64,000 nucleotides of DNA from Paraphysoderma sedebokerense (taxonomy: Eukaryota; Blastocladiomycota; Physodermatomycetes; Physodermatales; Physodermataceae), in the NCBI GenBank assembly GCA_025602915.1, contig JAHLJZ010000043.1, positions 122,062-186,061 of the forward strand. Reading direction: 5' to 3'. Position numbers and translations under genes: made by a program. The stretch's first letter is position 1. Each line of letters opens with the position of its first letter. This document shows positions 1 to 64,000 of this stretch, piece by piece. The notes under the pieces are model-generated. The model did no database searches. It worked only from the letters and a program-made list of their open reading frames with translations, and was not told where the DNA came from.

Positions 1-89
1 AAGACTTCGGCAGCAGCTCTGTCCGAGAGATTTTGAAATCCGAGGATCTCTCTGTTCCCGTACCTCTTGAGCTGATAGTGTATAAATAG
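1..89 (+). CDS. 3' end of an unidentified gene (partial)
   Basis: An open frame enters from the left edge and stops at TAG 87-89. The readable C-terminus contains GSSSVREILKSED followed by VPVPLELIVYK. A serine-rich SSxVRE step followed by a proline-bearing PxxLxxY end resembles the C-terminal ISSTxVR...VPxxVxxYI pattern of nucleotidylyltransferases of the NMN/nicotinate adenylyltransferase type. With under 30 residues visible this is only a suggestion. The gene runs towards the Zds1-family gene, so the two are convergent. It could also be a chance open frame at the window edge. Confidence 0.4.
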   Translation, partial: DFGSSSVREILKSEDLSVPVPLELIVYK

Positions 90-538
90 TAATTTTATAT
101 TTGTCTCGCTGGCCTCATTTTGTAATTCATCATTGAAGTGAAGCGTGCGAAAATTTTGAACCTTTATTGAATTTTCAACCGTATTATGCCACCCGCATAA
201 TAAAGTCGTTCCTTATTTTACCTGAAGAATCAGGAATGATTGTAACAATAACACAATCAAAAAACAAATCGATGTGTTGCAATATGGTGCAAAGCCATTG
301 GTTAATCAGCAAGGTAGGTTAAGTTTTGTTTTCGTTTGGCCACAACTCTCAAAGTCTGCTCGGCTTGGTAGAGGAAGGATGAACTTTCCTGACTCCCATC
401 GATACGCTGCATCATTAACCAAAACACAGCCATTATTTTAAGTCTGACGATGGCTTGAGAAATTATATTGTCGCATAAATATTACATGTTAAAGTTTACA
501 ATGTCTTTTTCACTCTTTTTGGCACTTGGCTCCAAAAA
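90..538. other. Convergent intergenic region
   Basis: This lies between two gene 3' ends and holds no credible gene. It is AT-rich, with an ATAATAAAG-like stretch near 195 that could serve 3'-end formation of the left-hand gene. The open frame beginning near 468 overlaps the end of the minus-strand Zds1-family gene and looks like its shadow. Confidence 0.5.
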
Positions 539-3500
539 TTATGGCGTGTGCGACGTGACGGCGCTCCCACCCCCTTTCTTTCTATTAAATACTAATCCTA
601 ATGGCACTTCGTCGTCATCCTCATCTACCGATGCGTCAGACAGTCCACTCCCATCCGTGTCGTCAGAATAATAATCTTCCATTTCGACATCAGAGCCTGA
701 AGCGGAGCTCGTATCACTGCCACCAGGATAACCTGTAGCATTCTCATCAGTTGCAGCAAGACCATCAGAGGAAAACTGAAGCGAAGATTCGTCCTCTATT
801 ATAGCAGATTGTGGCTGGGCGTAACCAGAAGCCTCCACTGTGGCAACATTGTGTTCGTGTGTCGACGACCCGTTTCCACTGGATACTTTCTTGATTTTGA
901 CTCTAGAAGGTTGATAACTTAGACCTGACTGATCCATAGTGATACTGACATCTGCGCCATCTGTTATCCATGTATTTGCAGCCGAATCAAATTCATCGCC
1001 AGCTTTCCTACTGCTTTTATCTTTCCCGGGAGACGCTTCAACCGACTTTGATCGCGGCCTTGATTTACCTCCAGATTTTGTTTTTCGCCGTTTCTTCGGC
1101 TGACTTGCGAAGTCAACACTACTAACTGGCGAGACATGTTCGCCGACGGAATTGCGGTTGTTATAATTCACTGGCGGTAGTACGAACTCAACTCGACCGC
1201 CATTGTTCATCCTCTTTTTCTTTTTCTTCCTAGGCTTACCAGAACCATCCACAGCACTTAACTTTCCTTTCTTCCAAACGACGACATCATTCCTATTTGT
1301 TCCGTTCTCTTGCAGAGAAGTGTCTGAATTTCGGCCATTGGCAGTCGAATTAACTGTCTCACCCTGCATAGCCTCATTCGGGGCTTGGACGCTATTTGCT
1401 AGCATCATCTCTTGCTCCCTTTTTCGCAAACCGACATACCATACCAGCATATTGCTTATCAAAACCTGGTGGCACAGCGGACGCTTCGGATTTGCCAGCT
1501 TTTGATGGGCAAGTCGGCATATCGCGCGTTCAATGTGAAGCGGGTAACGAAGAGGACTTGAATATTTGACGACCGTCACATCAAGCGACGCTTCTTTAGT
1601 CGACGATTTCGTCTGGTTTGATGATGAAAGAGACGATTGAAGAGCTTTTTTGGACGCTTTGAATAATGAAGAGAGCCCAGATTTTTTCGGCTTTACGACG
1701 GGATCTATAGTTGCGGCTGGCATATTAGAGGGAGCTGTTGAAGCAACTGGGAGTGAGACTGGGGAATCGGCTGTAGTTGATTCTTCATTATTGTCGCCTA
1801 GCCCCTTCTCTTTTTCTTTCTCCCTTGCAACATTAGTCCTGAACCATGACGACCACGATCCCTTGCGTTGCCTGGAATGTAGTTCGTTGGGTTCACCTGT
1901 TGGCTCTGCATTCTCCTTCTCTGGTTCCACCTTGCTCTCCACTCCATTAGATCCCGTCTCCAAATTCAGTGCACCAAGTACTTCCGAGCTTTTCCGCCTT
2001 TGCTGCGCAATAGAAACAACTTTCTTCTTTTCACTTATGATTGGGAGCGATTCACTTCTTTTTACCCGGAATTCAATAGGGGGGTCTGTTTGCGAATCCG
2101 TTGCGGTAGGAAACGGTTGAGATATATTGGGGAGAGATTGGGATATGGGTGCCGATCCGTTAGACGACGGAAGCGAGGATGGTGGATTAGATGTGCTCAA
2201 AGAGAAACCAAAAATGGATCGTATTATGGATTTGGAGGGGGATGTTGAAAGATTAGCCGGTGATGATGGCAGTGATTGCGGAGATGAAGATGATGATTCG
2301 TCTTCCGAGGGTAATGCGGTTTTGGGAGCAGACCTCGATTGTAAAGACGGTGGAAGGGGTATCAAAGTGGAAATAACGGAAGATGTTGGTGTCATAAACT
2401 GTGCATCCAGCACTGGGGACTCTGGTGTCACACTGGACGCCGAGTCAGACTTGGTGTCGTCGCCATCGTTAACAGAGGGAGAGTTTTGTAAAATCGCATT
2501 AGTTTCGCATTCTGGCAGCTTATCATCTTTACGTTTATCGAGCGACGGCTTTTTCAGCGAAGTAGAACGTTTAGGAGGAATAATTTTGACTGAAGTTATT
2601 GGAAAAGACGTGTCATCGCCAAACTGACTTATCAACTGGCTCCCTGTAGACGAATGAGTCGAGGTAGAAAGGTCAAGAGCAGCCATAGATGTAGCAGAAG
2701 AAACCGCCGATTCCGTATTTGAAACTGCAGATTTACTCTCAGCTATAGTTGAGTGAGTCGGCCGTTTGTGCCGGGAAACTGTTCGTGGAGGATGAAGGGT
2801 TGGGGCGTCAGGTAAACTGGGCTGCGGAGTAGCGATAGCCACCGAGGAGGAAGGTGCTACAATTTCAGTTGAGATATTCGAGGAAAGGATTGATGTATCA
2901 ATAGCAGATTCCTTTACGACAAAAATAGGACTTGAGTCGTTGCGAGCTTCGTCGGCGAAGTCCGATAGTTTCTTATTTTCTAAAATGGGATCCCCGTGAT
3001 TAGATAGCTTGCTCTCGGAGGTCTTGTCGATTTCATCCAAATCGTCCATAGACGACGTAACCGAAGCTGAATCGGTCAGTGATGATTGCCTTTGGTGGGA
3101 GCCCTTACCAAGGCTACCCCTTCGGTGCTTCACTATTCTTGCTGCACGCTTCAGTTTGGTGCCTGGTGTGATTTTAGGAAGAACAGTAGGAACAAATTCA
3201 TCGGGCAAGGATTCTTTGAGCAATTCTATGGTCGCTTCTGGTATCGGCGCTACAGAATCCGCAACTGACGCAATGACGCTTTCGCTCGCTTCTTTCTCCT
3301 AACATCAACAGCAATGAGTTATCAGAGAACGCAGCTATTATAAATTTGTATCTTACCTGTTCAGCTATGGGCTGTAAATTATTATCTATGGGGCTGACTA
3401 CGACATCTCCCTCATCACCGGCACTAATAACACTACTGGTTTCTCTAAAACTTTTTCTCCGCTTGACTCTGCTGAGGGCTGTTTGACCGAGCTGCATCCG

Positions 3501-4289
3501 ATTCCTACTGAGCCAATCCGTGAATGCTCCAGCTGATAATTCCGGGTGATATTCAGCAGGCACTTCAAATCGGAACAAGTCAAAACAAAGTTAATGCGGA
3601 TTCTATGAATGGTAGAACTACCATAACGAGACAAAAGCTTTGCGCATTAGTAACCACTTACCCCAAAATAAGTGAGACGGATCCTCTGAAACTATTGTTA
3701 TATCTACGTCTTTAACAGTTCTTTGTATCGTCATGGGAGAAGCCGAGAATGGTGGGGAAGGTGGGGAAGGATCAGAGTCCTCCACCTCGTTGACAAACTG
3801 TGTGCCATCGTCAGTCCCCAGGAGCTTAATATCCTCAGAGATCACAGTATTGGTTTCTGAATTAGCCTGCTCAGTGCTGCCGTTGATCAGTTCTTCTGAA
3901 TCTGTACCTGGCATACTTTCGAAAGACGATGAGGTTGAAGGAACGTTGTCTTCGGAGAGAAATTCGTGATGTTGAAAGGTGAAAGATGACTCTATATTGT
4001 CTATTATTGGCTCATTGTCGTTGATATTGGTTTCTGTCTGACATAAATGAGGGGTCGTAGGGGAAATGTTATTCGACTCTTGAGCCTCTGACGGTGAGAT
4101 GGTGGAGGGATTTTGAGTGGGAAGCTCCTCCGGTTCGGTATTAGAAAATTGCTCTGTCAATTGCATCGGCATTCTTTCATCGAGGTCTGAATTAGGTATA
4201 GATGCCCTGCACTGTTCTTGAGTATGAGTCGAGTTATTCGACATATCTTTTGGTTCCGCCTGCCAGTCTTCCTGCAAAACTGTCACCAT
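539..4289 (-). CDS. ZDS1: Zds1-family regulatory protein
   Basis: Three exons fit by splice consensus and frame: 4289-3662, 3562-3357 and 3298-539, giving 1,197 residues. Joining exons 1 and 2 restores the block HLFWVPAEYHPELSAGAF, the fungal Zds N-terminal signature; neither exon shows it alone. Near residue 855 the sequence YPLHIERAICRLAHQKLANP, followed by KRPL and a QVLISNML segment, matches the Zds1 C-terminal domain (ERAIYRLSHxKLANPRRPL...). Most of the rest is Ser/Thr/Pro-rich and probably disordered. About 320 further residues follow the conserved domain, with lysine/arginine blocks (RKKKKKR, KKRRK) and an acidic tail. In yeast, Zds proteins bind PP2A-Cdc55 and act in mitotic exit and polarity; I infer a similar role. 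The basic blocks could be nuclear localisation signals. The assignment is firm; details of function are inferred. Confidence 0.88.
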
Positions 4290-4500
4290 GCGTGCGAGTT
4301 AAGTGTAATATTGCAGGGGCGCTTATATGGTAACTCCAACAAAGAAGCCAGGATTTGACAAAGGTGCTATGGTTATCTTTGATACTTCCTCTGTTCTTTT
4401 TATTACAACATCAGAATTCCGAGAAGCACGATGCCAACAACAGAACCGTTTCCCCAGCACTGTTTAAAGACCCAAGCCACCTCCACAGCCAATCATAGCC

Positions 4501-7500
4501 TCAACTCTCCAACAAGGGATTACGCGAGTTTCTGTCTAAAATAGCTAAACTGCATCTGCGAATTTGAGTTAAAAATCGTTCGAGGTTATTGTACCCTTTG
4601 GTTATCCCTTCTGTTTTCATAAACTCTTGATAAATGTGATTTTCTTCAGAGGCAACAACCACAGACAACGATAGTGCCTTCTGCAAGTTCCTAAAATTCG
4701 TAACAAAACAATATTCAGCGACGATGATGGTCGGCTATAGACATAAGATAACTCTTACCCTTTAGAAACATCTCTGGTTTCATAATATATATCCAAAAGA
4801 CGAAGAACGAGATGTGGAATATATATTCCGCGAATCGTTTTGAGTTCCCAGGCCCGTTGTTGTTCTGTAACGGTCTTCAGTCAAATCCAACTCTCATTCG
4901 TGCGCTACTAGAATAAACCATACCTATTTCATCTTCCGAATTCGAGTCGTCTTTCAACATCTCATAATTCAACCATTTATCATCTAGTAAGAGCAGGATG
5001 GATTTGATTGTCTCCTCGGTTTTGTCTTTCCACCCACTCTCCCATAAAGAAACTTCGCGTCCTTTCTCTTTAACATGCCTCTCTCCTATCCATCCTTGAG
5101 TGAATTCATCAATCAAAATCAACGCTTGAACAAGATTATTGTACTGAGCAATTTCCACCTGATGGACAAATAACCGGTGATGGGACTTTTGAATTTCCGA
5201 TGACATCTGTTGAAGGCGACCTAAAATTGCGGTTGTATTGAGAATATTGTGCACAGGGAAGAGTGTTCCATTCACTGAGCCGCAATCCAAAGTCAATTTC
5301 TTTTCGACCAATATTGTCATAGTAAAGGTGTGAATTAAACATACTGAGGAAGAGGCGAATGATCTGATTGCATTTTCGTAATGCGTCGTCAAAGCAATTG
5401 TCCAAGTCAAACTCTAACCATTCTATCGCCCGCATTAATACTTGCTGATCCTCATTTAAACGTCGACTCATATCCAAGGCGACATTATGGACCTCCACGA
5501 TCGGCTGAATAGGGGATAATTGGATCGTAAGCTCAACTGTTCGTGAAATGATTTCGGGGACCGGTAAGCCGTAGTCCCGCGCAAGCTGGAGATATTGATG
5601 ACGGCTCTTAAAGTCATTCGGTAACCCTGAAGGTATATACACAGTCAGTATAATATCTACAATTAGCGATTATTAACGAAACATACGACTCAGGACTCGA
5701 GAATAACTGTCCACTTGCAGATCGTATGGAAGGTGCGACACATATAATGAAATAAGGTCGAACTACATGAAGGTTACGGACTTGATCAATCAGATACACG
5801 GCAAAAATGGACAAGTACTTTGTCTAACAACATACCATTTTGTTGTCGTTCAGAAATTCAACAAACATCATAATAACCTTATCTGCTGCTGCTGTAGCTT
5901 CGTCAGTGAATTCGTATCCAATGTTGCGCAAGAATAAGACAAAATGAACAGCAAATCGTTGACATTGCGGAGTAGTATTCCTGTAGAGATGGTGAATATT
6001 GTAGCTTCAGATGGTCACAAAATGGTCCAAGTATACCCATGCGAAACGTTTTGAGCCATCTGAACTATAAATTTATCTATCTGGTTGCCAATGATAGAAG
6101 CTTGAGCAACGTGAAAGTAGTTTCGCGAATCCGTCCTAGTTTATTTCTCAGTGAAAATTCTTTGTGAGCATGACGAAACATAGATGCTAACCGGATGCGC
6201 TCATCTGGATGATTAAACAACATGTCCAGAACTTCCCGAATTGTTACTATTTCCGCTGTTTCTTCCTCGACATCCATTTCGTCCATTTTGGCGGATAAGC
6301 ATTCCGTCGATTCAGCTAGTCCGAAAGTCGGAATGTTGGCCGCATTTCGCTTGAAGTACTGAAGGATGGCCGCAGTATGTGAGAAGATAAGTTGATTCTG
6401 GGCAAGCAGTCTATGAGACATACCTCTTCTAGTTTTGTTTCTATCAAGGCATTGACATAAGCGTGAAGACAATCTTCCCACGTCTCTGCAACTCGAAGTA
6501 CGTGTGTGGTATTTTTAATATCCCCTGAAAAATACGCATATGTTGCCTTCTCAAACGGGGTGAGCTGTTCCTGCATATACGAGGGATACGAAAGTGTTAG
6601 TGCAATTTCATGGACAGGAAAAGTCAGCTCAAACTATACTTCATTGGAAATAATTCCACAAATTTTCTTCCATAATTTACGGTTGATATTGCCGCATGTA
6701 ACTTGAGTGGAGTCTGCGTGTTTATCTTGAGAATTTCGTGAGTATGAAATGTCAGACGATGAATTCGCCATGACATGCGATATGCTACCTATATTCTTGT
6801 TTGAATAGAAATTGTTCCCCAAAAGACAAGCCGTGTACCACATATGATGACTTCTTTCGAGCAGTTCAAAAGCGTCACCCATATTACCGCGCCGGATGTA
6901 TTCAAATATTGTTCTATGTAAATTACGCTCATATTCCTAAAAACCGAAATTTGAGTCGAGGTCCATGGCAAGAGAATGAGTGAAAACTTACTTCGTCATC
7001 AAAAGCCAGACTCTTATTTTGTCGTGTTGGACCGTCAGGATCAAGTTCGGTGGCATAATCTCGATCACCCACGACAGGCCGACCACTGTTCACTAATCGG
7101 ACATTGTTCGCGGTATGCTGTCTATAACCCTCTCGCACTTCAACTGGGTCAAAATAGGTTGCAACTTCTTCGAGCCATTCTCGCACTGCCTACTCAAGAA
7201 TGTCAATGGTGATTACGGTAGATCTAATAACAGAAGACGCCTAACTTGAAGTTCCATAGCTTCTTTGTCGGTGGTGAAGATTCGATCGACCAAGGACTTG
7301 TCGGTTAAATAGGTTGAATCAAATGCTTCTGTATCCAGATTATCTGAGCTATCTGTTCGAATTCTATGTTGCAAGAGTTAGATGGTTGAAAACTTTATAA
7401 AGCTTTAAACAAAAGTATGCAACCGAAATAACGAAGCCACCAATTTCCAAGTATTCCTTTCACTTTCCCAATTTTCCGCCGTGTCGATTGCTAATGGATC

Positions 7501-8061
7501 CATGTTTGCATAATCGTCAGAAGCATGAAACCTAGATCAGTTATAGGCTTAAATTTAGTTTTCAATTTGCCAGCAACTACAGCGTATGAAAAACGACCTT
7601 TCTTCACATATCGAGACATATCGTGCAATCAACCCGTCATTTCTTAACAGTTTCTGGGGATCTCCCCCGCCAGATTCAACAGAAGCACTAGCAAATGGTA
7701 AGAAATCGTCTGGGTTTTGAACTTTGAGGAAAAATATAAATTCAGCATCAAGCAAGTTAGCAACAGCGTCAGAGGTTGTTTATTGTTCAAATTCCACTGA
7801 ATCCGTTTGAACACACTATGATTGCATGGTGCTCTTGTACAAACCATCTAACAATCGCACTGCATCGTCATCGTTTTCGTTCCCAGAGAATGACAGTCCC
7901 GAAGCCTGTCGCACATTTGATCTGAAATTCGAGTGAGGATTTTGTGGGGTCGAGAAAAAGTTTGAGGGCATCGGCGTATTACTGTAGCTAGCTTGACTCA
8001 AATCTGACGGAGAGAAAGGCCAACGCCCCGAGGCAATGCTAAAAGGAGTGCCTTGGGACAT
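4501..8061 (-). CDS. NUP84: Nuclear pore protein of the Nup84/Nup107 family
   Basis: A minus-strand gene with many introns, from ATG 8061 to TGA 4501. The N-terminus is Ser/Pro/Phe-rich (GTPFSIASGRWPFSP). Downstream exons give WESERNTWKLVASLF, AVREWLEEVATYFDP, then EYERNLHRTIFEYIRRGNMG with DAFELLERSHHMWYTACLLG, and ETWEDCLHAYVNALIETKLE. The order and spacing match Nup107/Nup84: an alpha-helical scaffold with a YxxxLxxYxRxG..A..LC.R..W.AA.L.G block followed by TWEDxxWAYF. The protein is a structural member of the Y-complex (outer ring) of the nuclear pore. Intron 1 probably runs from a GTTTGT donor near 7838 to an AAG or CAG acceptor near 7720; a TTGCTAAC branch site lies inside it. Not all small exons in 4500-6100 were resolved. 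It is divergent from the first G-alpha gene. Confidence 0.88.
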
Positions 8062-8439
8062 TTTCGATATTTTCTCAACGTAGATGTGCTGTGATAGTGA
8101 TTTCCTCAATGGACAAATGAGCAGGTGGATTTTATCTGAACAGCGTAACGTGACGTCGTTTATTGATTTAATCCGTGCAGGGACTTTCGACAGAGTGAAT
8201 GATACTTGCAATGTTATTTACAATAAAATAGTCTATCCCAAAATGCTATGATTACATATAGACAATATGCACACGCCCCTCGCAGGATGTATTTAAAGGC
8301 CCTGGCGGTATTGGAATATTTAAAGGGGCAGACAATATACCGAAGTAGTTTTCACGTCCCCCGAGTCTTTCCAGCCAAATTTAATTTTTAGACGATACAA
8401 ACATTACTTTTTTCATATCTGTCACACATTAAGGGGCAG
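8062..8439. promoter_or_regulatory. Divergent promoter region, NUP84 / G-alpha 1
   Basis: This 378-base gap separates two start codons facing away from each other, so it must hold both promoters. It contains an ACGTGACGTCG stretch near 8146-8156 that includes a CRE-like TGACGT core. No canonical TATA box is obvious on the plus side. No other gene is seen. Confidence 0.45.
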
Positions 8440-10156
8440 ATGAGTTGTCTGCGTCCACCGCACCCTGTATCTCACGAGAAACACCAAAGGCATAAAGCAA
8501 TAGAGAAAGAGCTGGAGAATGAAGCGAAGGCTCAAAAGGCGAATGGAAAAAAACTGCTTATATTAGGTGGGTTCGACTTCATATAATTTATCCATTGTAA
8601 AAGGTCAGTATCTAACTATTATTTGAAAAAACCAAAAGGTCCCTCGGAGTCCGGAAAGTATGCATACGTCTTGTTACCATGTCATTACAGTGTGGGTTCC
8701 TAACATATTACTCGCTATTTTTTCCAGAACAACTGTTTTGTAAGTAGATGAAGTGGCCTATGTCAAATATGTGAAAAATTTATTTTATTCCTCATTCATT
8801 AACAATTAAATTCAAGAAAGCAAATGAAATTATTGTATGACAAGACATACACCACCGAAGAACGCAAGGCATATGTCCCGGCAATATGGGCCAATGTCGT
8901 CGATTCTCTCTGCACAATTCTTAACGCCATGTCTACTTCTGGAATGCAACTCACGAATTTGGGAAATGAGGTAAAGTATTAAATTGCAAATTCGGTAACT
9001 TAAATATCTGTTAATGTCATGATTAATGAAATATTTTCATTTGATGGATTCCAGCAATACAAAGAGTGTCTGCAATCATTCATCACTTCTTCCCAACCGG
9101 CTACATCCAGTACCCGAGCAAGAACAATAAGCCAGGCAATTGCTTCATCTCAGTTTAACATCGGTGGCGAACTCCCCGAGAATGTGGTCCACAGCATATT
9201 GGAGCTATGTAAGGAGGAAGGTGTGCGAGAATGTTTTGACAAATCGAAACAAATACCTGATTTGAATGAATCAGCTAAACAGTACGTTTCACCACCATAT
9301 CGGTGAGAATATTGAGTATTGTGCTGACATCTCATTTTTTTAAAGTTTCATAGAACAGGCAGATATCATATTTTCCTCAAACTATATTCCAACAGACCAG
9401 GATATACTTTACGCTCGTATCGTGACTACACAAATCTCAGAGCATCGAATAGTTATGCGAAATCTTACTTTAAGGTTGACCGCTGTTTGTACCCTTTATT
9501 CCTATATTTAGTTGAAGACTAAGCTCTTTTTTAGGATATTCGATGTCGCGGGTCATAAGGCACTGAGAAAGTTTGTAATGCTTTACGTACCGATTTAAGA
9601 AAATGCTATGTGTTAATATTGCTTCTCTCCAATTCCTCTGCGATGTCATCGTCCCTAGGAAGTGGGTTCCGTACTTCGATGATTCACTTGCAATAATATT
9701 CGTTGCTGCTATCTCCGCGTATGATCAGCAACTACGAGAAGACAAAACCGTAAACCGGCTCCATGACGCCTTAGCACTATTCGACGAAGTTGTAAATAAC
9801 AAACTGCTAATGTAGGAGTTTTGTGTCTCCACATATAGGTTATATAACACTAACGTATAGCTATCTTCCAAAGCAATACTCCTGTTATCCTTTTCTTGAA
9901 CAAAATCGACCTCCTCAAAAAAAAGTTAGCGACTTCACCGATACAGAAATATATGCTTGATTATAAAGGGGACAATTCATACGAAGACAGTTGCAAATAC
10001 TTCGCGAAAAAGTTCCTATTCATCAACCAAAACAAATCGCGGGAAATATACACTCATTTTACATGGGCCACTGATAGCTCGCAAATTAAAAAAGTGTTTA
10101 CGTCCGTTATCGATCTAGTTGTACAGCTTAATCTGAAAAAGCATAATTTGCTGTAA
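8440..10156 (+). CDS. Divergent G-protein alpha subunit (copy 1)
   Basis: Exons recognised: 8440-8566, 8639-8657, 8728-8739, 8817-8970, then several more to TAA 10154-10156. Spliced motifs: P-loop GPSESGKTTVLKQMKL, switch I arginine in LYARIVTTQ, switch II IFDVAGHKALRKKWVPYF, guanine-specificity FLNKIDLL and C-terminal TWATDSSQIKKVF. The helical domain lies between P-loop and switch I as in all heterotrimeric G-alpha. Two features are odd. The protein starts MSCLR, so it lacks the Gly2 needed for N-myristoylation but keeps a Cys for palmitoylation. The catalytic DVGGQ is DVAGH, with Gly to Ala and Gln to His. It presumably relays a receptor signal at the plasma membrane, but slow or altered GTP hydrolysis is expected. 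A tandem paralogue follows 645 bases downstream with the same early exon sizes, indicating local duplication. Confidence 0.92.
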
Positions 10157-10279
10157 ATTTCTTCTGCAGAACGCATGAATAATTCCAAACCAGAAGAAAA
10201 TGTATTTATAATGTAATAATATTACGACAAGCATGCAAAGTTGATGTGAACATATAGCTGTACTCATCGCATAATCGGT

Positions 10280-10640
10280 TCAGCTTTGAATATTATCGCG
10301 GAACAGATTCTTCCAAGTAATTCCGCTGGTGACAACTGAGCATACAACGCCAAATGCCTGCTGAAGGTGACGACAGATTTCCACTGACTGAACCTGCTCA
10401 AAATGGCATCCGGTGTCATACAACACAACGCAATGACGAACAATACAAGTTTCGGGGACACTGTTGTCGAGAGCATTAGTTGTGATTTCAAGTTCTCGAA
10501 AGGACTCCTTGATATCACACAATAGCACCGTTGTTTGTTGAAGCGCCCTAACGGGCTTCTTGGCTACCCCTCATGAATCGTCATTTCATCATACCATGAA
10601 TAGCAACAGACCATCGGATTGCAATTCAACCGAGACTGTT
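10280..10640 (-). CDS. Possible small unassigned gene between the two G-alpha genes
   Basis: On the minus strand a frame ending at the stop near 10280 has protein-like composition (TTVLLCDIKESFRELEITTN, later CVVLYDTGCHFEQVQSVEIC). An upstream segment reading SVELQSDGLLLFM can be joined to it through a GTATGA donor and AAG acceptor near 10590-10545. No convincing start codon was found, because a stop precedes the upstream segment near 10657, so another 5' exon or a chance open frame is possible. I do not recognise a family. If real, it would sit head to head with G-alpha copy 2. Confidence 0.3.
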
Positions 10641-10800
10641 CTCAAGGTATGTAATTACCGCACCCCAAGATAGAAGGTTTTATTTTTTGGAAGCACCTCA
10701 AGCAGTCAAGAGCTGTTAGCTGTCACACTCGCACATCCCTCGCAATTCATACTTAAACATATATAGCCCCATCAATTAACGTTTAGTGTAGTTGTTTGCT

Positions 10801-12603
10801 ATGTCTTGCTTGCGTGGCAGAAAGAACGACCCTGCAGTGACACCAGAAGCATTACAACGCCATAAGGAAATTGAAAAGGAAATTGAAGAGGCTGCCAGAA
10901 GAAAGAAGAAGGAGGGCGCCTTCAAGTTGCTGTTATTGGGTATGTTAACCTTCCACCCAATTTCAAATTGCACAATTTGGGAATATTCAAATTGAAAGTT
11001 TTCTTTTTCTGACGAATACAGGTCCTTCAGAAAGTGGAAAGTTAGTAGTCTCTTTATTCTTTTACCTCTTTAATGCGGGCGAGTATTGAGGCCTTGCCTC
11101 TGTACAGAATTATTCACAGCGTTTTTCATCTTTCTGTAACTGAATTAATAGGTCAACGATATTGTATGTTGAAATTGTATATTTCAGAGCGCTATAAAAT
11201 TATACTTACTAACTTTTCTTAAAAAGAAAACAATTCAAACTCATCTATGACAGAGATTATACCACTGAGGAAAGAAAGCGGTATACGGAGGTGATACGGT
11301 CAAATGTCATCGACTCTTTATCAACTTTAGCACAAGGTTTATTTGACCTGAATGTTGCAATAGGGAGCCCTGAAAATGAGGTAAAGAGACCTGCGCAATC
11401 TTTTAGATGCCATGACTTATCCGCTTTCGTAATTTCCTTGCTTCATGAGAATAGATTCACGCAGACAGGATAAAGAAATTTTTCAACGACAACATGGCTT
11501 TCACAAAATCCTTTAGCGACCCGGTTATTCGGCAATTCCTCTACAGCGGTGAAACACCGCCGCAAATTATTGAAAGTGCAATAAAATTGTCGCGTGATAC
11601 CGGTATTTTGGAGTGTCTGCGAAGGGGAAATGAACTACAATTATATGACTCGGCGAACTAGTAATTACTCTTTTTTTCACGAGTTTATACAACCCTTTAA
11701 TGTAAAGATGATGGCTAACAGTTAATACTGCAGTTTCGTTGCAAAAGTGGATAAAATATTTGCCGCTGATTATGTCCCCAGCGATCAAGACATATTGCAG
11801 TCAAGGATCATCACTACGAAAGTGACAGAGCACCGTGTCTCGATAAAAGGCAATCATTTCAAGTATGAGTTATATATCCACTTGCGTTTTGTATGCTCTA
11901 TATACTAACTCAATTTAATCTGCAGGATATACGACGTAGGCGGCCACAGAGCTGCACGAAAGTAGGGTTCATTATTCTTGCATTTTGGAGACTAAATTTA
12001 ATTTCCTTGGACTTATCGAATTTTTGCATTCTACAGACGATGGGTTCCGTATTTCGATGATGTTACTGCCATAATTTATGTCGCTGCGATTTCCGCTTAC
12101 GATCAAGTCCTCACCGAGAATCGGTCCGTGAATCGGTTAGTCGATGCATTCGCATTATTCGAACAGGTCGTAAATCATGAGAGTTTAAGGTACCGAATTT
12201 CTCATTCATCTTCACCTCGTATTCTTCTATAGAAAAAACACTGACCTAACAAAAATCAGTAAAATACCCGTTATTCTCTTCCTCAACAAAATCGATTTAC
12301 TTCAACAACGATTGACAGTTTCGCCAGTCAAAAACTATTTCAAAGATTACAAGGGTGACAATACCTATGACGACGTTCGAAAATGGTGTTCAAAGAAATT
12401 CTTGGCACTGAATCATACGAAAGAAAGGAAAATGTACGTACATTATACTTTCGCCACTGGTACGTAGAATTTCGTTTGTTATCGCTGTTGTTTGCTTAAT
12501 AATTCTAACGGCGTTCGCAGATACCAATCAAATCAAAGCTGTGCTTCGAGCTGTAAACGATATAATATTATCAATGCACCTTAAAGATACAGGGGTAATG
12601 TAA
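10801..12603 (+). CDS. Divergent G-protein alpha subunit (copy 2)
   Basis: Early exons are 10801-10939, 11022-11040 and 11152-11163; the next starts just after the AAAAAG near 11228, and the gene ends at TAA 12601-12603. Spliced motifs: P-loop GPSESGKSTILKQFKLIYDR, switch I arginine in ILQSRIITTKVTEHRV, switch II IYDVGGHRAARKRWVPYF, FLNKIDLL, TFATDTNQIKAVL and C-terminus HLKDTGVM. The N-terminus is MSCLRGRKNDPAVTPEAL, again without Gly2. As in copy 1, the catalytic Gln of DVGGQ is His; here the motif DVGGHxxARKRW looks like Sar1 switch II (DLGGHxxARRxW). Copy 2 has an intron inside the TCAT-equivalent segment that copy 1 lacks. Exons 2 and 3 are 19 and 12 bases in both genes, so the genes arose by tandem duplication after those introns existed. 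The C-terminus, which contacts receptors, differs between the copies and suggests different receptor coupling. Confidence 0.92.
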
Positions 12604-12920
12604 ATTAGGCAGAATTTGTAAAAAACATGTATTCTTTATCCGCATGCAATATAATCATTGTTCATAAGACCGAAAAATTTTAATGGAACTCGCCAATGAA
12701 TATCGTATTTTTATTTATCGAATAGTTGCAACTTTAATATCCAAATATGCCATGCTAGCATTTTTTTGCTTACTCATCCGCATTTTTATCCGTCAACACA
12801 TTTTCCAACGCAAAACTCATCAAATGCATTATTGCTGGGAAAATTTCTTCGCCGGTTGGGATAATTTCTAGATAAAACATTTGATCAATACCAAACAAAG
12901 TCGATAAATGTATGCGACTC
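12604..12920. other. Convergent gap between G-alpha 2 and the carboxypeptidase
   Basis: Two 3' ends face each other here. The region is AT-rich. A 62-codon hydrophobic open frame (12683-12871) has no neighbouring splice support or recognisable domain and is probably chance. Confidence 0.4.
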
Positions 12921-15116
12921 TTAAATGAGCAGCGTCGTAATTTTACCTTCTGGGGGTAAGACGAATCCTGGACCCCACCATTCTTTTGATTATAAGTTGA
13001 TACAAGACATCAATGAAATTAATATTTAATTCAAAATGAGAGACGTAAAAAAACTTAAACGTGGAGGGCTTACCAGGAGTTGGGCGAAGTTCGATAGTGA
13101 CTACAGGCGATGAATGTTAATATGAGAAAGTACAGCAGAATGAAAAAACTCCACTTACTTCCGTATGCTCTAAATTCTTTAGCCTTGGCAAGCGTGTCTT
13201 GAGAGTTTCCAGGTCCAGATTTATTGGCAAGTGGTCGTTTTTGAATATAAAACCAATCAGAGGCTGAACGTAGATACGGCAAATTACAAATAGCAACAAG
13301 GACAAGAAAAATTTTAAGATTAATACCGTGCAAACATGTGAAAATAGAGAGAATTAATAACACATATCTGTCGTTGCGTATAGACTGATGGAGGGTTCGC
13401 TCACGTATCTTTTGCCGTGAACACTGTAGATAATGTCAGCCATATCGTCACCGACTTGTTTGTGTTGTTTTTCGTGAGGAGCGGGATCTTTAGACCATCC
13501 AAGGGGCCGTAAAATCTATAGGCGAGGCAGGCAATGTTTTTGAAGATTGAGAACAAGTCAATAACTCTGTGAATTTCCAAAGAGGAAATGCAATTTGGAT
13601 CTTACTAATTGGGAGTACGAGTGCAAGTCGAGACCAACGATGATATTTTCGTTCTCCAAGAAAAACTTGGATAAAGCTTGTACTTCGGGTTCTGAAGCCG
13701 CCTAACAGTTGAATAGGATCACATGTTAGCAAATCATCCACGGAAACAACGAGTAAGGTCACACCTTAGGTCCACGATAGGTCTCGGAGAAAGGAAACCC
13801 GCTAGAGCCACCACGGCCCCAGTTAGCTGGCCTGAAAGATTCTTTTAGCGCAAAAATTCAAAAATCGTCATAATTAAATATGGTGAACCCACCAGTTTCG
13901 GTTCAAATCAACGCCATAAGCACCATTTCCATTTCTTCGTCTGTTCTTTCGCCATAATCGATCGCTTTCCCATGTGTAAGTGTAGCCATCGGGATTCATG
14001 CATGGAATAATAATAAACTCTCCAATATTCAGCAGGTAAGTAACGTTTTGATTCACGTCGAATTGGTTCAGCAGTTGGTAAGTGATGTATTGCGCAGTTG
14101 CTCCGCCAATCCATTCACGCGCGTGCTGATTTCTGGAGAAATTGATATATTAGAGTTGAATTATTATATTAATCTCGTAAGGAAGACAGGCAAATGTACC
14201 CTTGAATCCAAAATTGACTCTTGTTCTGAATTTTTGCGTTCCTGTTAGTTACCTTTACGGCGATAATATCGCTAAAAGGGAGGTCTTAGTGAGAAAATAT
14301 CATAAAGCTCCAGAGAAGTCAAAACGTACCGTTTTTCATGAGTCTTTCCAATGCTAGGAATGAATTCGATAAGGTTGGGAAATTGCTTCGCAAGAGCTGT
14401 AGCCGCGTGTTAAATTGAGGAATTGAGCCATAATGGACTTTATTGCAATCTACCTTGGTACCATTCAACGATATCGTCATACGTATGATAACTGGTAAAC
14501 CAGTCTACGGGATCGGAAGATTTCTACGAAACGAATTTAGAAAGTCAGTACAAATGTGACGAGCATTGCAGAGCGTTGTTGCGACTGAGAGCTTCTCATA
14601 TTCACAATCCTTATGCGTTGACTGAAATATAATTTAGGTATACTCACTTTGAACTGGCCTTGTTTTAGAATTTCGGTCTCCTTGTCAATAACTGTTTGTA
14701 CATTGTCCATGAGAACTTCGTACTGGAATTCAGCTTGGCGGACAGCGTCATAAAGGGAGGGCGATACCAGAATATCAGAATATCTGGTGTTTGTGGACCA
14801 AATGTCGATGGTATGATTAGACATTTCTTCGAGTAGCGGGATGGCGGTTAAAGGAGATGAAAATCGAAGAAGACGGTATCCTACACAAGAAAATCGGTTA
14901 ATCGTTCATTACCAGACGCGAGGATGAATAGCGAATTTGTCAATTACCATCGTATCTCACAGCTCTTTCAATTTTGATCTCTTGAGAGGGCGAATTGACT
15001 AAATTTTCGGGCGCAAGGAAAACATTTTGAGAGCTGTAACTGGTCGGCGAAGTAATTACGCCAGAAGCGAGGATGCAAGCCAGGAAAAGCAGGAGCTGAA
15101 GACGACAAATCCCCAT
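12921..15116 (-). CDS. Secreted M14 zinc metallocarboxypeptidase
   Basis: A multi-exon minus-strand gene from ATG 15116 to TAA 12921. The N-terminus MGICRLQLLLFLACILASG is a clear signal peptide. A propeptide-like region follows (EEMSNHTIDIWSTNTRYSD ... QFEYEVLMDN-like), then the catalytic domain: zinc ligands in NQHAREW, MNPDGYTYTWESDRLWRKNR, DLNRNW, the third zinc ligand in GLDLHSYSQL, a SASDWFY segment and the general-base glutamate in VVTIELRPTPG. The C-terminus ends GPGFVLPPEGKITTLLI. All metal ligands and the catalytic Glu are present, so it should be an active A-type exopeptidase removing C-terminal residues from extracellular or vacuolar peptides. Many ascomycete Ecm14 relatives have lost these residues. 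It is head to head with the helix-hairpin-helix gene. Confidence 0.9.
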
Positions 15117-15659
15117 GATGAGTGACGAATTAGCGAAGAACTATACAACTCAAGACGAAGAGACTGCTTGTGTTTGGAATAGATAGGCGACAAGATAAAG
15201 AGGATCGAACGAGGCAATGAGAAGGGAGGGAATGAAATGAACTTTGTGCACGAAGGCCAGTGCTGAGTCACGGATCACTTTCCGCATGATCTGATATATT
15301 CGTGCTACAATCACATAACAATACAATCTGCAATTTGTTGCAAATGACAATTTGATAGACCTCCGTCGTCTGTTAGTCGGTTCCTCATGGTGTCAGATGC
15401 TGGTTATATAGGTTGCAGCATGCATTCAATCGGCCACGGATGCAATTGGGATTAGCTTTGGGCCGTTCCTTCGTCAGTTAGCCTGGCTTGCACCGCGGCG
15501 GCGGCCTTGCAAACTTATTATTGAGTTGAATTTTGAATTGGCGCACTCGCTTCCCACTTTCAACTCGGGCCGGACACCGCAACACAACACTTTCTCCCCC
15601 TCGATATATATTCATAGGCCTGAAGCTGGAGGCAATTAAAGCTGTAAAATAAAGTCAAA
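15117..15659. promoter_or_regulatory. Divergent promoter region, carboxypeptidase / HhH gene
   Basis: A 543-base gap between opposed start codons. It contains a short GC-rich patch with CGG triplets (CCGCGGCGGCGG near 15496-15507) and a TATATATAT stretch near 15604-15612, about 50 bases before the rightward start codon, which may be a TATA element. Minus-strand open frames at 15150-15350 overlap the carboxypeptidase leader and are not credible genes. Confidence 0.45.
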
Positions 15660-16739
15660 ATGTCGCACCCGGAGCTTAATCAATCTACCTTTCAGGCCTT
15701 AATCGAATCTTATCCTTCTGTACTCAATTCCTATATTTCAGCTGCCAAACCAAAGTCTCTCTCAAAATTCACTGAACTCGACTCATCCCTATCCACGATA
15801 TCCTCTGCTATTCAAGAACGTCGTCAGAAAGGACCCAACAGCCCGTACATCACTGTTGAAGAGTTATCCAAAATCGTGGAATGGAAGTTAACGGTAAATC
15901 TCAATTAGTTGTTGTCTCAGTCAGCTAAGAAATTTTCTTCGGTTGAGAGCTTGCATTAATAACTGTACATGCTTTCTAAGAGAGGCAAATTCCGTCCCAA
16001 CCTGCTCAAGTTCGCGGCCTCAAATCAGCTGGATTTGGTGAAATCTGTATCGTCAACGGCATTCCGAATACTCTCTGCCGATAAGATTTCGACAACAGAG
16101 GTAAAATCGGCCATCACAGAAATTTCCAAATTGAAAGGCGTGGGTCCGGCCACAGCCAGTCTAATCCTCAGTCTTGGATGTCCTGTAAGGCAGTTTGTAT
16201 CACCAATTTCGCTTTTCCTTGGACTAATACAATTTCTATCTTCTTAAATTCAACTCTAACCTCCTACCCGAGAAGTCTATCCCATTCATGTCCGATGAAG
16301 CCTTATTCTGCGTCCCCAAGACCTTCGCTAAAATAACCGATTCAAAAGGGAAATTACAATACACAGTGCCGGCATATTTAGAATACTGGAGTTGGATCGA
16401 CTCTGTCGTGGAAGACCTCAATAAAGGTATGAGTGGTGTCATTTCCTTGCCTTTCAAATTTGGTATGTATCACTGACACGGACGAATGAAGACACCAGCG
16501 ATACTCACAGATTTACACATGTACAAGTCGAACAAGCTCTTTGGACCTGGCAAATTGCGAAATCACGTCACATTGAAATTGGTGTCAAATCAAGTTCGGC
16601 CGCTGCGAATGAGGAGTCCTTTGATCGAAATGCGTCTAAGAATTCAAATAAGAGGAAGAAGAATTCAGCTAAGGAAGAAGTCTCTGAAGGCGGATCCGGA
16701 GGAATGGCAGAAGACAGCTATAAAAAACGACGTAAATGA
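15660..16739 (+). CDS. Conserved helix-hairpin-helix protein of unknown role
   Basis: Four exons can be joined: MSHPELNQSTFQALIESYPS..., then RGKFRPNLLKFAASNQLDLV..., then the segment with CVPKTFAKITDSKGKLQYTV, then VEQALWTWQIAKSRHIEIGV ending in a lysine/arginine-rich tail and TGA 16737-16739. The motif ISKLKGVGPATASLILSLGCP is a helix-hairpin-helix of the kind found in DNA glycosylases (LxGVGxxTA). The EWKLTRGKFRPNLLK block recalls a family of uncharacterised fungal proteins. No catalytic Asp or iron-sulphur cysteines typical of HhH-GPD glycosylases were seen, so enzymatic activity is doubtful. The basic tail SNKRKKNS ... KKRRK could be nuclear targeting. I infer a nuclear, possibly DNA-binding protein. 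Confidence 0.75.
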
Positions 16740-17091
16740 TATATGTGGCTCTAATCCAAACAGTAACATCTGATTTGCTCAATCACGATTATTATTCGGT
16801 AAACGGCTTAGGGGTGCCATATTTTTGGAGGGCACTATTTTCGGGTAACAATCCCACGAACCGGCAAATAGAACTAATTTGGGGTTAATGTGCTATTGTG
16901 AAGATGTTTCTGACCCTCCGACAACAGTTTCAAGAAGCTTTGTACCGTTGTCTGACTTGTCAATTCTTACCATGCGGACTGGGCACAAAGGACGCGCTTA
17001 TTTATTTTCAGTTTGTTCTTTGCGCTTTGCACGCAGATAAAAGACTGGCCCTCGCTCAAAGCTAGATGTCTGCGAAAAAAAATTACACAAA
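16740..17091. other. Intergenic region before the secreted orphan gene
   Basis: This holds the 3' flank of the HhH gene and the promoter of the following gene. A GCAGATAAAAGAC stretch near 17034-17046 may act as a TATA-like element about 50 bases before the next ATG. No gene was seen. Confidence 0.4.
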
Positions 17092-18561
17092 ATGCAAGTT
17101 ACTCAGCTTTATAATATTATCCACAAAGCTTTTATTGCGAATTTCATTTTCATTGTTCTTGTCTCGGCGGAATTTAATGTGGTCTCAATCACAAGCAAAA
17201 GTAATCAGAATCGACCCAATACGAATAATCAAATAATTAGCTATTCCACCATTTCAGAATCCGTATGGGACCTCAAGAATGAAGTAGAAGTGACGGTTGG
17301 AACTGGGCCTGACATTCTGGAGCGGGTTGATTTTTTTGGGATGGATTTGTACCTTGTCAATCCTACGAAACATGCTCCTGGTTATGTAAAGCATTCACAT
17401 GTAGGGAAGATGCTAAATCCTTGGCTTAAGGCCGAAGAGAGATCTATTGAGCCTAATACAGACTACACTATTAAATTTAAACCGCCGTCGTTCCTGCGGT
17501 CAGGGAAATATCGAATGATCATTGCCGTCGCGGGAGAAATAGAGGACTACAATTACGACACCATAATCCAAGCCAAATCTTCCGTTTCGATCGACATTAC
17601 AATTCAATCAACATATCAACCCGATTCAGCACTCTCTTTAGATCCTGCAACAAAGCCTGTTCCCAAAACTGAAACTCTTAAAGAACATGACATCGTCGTT
17701 GTCCAAAAACTGCTTCCTCGATTCACATCCCCAACCGATGTGTGCAATTACTGCGCCAGTTCCAGGTCGATGATGACAATTTGTGATCATGTTTTGCGGC
17801 TACCATACCCTCAAAGTCTCGAGTTACCTCGTACCACGTCATTCTACACCAATTTCTACCTTAATCAGTTCCAAAATGGGGGTGTACAGCAATCATTAAC
17901 TACTCAAAATATCTGTCGTTTGGGATCTATTGATATTGCTTTGCAGCAATTAGAATTCAAATACAATTCACTCCAAGTTCTTCCGTCTTCAATTCCGTCA
18001 GGGCCAATTGATCTATTGCGAAGCAATGTAAAACATCTGAAATTACCATCCGCTATGACCAGTGCCGACGAAATATTATACTGGTCTCATCCCCATCTCG
18101 ATGTTTTATTCCAAATACATTATGCTCAACGGTACAACAATATCAAGCATATCATCAAGGAAACTTATAAAAGTGTATTTAATGTTCCTCAGTTTCGGAC
18201 ATTTAATGGGGACGAAGCCATCGATCTAAACCAGTTAGAGCAATCAATACGGAGTCTCTTAAGTTATCCTCGGTCGGATGACTTTAAACGAAAAATGGCC
18301 AAAACTATCCGGTTGGAAATAGAAACAAACGGAGATTACATCTGTCTAAGTCGTGCCGATCCATTCTTGTAAGTGGCTCATTTATTAGAACTTCTGAAAT
18401 ATGTTAGATGCGATTTGCTAATCGCCTCCCTTCGGTGAAAAAGAACGATCGTCATCAGCAATGAACTGAAAAGAACTGGCCAATTTGATACGATGGTGGA
18501 TTGGCGCGATACAAGTGAGAGAAGAAGGGCTCAAATCATTAATAATATACTAGAATGGTAG
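17092..18561 (+). CDS. Secreted protein of unknown function
   Basis: Exon 1 runs from ATG 17092 to about 18368. A GTAAGT donor and an AAG acceptor near 18445 continue the frame as TIVISNELKRTGQFDTMVDW and end at TAG 18559-18561. The total is about 468 residues. The N-terminus has a hydrophobic stretch (AFIANFIFIVLVSAEF) consistent with a signal peptide. Residues 50-170 look like a beta-rich domain (VWDLKNEVEVTVGTGPDILE, YLVNPTKHAPGYVKHSHVGK, SGKYRMIIAVAGEIEDYNYD), reminiscent of immunoglobulin-like folds of surface proteins. A central CNYCASSRSMMTIC segment has four cysteines. The latter half is alpha-helical in composition. No known domain was recognised. It could be a cell-surface or secreted lineage-specific protein. 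Confidence 0.7.
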
Positions 18562-18938
18562 AGTGTATTCGCCGTAATTTGAGAGCTACTGTATAAATAA
18601 TTCGAAACAATGTATAACCATATCCTTAATACGAATGATAATGCTATAGTTTCGTGACAGGACATAGATCGCCTCTAGTATTTGTGTGACAATCACCTTA
18701 TTTCGCCACTAGCTATTGTAGCAAGCGTCAACCGCAAGGTGATAAAGAGAGAGGAATTGCAGCTTCCGTATCTTCTAACAATTCGCGTTTATTGGACTCT
18801 TAAAGCGATTCGCATCATACTCATACAACACAGCCTCATGAACGCTAATATATCTTTTTAATCTGTAACCTAACGTAGTAAGAATAAATCGAATGATGCA
18901 ACAAAATTGAATTCTCTTCTGTCACTGCAAAAGTCTGT
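18562..18938. other. Convergent gap
   Basis: AT-rich sequence between the 3' end of the secreted-protein gene and the 3' end of the large fusion gene. No gene, repeat or structured element was recognised. Confidence 0.45.
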
Positions 18939-21900
18939 CTAAAGTTTACTTTGGGCCCCAGAACTCTTTGGAACTTTGTTCGCCTGTTTTAAGAATTCTT
19001 TATCGAGGTGAGGAGCTAACACGGTTTCATAACCTTCAAAAGGATCACGTTGATTAAGAACCGAACGTTGAGCGGCTTCGAAGAGAGCTTCATAGATATT
19101 GCCTGTTCATAACACAAATAATCTTAGTAATTCGCATCGTCTCGTTTTGCGGATAGAAATACAATAATCGTACCATCAGCTCTGCCAATTGTAGAATTCA
19201 ACACTCTGTCCGGAATATCAAATCCGTCGACTAATGCAATTGCGTCTAAACGATGGTTTCAAAAATTTAGGCTCTCTTCGATCAATGAAGATCATAATGA
19301 AAGATACATACTGTTACGTAACTCATCCATGACAGCAACGAGTGCGCTCTTTGCCATTTGCACTTGTTCCATATTCAACATGCCGATGAAATTTCCGTCT
19401 TCGACGATGTAGCTTAAAGCGAACATTTTACAAACACCGTTTAATGCTTTCTTTACAGCGGGATCTTGACAGTTATTTACGGCATTCACGAAGTTGTCCA
19501 TGAAGAAATGATAGGTATGAGCTCTTACAGCATTTTGCAATTCTAATGCTGAAGCGTTGAAACTGGTCTCAAAAGTTGCTTTTTCGTCCATCTTAGTTTG
19601 GAATCGTTGGGCAGCGGAAACGACGATTTGAGCAGCAGAATATTTGATTAGCGAGAAGAGGAAATCGATGGAATGGAATCCTTCGCTCGTTGCCTCGGGC
19701 GGTTGTTGACCATGATAGGTCAGGTAAGAGACCATGGAAGAAGTTGGATCCAGTTCGCCCTTCATCACTCTTTGTACGGACTTCAGGAGATAGCGCCCGG
19801 TTTGTAGCATAAGAATGATGAAATCACCTTCGGCGGTAATTTGCCAGACATAGTTGGCGGCTGATGAGAATAAGTTAGGAATTTCGCCGTAAAGCAATGG
19901 CTATGTAAGAAACCAAAATCAACGTACCAAGAGGAGCCAACCCTGCATTCAGTAAGTAACCATTACCACCACAACATTTTCGGCAATCTTCAATTCCAGC
20001 CCATGCGAAATAGGTACAGAAAGCCTTCAACCCGCTCGAGGTTGCAGCAATTTCGGGGAGCAATTCAACATTGGCGAGCATTTCTTTGCCACTGGCCATT
20101 TCTTGGAACTTGCTAAGCATCCAAGTACCTATCAACAAATGCAAAGATTCTCAACATTACAGTGCTCAACGAAGGAAAGCAATAAGCGCGGCATTTACCA
20201 GTGAAATTAATAGCATAAGCCATGGCGAGTTGCTTGAAAACTCGATAACGTTGAATTTGGTAATCGATAATCTTATTTTCCTTATCAAGGTAATCCTTCG
20301 TTCGTGAGTTTGAGAATCCTTGAGTTCTGATACAGCTGTAACGAGTGGCTACAGTTACAGCTCGCGCCAAGTATCCTCCAGAGGCTTTAATCATCGACCC
20401 ACTATAGGAATAAAGTATTTAGCGAATTGTAAGTTATCAAACCGATCGATCAATAACAACACATACCGGGTGAAGATCATGGTAGTGTAATGCAATTTAG
20501 CATTCTTCTTCTTCTCAGGGGTGACAATGTATTCTCCTTCCGGTGTCACATATTGATATTTGGCAAGCATATATTCTCGAGGAATTTCGACATTGTTGAG
20601 AATCATGTACCCGGTATCGTTGGCTGTGGCAGCATGTTAATAACAGTGAATACAGCGTTCAGCGGAACAATACTATATCTTATAAAACGCACCATGGTCG
20701 CCCAATTTTGTGCCCAAATCACCTAAACTGATTCCTGGAAGTGGTTTATGATTTTCATCCCTCAGTTGTAGCATAAAGCTGTGGACACCATATTGCTTTC
20801 CATCAATGATTAGCTGGGCGTATACAACTCCATGGGTAGCAACTTTTCCGAGAGCTCCGGGCCACCATTTGATACTAGCGGAAAACATATTTGTTAGTCA
20901 GTCGCATTTGACGGAGGTACAAATTTTGGCGCATGACGAACCTACGAAGAGTCGGTGTATGCAAAACAAAAGTTTGATTTCTCTTGTTGAATGTTGCAAT
21001 GGTTTGTAAACCTCTAACGTTCGACCCGTGCCCAAGTTCAGTCTAAGAATCAATTTTTAGTCAATATGAACATAAATTAGCTTTTCGACGTTTCAATATA
21101 TCACCTGAGCATAACAGCCAACAATTTTCATCTCACGGCATCGTTGCACCCACCATTCGCGTTCTAAAATGTGGCGATTGTTAAAAATAAGATGGAACGA
21201 TATTGGCATGAATCAGACAAGTGGGTCATACGTTGATCATTGCCATGTGCCATTACAGTTTGCAAGAACAATCCATAACTGTTCATTAAAGCACCACTGT
21301 TCATACTGTACATTCCCTAGAGATTGAAAATAAGAAACATAGTTAGCGGCATTGAATTATGCTCAAGCATGTCGAATACGAAGTTCATTTTTACCATCCA
21401 AGCGATATCCATCATAGTGGGTTGAAAGTTCTTCCAGAATCTCTCGTGCACTTTGACAAAATGAGAGATGTGTTCCTTCAACAGTTCTGGTCTACTCAAT
21501 TCGAAGATGTGGCTTAAATCATCACCCTTTGTTGGCGAGAGAATGAATCGACGACGCTTGGTATTTTCAACACCACCATCAAGTGCATTCGTAAGCTTTT
21601 CTACGTCGAATGTAGCCTTGGCTCTTTCTTGTGTTAAAACAGAGGCGGTGCCACCTGATTCTAGGGATTCGACATCAGAAGGTTTCATGACAAGTGGTTT
21701 TCCATTTATCATGACTTGAGACGATATGGACGGAGTAGTCGAGTGAGACCCTGCCGCAGGAGCGGGTGAACTTCCCTTAATTTTACCAATGATCGTATAC
21801 GGTGCGTATTTTGCAACCACATCAGGTTTCTTTTGTTAACATAAAGCAAGAAGTCAGCTAAAAAATACACCCAACTTGTAAACTCATATAGGTTACGAAC

Positions 21901-24667
21901 GTGGAGCATGTTGAACTCTTCTGTGGCATCTTTACCAGCGTAAATTAGAATCGCTTTGTCACCACCTGGGTGTTCCGCCAAAAATTTGGTGACATCCAAA
22001 ACTTGACCATTCACGACAACCCAGCAATCATCTGGCTTGTTGTGTCTCGCAATCTAAAAATTAGGTCAAGGATGAGGGAGCAATTGACATCTCTGTGGTT
22101 ACGTTATAATCACGTACCTCTTCCCATGTCCATTCCTTGTTAGGGTCGACTGGAAGGTCCTTGTGCTTTACAGTTGAATCAATTGGAGCTTTAACCATTG
22201 CGGATGTGGTATCTTTTTCGACGTCATATCCACTAACTACTCGAGCTGAATCTTTGGTTCCAGCCTGAGCAACTGACTCGTCCCATTGAATTTGCATATC
22301 AATACGTTTTGCGTTGGGCGCAACCGAAACACGTGTTGAGACACCACCGTTGGAAATGATGGCACCAATTTGTGGGCCGTTTTCAGTGGATACAGTTTGT
22401 TGAACTGAAGTCGCGGGGGCAAGTTGGGACGACACAGCCGAAACACGATTTGCTGCTTGCTGAGAGGGTTGAATCGCTTGAGGCTTTCGTGAAGACAACT
22501 CACTGAAAAGATATCGCGAGGCACTATGGAGACGTCACAAGTTATTTAATGACTATATGTTCCTTTTCAAAACAGAGTTCAATCTAGAACCAAACGATCT
22601 TACCTGTCACCAGCAACACGTCCAAAGACGACACACCCAAGAAGAGATGAACCACCCAATCGATTTGCGCCTGTACGAGCATCGAAATGTCAATGCGTAA
22701 TACGACCATGTTTGCAAACAAGAAGAATGATGGTAACCGTGAACACCGCCCGCAACTTCTCCGGCACAGAACAATCCGTTGATGACACCGCTGGGTTTCT
22801 TTACACGACCTTCATGATCTATTTCGATACCGCCCTGAATAAAAGTAGGTTATTTTCCATTCGCAGCACATGTTACTCGACAATACATACCATAGTGAAA
22901 TGCAATACTGGAGTTACGAAGGCTACGTGGAATTCATCATTCATGGTAAACGGAACATTATGGTAGAATTTCTTCCCAAACTGATCTTTTCCAGCCTTAG
23001 CTACCGCATTATAGGTATTAAAAGTTTCTTCCAATGCGGCGGGTTGAATACCCATCTCCTTGGCTAGATCAGCTCCGGAGTTGAACTTCTTCATGAGACC
23101 ACGTCCCACGTAATGTTTGCAGTGCCATTCGATTTCTTTTGATGCTTTAGAATTTAAGACCAGACGGAACGGGCCTTTATTTTTTCCCATTTCACCGGTA
23201 ACATAGTCACGATGACCGAGTTCGTCACAGAATCGTTTACCTGAACCGATCAAACCCATTAGTCGGGGGTTTACGACCAACCTATCACAAGTATCATAAG
23301 ACACCAGCCGGAACAAATCTACGAACCATTGGCATCAAGAAGCAATCCTCCCACTCCGCGTAGAGCTTCAGCAGCTAGAAATTTTACTTTGGATTCGGGT
23401 TCTTTAGGGTCAACGAGACCAGTGGGATGAACTTGTACTTTCTCCAAATCGACCGCATTCCCACCTATAGCAAGCGTCATTTTTAAACCGTCACCAGTTG
23501 ACCAAGACCCATTGGTCGTCTAGTTAAACATTAATTTACGTACAACAGGGGGCTTGAAGAGTAAAGGAAATCTACATACGGGCAAATGCACGATATCAGG
23601 TCTGTGTTTCTGCAACAACGAATCTTGAGTGAAATCGGCAGCGTAGCCACCAGTAGCCAATACAACAGGTCCATACAGCTGATGAACTTTTCCATCTTGA
23701 ATGTATTCCACACCCACAACATTTTGTTGTGAATCAGTTATAAGACGCGTAGCTTTAGCTTTTTTAATAATCTGAGCACGATTGGGTTCTCTTGTTGCAA
23801 TTTCTTCAAGTTTCTCCATGAGTGCATAAGTGATTGTCATTCCCGGAAATTTTTCCTTCCCTCTAAAACATTGCGATTTACGATGAGAACAAGAGAAATT
23901 GAAGGAAATGCAAAATAGAGAGGGAAACGAACCGATGAGTTCTAGGCTGGGAGTGTCCACCTAATCTAGAAACTAAACTTAAGTCGAGCCCAAATTTCTC
24001 CTGCAACCATTCAACGGCGGATGCTGAGTTGTATGTTAAAACTTTCGCCAATTCTGGGCGTAGTAACTATTCAAAAAGATTTAGAAAAGGCAAGTCGCAC
24101 AACACGTTACTTTAGGCGCGCATGTGCAAGTTTCGTTCGAGTCGAAAACAGGACGCTGAGGACGGCAAAATCATAAAAACTGAGAAAATACATACATCTC
24201 TAGCAGATCTAGCGGTATCATCATAAAATAATTCTTGTGAATCCTATACCCCACCAAACGCAATGTTGTTAATCACCAGTCTCAAATCCTCGCCCTAGCT
24301 CAAATCACGGCCTGCGGCCTAAACCTGCCCCAGCGGCGCGGCCCGCGAGCTTGAACGGAAAGAATCAACAAACCGGAATGCCCAATTTCCGTTGGGTATT
24401 TGTCAAGGCCCCGTTAATACCGCTGGTAGCTTTAGTCGAATTACCACCCAAGTAAGGCATTTTATCGAGGACACAAACACGGCCTCCTCTTTCCAGTACG
24501 GTATGGGCGGTCGAAAGACCGGAGAGACCACCTTACAAAGAACGTCAGGTAAGTCAAGGACATGGCAACATAACCAGAAGCGGAGCTATGATTCAGTATG
24601 AATGGGGATTGAAAGGCTTAGAGTGCACACCTCCTACTACGATTACTTGGTTTGGAGAGGCAGTCAT
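18939..24667 (-). CDS. Fumarate reductase - cytochrome b5 - acyl-CoA oxidase fusion, peroxisomal
   Basis: One long spliced frame runs from ATG 24667 to TAG 18939. Part 1 (to about 22500) is a soluble FAD fumarate reductase of the Osm1 type: the N-terminal [31 protein letters not shown], then [32 protein letters not shown] and [19 protein letters not shown], which carry the known active-site His and Arg residues. After a Ser/Ala/Gln-rich linker, part 2 (about 22150-21780) is a cytochrome b5 domain with both haem histidines ([20 protein letters not shown] and FNMLH, then [15 protein letters not shown]). The same exon continues without a stop into part 3, an acyl-CoA oxidase: [39 protein letters not shown] and a full C-terminal domain ending GAQSKL, a PTS1 signal. 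Length is roughly 1,400 residues. Acyl-CoA oxidase performs the first step of peroxisomal beta-oxidation; fumarate reductase makes succinate. I infer one peroxisomal enzyme in which fumarate could take electrons. An assembly error is unlikely but not excluded. Confidence 0.9.
24248..24382 (-). other. GC-rich intron of the fusion gene
   Basis: The intron between the exon ending [11 protein letters not shown] and the exon starting [16 protein letters not shown] begins GTTTGTTG and ends GGGGTATAG. Its centre (about 24287-24357) is strongly GC-rich, with GGCC and GCGC runs (CGGCGCGGCCCGCG), unlike every other intron in the window. Confidence 0.6.
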
Positions 24668-25293
24668 GTTTTGGGCTTAGGTCGCGACTTTTGAACTTGA
24701 CTAGCTATGAAGGAGTTATCAAGATGCAAATGCGAAGAGAATGCTTGGTAAAGACAAGAGGATAGAATGAAGGTCGAATGAGCTGTTTGAATTGGGATGG
24801 GGAGAGGGAGGGAGGATGTCTAAGAGAAGGCCCTCGTAAATGTTAATTGTCCAATGAATCTCGGACCCCGCTTGAAAAAGGGTCTGGGGTAGCTGGCTGA
24901 GTCCCGAAACAACTGAACACACTATTGTTGAATGACATCACTCGCCATCCACTAAAAATGCATTTAGCTGCGTTCATTTATGCCAAAATCTATTTCTATT
25001 TTGTCGCCTCGCCAATTTGAGCATAATTGTCTCGGCATTCTCCCAAATGCCTGCATTTTCAAATTGAGCATGGCATGAGGTGATAAACGTAGGCAATTTT
25101 AAATCCGAAACAACAATCTACAAAACAGTGTTCAGTATACGTATGAGTCAGTCGCTTTTCGTTCAACACATATTATTACTGTCTTTAATTATTAAAATTA
25201 TAAATCAATTTTCACAATTTCCTAGATGCTAAAACTCAGATACGAATGCATCAGAAAAATCAATCTCTTTTTGTAATATTCCCACACATGGAG
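24668..25293. other. Intergenic region, fusion-gene promoter and IDH2 3' flank
   Basis: The left part should be the promoter of the fusion gene; the right part follows the isocitrate dehydrogenase stop. The stretch 24719-24922 is open on the minus strand with low-complexity Ser/Pro coding and is probably not a gene. The right half is AT-rich with ATTATTAAAATTATAAAT near 25188-25205. No clear CGG-N15-CCG oleate-response type site was recognised. Confidence 0.4.
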
Positions 25294-27141
<1,848 letters not shown>

Positions 27142-27751
27142 GATAGACGGATATGGTATTGGATGAGGAAGGATAAACTTAAAAGCACAAATCACAGTTT
27201 TTCAACTGTGTTCAAAATTTTTTCGAGTTGGGCCTTACGCCACGTGAACCAAACTTCGGGTATTTCGAGACTCCGCATCAAACTTGTAAAAATTGATAAT
27301 TAGATCAAGCAACCGCAAAGAATTGTAGTGTAAGAAATGAGATCAGAGAGTAAGAAAGCTATCGTCAACTCTCGGTGGTTTACTCAATGACTGACTGTCT
27401 ATCGTGATCAGACACTTTGGCTGTCTAACTGTTGCGCCGCGTGAAATCCCAATTTATCATCAGCCATAAACTAGTCTACTAATATGAAAATAAATGATAT
27501 CTGTGTTGATTCAACAGCCATGACAAACACTGAATATAGAGACAGAATTGGGGGTTACGAATGCCGCAGGGAGCAGGAGAAGGACAGTGAGGGATTCGGG
27601 CGACGAAATTCCCCATTCCCTTTCATCGTGATTCATCCGCAATACGCATTTCCGTCGGCCTAATTTATTTTGTCATCGCTCTCCGCCGCCCGTCGCATTC
27701 CTCCACCACCACCACCACCATCACATTCCTTGTTGTCGACCGTCAGCAGCC
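27142..27751. promoter_or_regulatory. Divergent promoter region, IDH2 / ERG3
   Basis: A 610-base gap between opposed coding starts. A palindromic E-box CACGTG sits at 27241-27246. A run of CCACCACCACCACCA near 27702-27720 lies in the 5' leader of the desaturase gene. A spliced 5' UTR of IDH2 probably occupies the left 140 bases (donor GTAAGG near 27240). Confidence 0.5.
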
Positions 27752-28895
27752 ATGGATCTCGCAATCGACGTCCTAGACTCCCTCGTCTTCGACTCCCTCT
27801 ACGCTAAATATTACCCTCTTCCCCGCCATTCCCTGCTTCGGCAGATAATTACTCTCAATGTGACCCAAACCATTGGAGGTTACTTCTTCTACTTCTTTTT
27901 TGCGTCCCTGTCGTACTACTTTATTTATGATCGTTCGCAAATGGCTCATCCAAAATTTTTGAAAAATCAAATTCGAAAAGAAATCATGGTCGCTTGCAAA
28001 AGCATTCCCATAATGAGTGTCATCATGACCGGCCCGGCATTGGTGGAAGTGAGGGGATACAGCAGGGCTTACAGAAATGTAGACGAATACGGATGGGGTT
28101 ATTTTTTCCTGAGCATTGTTTTGTTTCTGCTATTCACGGACATGTGCATCTATTGGTAACGTTCCCACTACTCCGATCCTATCAAACGAGTAATTTTTTC
28201 TGATTCGGTGATAATCATAGGATTCATCGTGCACTTCACCATCCATTGCTCTATACTCGAATTCATAAACCGCATCATCTATGGAAAGTTCCGACACCTT
28301 TCGCATCTCATGCTTTTCATCCGTTAGACGGTACATCTCAAGCCATTCCGTACCATATTTTTATTTGGTTTTTCCCCATGCACGCTGGCTTATTTTTAGC
28401 CATGTTTATCTTTGTCAACTGTTGGACAATTATGATTCATGATGGGTACGTGTCCGTTCCTTCAGATTTGCGCTGGAACTGCGTTCTAGAGTTTTCATAC
28501 ACCTTACACCCTTACTTTGTCTCTATTGCCCTCTCCTACCAAATTCAATCTCCAGTGCATACTTCCTCGATTCTAAAATAGTCAACACCACCGCCCACCA
28601 TACTGTCCATCATCTTGAATTCAACTATAACTACGGCCAGTATTTCACAATCTGGGACAAAATTGCTAGATCTTATAGAGAACCTACTCCACTGAATACA
28701 TTATTTCAAAACGGATGGGGGAAAGTGAACATCGGAATAAAAGGAAGAAATGGATTTGGCAAGGCAGCAGAAGCAGCCGAAAATGGGAAGGATGCTTGGA
28801 AATATCACCAGAGGCTTGATAGTGGTGTTGTTGGAAGTGACAGCGACAACGAATCTCGAAAAAGTACAGAATCGGGAAGGTTGAAAAAAGAATGA
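27752..28895 (+). CDS. ERG3: C-5 sterol desaturase
   Basis: Three exons: ATG 27752 to about 28156, about 28222-28446, and about 28559 to TGA 28893-28895. Starting codons read [20 protein letters not shown]. Four or more hydrophobic segments are visible ([55 protein letters not shown]). The three histidine clusters of the fatty-acid hydroxylase/sterol desaturase superfamily are intact: HRALHH (joined across intron 1), HKPHH and HHTVHH, followed by [14 protein letters not shown], which is typical of Erg3. The enzyme introduces the C-5(6) double bond in episterol during ergosterol synthesis, in the ER membrane with cytochrome b5 as electron donor. The hydrophilic Lys/Glu/Ser-rich tail ends KKE; a KKxx-like ER retrieval signal is not exact. 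Confidence 0.95.
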
Positions 28896-29444
28896 ATTGT
28901 TTAAAAACTGTCGAGGGAATCTGACTGATGCATACTTGTAATATTATGACTCCAAATCTGCAATTTGTATCAATGGCTATGGATATTGTACAACTTACTC
29001 TCAACTGCGTTTCACACTGCCATGTTGATAGTGAAAACTCTGGACAATAAATCATCTACGCTCCTGCGACTTTGCGCCTTCTTGCCGCCGAAATGTCTTA
29101 GGTGATGGCCGTATACGCTTCTGATTCGGTGTACTATCTGGTTCCAACACAGTAGTTACCTTATCCTGAGTGCCCCAGCGAACGAATGTCAAGTCGTGTC
29201 TTTGCCATGGCAATCATCACGTGCTCCAAAACACCGTCAACGACTCGTACAAGTTTCAAGTTCAGAGGGGGAAAGTTGACGACTATATAAACACTTATTT
29301 AAATTATACTATTTGAAATCTGACATTGCGCAACTTTATGGAACGCGATGCCAATATTCCCTAGGTGCTTCCTGCCATCATATCCGCAATACTTGGGCCG
29401 ACCTATCTTTCGGACCAGCGCAGCATAGTAACAATTATAAGCGA
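28896..29444. other. Intergenic region with a protein-like minus-strand stretch
   Basis: No gene is firmly supported. On the minus strand about 29070-29290, one frame reads FPPLNLKLVRVVDGVLEH followed by MAKTRLDIRSLGHSG, and an overlapping frame reads DLTFVRWGTQDKVTTV down to a stop near 29067. No start codon or consistent splice was found, so I do not call a gene. An E-box CACGTG lies at 29218-29223. Plus-strand sequence from 29313 is open in frame with the next gene but starts without ATG and is probably its 5' leader. Confidence 0.4.
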
Positions 29445-30879
29445 ATGATATCTCGATTAAATCAAAGTTTACCGAAATCCAATTCGAAAGTTACATCTGT
29501 TGCAGCGAGTTTCTTTGACGCTTTTTATCGATTGGCACGCCTCAACTCCGGCGGGTGCCTACTTTCTAGTTCGCTACGCAAGTCACGAAATGGATCGAAT
29601 GGTCTGCGTGTTGGAAGTCTGGCAACTTCTCGAGAGTTTCAATGCAGAGGCTATAAGAGAAACAGGAGGTCAATGCAGCAGGTACGTTTGCATATTCTAC
29701 TTTAAGTCTTAGTTACTGGCGTGCGATGAACGTTTCATACAGGAAAGCAATGCTAACCATTAATGTAATAATCCTAAACTGAAGACATCGACCTCCAATA
29801 CTTCAAGTACGACCCAAGCTTCTGAAATACGTGATGGCGACTGGCGATGTTCGAACTGTGGCGTGATTAATTTTGCCAACCGAATATCATGCTTCAACTG
29901 CTTTTCCCCTATAGAAAATCCAAAACGATACAGAGTATCGAAATTTTATCCTCTTCCAACGGAGCTAGCTCCAATCTTCGAAATCCATCAAAAGCGAAAT
30001 CAAACTCTTTTAAAAACTCGAGTTGCAACTGTTGTAACCACCGATCCGGATTTTAAGAAAAAGGAGTACCTGGAGGTACCCAACACCCAAAATTCTGACC
30101 AGTCAAATGTACATACGCAAAAATCAAATTGTTCCGCACAAAAACATCACAAACCCAAATCAAAACCGAAATATCAAAGATACTCTGCAGTCGATAGTTT
30201 ATTACCATCGCATTTCAAAGTCGATACCAATACCCATACAAAATCTTTGAAAACTGGAGATTGGATTTGTCCTAAATGTACTGTGCTGAATCATGCCCGA
30301 CAACTGGCGTGTTTTAAATGTGGCTTCGACGGACAAACTGGAACCATTGACCGAATATTGCTGCCGGATGGAAGACAATCAGGGATTCGGGATGAGGACA
30401 CTTCTATTGTCAGCGGGGACCGAAAAAATCCGAAGACAGACGCCGATACATCCTACCATCCTCAATCGACACCTAATTATCACTTGTCAGCCACCCATTC
30501 AAACGATTCATTGCTTGAAACTACATGTACTCATACGCCATCCACGCCAATGGACCCAACGATTTCTTTAAACCCACTAGAAGCATCTCCATCCGTATCA
30601 CCCTCATCTTCTGACGGTCCTTCGTCCTTTTCATCGCTATCTCAGAATACTGTCCCATCAGATTATTACACGTCTTTCCGAGATGGTGATTGGATTTGTA
30701 GTACATGTATTGTCCACAATTATGGCAGCCGAGACACATGTAGAGCTTGTGGAAGTATAGGTCCAACGTGGGTTTTAGAGCAGATAGAAGCTAAAGCTGA
30801 AGCCGAGGCCGAAAGTGTAAATGTAGTGGAAGTTGTAAATGGTGATTCGCCGGGAGAGAGGATTGAGAAAGATAAATAG
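29445..30879 (+). CDS. Protein with three RanBP2-type zinc fingers
   Basis: Exon 1 from ATG 29445 (MISRLNQSLPKSNSKVTSVA) to RSMQQ at about 29681. An intron with donor GTACGT and acceptor AAG near 29785 restores the frame, and exon 2 runs to TAG 30877-30879. Three RanBP2-type fingers are evident: GDWRCSNCGVINFANRISCF with NC, GDWICPKCTVLNHARQLACF with KC, and GDWICSTCIVHNYGSRDTCR with AC. Each has the W-x-C-x2-C-x10-C-x2-C layout. This fold often binds single-stranded RNA or ubiquitin. The first 80 residues are rich in Arg, Lys, Ser and Leu and poor in acids, which resembles a mitochondrial presequence. The linkers are Ser/Thr/Pro-rich. I infer an RNA-binding protein, possibly organellar; the precise family is not recognised. 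Confidence 0.75.
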
Positions 30880-31185
30880 ATGACATGGAAAGGAGAGAAA
30901 GTATCATTGAAACTGCGTAAATGGAATCTAACAGTGGCAAGGAGGCATGAAATGCCGTAGAATTATCAGAGTTGTTAAACGTAATTTAATACAGTATATC
31001 TATTCCGGAGGAACTGGTATTACTAATTGCTTATTGATTGAATACGTATGATGAGTACACTGCAGTGCAACTATTCACTACATCCTAGATCTAATTACAA
31101 GTCCCTATCCTAAGCTATATCAAATTACACTTAAATAAGCTAACTGAAGACCTAGCGTTCTCAGATCGACTACGAGTATTAACAA
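30880..31185. other. Convergent gap
   Basis: AT-rich sequence between the zinc-finger gene and the 3' end of the mitochondrial RNA polymerase gene. Nothing else was recognised. Confidence 0.45.
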
Positions 31186-34100
31186 TTAATGGAAAAAATA
31201 AGCCGATTCTTTGACTTTGCTGACATCGAATTCACCCCTAGGTGGTAACTCTGGAAGCTCCAACGGAACCCACAGATTAGTTTTCTTAGAGTCGTTGTTC
31301 TTTGCTTTCGATTTGGTCTTTTTGGTCTCAACATCCGTATCCTCCTCGTCCTCAAATGTAATCGTAATTTCTCCAGCAATGGTATCATCCTCGTCATTCA
31401 ATTCCTCTGTACCCTTAACTGCCTTCTTTTTCTTTCCGCCATCGACTTTACTCTTTGCTTTACGTTCGCGTTCGGCACCTACGCCTCTAGCTTCAGAGTT
31501 ATTGCCCCCGTCTTCTTCTTCATTCAATTTTGCCCAGACTTCATCTAACTTGTCCCGAACTTCAACCGGAACAACGAACCCGCCATATCGCATTTCAAAT
31601 TCACGTTTTAGATTTTGCATGATAGGTTGAGAATGTAAACGGACGAATTCGTCTCGAATGATCTCGTTCATTTGATCGACATCAGCCGCGTGAGTCCAGT
31701 AGGAGTCATGGACGGATGCAAACGTTAGGTTGGAACGATGACAAGAGATAGCAGTCAACATCATATGTGAAGCATCGAGAGAATGGATAAAGTTGGGTGG
31801 AAATGCACTGGCTTGTTTAGTTACGTTCACCGGTGCAGGGTTGTTAGGATCAGAGAGGTATACGGTTTGAAGAAGCGTTTTGATCTAATCGGGTCAGCGG
31901 GCGAAAGGATTTAAATAATGAGGTTATTACAGATGGCGTAGGAAAAAAATAGATAAGCTATGCGTTACCTGTTTTTTGTTTTCTCTTCGATAGGGCTGAA
32001 CGCAAGGCAAGCCTAAAGGAGTCGTCCAAATTACACTTGTCATCGTAGGCGCCACGCCTTTGTTATTCTTTTCTGATGCTTTCAATTTTTTCCTCTCAAT
32101 TTCAACCTTTCTTCTTCGTGCATCTTCTGCCGTCTCACCATCTACTTTAACCGCCAGTGTATTCTTTTTTAGTACCCCCAGAGGATCATGGATGTTTTCG
32201 GCTGGTACCCATTCCTTAGGGACACTCCTTGCCACACGTTTCGCAACATTGATCAACCAATCTTGAATCTTTTGGGAACCTTGGAACACTTCACCGATGG
32301 AACTGAAAACCTTTTTAGTAAGATATCCTGATAACGAGTAGATCTGATCTGTATCGTATAGTCCGGTTTCTTTTAATCGATTCTCAATTTGAATACGAGC
32401 ACCAATAAAGGTGACACCGTACACATTTGTCATAACAGTTTGTTTAACGACTTTTCGAGTGATCTTCCCATCAAGAAGCTCGGCATGTTTGATCCCTTTA
32501 GCCGCATCTTCGGATACCGACTTGGCTACAAGATCAGCTACACCTGTATACACGTCGGCTGGTTTGTCACTCGCGATTAGATTAACTTGGGCAGCACCAA
32601 GGACGTCGCCTCCGAGCGCAGCATAATGTTGAAGACCGTTACAGGTACCGTCTTGGTGAACAGGAAGATGTGAGTGGAACGTGAGTGGATTTCCGCTTCG
32701 TACAGCTTTGGTTATTTCGAAGCAAGTTGCAAGACATTGCCACGGATCATCGGCTTTTAGCCACCATCGTTTTCCCTGTTAACATTACAAATGGATTGAG
32801 CATAACACATAAAGTAAGGGCCGAATGACGACAAATGACATACGGTGAGGGGGTTATCAGCAGAATCCATGACGTTCTCCATGTTATCCATGACCCATTT
32901 TTGACGGTCTGCAAATGACGCCCTAATTTATGCAAAATTAAGAAAGTCAACGGTCTGTCCAAAAGCATCGCGTACATCCAAAAAAGAAAAGGAAATTGCA
33001 AATAGAACTTTGAGAACAGTAAACAAATACTTACTTATCGTAACCATGGATATTAGCCAGATGAACTCTCAACCAGCCCCAACCTCGCTCACCTAAAGGT
33101 TTAGCTTTAGCGAACATTAACAACCCACGACACAAATCCGATCCTATATGGTTTAGATAAACTGGAATCGGGTAAGCTCGACCTCGAAAATCAATGTTGT
33201 GGGGGAAATAAATTGTTTGGTCGGCAAACTGGGTTTTCAAATACAATTCAAATTGGTAGGTTAGAAGCTATAACACCAGAACGGGCAGAGAACAAATGGT
33301 AAACATACGGTTCTCGCAATTTCAATTTTATAGTTCGTGTCGCATCTCACCGAAAATGAATTGCGAACGTTATCATTGAACTCCTTCGATTTCCTTTGAT
33401 ATTCCCATCGAACTACGGGATTACTGTCATAATCGCTCGGCTTCATTGGTTGCCATTTTTTAACCTCCTCGTCATTCCAGGCTTTGGGTATATCTGCCAA
33501 CTCTTCTCCAGAATTCCAAGCATCTAACACAACCTTCAAGACATCCTTATTGATCTTCCAAGGGGTTGAACCCAAAACATCCAAACTTGCGTGAATAAAA
33601 TCTAAACGATTTTGTTTCGCCGCTGCACGAAGATACGCTGACTGTTCTGGATTGTTGTCTTTGACCCTCATACAAATTTGGCGAGAGTTGAGATAACCAC
33701 CCGAAGTATACGTTAGCCAGGGACGTGGCGGAACGAGCATAGGTAGCAATTTGGCATGCAGAGTTTCGCGGAGAGGATCTCGGGACATAAGCTCGGATAG
33801 ATGCGAATGGAAACGGATAATACCAATCCTTTTGCCATTTTGGTAGGCATAAGTGTGATAAAATGCTGGAACCCTTTCGACACTGCAAAGAAATAGAGGA
33901 AACCATTAATCAGAATCTCAGCAATATAGATAATGCGACAATACCTACACTTTTACCCCCGTCGCAGGATCGATTTTAGTCACATTGATATGGCTGTTTT
34001 CCATCAATAAACTCAATAATACACTGCCAACTTTAGCCCTAACACTTTGAGGCCATTGTCGAATCCAACTGCCCTCCAACAAACCGTCAGTACTTAAGGA

Positions 34101-36347
34101 TCCACCTTCACCTGCATGAACCGTGTCACCAGCCTGTTGCAATTTGCCGTATAATTTTCGAACAGTCATATTAAATATTCGCTGATTATTGTAAACCCTT
34201 TCGGAGAGGTAGTGATTTAACCATGCATCCGTCGGCGACGGTAAATCTACGGAGCCACTTTCAGAAATCAATGAAGCAGCGTGCCCATCGGCAATATTAG
34301 ACACATCCCCAGGACTATTGGCATTTTTGACTTGCTCGTAATATTTCTGGTTTGATTGCTTCTTCTGCTTAGCCAATTGCGCACGTTTCTTGCGAATAGC
34401 GACGGCGTTGACTTCAGCTTCTACGGCTGCACCGATACTAATAACTGCTTTATTCACCTTTGCTCCTTCCGGTACGGCATTGTCGGTGCGTTCATTGCTT
34501 GTTTGACCGATCAGCGATACGGGTTGATGATGACGAAGAATTTCGAGAATAGTGATAATGGAGAGTTGAGAAGGAGGAAGTAAAGTGAGGAAGGGGCCGT
34601 ATGTGTCTCGATCAGTGCCTATTGTTAAAATAAATCACGGATATGTTAACCGATACATCAAATCGCTATAAAGTTGTGGTTAAGAAAATGGAGGAACGAC
34701 CAACTTACCCGGTTCAATCACTCCTGATTTCACCTTTTCAATTTCAGTTTCCAGAGACTTCGTCAAGCCTTGGTACCAATCCCACATATATTTTTTCAGT
34801 GTCGAATTCCTAGAGCCCATAATCAAACTTTTTGAATTGCCTCCAGAACCACCGGCGCTTGCACTTGCCATACCAGCAACTTCTTCTCTCAGTCTTTCAA
34901 GCGCTACAGTATAAGCTTCCTCTTCCAACTTCAGCTGGAGAGAGTATAGAGAAAATGAATCGTTTACTTGAGCATGATTTGACGATGAAGAAGGTGATGC
35001 AAGAGGGGACATGTGCTGTTTTAAAAGGCGGACCCCGACAGAGTTAACTGGGGTAGGTTCTGGTAACTCAGAGATGGAGGGTTGCCCGGTCAATGATGAT
35101 ACATTGGCCGACTGCTGGTATTCAGCTTGTGAATCTTGGATAGCAGATAATTCCGTTTCGACAATATTTGACAGCTCTTCGTTCGTCGGAGCAGATGCCA
35201 TGGAATCCGCGGATGGGTTCAGGTCGTTTTGAATTTCTTCAGCGAGCAATTGATTTATACCACCTATTGAGTTTTTCATGTTCTTCGGGACAACTGTATC
35301 TATGACGCGGGTTAGAAGTTGCTTTTCAGGACCTCCCAATCCGTGGAGAATATAAGGATGTGACAAGACTCGATGCAACAATGTCATTTTGCTGGAGGAT
35401 GATGAAGCGACAGGTGGCTTCTTGGATGCTTTCTTCGACCTCGATTTGGATTTCGAATCTTCTCGACTTCGATCGACTGAGACAATTTCTTGGACAAAAA
35501 TTGCAACGTCATTTTGCTGTCGAGCCAGCAACAAGGCTCTCAACACAGAGGCATAAGATGTAGCATCTGGGTTCACATCAGCTAATTTCATCTTTTGGAA
35601 CCACACCAGCCCTTCCTTTAATGCCTTTTTCACTTCCCCTGTCGGTACATTCGGTGATAATATCGGATTTTCGACATCGGCGGGGATATCGGCGGAACCC
35701 AGTCTATCGACCACAACATTAAGCCATCCGTCAAGGAAAACGTTGTAGACGTTGGTATTCAATATTTCTCTCATATCATCTTTGTAATTATTCCAGAGAA
35801 AATTGAATATCCTCTCGGCACGATGCATATTTCCAGATTGAATTGAAGCGTGCATTACTGCGAGCTGTTCTTGAAGTTTCATCACCTGAATCTTACGGCG
35901 GGTAGTTGAGGAAGGCAAATTCGGGTCTGCAGGATCGAGATGGGATTTAGGTGTGAGTGGTGGTAGAATAATTGGAGCGGAAGTTGATGGGAGGGATTGA
36001 AAGGGATCGGAAGATGGGGATGAGGTTGTAAAGGAATTGAATTGAACATGATCGGAGCCGAAGACGGGTTGGAATGATTCAGACGACGAAGATTGCGGAG
36101 CTTCTAAAGTGGCTGCCGAAGATGAAGCCGCCGTCCTTGCAGGAATAAGTTGAGGAGTAGGGGCATGGATTGAGGCGGGAGGGAAGGCAGGAGTTGCGAC
36201 GGGGAGGGAATTCGTTCTTATCCTCGAGTTAGCAGTGAGAGATGACGACGATATAGCACATGGTCGGATAGAATAAGACGCAGTGTGATAGGAATGAAGG
36301 TAGTAAGATGGAGGGAATCTAGGCCTTCTAGCAAAAGAATAAATCAT
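31186..36347 (-). CDS. RPO41: Mitochondrial DNA-directed RNA polymerase (T7 type)
   Basis: A multi-exon minus-strand gene from ATG 36347 to TAA 31186. The start MIYSFARRPRFPPSYYLHSY is Arg/Ser/Tyr-rich and acid-free, a mitochondrial presequence. The N-terminal extension holds PPR-like helices (VWFQKMKLADVNPDATSYAS). The catalytic core shows [32 protein letters not shown] (first catalytic Asp), RKVVKQTVMTNVYGVTFIGA (O-helix Lys and Tyr), SAFPPNFIHSLDASHM and FASVHDSYWTHA (second catalytic Asp). It ends ELPPRGEFDVSKVKESAYFF-H, the expected C-terminal foot. Between MRYGGFVVPVEVRDKL and the C-terminal foot is a low-complexity insert of about 100 residues with KKKKAVK and Glu/Asp runs (31270-31540). 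It transcribes mitochondrial DNA. It is head to head with the sphingosine-phosphate lyase gene. Confidence 0.95.
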
Positions 36348-37120
36348 GTAAAATAGGGAATACTGTCGGGGTGGGTATTAAGTAGGATGGAGATAACAGA
36401 GAGAGATAGATTGTCGGATTGAGAGGAATTGAAATAGAATTGAGATTGGAATGGAATGGAAATAAATTAAGTCCCAATCGAAGAGAGTGTGGGATGAATG
36501 ACAATGCTACAACAATCGCAAAGAGATACCGAATTCGACTCGAAGGATAGATGAGGTTGAATGGATGCGAGATGGGGATGGAATGGAATTCGGCCCCGAA
36601 AATTTTTGTTTGGAAAAGCAACGCGCATCCCTTGTTCCTCTTTGTCCCATTGTTCCCGCCGACGGACGACAATTGCAATGATGTAATAGCTTGTAGATTG
36701 CAGCAAAATGCAGACGGTCATTGAACCAGATATATACTCAACGGTAATTCGAAAACGACAACATATAGACAAGATATAGACAACTCTGAGATGATTATTG
36801 CGCATAAACTTTAAGTCCACTCTGGACCCTCGTGTGTTATAAGGGTTGTTGAATTTCTAATTCCATGGTAATGTACGACAGATAATATAAATAATTAAGT
36901 TGATGAAATAATAAAGTTGCAATCAATATGCAGTGTAGGACAATGAATAATCTTTTGCTGCGATCAGATCTTGTCGTTGAATTCGCGATGATCCAAATTT
37001 CCAATGCACAGCACAGCACAACTGCTCGATCCGTTCCATTCACGCTCCCTCCCTCATCAACTCTCCTCTCTTTCATCGCTTCTTGCTTTTCACTTTATTT
37101 TTTCAGCGGAAAAGAGCAGA
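36348..37120. promoter_or_regulatory. Divergent promoter region, RPO41 / DPL1
   Basis: A 773-base gap between opposed starts. The RPO41 side (about 36385-36600) is low complexity, with repeated GGAAT/GAATTG units on the plus strand (GGAATTGAAATAGAATTGAG). The DPL1 side has a pyrimidine-rich leader (CTCCCTCCCTCATC near 37045) followed by TTTATTTTTTCAG, which could be a 5' UTR acceptor. Open frames in both directions here lack domains. Confidence 0.5.
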
Positions 37121-39581
37121 ATGAATCCTAAAGAAATTGTCAGGTCCATTGTTGGCCTCCTCACCACTACTCCCCAATCCCGCTCCCTCAAAATTATCCA
37201 AAACATTATCTTTTACTATATCGTTTTCGTACACCTTGCTAAATTCAAGAAAAGCGTCGCATTCCATGGTCTCGCTGGCACATTCAAAGCCATGATTTGG
37301 GCAGTCGGAAAGGTACGATATTGCTACCAAAGTTGCCATATACGTTTATCTGCTGTTGGTGGCTGCAAGTCTAAACAAACTTGCTATGGAATAGCCAATT
37401 CTAAGAACGTGGGCATTCGCAGGCGATAGCCCCATAAATATGGTAATTAATTGAAATCCAATATACGCAGGTTTTCCTCTCGACAATTCGTACCCTACCC
37501 ACTCCTGCCTCATCCGCCATCCAAAGTGAAATTGCCAAAACTTTGAAAGAGCTTGAAAAATCTATCATTCCGCCCCGCTCGCCCTCCGACCCGGAGCCAT
37601 ACACGGCTTTACCCTCCAGCGGACTCGACAATAAGAAGCTCAAATCAGAATTAGTAAGGTACAAGAAAATGGCGGCCGTGGATTACTTAACTGGGAAAGT
37701 GAGCGGTGCGGTCTACCACGGGGGAGAGGAACTGAATAGTGTTGTGACTGAAGCGTACGGGATGTTTTGTTCAAGCAATCCCCTACATCCCGATTTGTTT
37801 CCAGGAATTAGAAAAATGGAGGCGGGTAAGTAACCGACTTACTAGTGAAAGGCTCGTGTCCGGCTCTTAACACGGATTGACTCATTTAGAAATCGTTGCC
37901 ATGACTCTCAAATTATTTAACGCGGATGTTGCGAAAGCTGGAGGAAATCTGACGTCTGGGGGTACAGAATCTATTTTGATGGCATGTAAAGCATACCGCG
38001 AGAAAGGCAGAATTGATAAAGGAATTGAACAACCCGAAATGTACAGTAATCATCCTATCAATTCGATTTCTTTGTGTTTTCTGATAGTTTTCTGCTGCTA
38101 TGTAGTATTGCCGCGGTAACCGTTCATGCAGCCTTCGACAAAGCTGCCCACTACTTTAATATCAAGCTGGTTCATATCCCGCTCGATAAGGACGGAAGAA
38201 TCGATATCGCTTTGGTCAAAAAGGCAATCAATAAGAACACAATAATGGTAAATTTTGTTTCATTTCAGTCGAACTGTCATTAACTTATCGCAAGATTCGT
38301 TCCTCTGCGAAAACATCTACTTTGCCGAGCGAAAAACTTATTCGATGCCTTATTTATATTCTACATGTAGCTTGTTGGATCAGCCCCTAATTTTCCTCAC
38401 GGTATTATTGATGACATCGAAACATTGGCCGCGCTAGGAGTTAAACACAACATACCTGTTCACGTCGACTGTTGTTTGGGCAGGTAAGATTGTTATCGGT
38501 TACTGTGCCGAATTGATGTAGGGCAATTTTAGATGTGGACTCGGAAACTAATGAGTAATTACTTAGTTTCTTAATGCCTTTCATGGACAAAGCCGGTTTC
38601 CCTGTCCCTAAATTCGATTTTAGAGTGAAGGGGGTGACTAGCATGAGTGTCGATACTCACAAAGTTTGTAGCGTCTATTGTCTGGCTTGAAACTCTGTCT
38701 GGCTTGCTTGCTCACCATATCATCCAACCGTTCGATGCTTCGATCAATCAATTCTTTGAACAAATTAGTACGGTTTTGCCCCTAAAGGGTCCTCTGTTGT
38801 TATGTATTCTTCAAAAGACCTTCGTAAACACCAATACTTTGTTGCACCCGATTGGACTGGGGGGATATACGCTAGTCCTACGATTGCTGGAAGTAGGCCA
38901 GGGGCCTTAATTGCTGGTGCGTTGCCATATCTTTTCCTAGATTCTTTGTGTTGGTTATGAGTTTCGCTTTAAGCATGTCGGCACAATTTAAGATTCGATA
39001 GTAAAATTCAAGTGGCTCTTGCGCTAATAACTTTAACGCTCTATAAAAGGTTGCTGGACTGCGATGATGAAAATGGGAGAAGCCGGATATCTGGAAGCCA
39101 CAAAGAAAATCATTAGCACTGCGCGCAAGATTGAAGAAGGGTACGTATTTCCGTCCGTCTTCCAATAATCTTGAGCATATTTTTCCGAATCTAACACCGA
39201 GTACCGCATTTCGCTAGAATTCGCAAAATACCCTCTCTCGAAGTCCTCTACCAACCTCGCGTGTCCGTCATTGCTTTTACAGCCTCTTCTCCATTGAATA
39301 TCTACACCATCAACGACTACATGTCTACTAAAGGCTGGAATTTGAACGCTTTACAATATCCAAGCGCCATTCACATCGCTGTCACCATGTTAACTACAAA
39401 TGTAGCTGATCAATTTTTAATTGATTTAAATGATGCGGTAGAGGAGTGTAAAGCCAGAGTGGCCAAAGGAGAAAAGCTCAGTGGAAGTGCAGCTATTTAC
39501 GGTATGGCAGCAAGTATTCCGGATAGGAGTGTGGTGGAAGATATCGTGACTGGATATTTGGATATCATGTTGAAAACATAG
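37121..39581 (+). CDS. DPL1: Sphingosine-1-phosphate lyase
   Basis: A multi-exon gene from ATG 37121 to TAG 39579-39581. The N-terminus has a membrane anchor ([20 protein letters not shown]), as in Dpl1. The PLP-dependent decarboxylase-type domain shows [73 protein letters not shown] and SVDTHK joined across an intron to [15 protein letters not shown]. The lysine of THK is the Schiff-base residue and ends its exon exactly. Downstream are [20 protein letters not shown] and a C-terminal helical region. It cleaves phosphorylated long-chain bases into a fatty aldehyde and phosphoethanolamine in the ER, the exit route of sphingolipid breakdown. The motifs leave little doubt. Confidence 0.95.
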
Positions 39582-40271
39582 TCCGATTTGGGGATTTCTA
39601 TAGAAATTATGAATAAAATGTTATCCAACAGACTTCTTTGTTCGTCTGTAAATTGTACAGTGGAAACTGTTGCAGAATAAATTGAAATAAAAAACGCACT
39701 TAAGGTTCAACGAACCACGCAATTGAACATCTGAAAATCTGGATTAAATTTTGCCCGCGGGTAAGCCCATCTTCATGCGCATACCAACCACTCAGCACAA
39801 TATTCAAATATTCATCATCAGAATCAATACTGTGAATTTAAGTTTCAATTTCATCTACTATAAATCCCACTGTCTAAAAAATATAATTCAAATAAAAGAA
39901 ACCCTCGAATTTTCTTCCCCGTTTCCATATTTAGTTACACCGCTCCGACCTCCGCCAGAGTCCGAACACGAGAGTAACGCTCCTTGGCAATTTACTTTCA
40001 ACTCTTGTAATACAAATTTCAGCACATCCATCCAACCTTATCCTACATAAACCCGAAATTATTTTGCTTTTAATCATCTGTATTATATCATGTTCGTTGG
40101 CCTTTCTGTTTTACCTCATCGATAATGATGGAAGATTGAGTTGCAATTTAGATTTTTTGAAGTGAATTTAATTGATTGACTTGCTTTTTCTCTTTGCTCA
40201 ATATTTGTCCTTTTCCGATATCTGAAATTATTAGATAAGACACAATTTAATTTGTTACTAGTTATATCAAT
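39582..40271. other. Intergenic region before the pantothenate ligase gene
   Basis: AT-rich, with a polyadenylation-like AATAAA at 39675-39680 after the lyase gene. The open frame 39751-40050 has no domain and no splice continuation; it is probably chance. The right part should hold the promoter of the next gene. Confidence 0.45.
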
Positions 40272-41949
40272 ATGGCATCTAGACTGAAATTAATCGGAAA
40301 CTCTATGGTACGTTTTTTGTTTGTTCCAGAACTATTTTTATTTTTATGCGTTATTTTGTTGGGTGTGGGTTCTACATCCTTCTTCTTTCTCTAAAAAGCG
40401 GTCTATGATAAAATGCAGAGACTTAAATTTGCTTACATATGTCATTTGTCTTAATTTCATTATGTGATGGAACCAACTCCGGGTTGTAATTGCGAATCTA
40501 CAATTGTCGTTTCGATTTTCGTTGGTTATATGTTATAATTCGGTTTTCGATTTGCAATGTCGAAATATCATTTTTTTAATTCGCCCCCGTTTATTTCATT
40601 TGCTGAATGATCCACCCCTTTGACGTTCGATCCGGCTCATACAGCGTCGATTCGTACCACGAAATACAAGTTTGAGTTCAAGTAACTGCGGAAGCAGTGT
40701 TCTAAGATTTTATGGGAGCATGAATAACAGGAATCCAGGTGTTAAAGTGAATATAGGTGCGTATATCTGATTCTGGGTGGAAGATTCTGGTTCAAAGTCA
40801 ATCGAGTTTCTTGCGTTGTCTAACATTTCTTGGTTTTGACTATACCAGTCAACATGACGAGGACTATATCGTCTTCTACTGCATCTTACAAGCCTCCAAA
40901 ATTTGCGGCCCTCGCGCAAGAATCGGAAATAGAACCTGAAAATGATGACATGTCGAATGTCAGTGGACCTAGAATTGTTTCTACGATACATGATGTTCGA
41001 CAGTGGAGACGAAAAATGTTGCTAGAAGGGAAGAAAGTTGCGTTTGTACCTACGATGGGTGCTCTACATGAGGGCCATTTGAGTCTGGGTATGAATTTTA
41101 TTTTGAAGTGAAGACAATGTGTGGGCATCCCAGTTGGCTGACTCGACATCTTTTTCGCATTTCATCGATGATTATTTCTTTTATTCAATAGTTGAGACAG
41201 CTAGTCAGAATGCAGAAGCGATTGCAGTCTCGATTTTTGTTAACCCAGCTCAATTTGCGCCGCACGAAGATCTATCAAAATATCCTCGAACCCTCCCCAC
41301 AGATGTTGAACTTTTATCTAGAACTCCATGTAATGTTGTGTTTGTGCCGCAGGTTGCAGAAATGTACCCGAGCGGTATTACCCTCGATGTTTCGTCTCAA
41401 GTTGGCACATTTGTATCTGTCCAAGGAAAATCTCACCAAATGGAAGGCACCGTCCGGCCTCACTTTTTCAGGGGTGTCGCTACCGTTGTCACAAAATTAT
41501 TTAACATTGTTCAACCCGATATAGCGGTCTTTGGACAAAAAGACGCTCAGCAATGTGCTATCGTTAGAACTCTAATCCGTGATTTATGCATGCCTATTCA
41601 ACTCGTTGTCGCACCAACTAGGCGTGAAGCAGACGGGCTAGCTATGTCTAGTCGTAATAGGTATTTAAGTAAAGAGGACAGGATGGTAGCGCCTGTGTTG
41701 TATAAGGGATTAGCCAGAGCTGAAAAAGCATTTAAAAACGGAGAAAACAGGAGGAGTGTATTGGTGGGCTTGGTCGAAGAAGAAATTAGAAAAGAGAACA
41801 AAGCCAAAGAAGAATACGTTAGTCTGGCGACACCTTATATGCTGGAGGAAATAGACGTGGTTGGGAAAGATGGTGCCATTCTATCTGGTGCAGTCAAAGT
41901 TGGGAATACCAGGTTGATTGATAATGTGCTCTTAGGATGTTGGCTTTAG
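40272..41949 (+). CDS. PAN6: Pantoate-beta-alanine ligase with predicted mitochondrial leader
   Basis: The core from about 40940 shows VAFVPTMGALHEGHLSL (HIGH-type ATP site), joined across an intron to VETASQNAEAIAVSIFVNPA, then GVATVVTKLFNIVQPD, FGQKDAQQCAIVRT and LAMSSRNRYLS, the complete pantothenate synthetase set. It makes pantothenate from pantoate and beta-alanine with ATP, the last step before coenzyme A synthesis. A conservative start is ATG 40854. However, two upstream exons splice in frame: 40272-40307 (MASRLKLIGNSM), then 40645-40755 (RRFVPRNTSLSSSNCGSS ... VKVNI), then acceptor CAG just before 40850. This adds a basic, serine-rich leader that looks mitochondrial. I prefer the 40272 start; transcription from an internal promoter could give a cytosolic form. 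Confidence 0.88.
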
Positions 41950-42433
41950 TAGCTGAGAATTTCGATTATGGAATTGTTGGATTAAGCTGTTACGGAATTA
42001 TTTATTATTGAACTAAAGATAAAGACTCTTAAAAAAGAGTATTTTGTCCTCCAAGGTTGGACTTCTATATTGCGTTTCGCCCATGTCCAACGGATGTCTT
42101 GATGAAGATTCGTTCAATTCATTGATATTCGCGCGATAAAAATTAGTGGTGATCAGTGATTCGGGCTTGTCCAAAGTATACAGCGTAGCATCAGAGCAGA
42201 GCATAGGAATTCGCTCTCTTAGCTCTGAAACAAACTATCTCTTCTACAAAAATTGATAGGTATCTATGGACGCTGGAATTCTGAGCGGTAAACTAGGCAT
42301 TGAACACTACTGCTATACATCCTGCGTTGCTTGGCAACAAGTCACGTGTGGTACGTAGCTCTGGCGGATAGCTTCCTGAGGCCAGTAAGAGACGAGAGTA
42401 CGGGTGCACTACAGAATCAACACACATTTACTT
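41950..42433. promoter_or_regulatory. Intergenic region with eIF3k promoter
   Basis: The left part is the 3' flank of the pantothenate ligase gene. The minus-strand open frame 42013-42204 has no recognisable domain. The right part has an X-box-like palindrome and an E-box about 90 bases before the eIF3k start codon (listed separately). Confidence 0.45.
42326..42348. promoter_or_regulatory. X-box-like palindrome next to an E-box
   Basis: GTTGC-TT-GGCAAC at 42326-42338 is an imperfect inverted repeat matching the RFX-factor X-box. Five bases further lies CACGTG (42343-42348), a bHLH/Cbf1-type E-box. Both are 85-108 bases upstream of the eIF3k ATG. Confidence 0.5.
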
Positions 42434-43508
42434 ATGACAATGACAGTTCCACTCTTGGACCGCCCGACAGATATTGATCAAATCGTTCAAAGTATTGAGC
42501 GGTACAACCCAGGTCTGTTTCCGACAGTTATCCTGTCAAGAATTCGGTGGATGTGATTAACGACGTTAAATTGGCGATTGAGAAAACTAATATCGATTTA
42601 TTCAATTGGATGACAATAACTTAATAGGCAATATTACCGCTCTCGAGGGATATTTGAAAGAACAATGTGAAAATCAGCAGTATGATTTACATGCAAACCT
42701 GACTTTGTTGAAATTGTAAGTATTTGTTTTGGGGTCGTGACAGTTTGGATTTCTGGACTGGATATCGGATAGCTTTTGGGCCCGATTCCATGCACAGTTT
42801 CGCTTCTATTATAGTTTTAAGTTTAAAATTGGATTCATATTTTGCTCACCATCTTGCCTCACAAATTTCGTTCGATCAACTCGATACCCAACTTTACAGA
42901 TACCAATTCAACTCTGATTCGGACAACGTCGACTTTCCGACTATGTGTCAAAACATTACCCTTATTCTTGCCAAAGCTTTAACTGCCTTGCCTTCATCAG
43001 ATTTCAACCTATGTTTATATTTGTTAAATGAAAACATAGTGGAAGATAAAGAATTTGGAGTCAAACAGTTGATTGACGTTCACTCTTTGCTGGAGGAGTG
43101 TAGATTTGAAGAAGCGTGGAAGGAAATTAAAAGTACTGACGGAATCAAAGATATGGTAAAAAGCGTAAAAGGATTTGAAGATGGAATTATACGATGTAGG
43201 TTTTCTATTATTGCGCATCATTCTTATATCTTTTACGACCAGCCTCGACGGCGGAGGAATGTAAAAATTAACTGAAACTGCTCTTTTTTTCTACTTCAGT
43301 TATTTCTCATCTAATCTCCACGTCACATCAACGTATTTCTGTTACACTTTCGAAGAAGTATTTAGATTTGAATGATAGCGCTCTGGGAGAATACGCGAAG
43401 AAACAAGGATGGAAAGTGTCTGGACAGATGATAGAAATCCCTGCTAACAAAGATAATAGTGTCAGGGGAGTAGTTGTACAGGAAAATATCAGATTTGAAC
43501 GTATGTAG
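42434..43508 (+). CDS. EIF3K: Translation initiation factor eIF3 subunit k
   Basis: Spliced from ATG 42434 to TAG 43506-43508. Exon 1 reads MTMTVPLLDRPTDIDQIVQS with IERYNPG; exon 2 NITALEGYLKEQCENQQYDL with HANLTLLKL; exon 3 YQFNSDSDNVDFPTMC, LILAKALTALPSSDFNLCLY, SLLEECRFEEAWKEI and KGFEDGIIR; the last exon VISHLISTSHQRISVTLSKK and WKVSGQMIEI. These match eIF3k (RYNPETLxxLExYLxxQ, LLKLYQFNP, KALTxLPxxDFxLCxxLL, FEDxIR). It is a HEAT/winged-helix accessory subunit of the eIF3 complex on the 40S ribosome. The subunit is absent from Saccharomyces, so it informs on the host lineage. Confidence 0.92.
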
Positions 43509-44001
43509 TATCCGACATCTCCGTGAGCCGCCTATCGGGCGGCCCGACGAATTTCTCGTGTATTTTCTTGCTAACCGCCCTTATGCGACTGTAGAGTTAA
43601 CCAAGATTATCACCAATTCGACTGCCTTGTGAGAGAATACAAACAGATGACACTGTAATATGTTTGTGGAGCCGAGAGACTAGGTTGCGAGATAGTCATA
43701 GATAGGGTGGTTTGTTGAAATATATAAAATAAAAGGTGGAATTTATGCTGTTCCGTCAAATGTTATCGCTATATAGACTATTTCGAAAAAGTCCTGTGAT
43801 AAGTCCTGACGTTCTCTCATGCAAACCGATTTCCTGGAAGCGGGACCGCTTCGAGTCAAGCCTATTATCTGAACTTGAAACCCGCCAATTTTCAAACTGC
43901 AGCGGTTTCACTAAAACTAAAATAGCAACACTTTTTCTCATAAACGCAATCTGAATCCAGAATTGGTCGTCCATTGATACTTCTACTTCAGCACAGAAGA
44001 A
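43509..44001. other. Intergenic region
   Basis: A GC-rich hairpin CCGCC-TATCG-GGCGG (43528-43542) sits 20 bases after the eIF3k stop, probably in its 3' UTR. Opposite open frames at 43736-43974 mirror each other without domains. The promoter of the MLKL-like gene is expected here; TATATAAAATAAAAG near 43720 is AT-rich. Confidence 0.45.
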
Positions 44002-47000
44002 ATGGCTTCAGTGGCCTGGGAAATTTTAAAAACCGTCGAGCCTGGAACTAGGTTTGTGGCCTCGTTGATGGAAGTGTCGTATGGTAATTGTCCATGCATA
44101 CTCAGTAACATCTAACCTAGTAGTATACTCTAACTTTCTCTTTATTTTTATTATTAGCTTTGATTAATCTGAGGCAGGCACTCAAGTAAGTACATGTAGA
44201 ATTGTAGTCCAATAGAGAGTGTAAGCTAAACTGTTTCTTTCACCAACATAGACGTATACCACCGTTGATTGAACAATTAGATACTCGTCTCAAAAACTTG
44301 ACTTTTTTTCTTGCTTCTATTCATGAGCTGAAGCCAAAGAACATCGCCATTCGAACGGTTTTCGATCAAGCCGACAGTCGATTATCGGAAACATTTGAAG
44401 ACTTCAAAAAATTTTGCGATCAATATAATAAGCGAGGAGCAGTGAGAAAATTTGTTTTATCTATCAATGATGAACAATTTCTTCGTCAATGTGGTCGAGT
44501 AATAGGTGAAGCTACTCAAGAGTTGAGTTTCAGTTTACAAGTGTCAGAGTACCAAATTGTTGAAGAACAGACAGATATGTTGACTTTATGTTTGCAAAAA
44601 TTGAAAGAGAATGAGAATTCAAATGCAGACTTATTGAATGAGATTGAGAATTCAATGTCCCGGGGATTAAGAAAAGTAAATGAAGATAGCGGAAAAGTGG
44701 TTAAAATAGTGGAAGGATTGACAGGGAAGCTGATTGGATTGGAAGATCATGTTAAAGAAATTAAAGATAAAATGGAGAGCTTACCGAGATACCTAGAGAA
44801 TGTTAAGAATGATGATGTCAAAGGTAATGACATTCTACTGCTGTCCTTTGGATTTCATGTCTAACAAAAATGTTGTATCTAGAATTATGGAATTCTCGAC
44901 ATTGGGAAGATTCCGTATTAATTGATCGATTCTTAAAGGGTTATCTGGAATTTGTGCAAAGCAAAAATCCCGGTATGAACAGAAAACTCTTAACCATCTT
45001 ACTCTCGCGGACTGGAAAAAGGCTAGAAGAAAAGCTGCGACATCAATTAGGGAAATCTAATTCTGTCATTTTTGTGAGTCCCGCTGATTTGGACATTCCC
45101 TATGATGTGTCCTTAAAAGATTTATTTTTGTGGTCCGAGATGGGATGGTATGATTTCTATTTCTATGTCTGGGTGTAAGTTACAGATTAATTGATGGCAG
45201 CTCTCTCATTTAGGAGAGTGATAACGGAAGTACAATTGCAGGAACTTCAGGAATTGTCCGCATCTTTCGAGTTTGATCCACACAAATTGAATCGACTTCT
45301 CTCGCATTTCGAAACTTTCTTTAACTCGATTTCCAACATTTATCCAATCGACGAAGATCAAATCTCGTCGATCCTTGACACTCATCAAACACTCAATTCC
45401 CGTCCCTCGGTTTTAGAAAAAATGTGGTCTCCTGTTGAGTTAGAACTGGTCAATATAATGAAGGAATTGAAGGCGCATATTAACAAGGATCCTTTATCGT
45501 TCGTATTGGAATCCAATTTAATCCCAAACTCTCCCGGCCCGATGTCTGAAAGATTCGACTCAGTGCAATTCTATAAGCGTTACTATGACCGCCTTTCGAT
45601 GGTTGCTTCGTCAATCCTGAATCAACTAGAAGTTCCCTGGGTTGATGAAAATGGCAGCCCGGGTTCGGTGGAAAGTTTGAAAAACCTTGTGCATGAGGAT
45701 GTAGAGAAGGACCAGAAACATAATAGTGAAACAATGCTGAAGTTTAAGAACGTCGTCGATGTGTTAAATGAATTAAAGCGATCCTTCAGCCGTTGTTCGT
45801 TCATTTCGCCGCAGTCCTTCCGGCAACCGTGGGATCGATTAAATTTTCCCTCTTCAGCATCCTCGTCGAACAAAATGACATTCACGCCAAATCTGAAACT
45901 CAAAGCAAGTCTTAGAGGTCGTTCGGTGTTAATTCATCCGGTGCCTTATTCAATATATGCTCCTTTACCCACGTCCATTCTCAATCAGTTGCGTCGATTC
46001 CTCGCTTTGCCACATCACGATAACATGCTTAATATACTCGGATTTACATCGTATGAGTCAAACTGGGCAATCATAACCGATTTTATCTCCCCATCCTTTT
46101 CCACCCTGAAGTCTCAATTAACCCAGATCAAGGAACTGGACATAACGTCCAAAGTTGAAATAATGTTAGAAATTTGCAACGCTACGATGTTTCTTGCCGA
46201 GAATGACGTTGTCCATGGTGGCCTGCATAGCTCAGCTGTATGGTTGGGGAAGCGGAGAACACTTAAAATAGTGCCACTGGTGGAAGGATTGTTATTGGAG
46301 GAAAATCATAGCGAAGATACAGATTACAGAGATCCTGAATGCAAAAAAGGAAAAGAACTTAATGCAAGTAGTGATATTTGGAGGTTTGTTCCTTCCGACT
46401 ATTTCTTTTCTTTCGTTTCAAAACGTAAACTCATGTTGCGGTTTTCTCTTTCTTGTATGACTTTTAGCCTTGGCTGTTTAATCTATGCAATCCTATCTGG
46501 CAACGATCCCTTCCCAGCATCAGATTCTGCTGATACCATGTCGCAATCCTACTATTTAAAACCTGATGGTTTGCCTGTTCCTGATGGAACAATTAGCGAT
46601 CTTCGGCTCGTCTACAATTCGTGTTTACAACTTGATCCTGAGAGAAGGATTGGTGCAGAAGAAGTATTAGATCAGTTGGAATCTGTGCTTAAAACGCTGG
46701 AAATGATTGAAAAGGCGAAGCAAGAAGTAGCCCAGCATCCACCGAGGGTAAGAAACTATTCTTGAATATACTATAATCGTTGCAATCTGTAAATAACATC
46801 GTTCCCTCTGCTCAGACCGTTTTCAACAAAACCTCCAATGCTGCTTCAGTAACCAATGGACGGACTACATCGCTTTACTCAGTGAGCGATTCAACATCTA
46901 TGATATCTCAGACTTCAAATCCGCCACCGTATTCGATAACGTCAGCTCAAACTGATAATCCGTCTGATCTCCGTCTCACTCCGTCACTTATTATGAAAAT

Positions 47001-47877
47001 ATCTTCTCACCCGAATTATCTCCATGCCGTTCTTTCTGCGCCAGTTCCCAGAAATTTAGCCAACGTATCACACATTAATCAACTTGCGCATGCTGTCAAA
47101 GAATTAGAGAATGGTCAGATTAATTTGGCCTTAAATACCTTAAGTTCGGCTAATACTTACGGTCAGCATGAATCGCTATGCCTGTTGGGTCATATATATT
47201 ATTACGGGAATTTGGGTGATCCAAGGATCCCCGTGGAGTCAAATCCCGGATTTGCTTTTAGGTATATTATTTTCTTGCTTCATTGTTTATTATTTAATAC
47301 TCATAATTGGCCTACTCCATCCGATAGATACTATTATTCTGCCACAAAACATGGGCTTCCGATGGGCCATATTGGCTTAGCCGACTGCTATTTATTTAAT
47401 CTCGGTATTCCAGAGCAAATGTCACTGCATGATCGCATTAGTAATGCGCGGCATCATTACGAACTCATTATGTCTTCGAACCCCGATTTTCAAAATTGTC
47501 CGAGATTGTTATGTGGCCTAGCAGATATTGAATATTACTCGTCATTCCTCGCATCTTCCAATACGACATCTTCGTCGTCTACTGGATCTTCTACTTCCGT
47601 TATCCCGAGACTTTCAGATAGAGCGCAGGCGCTATATAACCGGGCCTTGTCCATCGTTCCAAACTACTATAGGGCGTTGATTGGTGTCGCTGATAGTTGG
47701 GTGTCTAGAAAACTGTATGACAAGTACGACGATGCTATGGAAGTGTATTTGAGCGTAGCGGATGCTGTCAATTTACGACGAGCATTTTTAGGTATGGCGG
47801 GATTAAGTAGAGAGAAAGGTGACGTGACTACGGAGTGGGAATACAGGATGAGGGCAGATCAGGCTAGAGACTTTTAA
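44002..47877 (+). CDS. MLKL-like protein: helical N-domain, pseudokinase, Sel1 repeats
   Basis: About eight exons splice into roughly 1,130 residues, from ATG 44002 to TAA 47875-47877. Exon 2 is only 28 bases. Residues 1-135 form an amphipathic helical bundle (SYALINLRQALKRIPPLIEQ, DFKKFCDQYNKRGAVRKFVL, GRVIGEATQELSFSLQV), the pattern of the MLKL N-terminal/adaptor domain. A coiled coil follows (KLKENENSNADLLNEIENSM). Residues about 540-790 are kinase-like: PHHDNMLNILGF, VVHGGLHSSAVWLG, TDYRDPEC, SSDIWSLGCLIYAILSGNDP, LQLDPERRIGAEEVL. The catalytic HGD is HGG, the Mg-binding Asn is Ala and no DFG is present, so it is a pseudokinase. The C-terminus has Sel1/TPR helices (ESLCLLGHIYYYGNLGD, SATKHGLPMGHIGLADCYLF, RAFLGMAGLSREKGDVTTEW). 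In animals and plants such bundles permeabilise membranes when released; fungal relatives act in cell-death or self-recognition. That role is inferred here. Confidence 0.82.
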
Positions 47878-48172
47878 TGTTCTAATATCAATTAAAATTT
47901 CTAATATATTAAAAGCGAATGCTCAAACGAAGGATGTACAAGGTAGACAAAGCAATATAATTTTCTACATATTGTAGTTAACAGACATCGCATGGTTTCT
48001 TGGTGCTGTAATGACTAATGGGATGGCTCTTAAGTCTTACATAATCTGATGGCTCCTGACTCGGGCCCTGACTTCTTGACTTACTAATCTTATATCTCAC
48101 CTCACATAAATACATCATAAATCTTTCCCTACCTTCTTTACCTTTGACTCTAATACATAAAATTGCTGCAAA

Positions 48173-49159
48173 TGTCTGGCAGTGCAAAACGAATTGTGAT
48201 TGACGTCGTATCTGGTGAGTGCACCCGAAGAGGCTTCGAATGACGCAGACTTACGTTATTTTCAATTGCAATTTACGTTAGATACGATTTGTCCCTGGTG
48301 TTTCATCGGAAAACGTCGGCTAGAGGTAAACTTAATAGTGTAGCTATGGTTCATCGATTTCACTGATCGCATTCTTGAATGGGCAGACTGCGATTAAATC
48401 GTTTACCTCGAAAAATCCGAATTCAGCAAGTTTCGAAATTAATTGGCATCCGTTTGAATTAGATCCAACTTTGACGGAGAAACCAATAAATCAACTAGAA
48501 AGATTGGAGAAAAAATTTGGAAAGGGAAAAATGGATAGTATCCTCCCAATGATGACCAAGTTGGGTAAGTGGTTAAGCGACGACTTCTTGCAGTATGGGT
48601 CAGCGGATCTGTATTAATGATACGAGATGTTCATTATGAATGATAGTCTGGCTTTTTTACGGCATATTAACATAACTTTATCCCAGGAAAATCCCTTGAT
48701 CCACCTATTACCTTCAGCTACAGCAAAGATAAACTTGTTTCTTCTACGCTTCTAACGCATCAGCTTATTACGTATATCGGCGCGAACTACAGTTCTCAAA
48801 TTCAAAATCAACTAGTCGAAAAGCTTTTTTCGTTTTTCTTTGAACAAGATGGAGATATCAGTTCAATTCCCGCGTTGGTGAAAATAGCGAATGAAGTGAG
48901 CGGTTGTGATGTTGAGAAAGCGAAGAAGTACTTGGAGGATAAAGAAGGCTTGGAGAAAGTTCAGAAAGAAATAAGAAGTTGGCAAATGAGAGGTGTTCGC
49001 GGAGTGCCACATTTTATTGTAAACGGAAGGTAATTGCTGATTATTACTTCTGCTTTTCTATAGGATTGGGTTGAACGTTGCGATCTTTTTAGGTATCCAT
49101 TACACGGAGCTCAAGATTCGGATCTATTTGAAGAGTTGTTCGAACAGTTGGTTGGGTAA
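48173..49159 (+). CDS. DsbA/FrnE-family thioredoxin-fold oxidoreductase
   Basis: Spliced from ATG 48173 to TAA 49157-49159. The N-terminus MSGSAKRIVIDVVSDTICPW followed by CFIGKRRLE contains the CPWC redox motif, with an intron inside the codon before it. Then come INWHPFELDPTL, an all-helical insert (QLVEKLFSFFFEQDGDISSI) and WQMRGVRGVPHFIVNGRYPL, with the cis-proline of VPHF and a C-terminal GAQDSDLFEELFEQLVG. This is the layout of the DSBA-like family (FrnE / 2-hydroxychromene-2-carboxylate isomerase type). There is no signal peptide, so it is probably cytosolic or mitochondrial. The natural substrate is unknown; polyketide-related and glutathione-related roles are described in the family. 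Confidence 0.88.
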
Positions 49160-49421
49160 TGTTAAGGCGGATATAAGCATTGAGTGGACTGCCCAGTTTA
49201 GAAGCAAGATTGGCCGTCCGTTTGAGGTATCTTGTGCAGTCTTGTAGAATGTTTTTATCGTTAAGAATGAAAGTGTGAAATAAAGTATTCCATTCAGGAC
49301 AAACCTCTTGCTGATTAGCCAAGAAAATAATTTCTATGCTACGTTGCTAAATTCTCTCTGCTAATACAGGCTATTTACAATTATACATCATTGCCAACCT
49401 TTGAAGAGATGCCAAGTATTA

Positions 49422-50153
49422 CTACCGCCGTCTTCTCCGCTTCCTGCTACGTTTGCCACTGTCGCTATCAGATTCTGAGGTACTTTCACTTTCAGAAGAT
49501 GATGTTTCGGTGGAGGAATCACCGGAGCTACTATCACTGTCAGAAGATGATGAGTCCGATGAACTGCTCCCACTTGACGAGCTCGAGGACGAGTCGCTAT
49601 CATCACTAGACGAGTCGGACTCGCTGGATCCGGTGGTGCTGGACGAGTCTGATTCGGACGACGATGATGATCTGGAAAGCCGGCTCGATAATTAGAATCA
49701 TGTCACATCATAACGAGAACGCTCCAAAAGACAGACCTTCGTTTCGATTTCATCGTTTTCTTCTCTTCCCTTCTCTGCCTTTTGAACTTTTTTATAATAT
49801 CGTCAGCCAATCCTTTTCGACTATGATTGTGTTAGCTCTAGTCAACCAATAATTAAGTAGAGTATGAGGAACCCTTACTCTGGGATTTCATTGGGATCTA
49901 TTTCAACTTTCGTTCTTTTGCTCGGTTTGAATAATTGTTGAGATCTCGTTGGCCGACTTACATATGTTCTCTCATTCTTGCATTGATATGTATAATGTCC
50001 GAATCTGTATAGAGTAGAACATCATGAGTCCAACAGTCACCAACAAGTTGTGGAACTTCGGAAGCAAAACACATACTGTAAACATTTCTGGCATTGAGCA
50101 GCTGAAGGTGCCCCAGTCTGCTTTGCAGGCCTTTTGATATTGTTGAAGGACAT
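49422..50153 (-). CDS. ZCCHC10: ZCCHC10-like zinc-knuckle SR protein
   Basis: Minus-strand exons join as MSFNNIKRPAKQTGAPSAAQ with CQKCLQ, YGHYTYQCKNERTYVSRPTR, QLFKPSKRTKVEIDPNEIPE, RKGLADDIIKKFKRQRREEK and a long serine/aspartate repeat tract (49685-49440) ending in RKRRRRR and TAG at 49422. The CQKCLxxGHxTYxC...RxYxxRPxRxxxL block followed by a Ser-rich tail and a terminal basic run is exactly the ZCCHC10 layout. CX2CX4HX4C binds zinc. The protein is presumably nuclear and RNA-associated; its molecular role is poorly known. The plus-strand acidic open frame at 49453-49695 is the complement of the Ser/Asp tract. It is head to head with RPA135. Confidence 0.85.
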
Positions 50154-50226
50154 TGAGGCATAGCAGATGGATATAGGGCAAAAGAAATTCAATGGATATC
50201 AAGTAGCGTTGTTATGTGACAACTGT

Positions 50227-50232
50227 CACGTG
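50227..50232. promoter_or_regulatory. E-box CACGTG in the ZCCHC10 / RPA135 divergent promoter
   Basis: The palindrome TCACGTGA lies in the 274-base space between the two opposed start codons, about 75 bases from one and 195 from the other. It is a candidate site for a bHLH or Cbf1-like factor serving both genes. Confidence 0.45.
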
Positions 50233-50427
50233 ATAAATCAACAAGGTGATCGTTGTGGAACCCAACTTACATTTCTATTAGAAATTTGCGAAACATTCCT
50301 CACATTTTCGTTTGTCCATTTATTCGCTCACACAAACCGCTGCTTACATTCATTACCGCACTTTGTGTCGATATTACCGTAGATATTCCACTTTTGGACC
50401 GTTGATTATAACCAGCATATATTGAGT

Positions 50428-53400
50428 ATGGTCCCTCAACCAAAACCTGGTTCAACATTCCAAACCCTTATCAGGGAATACAATTCTATCAACCCTCCGG
50501 AGGACGGATCAAGTGCACCTTCACTTCATAAACTGATTGCACCTCATTTAGAATCTTTTAATGCAATCACCGAATTTGGTGACGGTTCAGGATTATTAGA
50601 CGCTGCCGTGAATGATCTTGGACGAAGAGTAATATTTGACGGCAAAGGCAATGCGAATGGAGGTAGAGGTACAAAGTTAACTTGTGAGTAATAGTTTGTT
50701 TATTGCCGTCAAAACTTCGTTCTCATTAATCGCTCTCCGCAATATACAGACTGGTTCGAAGATGCACAAATCGGCAAGCCGACTGTCGGAAACAATACAT
50801 TTTCCCGAGTCAGATTGACGTATCCCACAGAGGTATGTGTAGTATGAATATTTGTTTGCTTCAACGCGGAACTGACAGTTAAATTTAGTGCCGAGAGAGG
50901 TTGACGACCTACAAAGCACCATTCATGATAAAACTCTGTCTCAGTACCAATGACGGACCTGCCAGTAAGATTCCACTACCGATGGGCCAGGTGCCGGTGA
51001 TGGTCCGATCAAATAAGTGTAACCTTTATCAATTATCGGCGAAGCAATTGATCGCGAAACACGAAGAAGCTGAAGAGATGGGCGGATATTTCATAGTGAA
51101 CGGTATCGAGAGAATTATTCGGTTATTGATTGTAAACCGACGAAATCATGTAGGTTATTTCAATGCACTAACGTCTACCGCGAAAGAAACTGACAGCTGA
51201 TGGCTATACTCAATTCAGCCTATGGCGATATATCGACCAAGTTTCGGATCTCGAGGTCCTCTTTACAGTCCTTATGGTGTCCAAATTCGATCTGTTCGTC
51301 CTGATCAAACTTCGCAAACCAACGCAATACATTACCTTACTGACGGGTCAATCATTATGCGTTTGTCATATAAAAAGCAAGAATTTTTAATTCCCGCGCT
51401 TTTGATCATGAAGGTATGATTCCTTTCTGTAGTCGAATGCTTGACTGTTTTTAATTGAGCTTTCATCTAGGCACTCGTTGATGTTTCCGATAAGCAAATA
51501 TTTGATTCGATAGTACAGAAAAATTCCGGCAACACTTTTTTGACTTCCCGGGTTGAGATGCTAATTCGTTCATTCCATCAATTTGGGAGCCTTGTTACCC
51601 GATCTGCTTGCTTAGCCTATCTCGGTTCTCGCTTTCATGTCTTACTCTCGCTGCCAGATGATGCTACCGACATTGCTAATGGCGAAGAATTTTTGAGAAA
51701 ATTGATCTTACCTCACCTCCAAGACAAACGCGATAAATTCAACATGTTGATATTCATGATTCAAAAGCTGTACGCCTTCGTCTCAGGGGAATGTTGCGCC
51801 GATAATATTGACGCAACTCACAACCACGAAGTCATGTTACCTGGATTTCTATACACCGCTTACATAAAAGAGAAGTTAGAGGAGTGGTTGAATGCTTTTC
51901 AGGGACTTGTTGCTACGGATTTGAGAAGAAGTAGCGAAACCGTCAATTTTCAAGATCAGAAGTATATTCAAAAAGTGATTAAGAAAGCGCCGTCGGATAT
52001 CGGCCGAAAATTGGAGTACTTCTTGGCTACAGGTAACATTGTGACTTCAACTGGAATGGATCTTCAGCAAATGTCAGGTTTCACTATTGTCGCCGAAAAG
52101 TTGAATTTTTATCGCTACATCTCTCATTTCCGCTGTATTCATCGAGGTGCTTTCTTTGCTGAGATTAAGACGACTTCGGTTCGTAAATTGTTGCCAGAAT
52201 CGTGGGGTTTCCTGTGCCCGGTACACACTCCCGATGGCGCTCCTTGTGGTCTGCTGAATCATCTCTCGCATACATGCAGAGTGGTCACTGTTCCACTTGA
52301 CACATCAAAGCTACCAAGCCTGCTGCAGTCCTTAGGTGTCATACCTGCTATTCCAAATACCTCTCCTCCAGCGGGCTCTCTCTCTGTACTATTGGATGGA
52401 AAAGTGTTGGGCTGGTGTGATGCACGATTGGCGGAAAAGATCAGCGTTCAGCTTCGTTATTGGAAAGTAAAGGGTGAATATGATGTACCACTAGAACTTG
52501 AAATCGGGCTAGTCCCTGTTAGCAACGGTGGTCAGCATTCTGGATTATTCCTACATAGCTGTCCTTCCCGAATGGTAAGACCAGTAAAGTATTTGGCAAC
52601 AGGGACACTTGACGTGGTTGGGAGTTTCGAGCAGGTATACATTATTCATTTTCCTGGAAAATCTGTCGACCCCCACTCATATTACATTTTTAGGTATACA
52701 TGGACATCGCTTGTCTATCGGATGATGTCGTTCCCGGAGCTACCACGCATATTGAGCTTGCTCCCACATCAATATTATCTGTTGTTGCCAACCTCACTCC
52801 ATTCTCCGACTTCAATCAGTCTCCGCGTAACATGTACCAATGTCAGGTAATGTAGATCGTCAGGCGAAATTCTTTATATCTTCATGTCTGACTTTCAGTC
52901 CGTATAGATGGGTAAACAAACCATGGGTACACCATCGAATGTGATTTCCCGTCGTACGGATAACAAGATGTATCGAATTCAGTCCCCGCAGACCCCAGTT
53001 GTTCGTCCGGATCTCCACAACGAATTCGCCATGGATAATTTTCCGAACGGTACAAATGCAGTGGTTGCTGTCATTAGTTACACAAGTAATTGCTTTAGTT
53101 TCTCCCTTTAAAATGACTCCCCTTTATACTAATTCTGCTACCCCATTGACAGGTTATGACATGGAAGATGCGATGATTATCAACAAATCTTCTCACGAAC
53201 GTGGTTTTGGTTATGGCACGGTTTACAAGTCTGAAATAATTGACCTCGACGATTATCGCCCTCGGGGTGAGCCCGCAGGTTCCATAACTTTCGGCTTGCA
53301 TGCGGATGATGCCTCAAAATATGGACATATCCTTGATCAGGATGGTCTTCCCTTCATCGGTGCAAAGATTACGTCGGGTCTCCCTCTTGCCTCTGTTATA

Positions 53401-54511
53401 GATCATAACACTGGCAGAGCTAAGCTCATTAAGTTCAAATCACACGAAGATGGTGTTATTGATATGGTCAGAATGCTTGGAAACGATACCGGAACTGCTG
53501 CAGCAAACAAGGTTCACATTAAGATAAGGATACCACGCCCCCCTGTTATCGGTGATAAATTCAGTAGTAGGCATGGGCAGAAAGGAGTTTGCAGTCAGAA
53601 GTGGCCATTGATTGATATGCCTTTCTCCGAAACCGGAATAGTCCCTGACGTTATCATCAATCCTCATGCCTTCCCGTCTCGTATGACTATTGGTATGTTC
53701 GTTGAAAGTTTGGCGGGAAAGAGCGGGGCACTGCACGGTTTTTCGCAAGACTCGACGCCATTCAAGTAAGTCTGTTATTCTCGTGTACCTTTCCACGGAT
53801 GTTGGTCTAAACAAAAAACTAGATTTAATGAAGATCATACGGCGGCCGATTATTTCGGTGAACAATTACGTAAAGCAGGCTATAACTATCATGGAAACGA
53901 GCCCATGTACAGCGGTATAACCGGCACGGAGTTAAAAGCAGATATCTATATAGGGGTTTGCATCTTGCTTGTAACCAAGAGATTACTACTTTTCGGGGCA
54001 TACTAACTCGTCGATATCTTCACCCGACCAGGTTGTCTATTATCAACGTTTACGGCACATGGTTAACGATAAATTCCAAGTCCGTACTACTGGTCCAGTA
54101 CATAATCTTACGCAACAACCGATTAAAGGCCGTAAACGGGCTGGTGGTATTCGGTTTGGTGAGATGGAAAGGGATTCGTTGTTAGCCCATGGTGTGAGTT
54201 ATCTATTGCAAGATCGATTAATGAATTGTTCGGACTACAGTCAGGTATGTGTTCCTTTTTTCAGGACTCGCTTGTTGCCTTTAGTTGGAAGCCTTACATT
54301 CCACTGTTAGACACATATCTGCAAGAAGTGTGGATCCTTCCTATCGACGGTGTCTTTACCGTCGCCGTTACAAATGCATCAAAGGACACTAATGTGCAGA
54401 TTGTGTGATTCAAGTGAAGGTGTTGAAGTTGTTGCTATCCCCTATGTATTTAGGTACCTGTGTACAGAGTTAATGGCCATGGGGATTAGGCTGAAACTGG
54501 ACGTGAAATAG
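50428..54511 (+). CDS. RPA135: RNA polymerase I second-largest subunit
   Basis: A multi-exon gene from ATG 50428 to TAG 54509-54511. The N-terminus contains [20 protein letters not shown], which is specific to the Pol I beta-like subunit. Core motifs follow: [115 protein letters not shown] and [17 protein letters not shown]. It ends with the zinc-binding pair CKKCGS ... CRLCDS. The hybrid-binding and active-site-supporting lysines (GQKG) are conserved. With RPA190 it forms the active centre of Pol I, which makes the 35S pre-rRNA in the nucleolus. The sequence [11 protein letters not shown] is restored by splicing an intron with donor GTAGGT near 51150. Confidence 0.95.
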
Positions 54512-54753
54512 GGTGTCGAGTTCTTTTCTATAATATTATTCTAGTTAAACTTTCATAGGAGATGGTGCGATATTGAATCATACGAAAAGTTTCATAGTTT
54601 AAGCGCCAAATTCACTTTACCCTCGGTTATATAATATAATGTCTTCATATTTCTTCAACCATGAGGCACACCCTAGCAACGCGATTCCAAACAAAGGACT
54701 TTGCCTCATGACCAGCGGAATGCTTCGGCTTTCTCAGAAATTCACATTGCATC

Positions 54754-55728
54754 ATGACTAAAGGAAAATTCAATAAGCGGGGTAGAGGTTAATATGAAGC
54801 CAATTATTCCTTGTAACGTTATGCCCTCTCCTTAACATTACGTTGTTCTTAAATTGTTTCGCTTTTATAGGTCGTGGTGCAGGAGGTGGCCGAGGAAGAG
54901 GCAGACCAACAGATAGATCCGCGGATGTGGACAATTGGAGAAGTAAGAGAGATGAAGAAGAAACATCGTCATCGGCTGAAGAAAGTGGGTCGGAAGAAGA
55001 AAGTGGATCTGGCTCTGGATCTGAGGAAGAAACTGACGAAGAAGGCAACAAGGTAATTGACTCATTTTCTATGCGAATATCACCTTCAAATATTAGTCTG
55101 TTGATACACAGATTCAAGAGAAAATCGTCAATCTGACTGTCTTCTATGCATTTAAACGGATAGGTCCCATCCAAACCGAAAGAAAAATCAGGTCCGCAGA
55201 GTCTCATTGAAGTCGAGAATCCGAATAGAGTAAAACAGAAGCCCAAGAGTATTAGTTCCCTAAACGACGAGCGAGAGCTATCCCGGCGAGAAAGGTAAGG
55301 CTTGAAGTGCATACTTCAAACTAGTCTGCTAATGCTGTAGAGGCTGATGTCCTTTCCTCGTCCCTTTACTGACATGTACGGTTGTTCCTTTGGGTTCGTA
55401 GAGAGGCTAAGGAAAAGGAAGAAGCAAGACAGAGGTATTGGAAACTACATGTCCAAGGAAAAACAGACCAGGCGAAAGTGTGTTCTTGCTCATTGCTTTT
55501 GGACATTATCGGTTTCTGACTGTATTTTGATAGGCTGATCTGGCTCGATTAGCAGTCATCCGACAGCAGCGAGAGGAGGCAGCAAGACGCAAGGCTGCTG
55601 AAGCTGAAGGTAATATGTCATTTTATTATTATACTTTTTGCACAATGGCAGGGTAATTATTAACTTGACTCGTCTATTCAGAGAAGAAGAAGGCCGCGGA
55701 AGCAAAGCTTGCGGCACGCAAACGATAA
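54754..55728 (+). CDS. PDAP1: PDAP1-like 28 kDa heat- and acid-stable phosphoprotein
   Basis: Exons join as MTKGKFNKRG, then GRGAGGGRGRGRP followed by a Ser/Glu-rich tract (SSSAEESGSEEESGSGSGSE), then SLIEVENPNRVKQKPKSISS with LNDERELSRRER, REAKEKEEARQRYWKLHVQG with KTDQ, AKADLARLAVIRQQREEAAR, and a Lys/Ala-rich end to TAA 55726-55728. LIEVENPNRV, ELSRRER and KTxQAKADLARLAxIRxQREEAA are the diagnostic PDAP1 block. The family is conserved in eukaryotes and linked to growth-factor and stress responses in animals; its function in fungi is not established. The N-terminal RGG-like stretch suggests RNA contact. Confidence 0.88.
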
Positions 55729-56004
55729 ATCGATTACTACCTGCAATGTTGGTTGATATTCTCAGCAAGAAATAATCTGCCACCCATTGACGGTTACTTT
55801 CTCTCATTACTGTTCGAGTCGCTGTGTTATTTAATGAAGGGTGACGTGCTGTCAACTTGGTTGTTACATGATTTGTAAATGGGCTGTGTTCCATATAAAA
55901 TGCATTTTTGTGATACTTATTGTAATGCTACTTAACATTGTGTCTATCAATGCAAGTTAATATCGTCTTTATGTATTATCATGGGTGTATCTACAGCTCA
56001 AAGT

Positions 56005-58001
56005 TCAACTCCACCATCTAAACCAGGGCATGCTGCATTCCTTCGTCTGAGTTATTGATGAGTCTCTTTTCTTCATCCATGTTTTCTTGTCATCTCTACA
56101 AGATTTAAACTTCAACACTGGCTCATCCGGATTATCGAGTACAGAATATCCACGAAACTCAAAACACACAGAGCCAGAATCATGTGAATCTGTAATCTTA
56201 ACGGTGCTGTATTGGTAGTTTGGGCTGAGTTTGTAGCCGTGACATCCTTCTGAATATAATCCACCTATTCATTAGAAGTGAGAAGTAAGCGAATCTATCT
56301 AGCAAGGGCAGTGCTGCGAGAGATCAACAAAAGTACCCTTCACTGATCCGTAATTTGCCAGCGGAGCAGATTGCAATATCGGAAAGCCAGCACCAGTGCT
56401 GTTTCCATCGTTACCGGTGCTATAATCAGTATTTGTTCCGTCGTCGATGGCCAACATATGAGCGTCTTGTAACGAACAAAAATGAGAGTTAATGAGATGA
56501 ATCAACATTTTATGTGGCGGTTTGCAACAAATTATCCATACCTCCAGCGATCATTATCAAATTATCCATTTTCAGTTCGGCAATTTTGTTCGCAATCAGA
56601 GCCCTTTCGTGGTAGAATCCTCGCCATTGGTCTGCCATTGTACTGTTTTCTCCATTCCACGGCTTCGAAGATACCCAGACCATCTTTCATGTTATCCGTT
56701 AGAGAACTGAACTCAATAATGTAAGATATGAGAACTTATGTACCATTTTATACTTTTTGAAGTCTTCAAATTCCTCAAGTAACCACTGTAGTTGCTCACT
56801 ACCGAGGTTCGTTGATTTTTTCGGGTCCCAAAAGTCATACTTTGACTGACTTCGTAAATCAGTCATTATCATTCGCACTGACCCTACCGTGAATGCTTGA
56901 AATCCAACTATATCGTTCTTCACAGTGCGAAGAGGGTAATGAGGGTACAAAGATGAGAAAGCCCACAAAGAAGCGTCGCGAGACGGGGATGTACCGTCGC
57001 TATAATTAAGAGAATATAAAATTATTGTAATTGAACAAAGACAGGCAAAGAACAGAGACATACGCATTATTTGGGCCAAAATCATGGTCGTCTATGAGGT
57101 CGCGCCGGTGAACGAGGTATTTAGTCGGATGAATAAACAGGCAATCTTCCCGAAAGCGTAGACTTACCATAGATATAAAACAGCTATTAATGCAGTAACA
57201 GTTAACACAATGATCACTGAAAATATGCAATAACCTAATCCTTACCGGCATCTGCTTAAACAATCTCCTCTGGACGCCAGCGCCCAAAACAGACAAGTAT
57301 TGATCGACAAATAATTGTCTGTTATTTTGTGCAATGTCACCGTAAAAGAAATCACCAGAATGAACGAAAAATCGAACATCTGACTGCTTTAACATATGCT
57401 CAAACGCATAGGCTATCATATCATACTATTTAATTAGATTGAAGATTTGGTGAGTTTGAATATTTCGACAAACCTTGATCGGGCCATTTTGCGCAACTGC
57501 CGACTGCGAAAGTGAAATTGGTAGGCGCCAATGGAACTGGAAATGTTCGAATAAATCCTAGTGGAACAGCATTTCGAACTCGTTGCCCGCCAGGAACAAC
57601 ACTGTACATAAAATTCGTATCTGGCTTCAATCCAGTTACATTTAACTTGACAAATGAATTCTGTCCAGAGGAATAGGTGATGTGGTCTTTGGTAATGACG
57701 ATTGGTAAAATAGCCAAGTTTTTAGCATTATGAGTTTTAGGTAATTTGTCAGATGTCGAGGAATTGGATGGCGAAATTATAAATTTTTCATCGGGTGCTC
57801 CCTATTGTTCAATTGTCAATGGGTCAGTTTCGTCCACTGAAATGACATTATAAATCGACAATATACCTCAAATGTTACGGTAAACGATGACTCAGTAACC
57901 GCACCAGTCCAAACGATTCTCTGAGATTTAGAGACTTCTTCTGCGTAGAGAACATTAATCAATAGAATTGACAAGATCAGTAGAGGGATCGTCGGCGCCA
58001 T
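56005..58001 (-). CDS. Secreted PhoD-like metallophosphatase
   Basis: Minus-strand gene from ATG 58001 to TGA 56005. The N-terminus MAPTIPLLILSILLINVLYA is a signal peptide. A fibronectin-like domain (RIVWTGAVTESSFTVTFE, FVKLNVTGLKPDTNFMYSV) precedes the catalytic domain: NFTFAVGSCAKW, RFFVHSGDFFYGD, LFYIYDDHDFGPNNADG, SEQLQWLLEEF and MIAGDAHMLAIDDGTNTDY. These carry the metal-binding Asp, Asn and His residues of the PhoD/alkaline phosphatase D group. The segment LFYIYD is encoded by a 16-base exon at 57168-57183, without which the DDHD motif would be broken. The C-terminal exon adds EGCHGYKLSPNYQYSTVKI and a basic, Trp-rich end (CSMPWFRWWS). It probably hydrolyses phosphate esters or diesters outside the cell or in the vacuole. 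Confidence 0.88.
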
Positions 58002-58177
58002 TGCAAATGCAGTACAGCAGAGGGAAAGACTGGAATGCCTGCAATTCTAGTCTTCCGGTCCTATTAAATATCAAAGGAGAGAGGTGCAAGAATTCAAGAA
58101 AAGGCGGAAAGCATGCCTTGGTTGAACTAAGATGAAATCTGAAACGCAAGAGTGGAGTTGAAACAACCCAACGACAT

Positions 58178-58639
58178 ATGGGCGCGTGCAGAGAGTGTTG
58201 TCCGTACAATACGTCTGTCGAATCGAAGATGGGGTTTATTTACTGTCCTTTGTCCTGTATAGTAGACCCAGCTGTATCCATGCCAACTTCTAATTTTAAG
58301 CTACCAGGAACTCGTACATTCACGCTGCTTTCTATTATTATGGCAATAGGATGTTGGGCCATTTCAACTGGTGGTAAGTACATCTATTTCTTTGCTTTTC
58401 TTTTTTGACGACGTGGTAGGTAAAATCTGGCAATAACATTCATTTAATAAGCTGGAATAGTCGCATGCTGGTAATATAGATTTGAGATTACCCCTCCAAT
58501 GGACAAACTTTATTTCCCGACAAAAGGACGATTGTCAATTGTAAGTCGGCATGTATCACAACAGTTGGAACTGTTCAACTGTCAAAGTGCCACAAATGAA
58601 GAAGAAGCAAGCGAGAGACTTCGCTTATCAGGATTATAG
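58178..58639 (+). CDS. Possible small single-pass membrane protein
   Basis: From ATG 58178 the frame reads MGACRECCPYNTSVESKMGF and includes a hydrophobic segment TFTLLSIIMAIGCWAISTG, followed by a GTAAGT donor. A second exon (DLRLPLQWTNFISRQKDDCQ) follows, and a 46-base intron to 58597 would give an acidic end ATNEEEASERLRLSGL with TAG 58637-58639. A different splice would instead use the open frame that ends at 58787. No family was recognised and the last intron is shorter than others here. It is head to head with the phosphatase. Confidence 0.35.
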
Positions 58640-59290
58640 AAGAGTGGCCTTCCTCCATCCAATTCCTATTTCTTTCTTGCGTCGTTTGCCCAGGTCCACC
58701 ACTGTCGGGCACCATACACTAGCCGATCTCTATGGCACTCATCGTCAAATTTTAATACACAACCTGTCTGATTTTATTGCTGGATAGTTTAACTTGTATT
58801 AGATCACGGATTGGTTTATCCCATTTACCATTAGGATGGACCTTAAGTTCAGTCGACACCGCGGTCAACTTAATCATGTGTTACTATATAGCTGATGAGC
58901 GGCAAGAGATAATCATTGCAAATTCTCTCGAAAGGGAATGGAACAGACTGATGTAGTTACTGTGTCGCAATTTGCTTCTCCATTTCAAGAATGACTCCTG
59001 GTCATTAATTGAGCAGCGCTATCGCCTATTTCGAGCCAATTTGAAAGTAGTAATTATTAAGCTCATTGTAATCAAAAACTACCCTTGTTATGAGAACGAA
59101 TAGAAGACTACGGTTTGTCATTCTAGAAAATGCGGTGACAAAATGATCTGATGAGATCATGAACGGGGAATCGGTGTTTTCAAGAAAAAAAAACGAGAAC
59201 ATTGGACCCTTTACAAAACCCTGACATCCTTAACTCCATCTCTACTTTCCCCATATCAAATTCATCCTTGTACCCCCATATATCTCTACA
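58640..59290. other. Intergenic region before the complex I gene
   Basis: No gene is firmly supported. The left end may hold an alternative last exon of the small membrane-protein candidate (open to 58787). The rest is AT-rich. The pyrimidine-rich leader and CCATATCAAATTC near 59250 precede the PSST start codon. Confidence 0.4.
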
Positions 59291-60701
<1,411 letters not shown>

Positions 60702-60786
60702 AATCATACAAAAGCAAATATAATCCCAAAGAAAATTCAAAAATATAATGAAACCAGAATCAGGATAATTGTCAATCTAGGATAGA

Positions 60787-60820
60787 GGAATCGGGAATCG
60801 GGAAATCGGGAATTAGGAAT
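60787..60820. repeat. Degenerate tandem repeat of ATCGGGA units
   Basis: Four successive units of the form (G)GAATCGGG / GAAATCGGG / GAATTAGG follow one another just after the PSST gene. They look like replication slippage products in the 3' flank. Confidence 0.7.
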
Positions 60821-61234
60821 TTACTATTGACGTTTGATTGAATAATTCTAACGATTGCGACAGGTGGGAATGAATGGTTCGGATTGTGTTAGCTGCAATC
60901 GCAATTCGTGTATCGTGATGTTTATAGGTTTAGTTAAAATGGTTCTGCTGAAAATCGGATACGAAATAAAAAGATACTTTGTTTTGTTTTTTTAAAATAT
61001 TCGTCGTTGCTCTATGGAATGTTGTATCCTTGATAGGACGCAGCATGATCAACGGACAACGAATTCCATTTGGACCTTCCTCCGGCTCTACAACCTGGGA
61101 CTAAGTATGACGATGGTGGCGCCCGACTCATAGGTTTTAGAAGATGTATAAATTGAAAAATCCAATTTGTTGGGTTGATTTTATTTAACATGGTATATAC
61201 GGTATTCCTTCATTTTTTTTGGGCAACTCACATA

Positions 61235-61246
61235 ACACACACACAC
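61235..61246. repeat. CA dinucleotide microsatellite
   Basis: Six AC units are followed by a short GG and a run of eight T residues. This is a simple sequence repeat in non-coding DNA. Confidence 0.7.
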
Positions 61247-61709
61247 GGTTTTTTTTAACAAAACGGGAATGAAATCGCAACTGCGCGCAAAGAGTAAAAA
61301 TCAATGAATAACACGACAAGAAGGTATACAAAAAGTGACACGGTTTTTAAGAGTGAACAGAGACAGAAACGACCAAGCAAAACCGCAAAGATGAAAAGAT
61401 ATACATGAAATGATACAAAGTGATCCATAAAATGGATCAAAAAGTTTAAAAGTACCAGCAAACATAGTTGAACTTTAGATACTAGGTCTAAAAGGGGTTA
61501 AATACTAGCCCCGATTTCATTTCCTTTCCCTTCAATCATCTAAACAGACATCCTATGTATGTTTGAGTATGTTACAAAACTGAAACGGTACATTACAATT
61601 TCAGTCTTCGCATTCGTAAAAATAAATGTCATTAATTACACCGAGACTTCATAATTGAAAATGGTTTTTTCTTTTTTCTCCAATTCTTCCAATTTAATTT
61701 AAGCAGTAG

Positions 61710-63798
61710 TCAAGTTTTCAAATCTTCCAGCCCCATAAACCATAACCCTTTTATACATTGGTGAAAATCAACGCATTCACCACAGAAAAACATGTTACAT
61801 TGAGAACAAAACGAGTCACCTTCGCTTGTCACGATGATATTCCCTTTGACGGTTTTAGCACCTCCTTCACAGTCGTGGTCATCATCACAAAGGTGATTAT
61901 CGGATAGCGAAGAGGATATAGAAGAAGAGACTGCTTCGTTGACACAATCGAGACAAACTCTTCTTTGTTTGCAGTTTAAACAGGCCAGCAATTTTTGACA
62001 CTTTTGAACACAGAATGCCGTGTTGCATTGAACACAGCAATCGATGATTCGACAGGTAGAGCAGTAATGATGGCAGCAAATGTCACAGGTAAAGAGATAT
62101 TCTACAGGTGCTTTAGACAATGTTTGCGACGTGGCGGTGGTAGTGGTTAAAGATGTGCTGAGTGAAGGTGAAGTGTTGGATGTGAGAGTCGGTGCTTCGT
62201 TTGATGAGACAGTAGTGGCGGGAGGAGCCGATGACGAAGCAGAACAAAGTGAAGGGACATCCTTCCAACTTATGCCAAGGGTATCTGCCCAACAACGGTA
62301 ACATCCGGATCGATGGCAATCGTCGCATGATCTTAAATAATGGGTTGGCTGTGTAGTACAAGATTGACATATATACCAAGGGGTATGCGAGTTTAATTGA
62401 CATTTCACTGGCTGCGGTGGTTGAGGCGGCGGTGCGAGTCCTGAATCGTGTCGAGAATAAGACGAGATGTGCTGATGGCATGACTCGTATGGCGCATGAG
62501 GGTAAGGTAGGGGGTGAGAGAGAACGTCTGGGTTGAAAGGCGATGCAGGAGATACGCCGACGGAATAATGGGGGTATGCGTAGGATGATGCTTCATTGAG
62601 GGAACAATTTGACGAATATGCACTCAATGACGATTGTCGCTCGGATTGCAGCGACAGAGACGGTGGATACGAATGATAGTCATATGAACGAATAAATTTT
62701 TGTTGCTCATATTGGCGAAGCTGTAATTGCGTTTGTCTTTGCCTTTCCAAATCTTTTTTGTGAGTGGAAGCAGATATGGCCGCAGAGGGCATGGCCGACA
62801 GACAATTTGGCCCACATTTTGAGCAGAAAAATTCTTCGCAAGAACCGCACTGCTCTCGTTTCCCACAATATCGACAGAGTGTTGGTAGCTCTTGACAATT
62901 TGAGCATTCATTATTGTCCACTACATGAGACTTGCAGATTTGACACAGGCGCGGAAACACCACATTCTTTTTACCAGTAATTTCATAGGCGATTTCTTCA
63001 ATTTTCGAGAGGATGTAAGGGGTCGATGATGTTCTATAGTAATAGAATTCTGGGAAAACCATTTTACGGAGGCGTGGGTATCTATTTACAGTACGATTTT
63101 CGAGTTTCCAACGAGACTTGAAGTAATCGAGGAAGTTGACGAGGGTTTCCATCTTTGGCAGCTGAATGCGTATTTTGAGTTCGAGTAAATTTGGAAATGT
63201 GTCGAGGAGGAGTATAATCACTTGAGCTGTTTAAATATAAATAGAATGAAACGAAATAGTTATGAAAATGCAGTAGCAAACAAATGAATCATGGTTGAGG
63301 CGGAGAATCCTTTTGTTTGAAGCCACGAAAAGCGAGGCGATGGGAAAAAAAAATAGTAGAGGACATGGGAACTATACCTGATCGTTCATCGTCAATCACC
63401 CAATCGACGGTTTTGACTGCTGCTCTCACAGTGATGCGAAGTCTGGACAAGAATGCAGGGTAGAATCTGAGGGGGCAAGAGAGGCGGGCCTGATGAGACT
63501 TTTTGGGGTTGCTCTTGCGAAGCTTGAGGTAGGAGGGGAAGATGATTGTGGAGTTGTAGATGAGGGATTCCAAGTACTTTGAGCACAGGGCGACATTGAG
63601 AAGGGAGGGGAGGGGGAGGTAGGAGAGTATGTGGGACTGTACTTCGGCGGGGAGGGATGGGAAGGAGGGACGGGAGGAGCGAGAGGGGGTTGGAGGCGAT
63701 GCGAAGGTGGAGGATGGCAGGCGACGGGATCGCTTGCATGACAGGGAGGGTGAGTGGGATGTGGAGAGGGATGTGGAGTCAGAGGGACATTTCATCAT
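61710..63798 (-). CDS. F-box protein with cysteine-rich zinc-binding tail
   Basis: Exon 1 starts MMKCPSDSTSLSTSHSPSLS at 63798 and ends near 63380. An intron leads to exon 2 at about 63221, which runs to TGA 61710, about 640 residues in all. FPSLPAEVQSHILSYLPLPS followed by LLNVALCSKYL is an F-box, the Skp1-binding motif of SCF ubiquitin ligases. Leu-rich helices follow. The C-terminal half has many paired cysteines: CQICKSH, CSNCQELPTLCRYCGKREQC, CEEFFCSKCGPNC, CQSCTT, CDDCHRSGCYRCW, CDICCHHYCSTCRIIDCCVQ and CSQCNMFFCGECVDFHQC, interrupted by a Ser/Tyr/Pro-rich linker. The spacing suggests several treble-clef or B-box/RING-like zinc modules, but none matches a named domain exactly. I infer a substrate receptor for ubiquitination. 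Confidence 0.8.
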
Positions 63799-64000
63799 GG
63801 TTAGTGGGTGGATAAGAATACAGAGTAGAGAGAGGGAATCGGGCGAGCGAAAGAGGGAACCTGAAGAGGGAATCAAGAGGGGGAACCAAGAGAGGGAATC
63901 TGAACATAGCGAGAAAGGAAGAGTGCGAGTGGATTCACTGCTTGAACCCGTGAACGCGTGAACAGCGTGAATCTGCCATCACACACACAGAGGCACTCCC
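63799..64000. other. Purine-rich 5' flank of the F-box gene
   Basis: The plus strand is a nearly unbroken GA-rich stretch with repeated GAGGGAA/GGGAATC units up to about 63930. It is expected to hold the leader and promoter of the F-box gene. An in-frame upstream ATG at about 63876 would extend the protein, but the added residues are low complexity. CA repeats (CACACACACAC) appear near 63980. Confidence 0.45.

Follow-up and report, generated by a model that had tools for sequence, protein, structure and literature searches.

A predicted gene with three redox parts

The window analyzed here is the whole 64,000-nucleotide stretch of Paraphysoderma sedebokerense DNA. Hand-splicing of its minus strand yielded one gene that starts with an ATG at 24667 and ends with a TAG at 18939, exactly the span given in the preliminary description. 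All of its introns (21/21) have GT-AG borders, with lengths of 56 to 130 nt. In the spliced protein, an Osm1-type fumarate reductase is followed by cytochrome b5, an acyl-CoA oxidase, and a C-terminal SKL. The features are as follows:

18939..24667, minus strand: whole coding gene, hand-spliced, 22 exons and 21 introns, 1377 aa, ATG to TAG
22508..24667, minus strand: Osm1-type soluble fumarate reductase, aa 1-461, exons 1-9 and the start of exon 10 (Pfam, TIGR01813, 5glg)
22130..22507, minus strand: linker 1, reductase to b5, aa 462-587, with coding-like codon use
21779..22129, minus strand: cytochrome b5 domain, aa 588-659, over exons 10, 11, and 12 (Pfam Cyt-b5, PDB matches)
21858..21900, minus strand: possible alternative 43-nt intron within intron 11, which would end the protein early; shorter than all 21 introns (at least 56 nt)
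21395..21829, minus strand: exon 12, 435 nt, holding the end of b5, linker 2, and the start of the oxidase in an uninterrupted frame (hand-splicing)
21638..21778, minus strand: linker 2, 47 codons between b5 and oxidase (aa 660-706), with abundant Ser, Pro, and Ala in its first half
18939..21637, minus strand: acyl-CoA oxidase of full length (aa 707-1377), aligning with residues 6-656 of the 661 of 1is2
19831..19829, minus strand: codon of the catalytic Glu1127, from alignment to oxidases
18942..18950, minus strand: C-terminal Ser-Lys-Leu, predicted PTS1, protein end AQSKL
18788..18862, minus strand: poly(A)-signal-like hexamers ATTAAA and AATAAA, past the stop codon

The proposal that reductase, b5, and oxidase are read in one spliced frame was confirmed by the 1377-aa frame, which contains Pfam domains of all three. 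At the level of the predicted gene, the single-gene fusion of the three parts is confirmed, because the frame is continuous, the b5 and oxidase homologies both fall within one exon, and there is too little room for a gene boundary. The stop of the upstream gene lies 626 nt away and the convergent downstream frame 566 nt away. When ten long neighboring frames in the window were searched with Pfam, 7 were matched, in no case to an enzyme acting on fatty acids or fumarate, and 3 were without a match.

Fumarate reductase and cytochrome b5 domains

The reductase domain was matched by Pfam FAD_binding_2 at residues 8-443 (E 4.9e-75) and by the TIGR01813 flavocytochrome c model above its cut-off. Structure 5glg, fumarate reductase 2, matched it at E 7e-105 with 43% identity. 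Six of the six Osm1 catalytic residues are identical (H251, E271, R274, R295, H398, and R437 here; H281, E301, R304, R326, H435, and R477 in Osm1, as listed in the excerpt of PMC6242907). That paper counts fifteen FAD contacts, of which the comparison took the 11 named in the excerpt; 9 are identical, with A45 changed to S and V194 to A. Among the fumarate contacts named in the same excerpt, 6/7 are identical. From these catalytic and FAD-contact residues, the domain is assigned to the Osm1-type soluble fumarate reductase class. In the second flavin pocket of Osm1, K76 is kept, S78 is T, K255 is S, and P162 is gapped beside a kept Pro. Such a partly kept site could be compatible with a donor that is a haem and not free flavin. 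Inspection by eye showed no N-terminal leader on the reductase. Linker 1 received a frame score of +0.32 (versus -0.13 and -0.03), and its codon bias was equaled in 0.4% of 2000 simulations.

The b5 domain (Pfam Cyt-b5 at 588-659, E 1e-24) carries both haem-ligand motifs, HPGG (His619) and MLH (His642), and its EHPGGDK and NMLHKPD segments align with 4b8n and 3ks0. Its best PDB matches were the b5 4b8n and cytochrome b2; in the latter, electrons go from the flavin to b5. Fungal fumarate reductases had been said often to carry a b5 domain; that they can do so is supported by one published example, a fumarate reductase-b5 fusion that mass spectrometry detected in microbodies of Penicillium chrysogenum (Kiel 2009, cited in the excerpt of PMC7348727).

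Junction between b5 and oxidase

As first noted, one exon joins b5 to the oxidase with no stop in between, although the boundaries originally given (21820-21317) had to be revised: the real exon is 21829..21395, and 21317 is the end of the next intron. About 140 nt separate the b5 homology from the oxidase homology. By frame comparison, linker 2 is open in the correct frame alone, and its continuity is therefore more than chance. Residues 666-706 scored +0.14 for this frame (versus +0.01 and -0.12), and synonymous codon bias in linker 2 was no better than random; codon statistics are not decisive here and give no proof of its coding status. Two genes with an overlooked stop are unlikely, there being no in-frame stop and too little room.

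Inside linker 2, the codons of Met682 (at 21712) and Met690 (at 21688) could start a full-length oxidase. The locus might then give separate products, with alternative splicing or an internal promoter yielding reductase-b5 and oxidase as two free proteins and the long frame rarely or never translated whole. The upstream acceptor in intron 11 would stop the reductase after a short tail, and Penicillium has a free reductase-b5, as described in the excerpt of PMC7348727. However, the 43-nt alternative intron is shorter than every one of the 21 introns and would delete the conserved end of b5. None of the five poly(A)-signal-like hexamers sought was present in 22523..21395, versus two 3' of the real stop (ATTAAA from 18862 and AATAAA from 18793, minus strand). 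In addition, a terminator and a promoter would have to fit into the short gap between the homologies, versus the 626 nt and 566 nt that flank the gene. Separate products are thus unlikely.

A missed stop or chimeric join that merges two neighboring genes, through an assembly or base-call error, is very unlikely. Gain or loss of one base within the linker would indeed put stops in frame, but intron lengths and splice sites are alike on both sides of the junction, composition is even in 4-kb steps (a coarse measure), and the room for a gene boundary is scant. A search for repeats of at least 20 nt in 18500..25500 found none, and repeat-mediated misassembly was rejected on this basis.

Acyl-CoA oxidase domain and SKL end

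Pfam matches to the oxidase part were Acyl-CoA_ox_N (PF14749) at 717-830 (E 2.2e-11), ACOX_C_alpha1 (PF22924) at 975-1142 (E 1.8e-51), and ACOX (PF01756) at 1183-1356 (E 2.2e-40). Acyl-CoA_dh_M (PF02770) at 832-941 (E 2.9e-7) reached 31 bits, slightly below the cut-off of 33.3. With ACOX-specific domains and full-length homology, this part is assigned to the acyl-CoA oxidase class. Over residues 788-1148, identity was 41% to 1is2 and 45% to 2fon, which we take to be the rat and tomato acyl-CoA oxidases.

Three residues near the active site are changed. The His of CGGHGY is Asn; in the expected motif T-aromatic-E-G-D/E-N, the catalytic Glu is kept, the aromatic residue before it is Ala, and the Asn three residues after it is Phe. 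All comparators shown (8/8) oppose the query in this comparison, outside which lie 2 of the 9 listed structures. The same His is absent from the six bacterial dehydrogenases compared (6/6), one of which has Asn. Of 98 columns invariant in six non-fungal oxidases, 25 differ in the query (residues 788-1148), so that much of the change, in these columns and at the active site, may be lineage divergence. The departure of the three residues from the oxidase pattern counts in favor of the electron route proposed below, but the altered active site could mean a changed substrate or lost activity, not a changed acceptor. Together with the middle-domain Pfam model just below its cut-off, these changes would suit a real fusion in which the oxidase is a relic with little or no catalytic activity, its role being to carry the reductase into the peroxisome. 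Such a relic is highly improbable, given that Glu1127 and two long conserved motifs are retained and that the domain is complete and scores strongly.

SKL is the canonical PTS1 signal for peroxisomal import. This terminus was absent from the preliminary description, and with it co-import becomes a serious competing explanation of why the parts are joined. They may have been fused for co-import and proximity alone, with the oxidase using oxygen as usual, the reductase-b5 carried in by the SKL of the oxidase and fed externally, for example by NADH-cytochrome b5 reductase, and fumarate re-oxidizing the NADH of beta-oxidation. We regard this as quite possible. The signal sits on the end of a full-length oxidase, no leader was seen on the reductase, and NADH-b5 reductases are common reductants of b5 domains. 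The glycosomes of trypanosomatids, which are peroxisome derived, contain a fumarate reductase listed as NADH dependent in the excerpt of PMC9512073. The Penicillium fusion, described with the oxidase unmentioned in the excerpt of PMC7348727, indicates that fungal peroxisomes do contain the reductase-haem pair, which seems to work without an oxidase. On the other hand, the 47-codon linker puts b5 beside the oxidase, and the three residues lost near the active site are common to the compared oxidases.

Proposed electron route

The best explanation, which we put somewhat short of an even chance, is a single peroxisomal flavo-haem protein acting as an acyl-CoA:fumarate oxidoreductase. The SKL end would bring the whole protein into peroxisomes, where the oxidase part would oxidize fatty acyl-CoA to enoyl-CoA. 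The reduced oxidase FAD would then hand electrons one at a time to the tethered haem of b5, from which they would pass to the FAD of the reductase and reduce fumarate to succinate. Against this route, acyl-CoA and fumarate differ little in redox potential. It is possible, though less likely than not, that the enzyme is a self-contained acyl-CoA:fumarate oxidoreductase of the fungal peroxisome whose oxidase flavin site has drifted from the oxidase pattern, with succinate replacing hydrogen peroxide in an O2-independent beta-oxidation.

The acyl-CoA-to-fumarate route had been put forward from the architecture, from which transfer between the domains is still deduced. It is plausible and has a precedent in Osm1 with Ero1 and Erv1, but b5 may be reduced from outside. 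According to the excerpt of PMC6242907, Osm1 reoxidizes Ero1 without oxygen, electrons of the Ero1 FAD reaching Osm1 by free FAD or direct contact and then fumarate; in bacterial fumarate reductases of the Fcc3 type, a fused haem domain supplies the flavin. Erv1 is a further electron donor to Osm1 in the excerpt of PMC7155059.

Comparison with known systems

The Penicillium microbody protein likewise joins a fumarate reductase to cytochrome b5 in fungal peroxisomes; compared by description only, it differs in that no acyl-CoA oxidase part is mentioned in the excerpt of PMC7348727. Yeast Osm1/Frd1 (5glg) shares the flavin and clamp domains, at 43% identity, and the six catalytic residues. Unlike the protein described here, with its SKL end and a second flavin site that is partly kept relative to the excerpted Osm1 description, Osm1 is without a haem domain or an oxidase part. 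In Shewanella Fcc3, as excerpted, the flavin domain of the fumarate reductase also has a haem domain fused to it that feeds the flavin, but this haem domain carries four haems and lies at the N terminus, whereas here a single b5-type domain lies on the C-terminal side. Peroxisomal ACOX1 (1is2, 2fon) has full-length homology and the catalytic Glu; in contrast, two extra redox domains are fused here and three active-site residues are changed. Flavocytochrome b2 (L-lactate dehydrogenase) also tethers b5 to a flavoprotein, but with one flavin and one substrate, whereas here b5 stands between two flavoproteins. To our knowledge, the domain make-up of the trypanosomatid glycosomal fumarate reductase is without an acyl-CoA oxidase. 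That enzyme, like the predicted peroxisomal protein here, is a reductase of a peroxisome-derived organelle, but it is NADH fed in the excerpt of PMC9512073, unlike our proposal. The Osm1 precedent for an electron route is stronger than first noted.

When acyl-CoA oxidase oxidizes fat in peroxisomes, the process normally depends on oxygen and yields hydrogen peroxide, and acyl-CoA dehydrogenases active in peroxisomes have been reported from fungi and mammals (Camoes 2015), both according to the excerpt of PMC9512073. The fusion bears on the acceptor used by such dehydrogenases and would supply an enzyme with which peroxisomal beta-oxidation independent of oxygen could be tested directly. In yeast, fumarate is known to stand in for oxygen with other flavo-oxidases by way of Osm1. 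If the proposal is true, the cell could burn fat with fumarate instead of oxygen, and the joining of reductase-b5 to an acyl-CoA oxidase would suggest a purpose for peroxisomal reductase-b5.

Relatives and published precedents

Genome contigs were scanned with the oxidase, and viral contigs with the oxidase or the reductase. The three-part fusion was not found elsewhere in these prokaryote and virus collections, a result that says nothing on fungi. One locus (L001) was returned, an acyl-CoA oxidase on a contig filed under an alphaproteobacterial metagenome-assembled genome. Its frames look eukaryotic by eye and its oxidase ends in SKL; it was therefore treated as contamination, probably algal. 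A stop lies just upstream of the frame, at the contig edge, and the oxidase looks stand-alone, with an upstream exon possible. PF01756 occurred in 1 of 398 genomes drawn from the phylum of L001, which was the genome of L001 itself, included in the count. No published description of a protein with all three parts turned up among the matches listed from the open-licence literature. Among these matches, as excerpted, the reductase-b5 fusion is already known, and the added acyl-CoA oxidase is the new part.

Gene structure and domain organization

Hand-splicing of positions 24667 to 18939 on the minus strand gave 22 exons in one 1,377-amino-acid frame from ATG to TAG, interrupted by 21 introns, all GT-AG and 56 to 130 nt in length. 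Pfam domains of all three parts were detected in the encoded protein (the window protein), which bears out the preliminary description of a fumarate reductase, a cytochrome b5, and an acyl-CoA oxidase fused in one gene at 18939-24667.

Pfam matches in the window protein
Residues 8-443: FAD_binding_2
Residues 588-659: Cyt-b5
Residues 717-830: Acyl-CoA_ox_N
Residues 832-941: Acyl-CoA_dh_M (middle domain), slightly below the cut-off
Residues 975-1142: ACOX_C_alpha1
Residues 1183-1356: ACOX

The best solved relative of the reductase part was fumarate reductase 2 (5glg, the structure of Osm1; 7e-105, 43% identity). The b5 part was closest to cytochrome b5 (4b8n) and cytochrome b2, and the oxidase part to acyl-CoA oxidase 1is2 (2e-126), residues 6-656 of whose 661 were covered. 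The structure tables gave molecule names only; the organisms (yeast, rat, human, tomato, Arabidopsis, C. elegans, and Yarrowia) are our own attributions. The C-terminal sequence ...GAQSKL is a canonical PTS1, which was absent from the preliminary description.

The b5-oxidase junction

An exon joining the b5 domain to the oxidase without interruption had been described, and this was confirmed, but its coordinates had to be corrected to 21829..21395. This exon, exon 12, runs from the conserved b5 end to the conserved oxidase start with zero stops in frame, and the remaining two frames are crowded with stops. Between the end of the b5 Pfam match (residue 659) and the start of oxidase homology (residue 707 or 708) lie 47 to 48 codons, or about 140 nt. 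The fusion gene is flanked by the following features.

25294..26453, minus strand: exons resembling isocitrate dehydrogenase by eye, directly upstream of the fusion gene
17041..18369, plus strand: 443-amino-acid frame, convergent with the fusion gene, for which a Pfam search at E 0.001 gave no match

The upstream gene has its stop 626 nt from the start of the fusion gene, and 566 nt separate the fusion gene from the end of the convergent frame. Thus, by local habit as judged from these two gaps, 140 nt would be little space for two gene ends. Five kinds of poly(A)-signal-like hexamer were sought; none occurred in 22523..21395, and two followed the real stop of the fusion gene. No repeats of at least 20 nt were found in 18500..25500. 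If splicing used another acceptor site within intron 11, a separate reductase with a truncated b5 would result, but the intron removed would then be 43 nt long, shorter than all 21 observed introns. Codon statistics supported linker 1, between the reductase and b5, as coding and were weak or neutral for linker 2, between b5 and the oxidase (residues 666-706 examined); Met codons within the frame, at 21712 and 21688, could start a free oxidase. Overall, it is likely that the fusion gene encodes a single protein.

Conservation of the active sites

Residue lists for Osm1 were taken from the accessible text of PMC6242907. All six catalytic residues (H251, E271, R274, R295, H398, and R437) were identical in the window protein, as were 9 of the 11 FAD contacts named there and six of the seven fumarate contacts, the exception being S78, replaced by Thr. 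The second flavin pocket of Osm1 was retained in part, with K76 kept, the same change at S78, P162 gapped, and K255 replaced by Ser. Both haem-ligand motifs of the b5 domain were present, and alignment placed the ligands at His619 and His642.

The oxidase part retains the catalytic Glu (residue 1127), with the preceding aromatic residue changed to Ala and the Asn three positions after it to Phe; in the CGGHGY motif, the His is replaced by Asn. The aromatic residue, Asn, and His were present in 8/8 comparators, the sole fungal one being 5ys9, from Yarrowia. These comprised seven of nine listed oxidase structures (1is2, 7q84, 2fon, 1w07, 5k3j, 5k3g, and 5ys9, the other two being 5y9d and 5k3i) and L001, an oxidase locus from a scan of genome contigs. 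At the catalytic Glu position, 5k3g has Glu and 5k3j has Ala, presumably an engineered mutation. Six non-fungal comparators shared 98 invariant columns across residues 788-1148; the query differed at 25 of these, so its divergence is general and extends beyond the active site.

Six acyl-CoA dehydrogenase frames, taken from among 15 matches within a single bacterial genome, carried M, Y, M, M, D, and N at the oxidase His position, and the residue before their catalytic acid was aromatic in four, Leu in one, and Gly in one. Loss of the His or of the aromatic residue therefore occurs among dehydrogenases, but the hint that this gives is weak.

The L001 locus (CAJJAW010000007.1, 203935-210630), on a contig catalogued as belonging to an alphaproteobacterial MAG, encodes a eukaryote-looking acyl-CoA oxidase with an SKL end; the contig is probably algal contamination. 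PF01756 was present in 1 of 398 genomes drawn from this phylum, namely, L001's own genome, itself counted.

Proposed function and relation to known systems

The frame, domains, catalytic and ligand residues, and terminal SKL are established from the sequence. The window protein is best read as a peroxisomal acyl-CoA:fumarate oxidoreductase, for which peroxisomal import, electron transfer, and an anaerobic role are predicted. The redox potentials of b5 and of the acyl-CoA/enoyl-CoA and fumarate/succinate couples permit a small downhill flow. The b5 haem, located in sequence between the reductase and the oxidase, could bridge a gap between flavins too distant for direct transfer, such as that in the Osm1-Ero1 docking model described below.

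The coupling of an oxidase to fumarate has an established precedent in yeast. According to the accessible text of PMC6242907, Osm1 accepts electrons from the FAD of Ero1 via free FAD or direct contact, which permits disulfide formation without oxygen. There, Ero1 is argued to bind at the place of the bacterial Fcc3 haem domain, and the flavins in the docking model are >20 Å apart, too far for direct transfer. Erv1 likewise gives electrons to Osm1 and fumarate (PMC7155059, accessible text). The route from acyl-CoA through haem to fumarate, as suggested in the preliminary description, is plausible and unproven, and its precedent is stronger than was recognized there.

As the chief rival explanation, the fusion might merely co-import a separately fed fumarate reductase with an ordinary oxidase. 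The nearest known counterpart, a reductase-b5 fusion (Pc12g03090) identified by mass spectrometry in Penicillium chrysogenum microbodies, lends some support to co-import because no oxidase is mentioned in the accessible portion of PMC7348727. This fusion also lends credibility to a peroxisomal location of the reductase-b5 pair and makes the pair less novel. In fact, every module of the window protein is already known: Fcc3 is a haem-fused fumarate reductase, Osm1 is a partner of oxidases, b5-flavoprotein fusions are a known type, and a glycosomal fumarate reductase is described in the accessible text of PMC9512073. No description of the three-part protein was found among the matches listed from the open-licence literature, outside which most subscription papers fall, and automated annotation of fungal proteomes may already include this architecture.

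Other features of the window

The window is probably of fungal origin, as the preliminary description took it to be; one sign of this is the Zds_C domain in the first frame listed below. Pfam matches elsewhere in the window included pantoate ligase, RNA polymerase I Rpa2, and a single-subunit RNA polymerase, together with the following frames.

545..3298, minus strand: 918-amino-acid frame with a Zds_C domain (Pfam), a fungal family
45191..46762, plus strand: frame matching two Pfam kinase models, the best stretch of each covering part of the model
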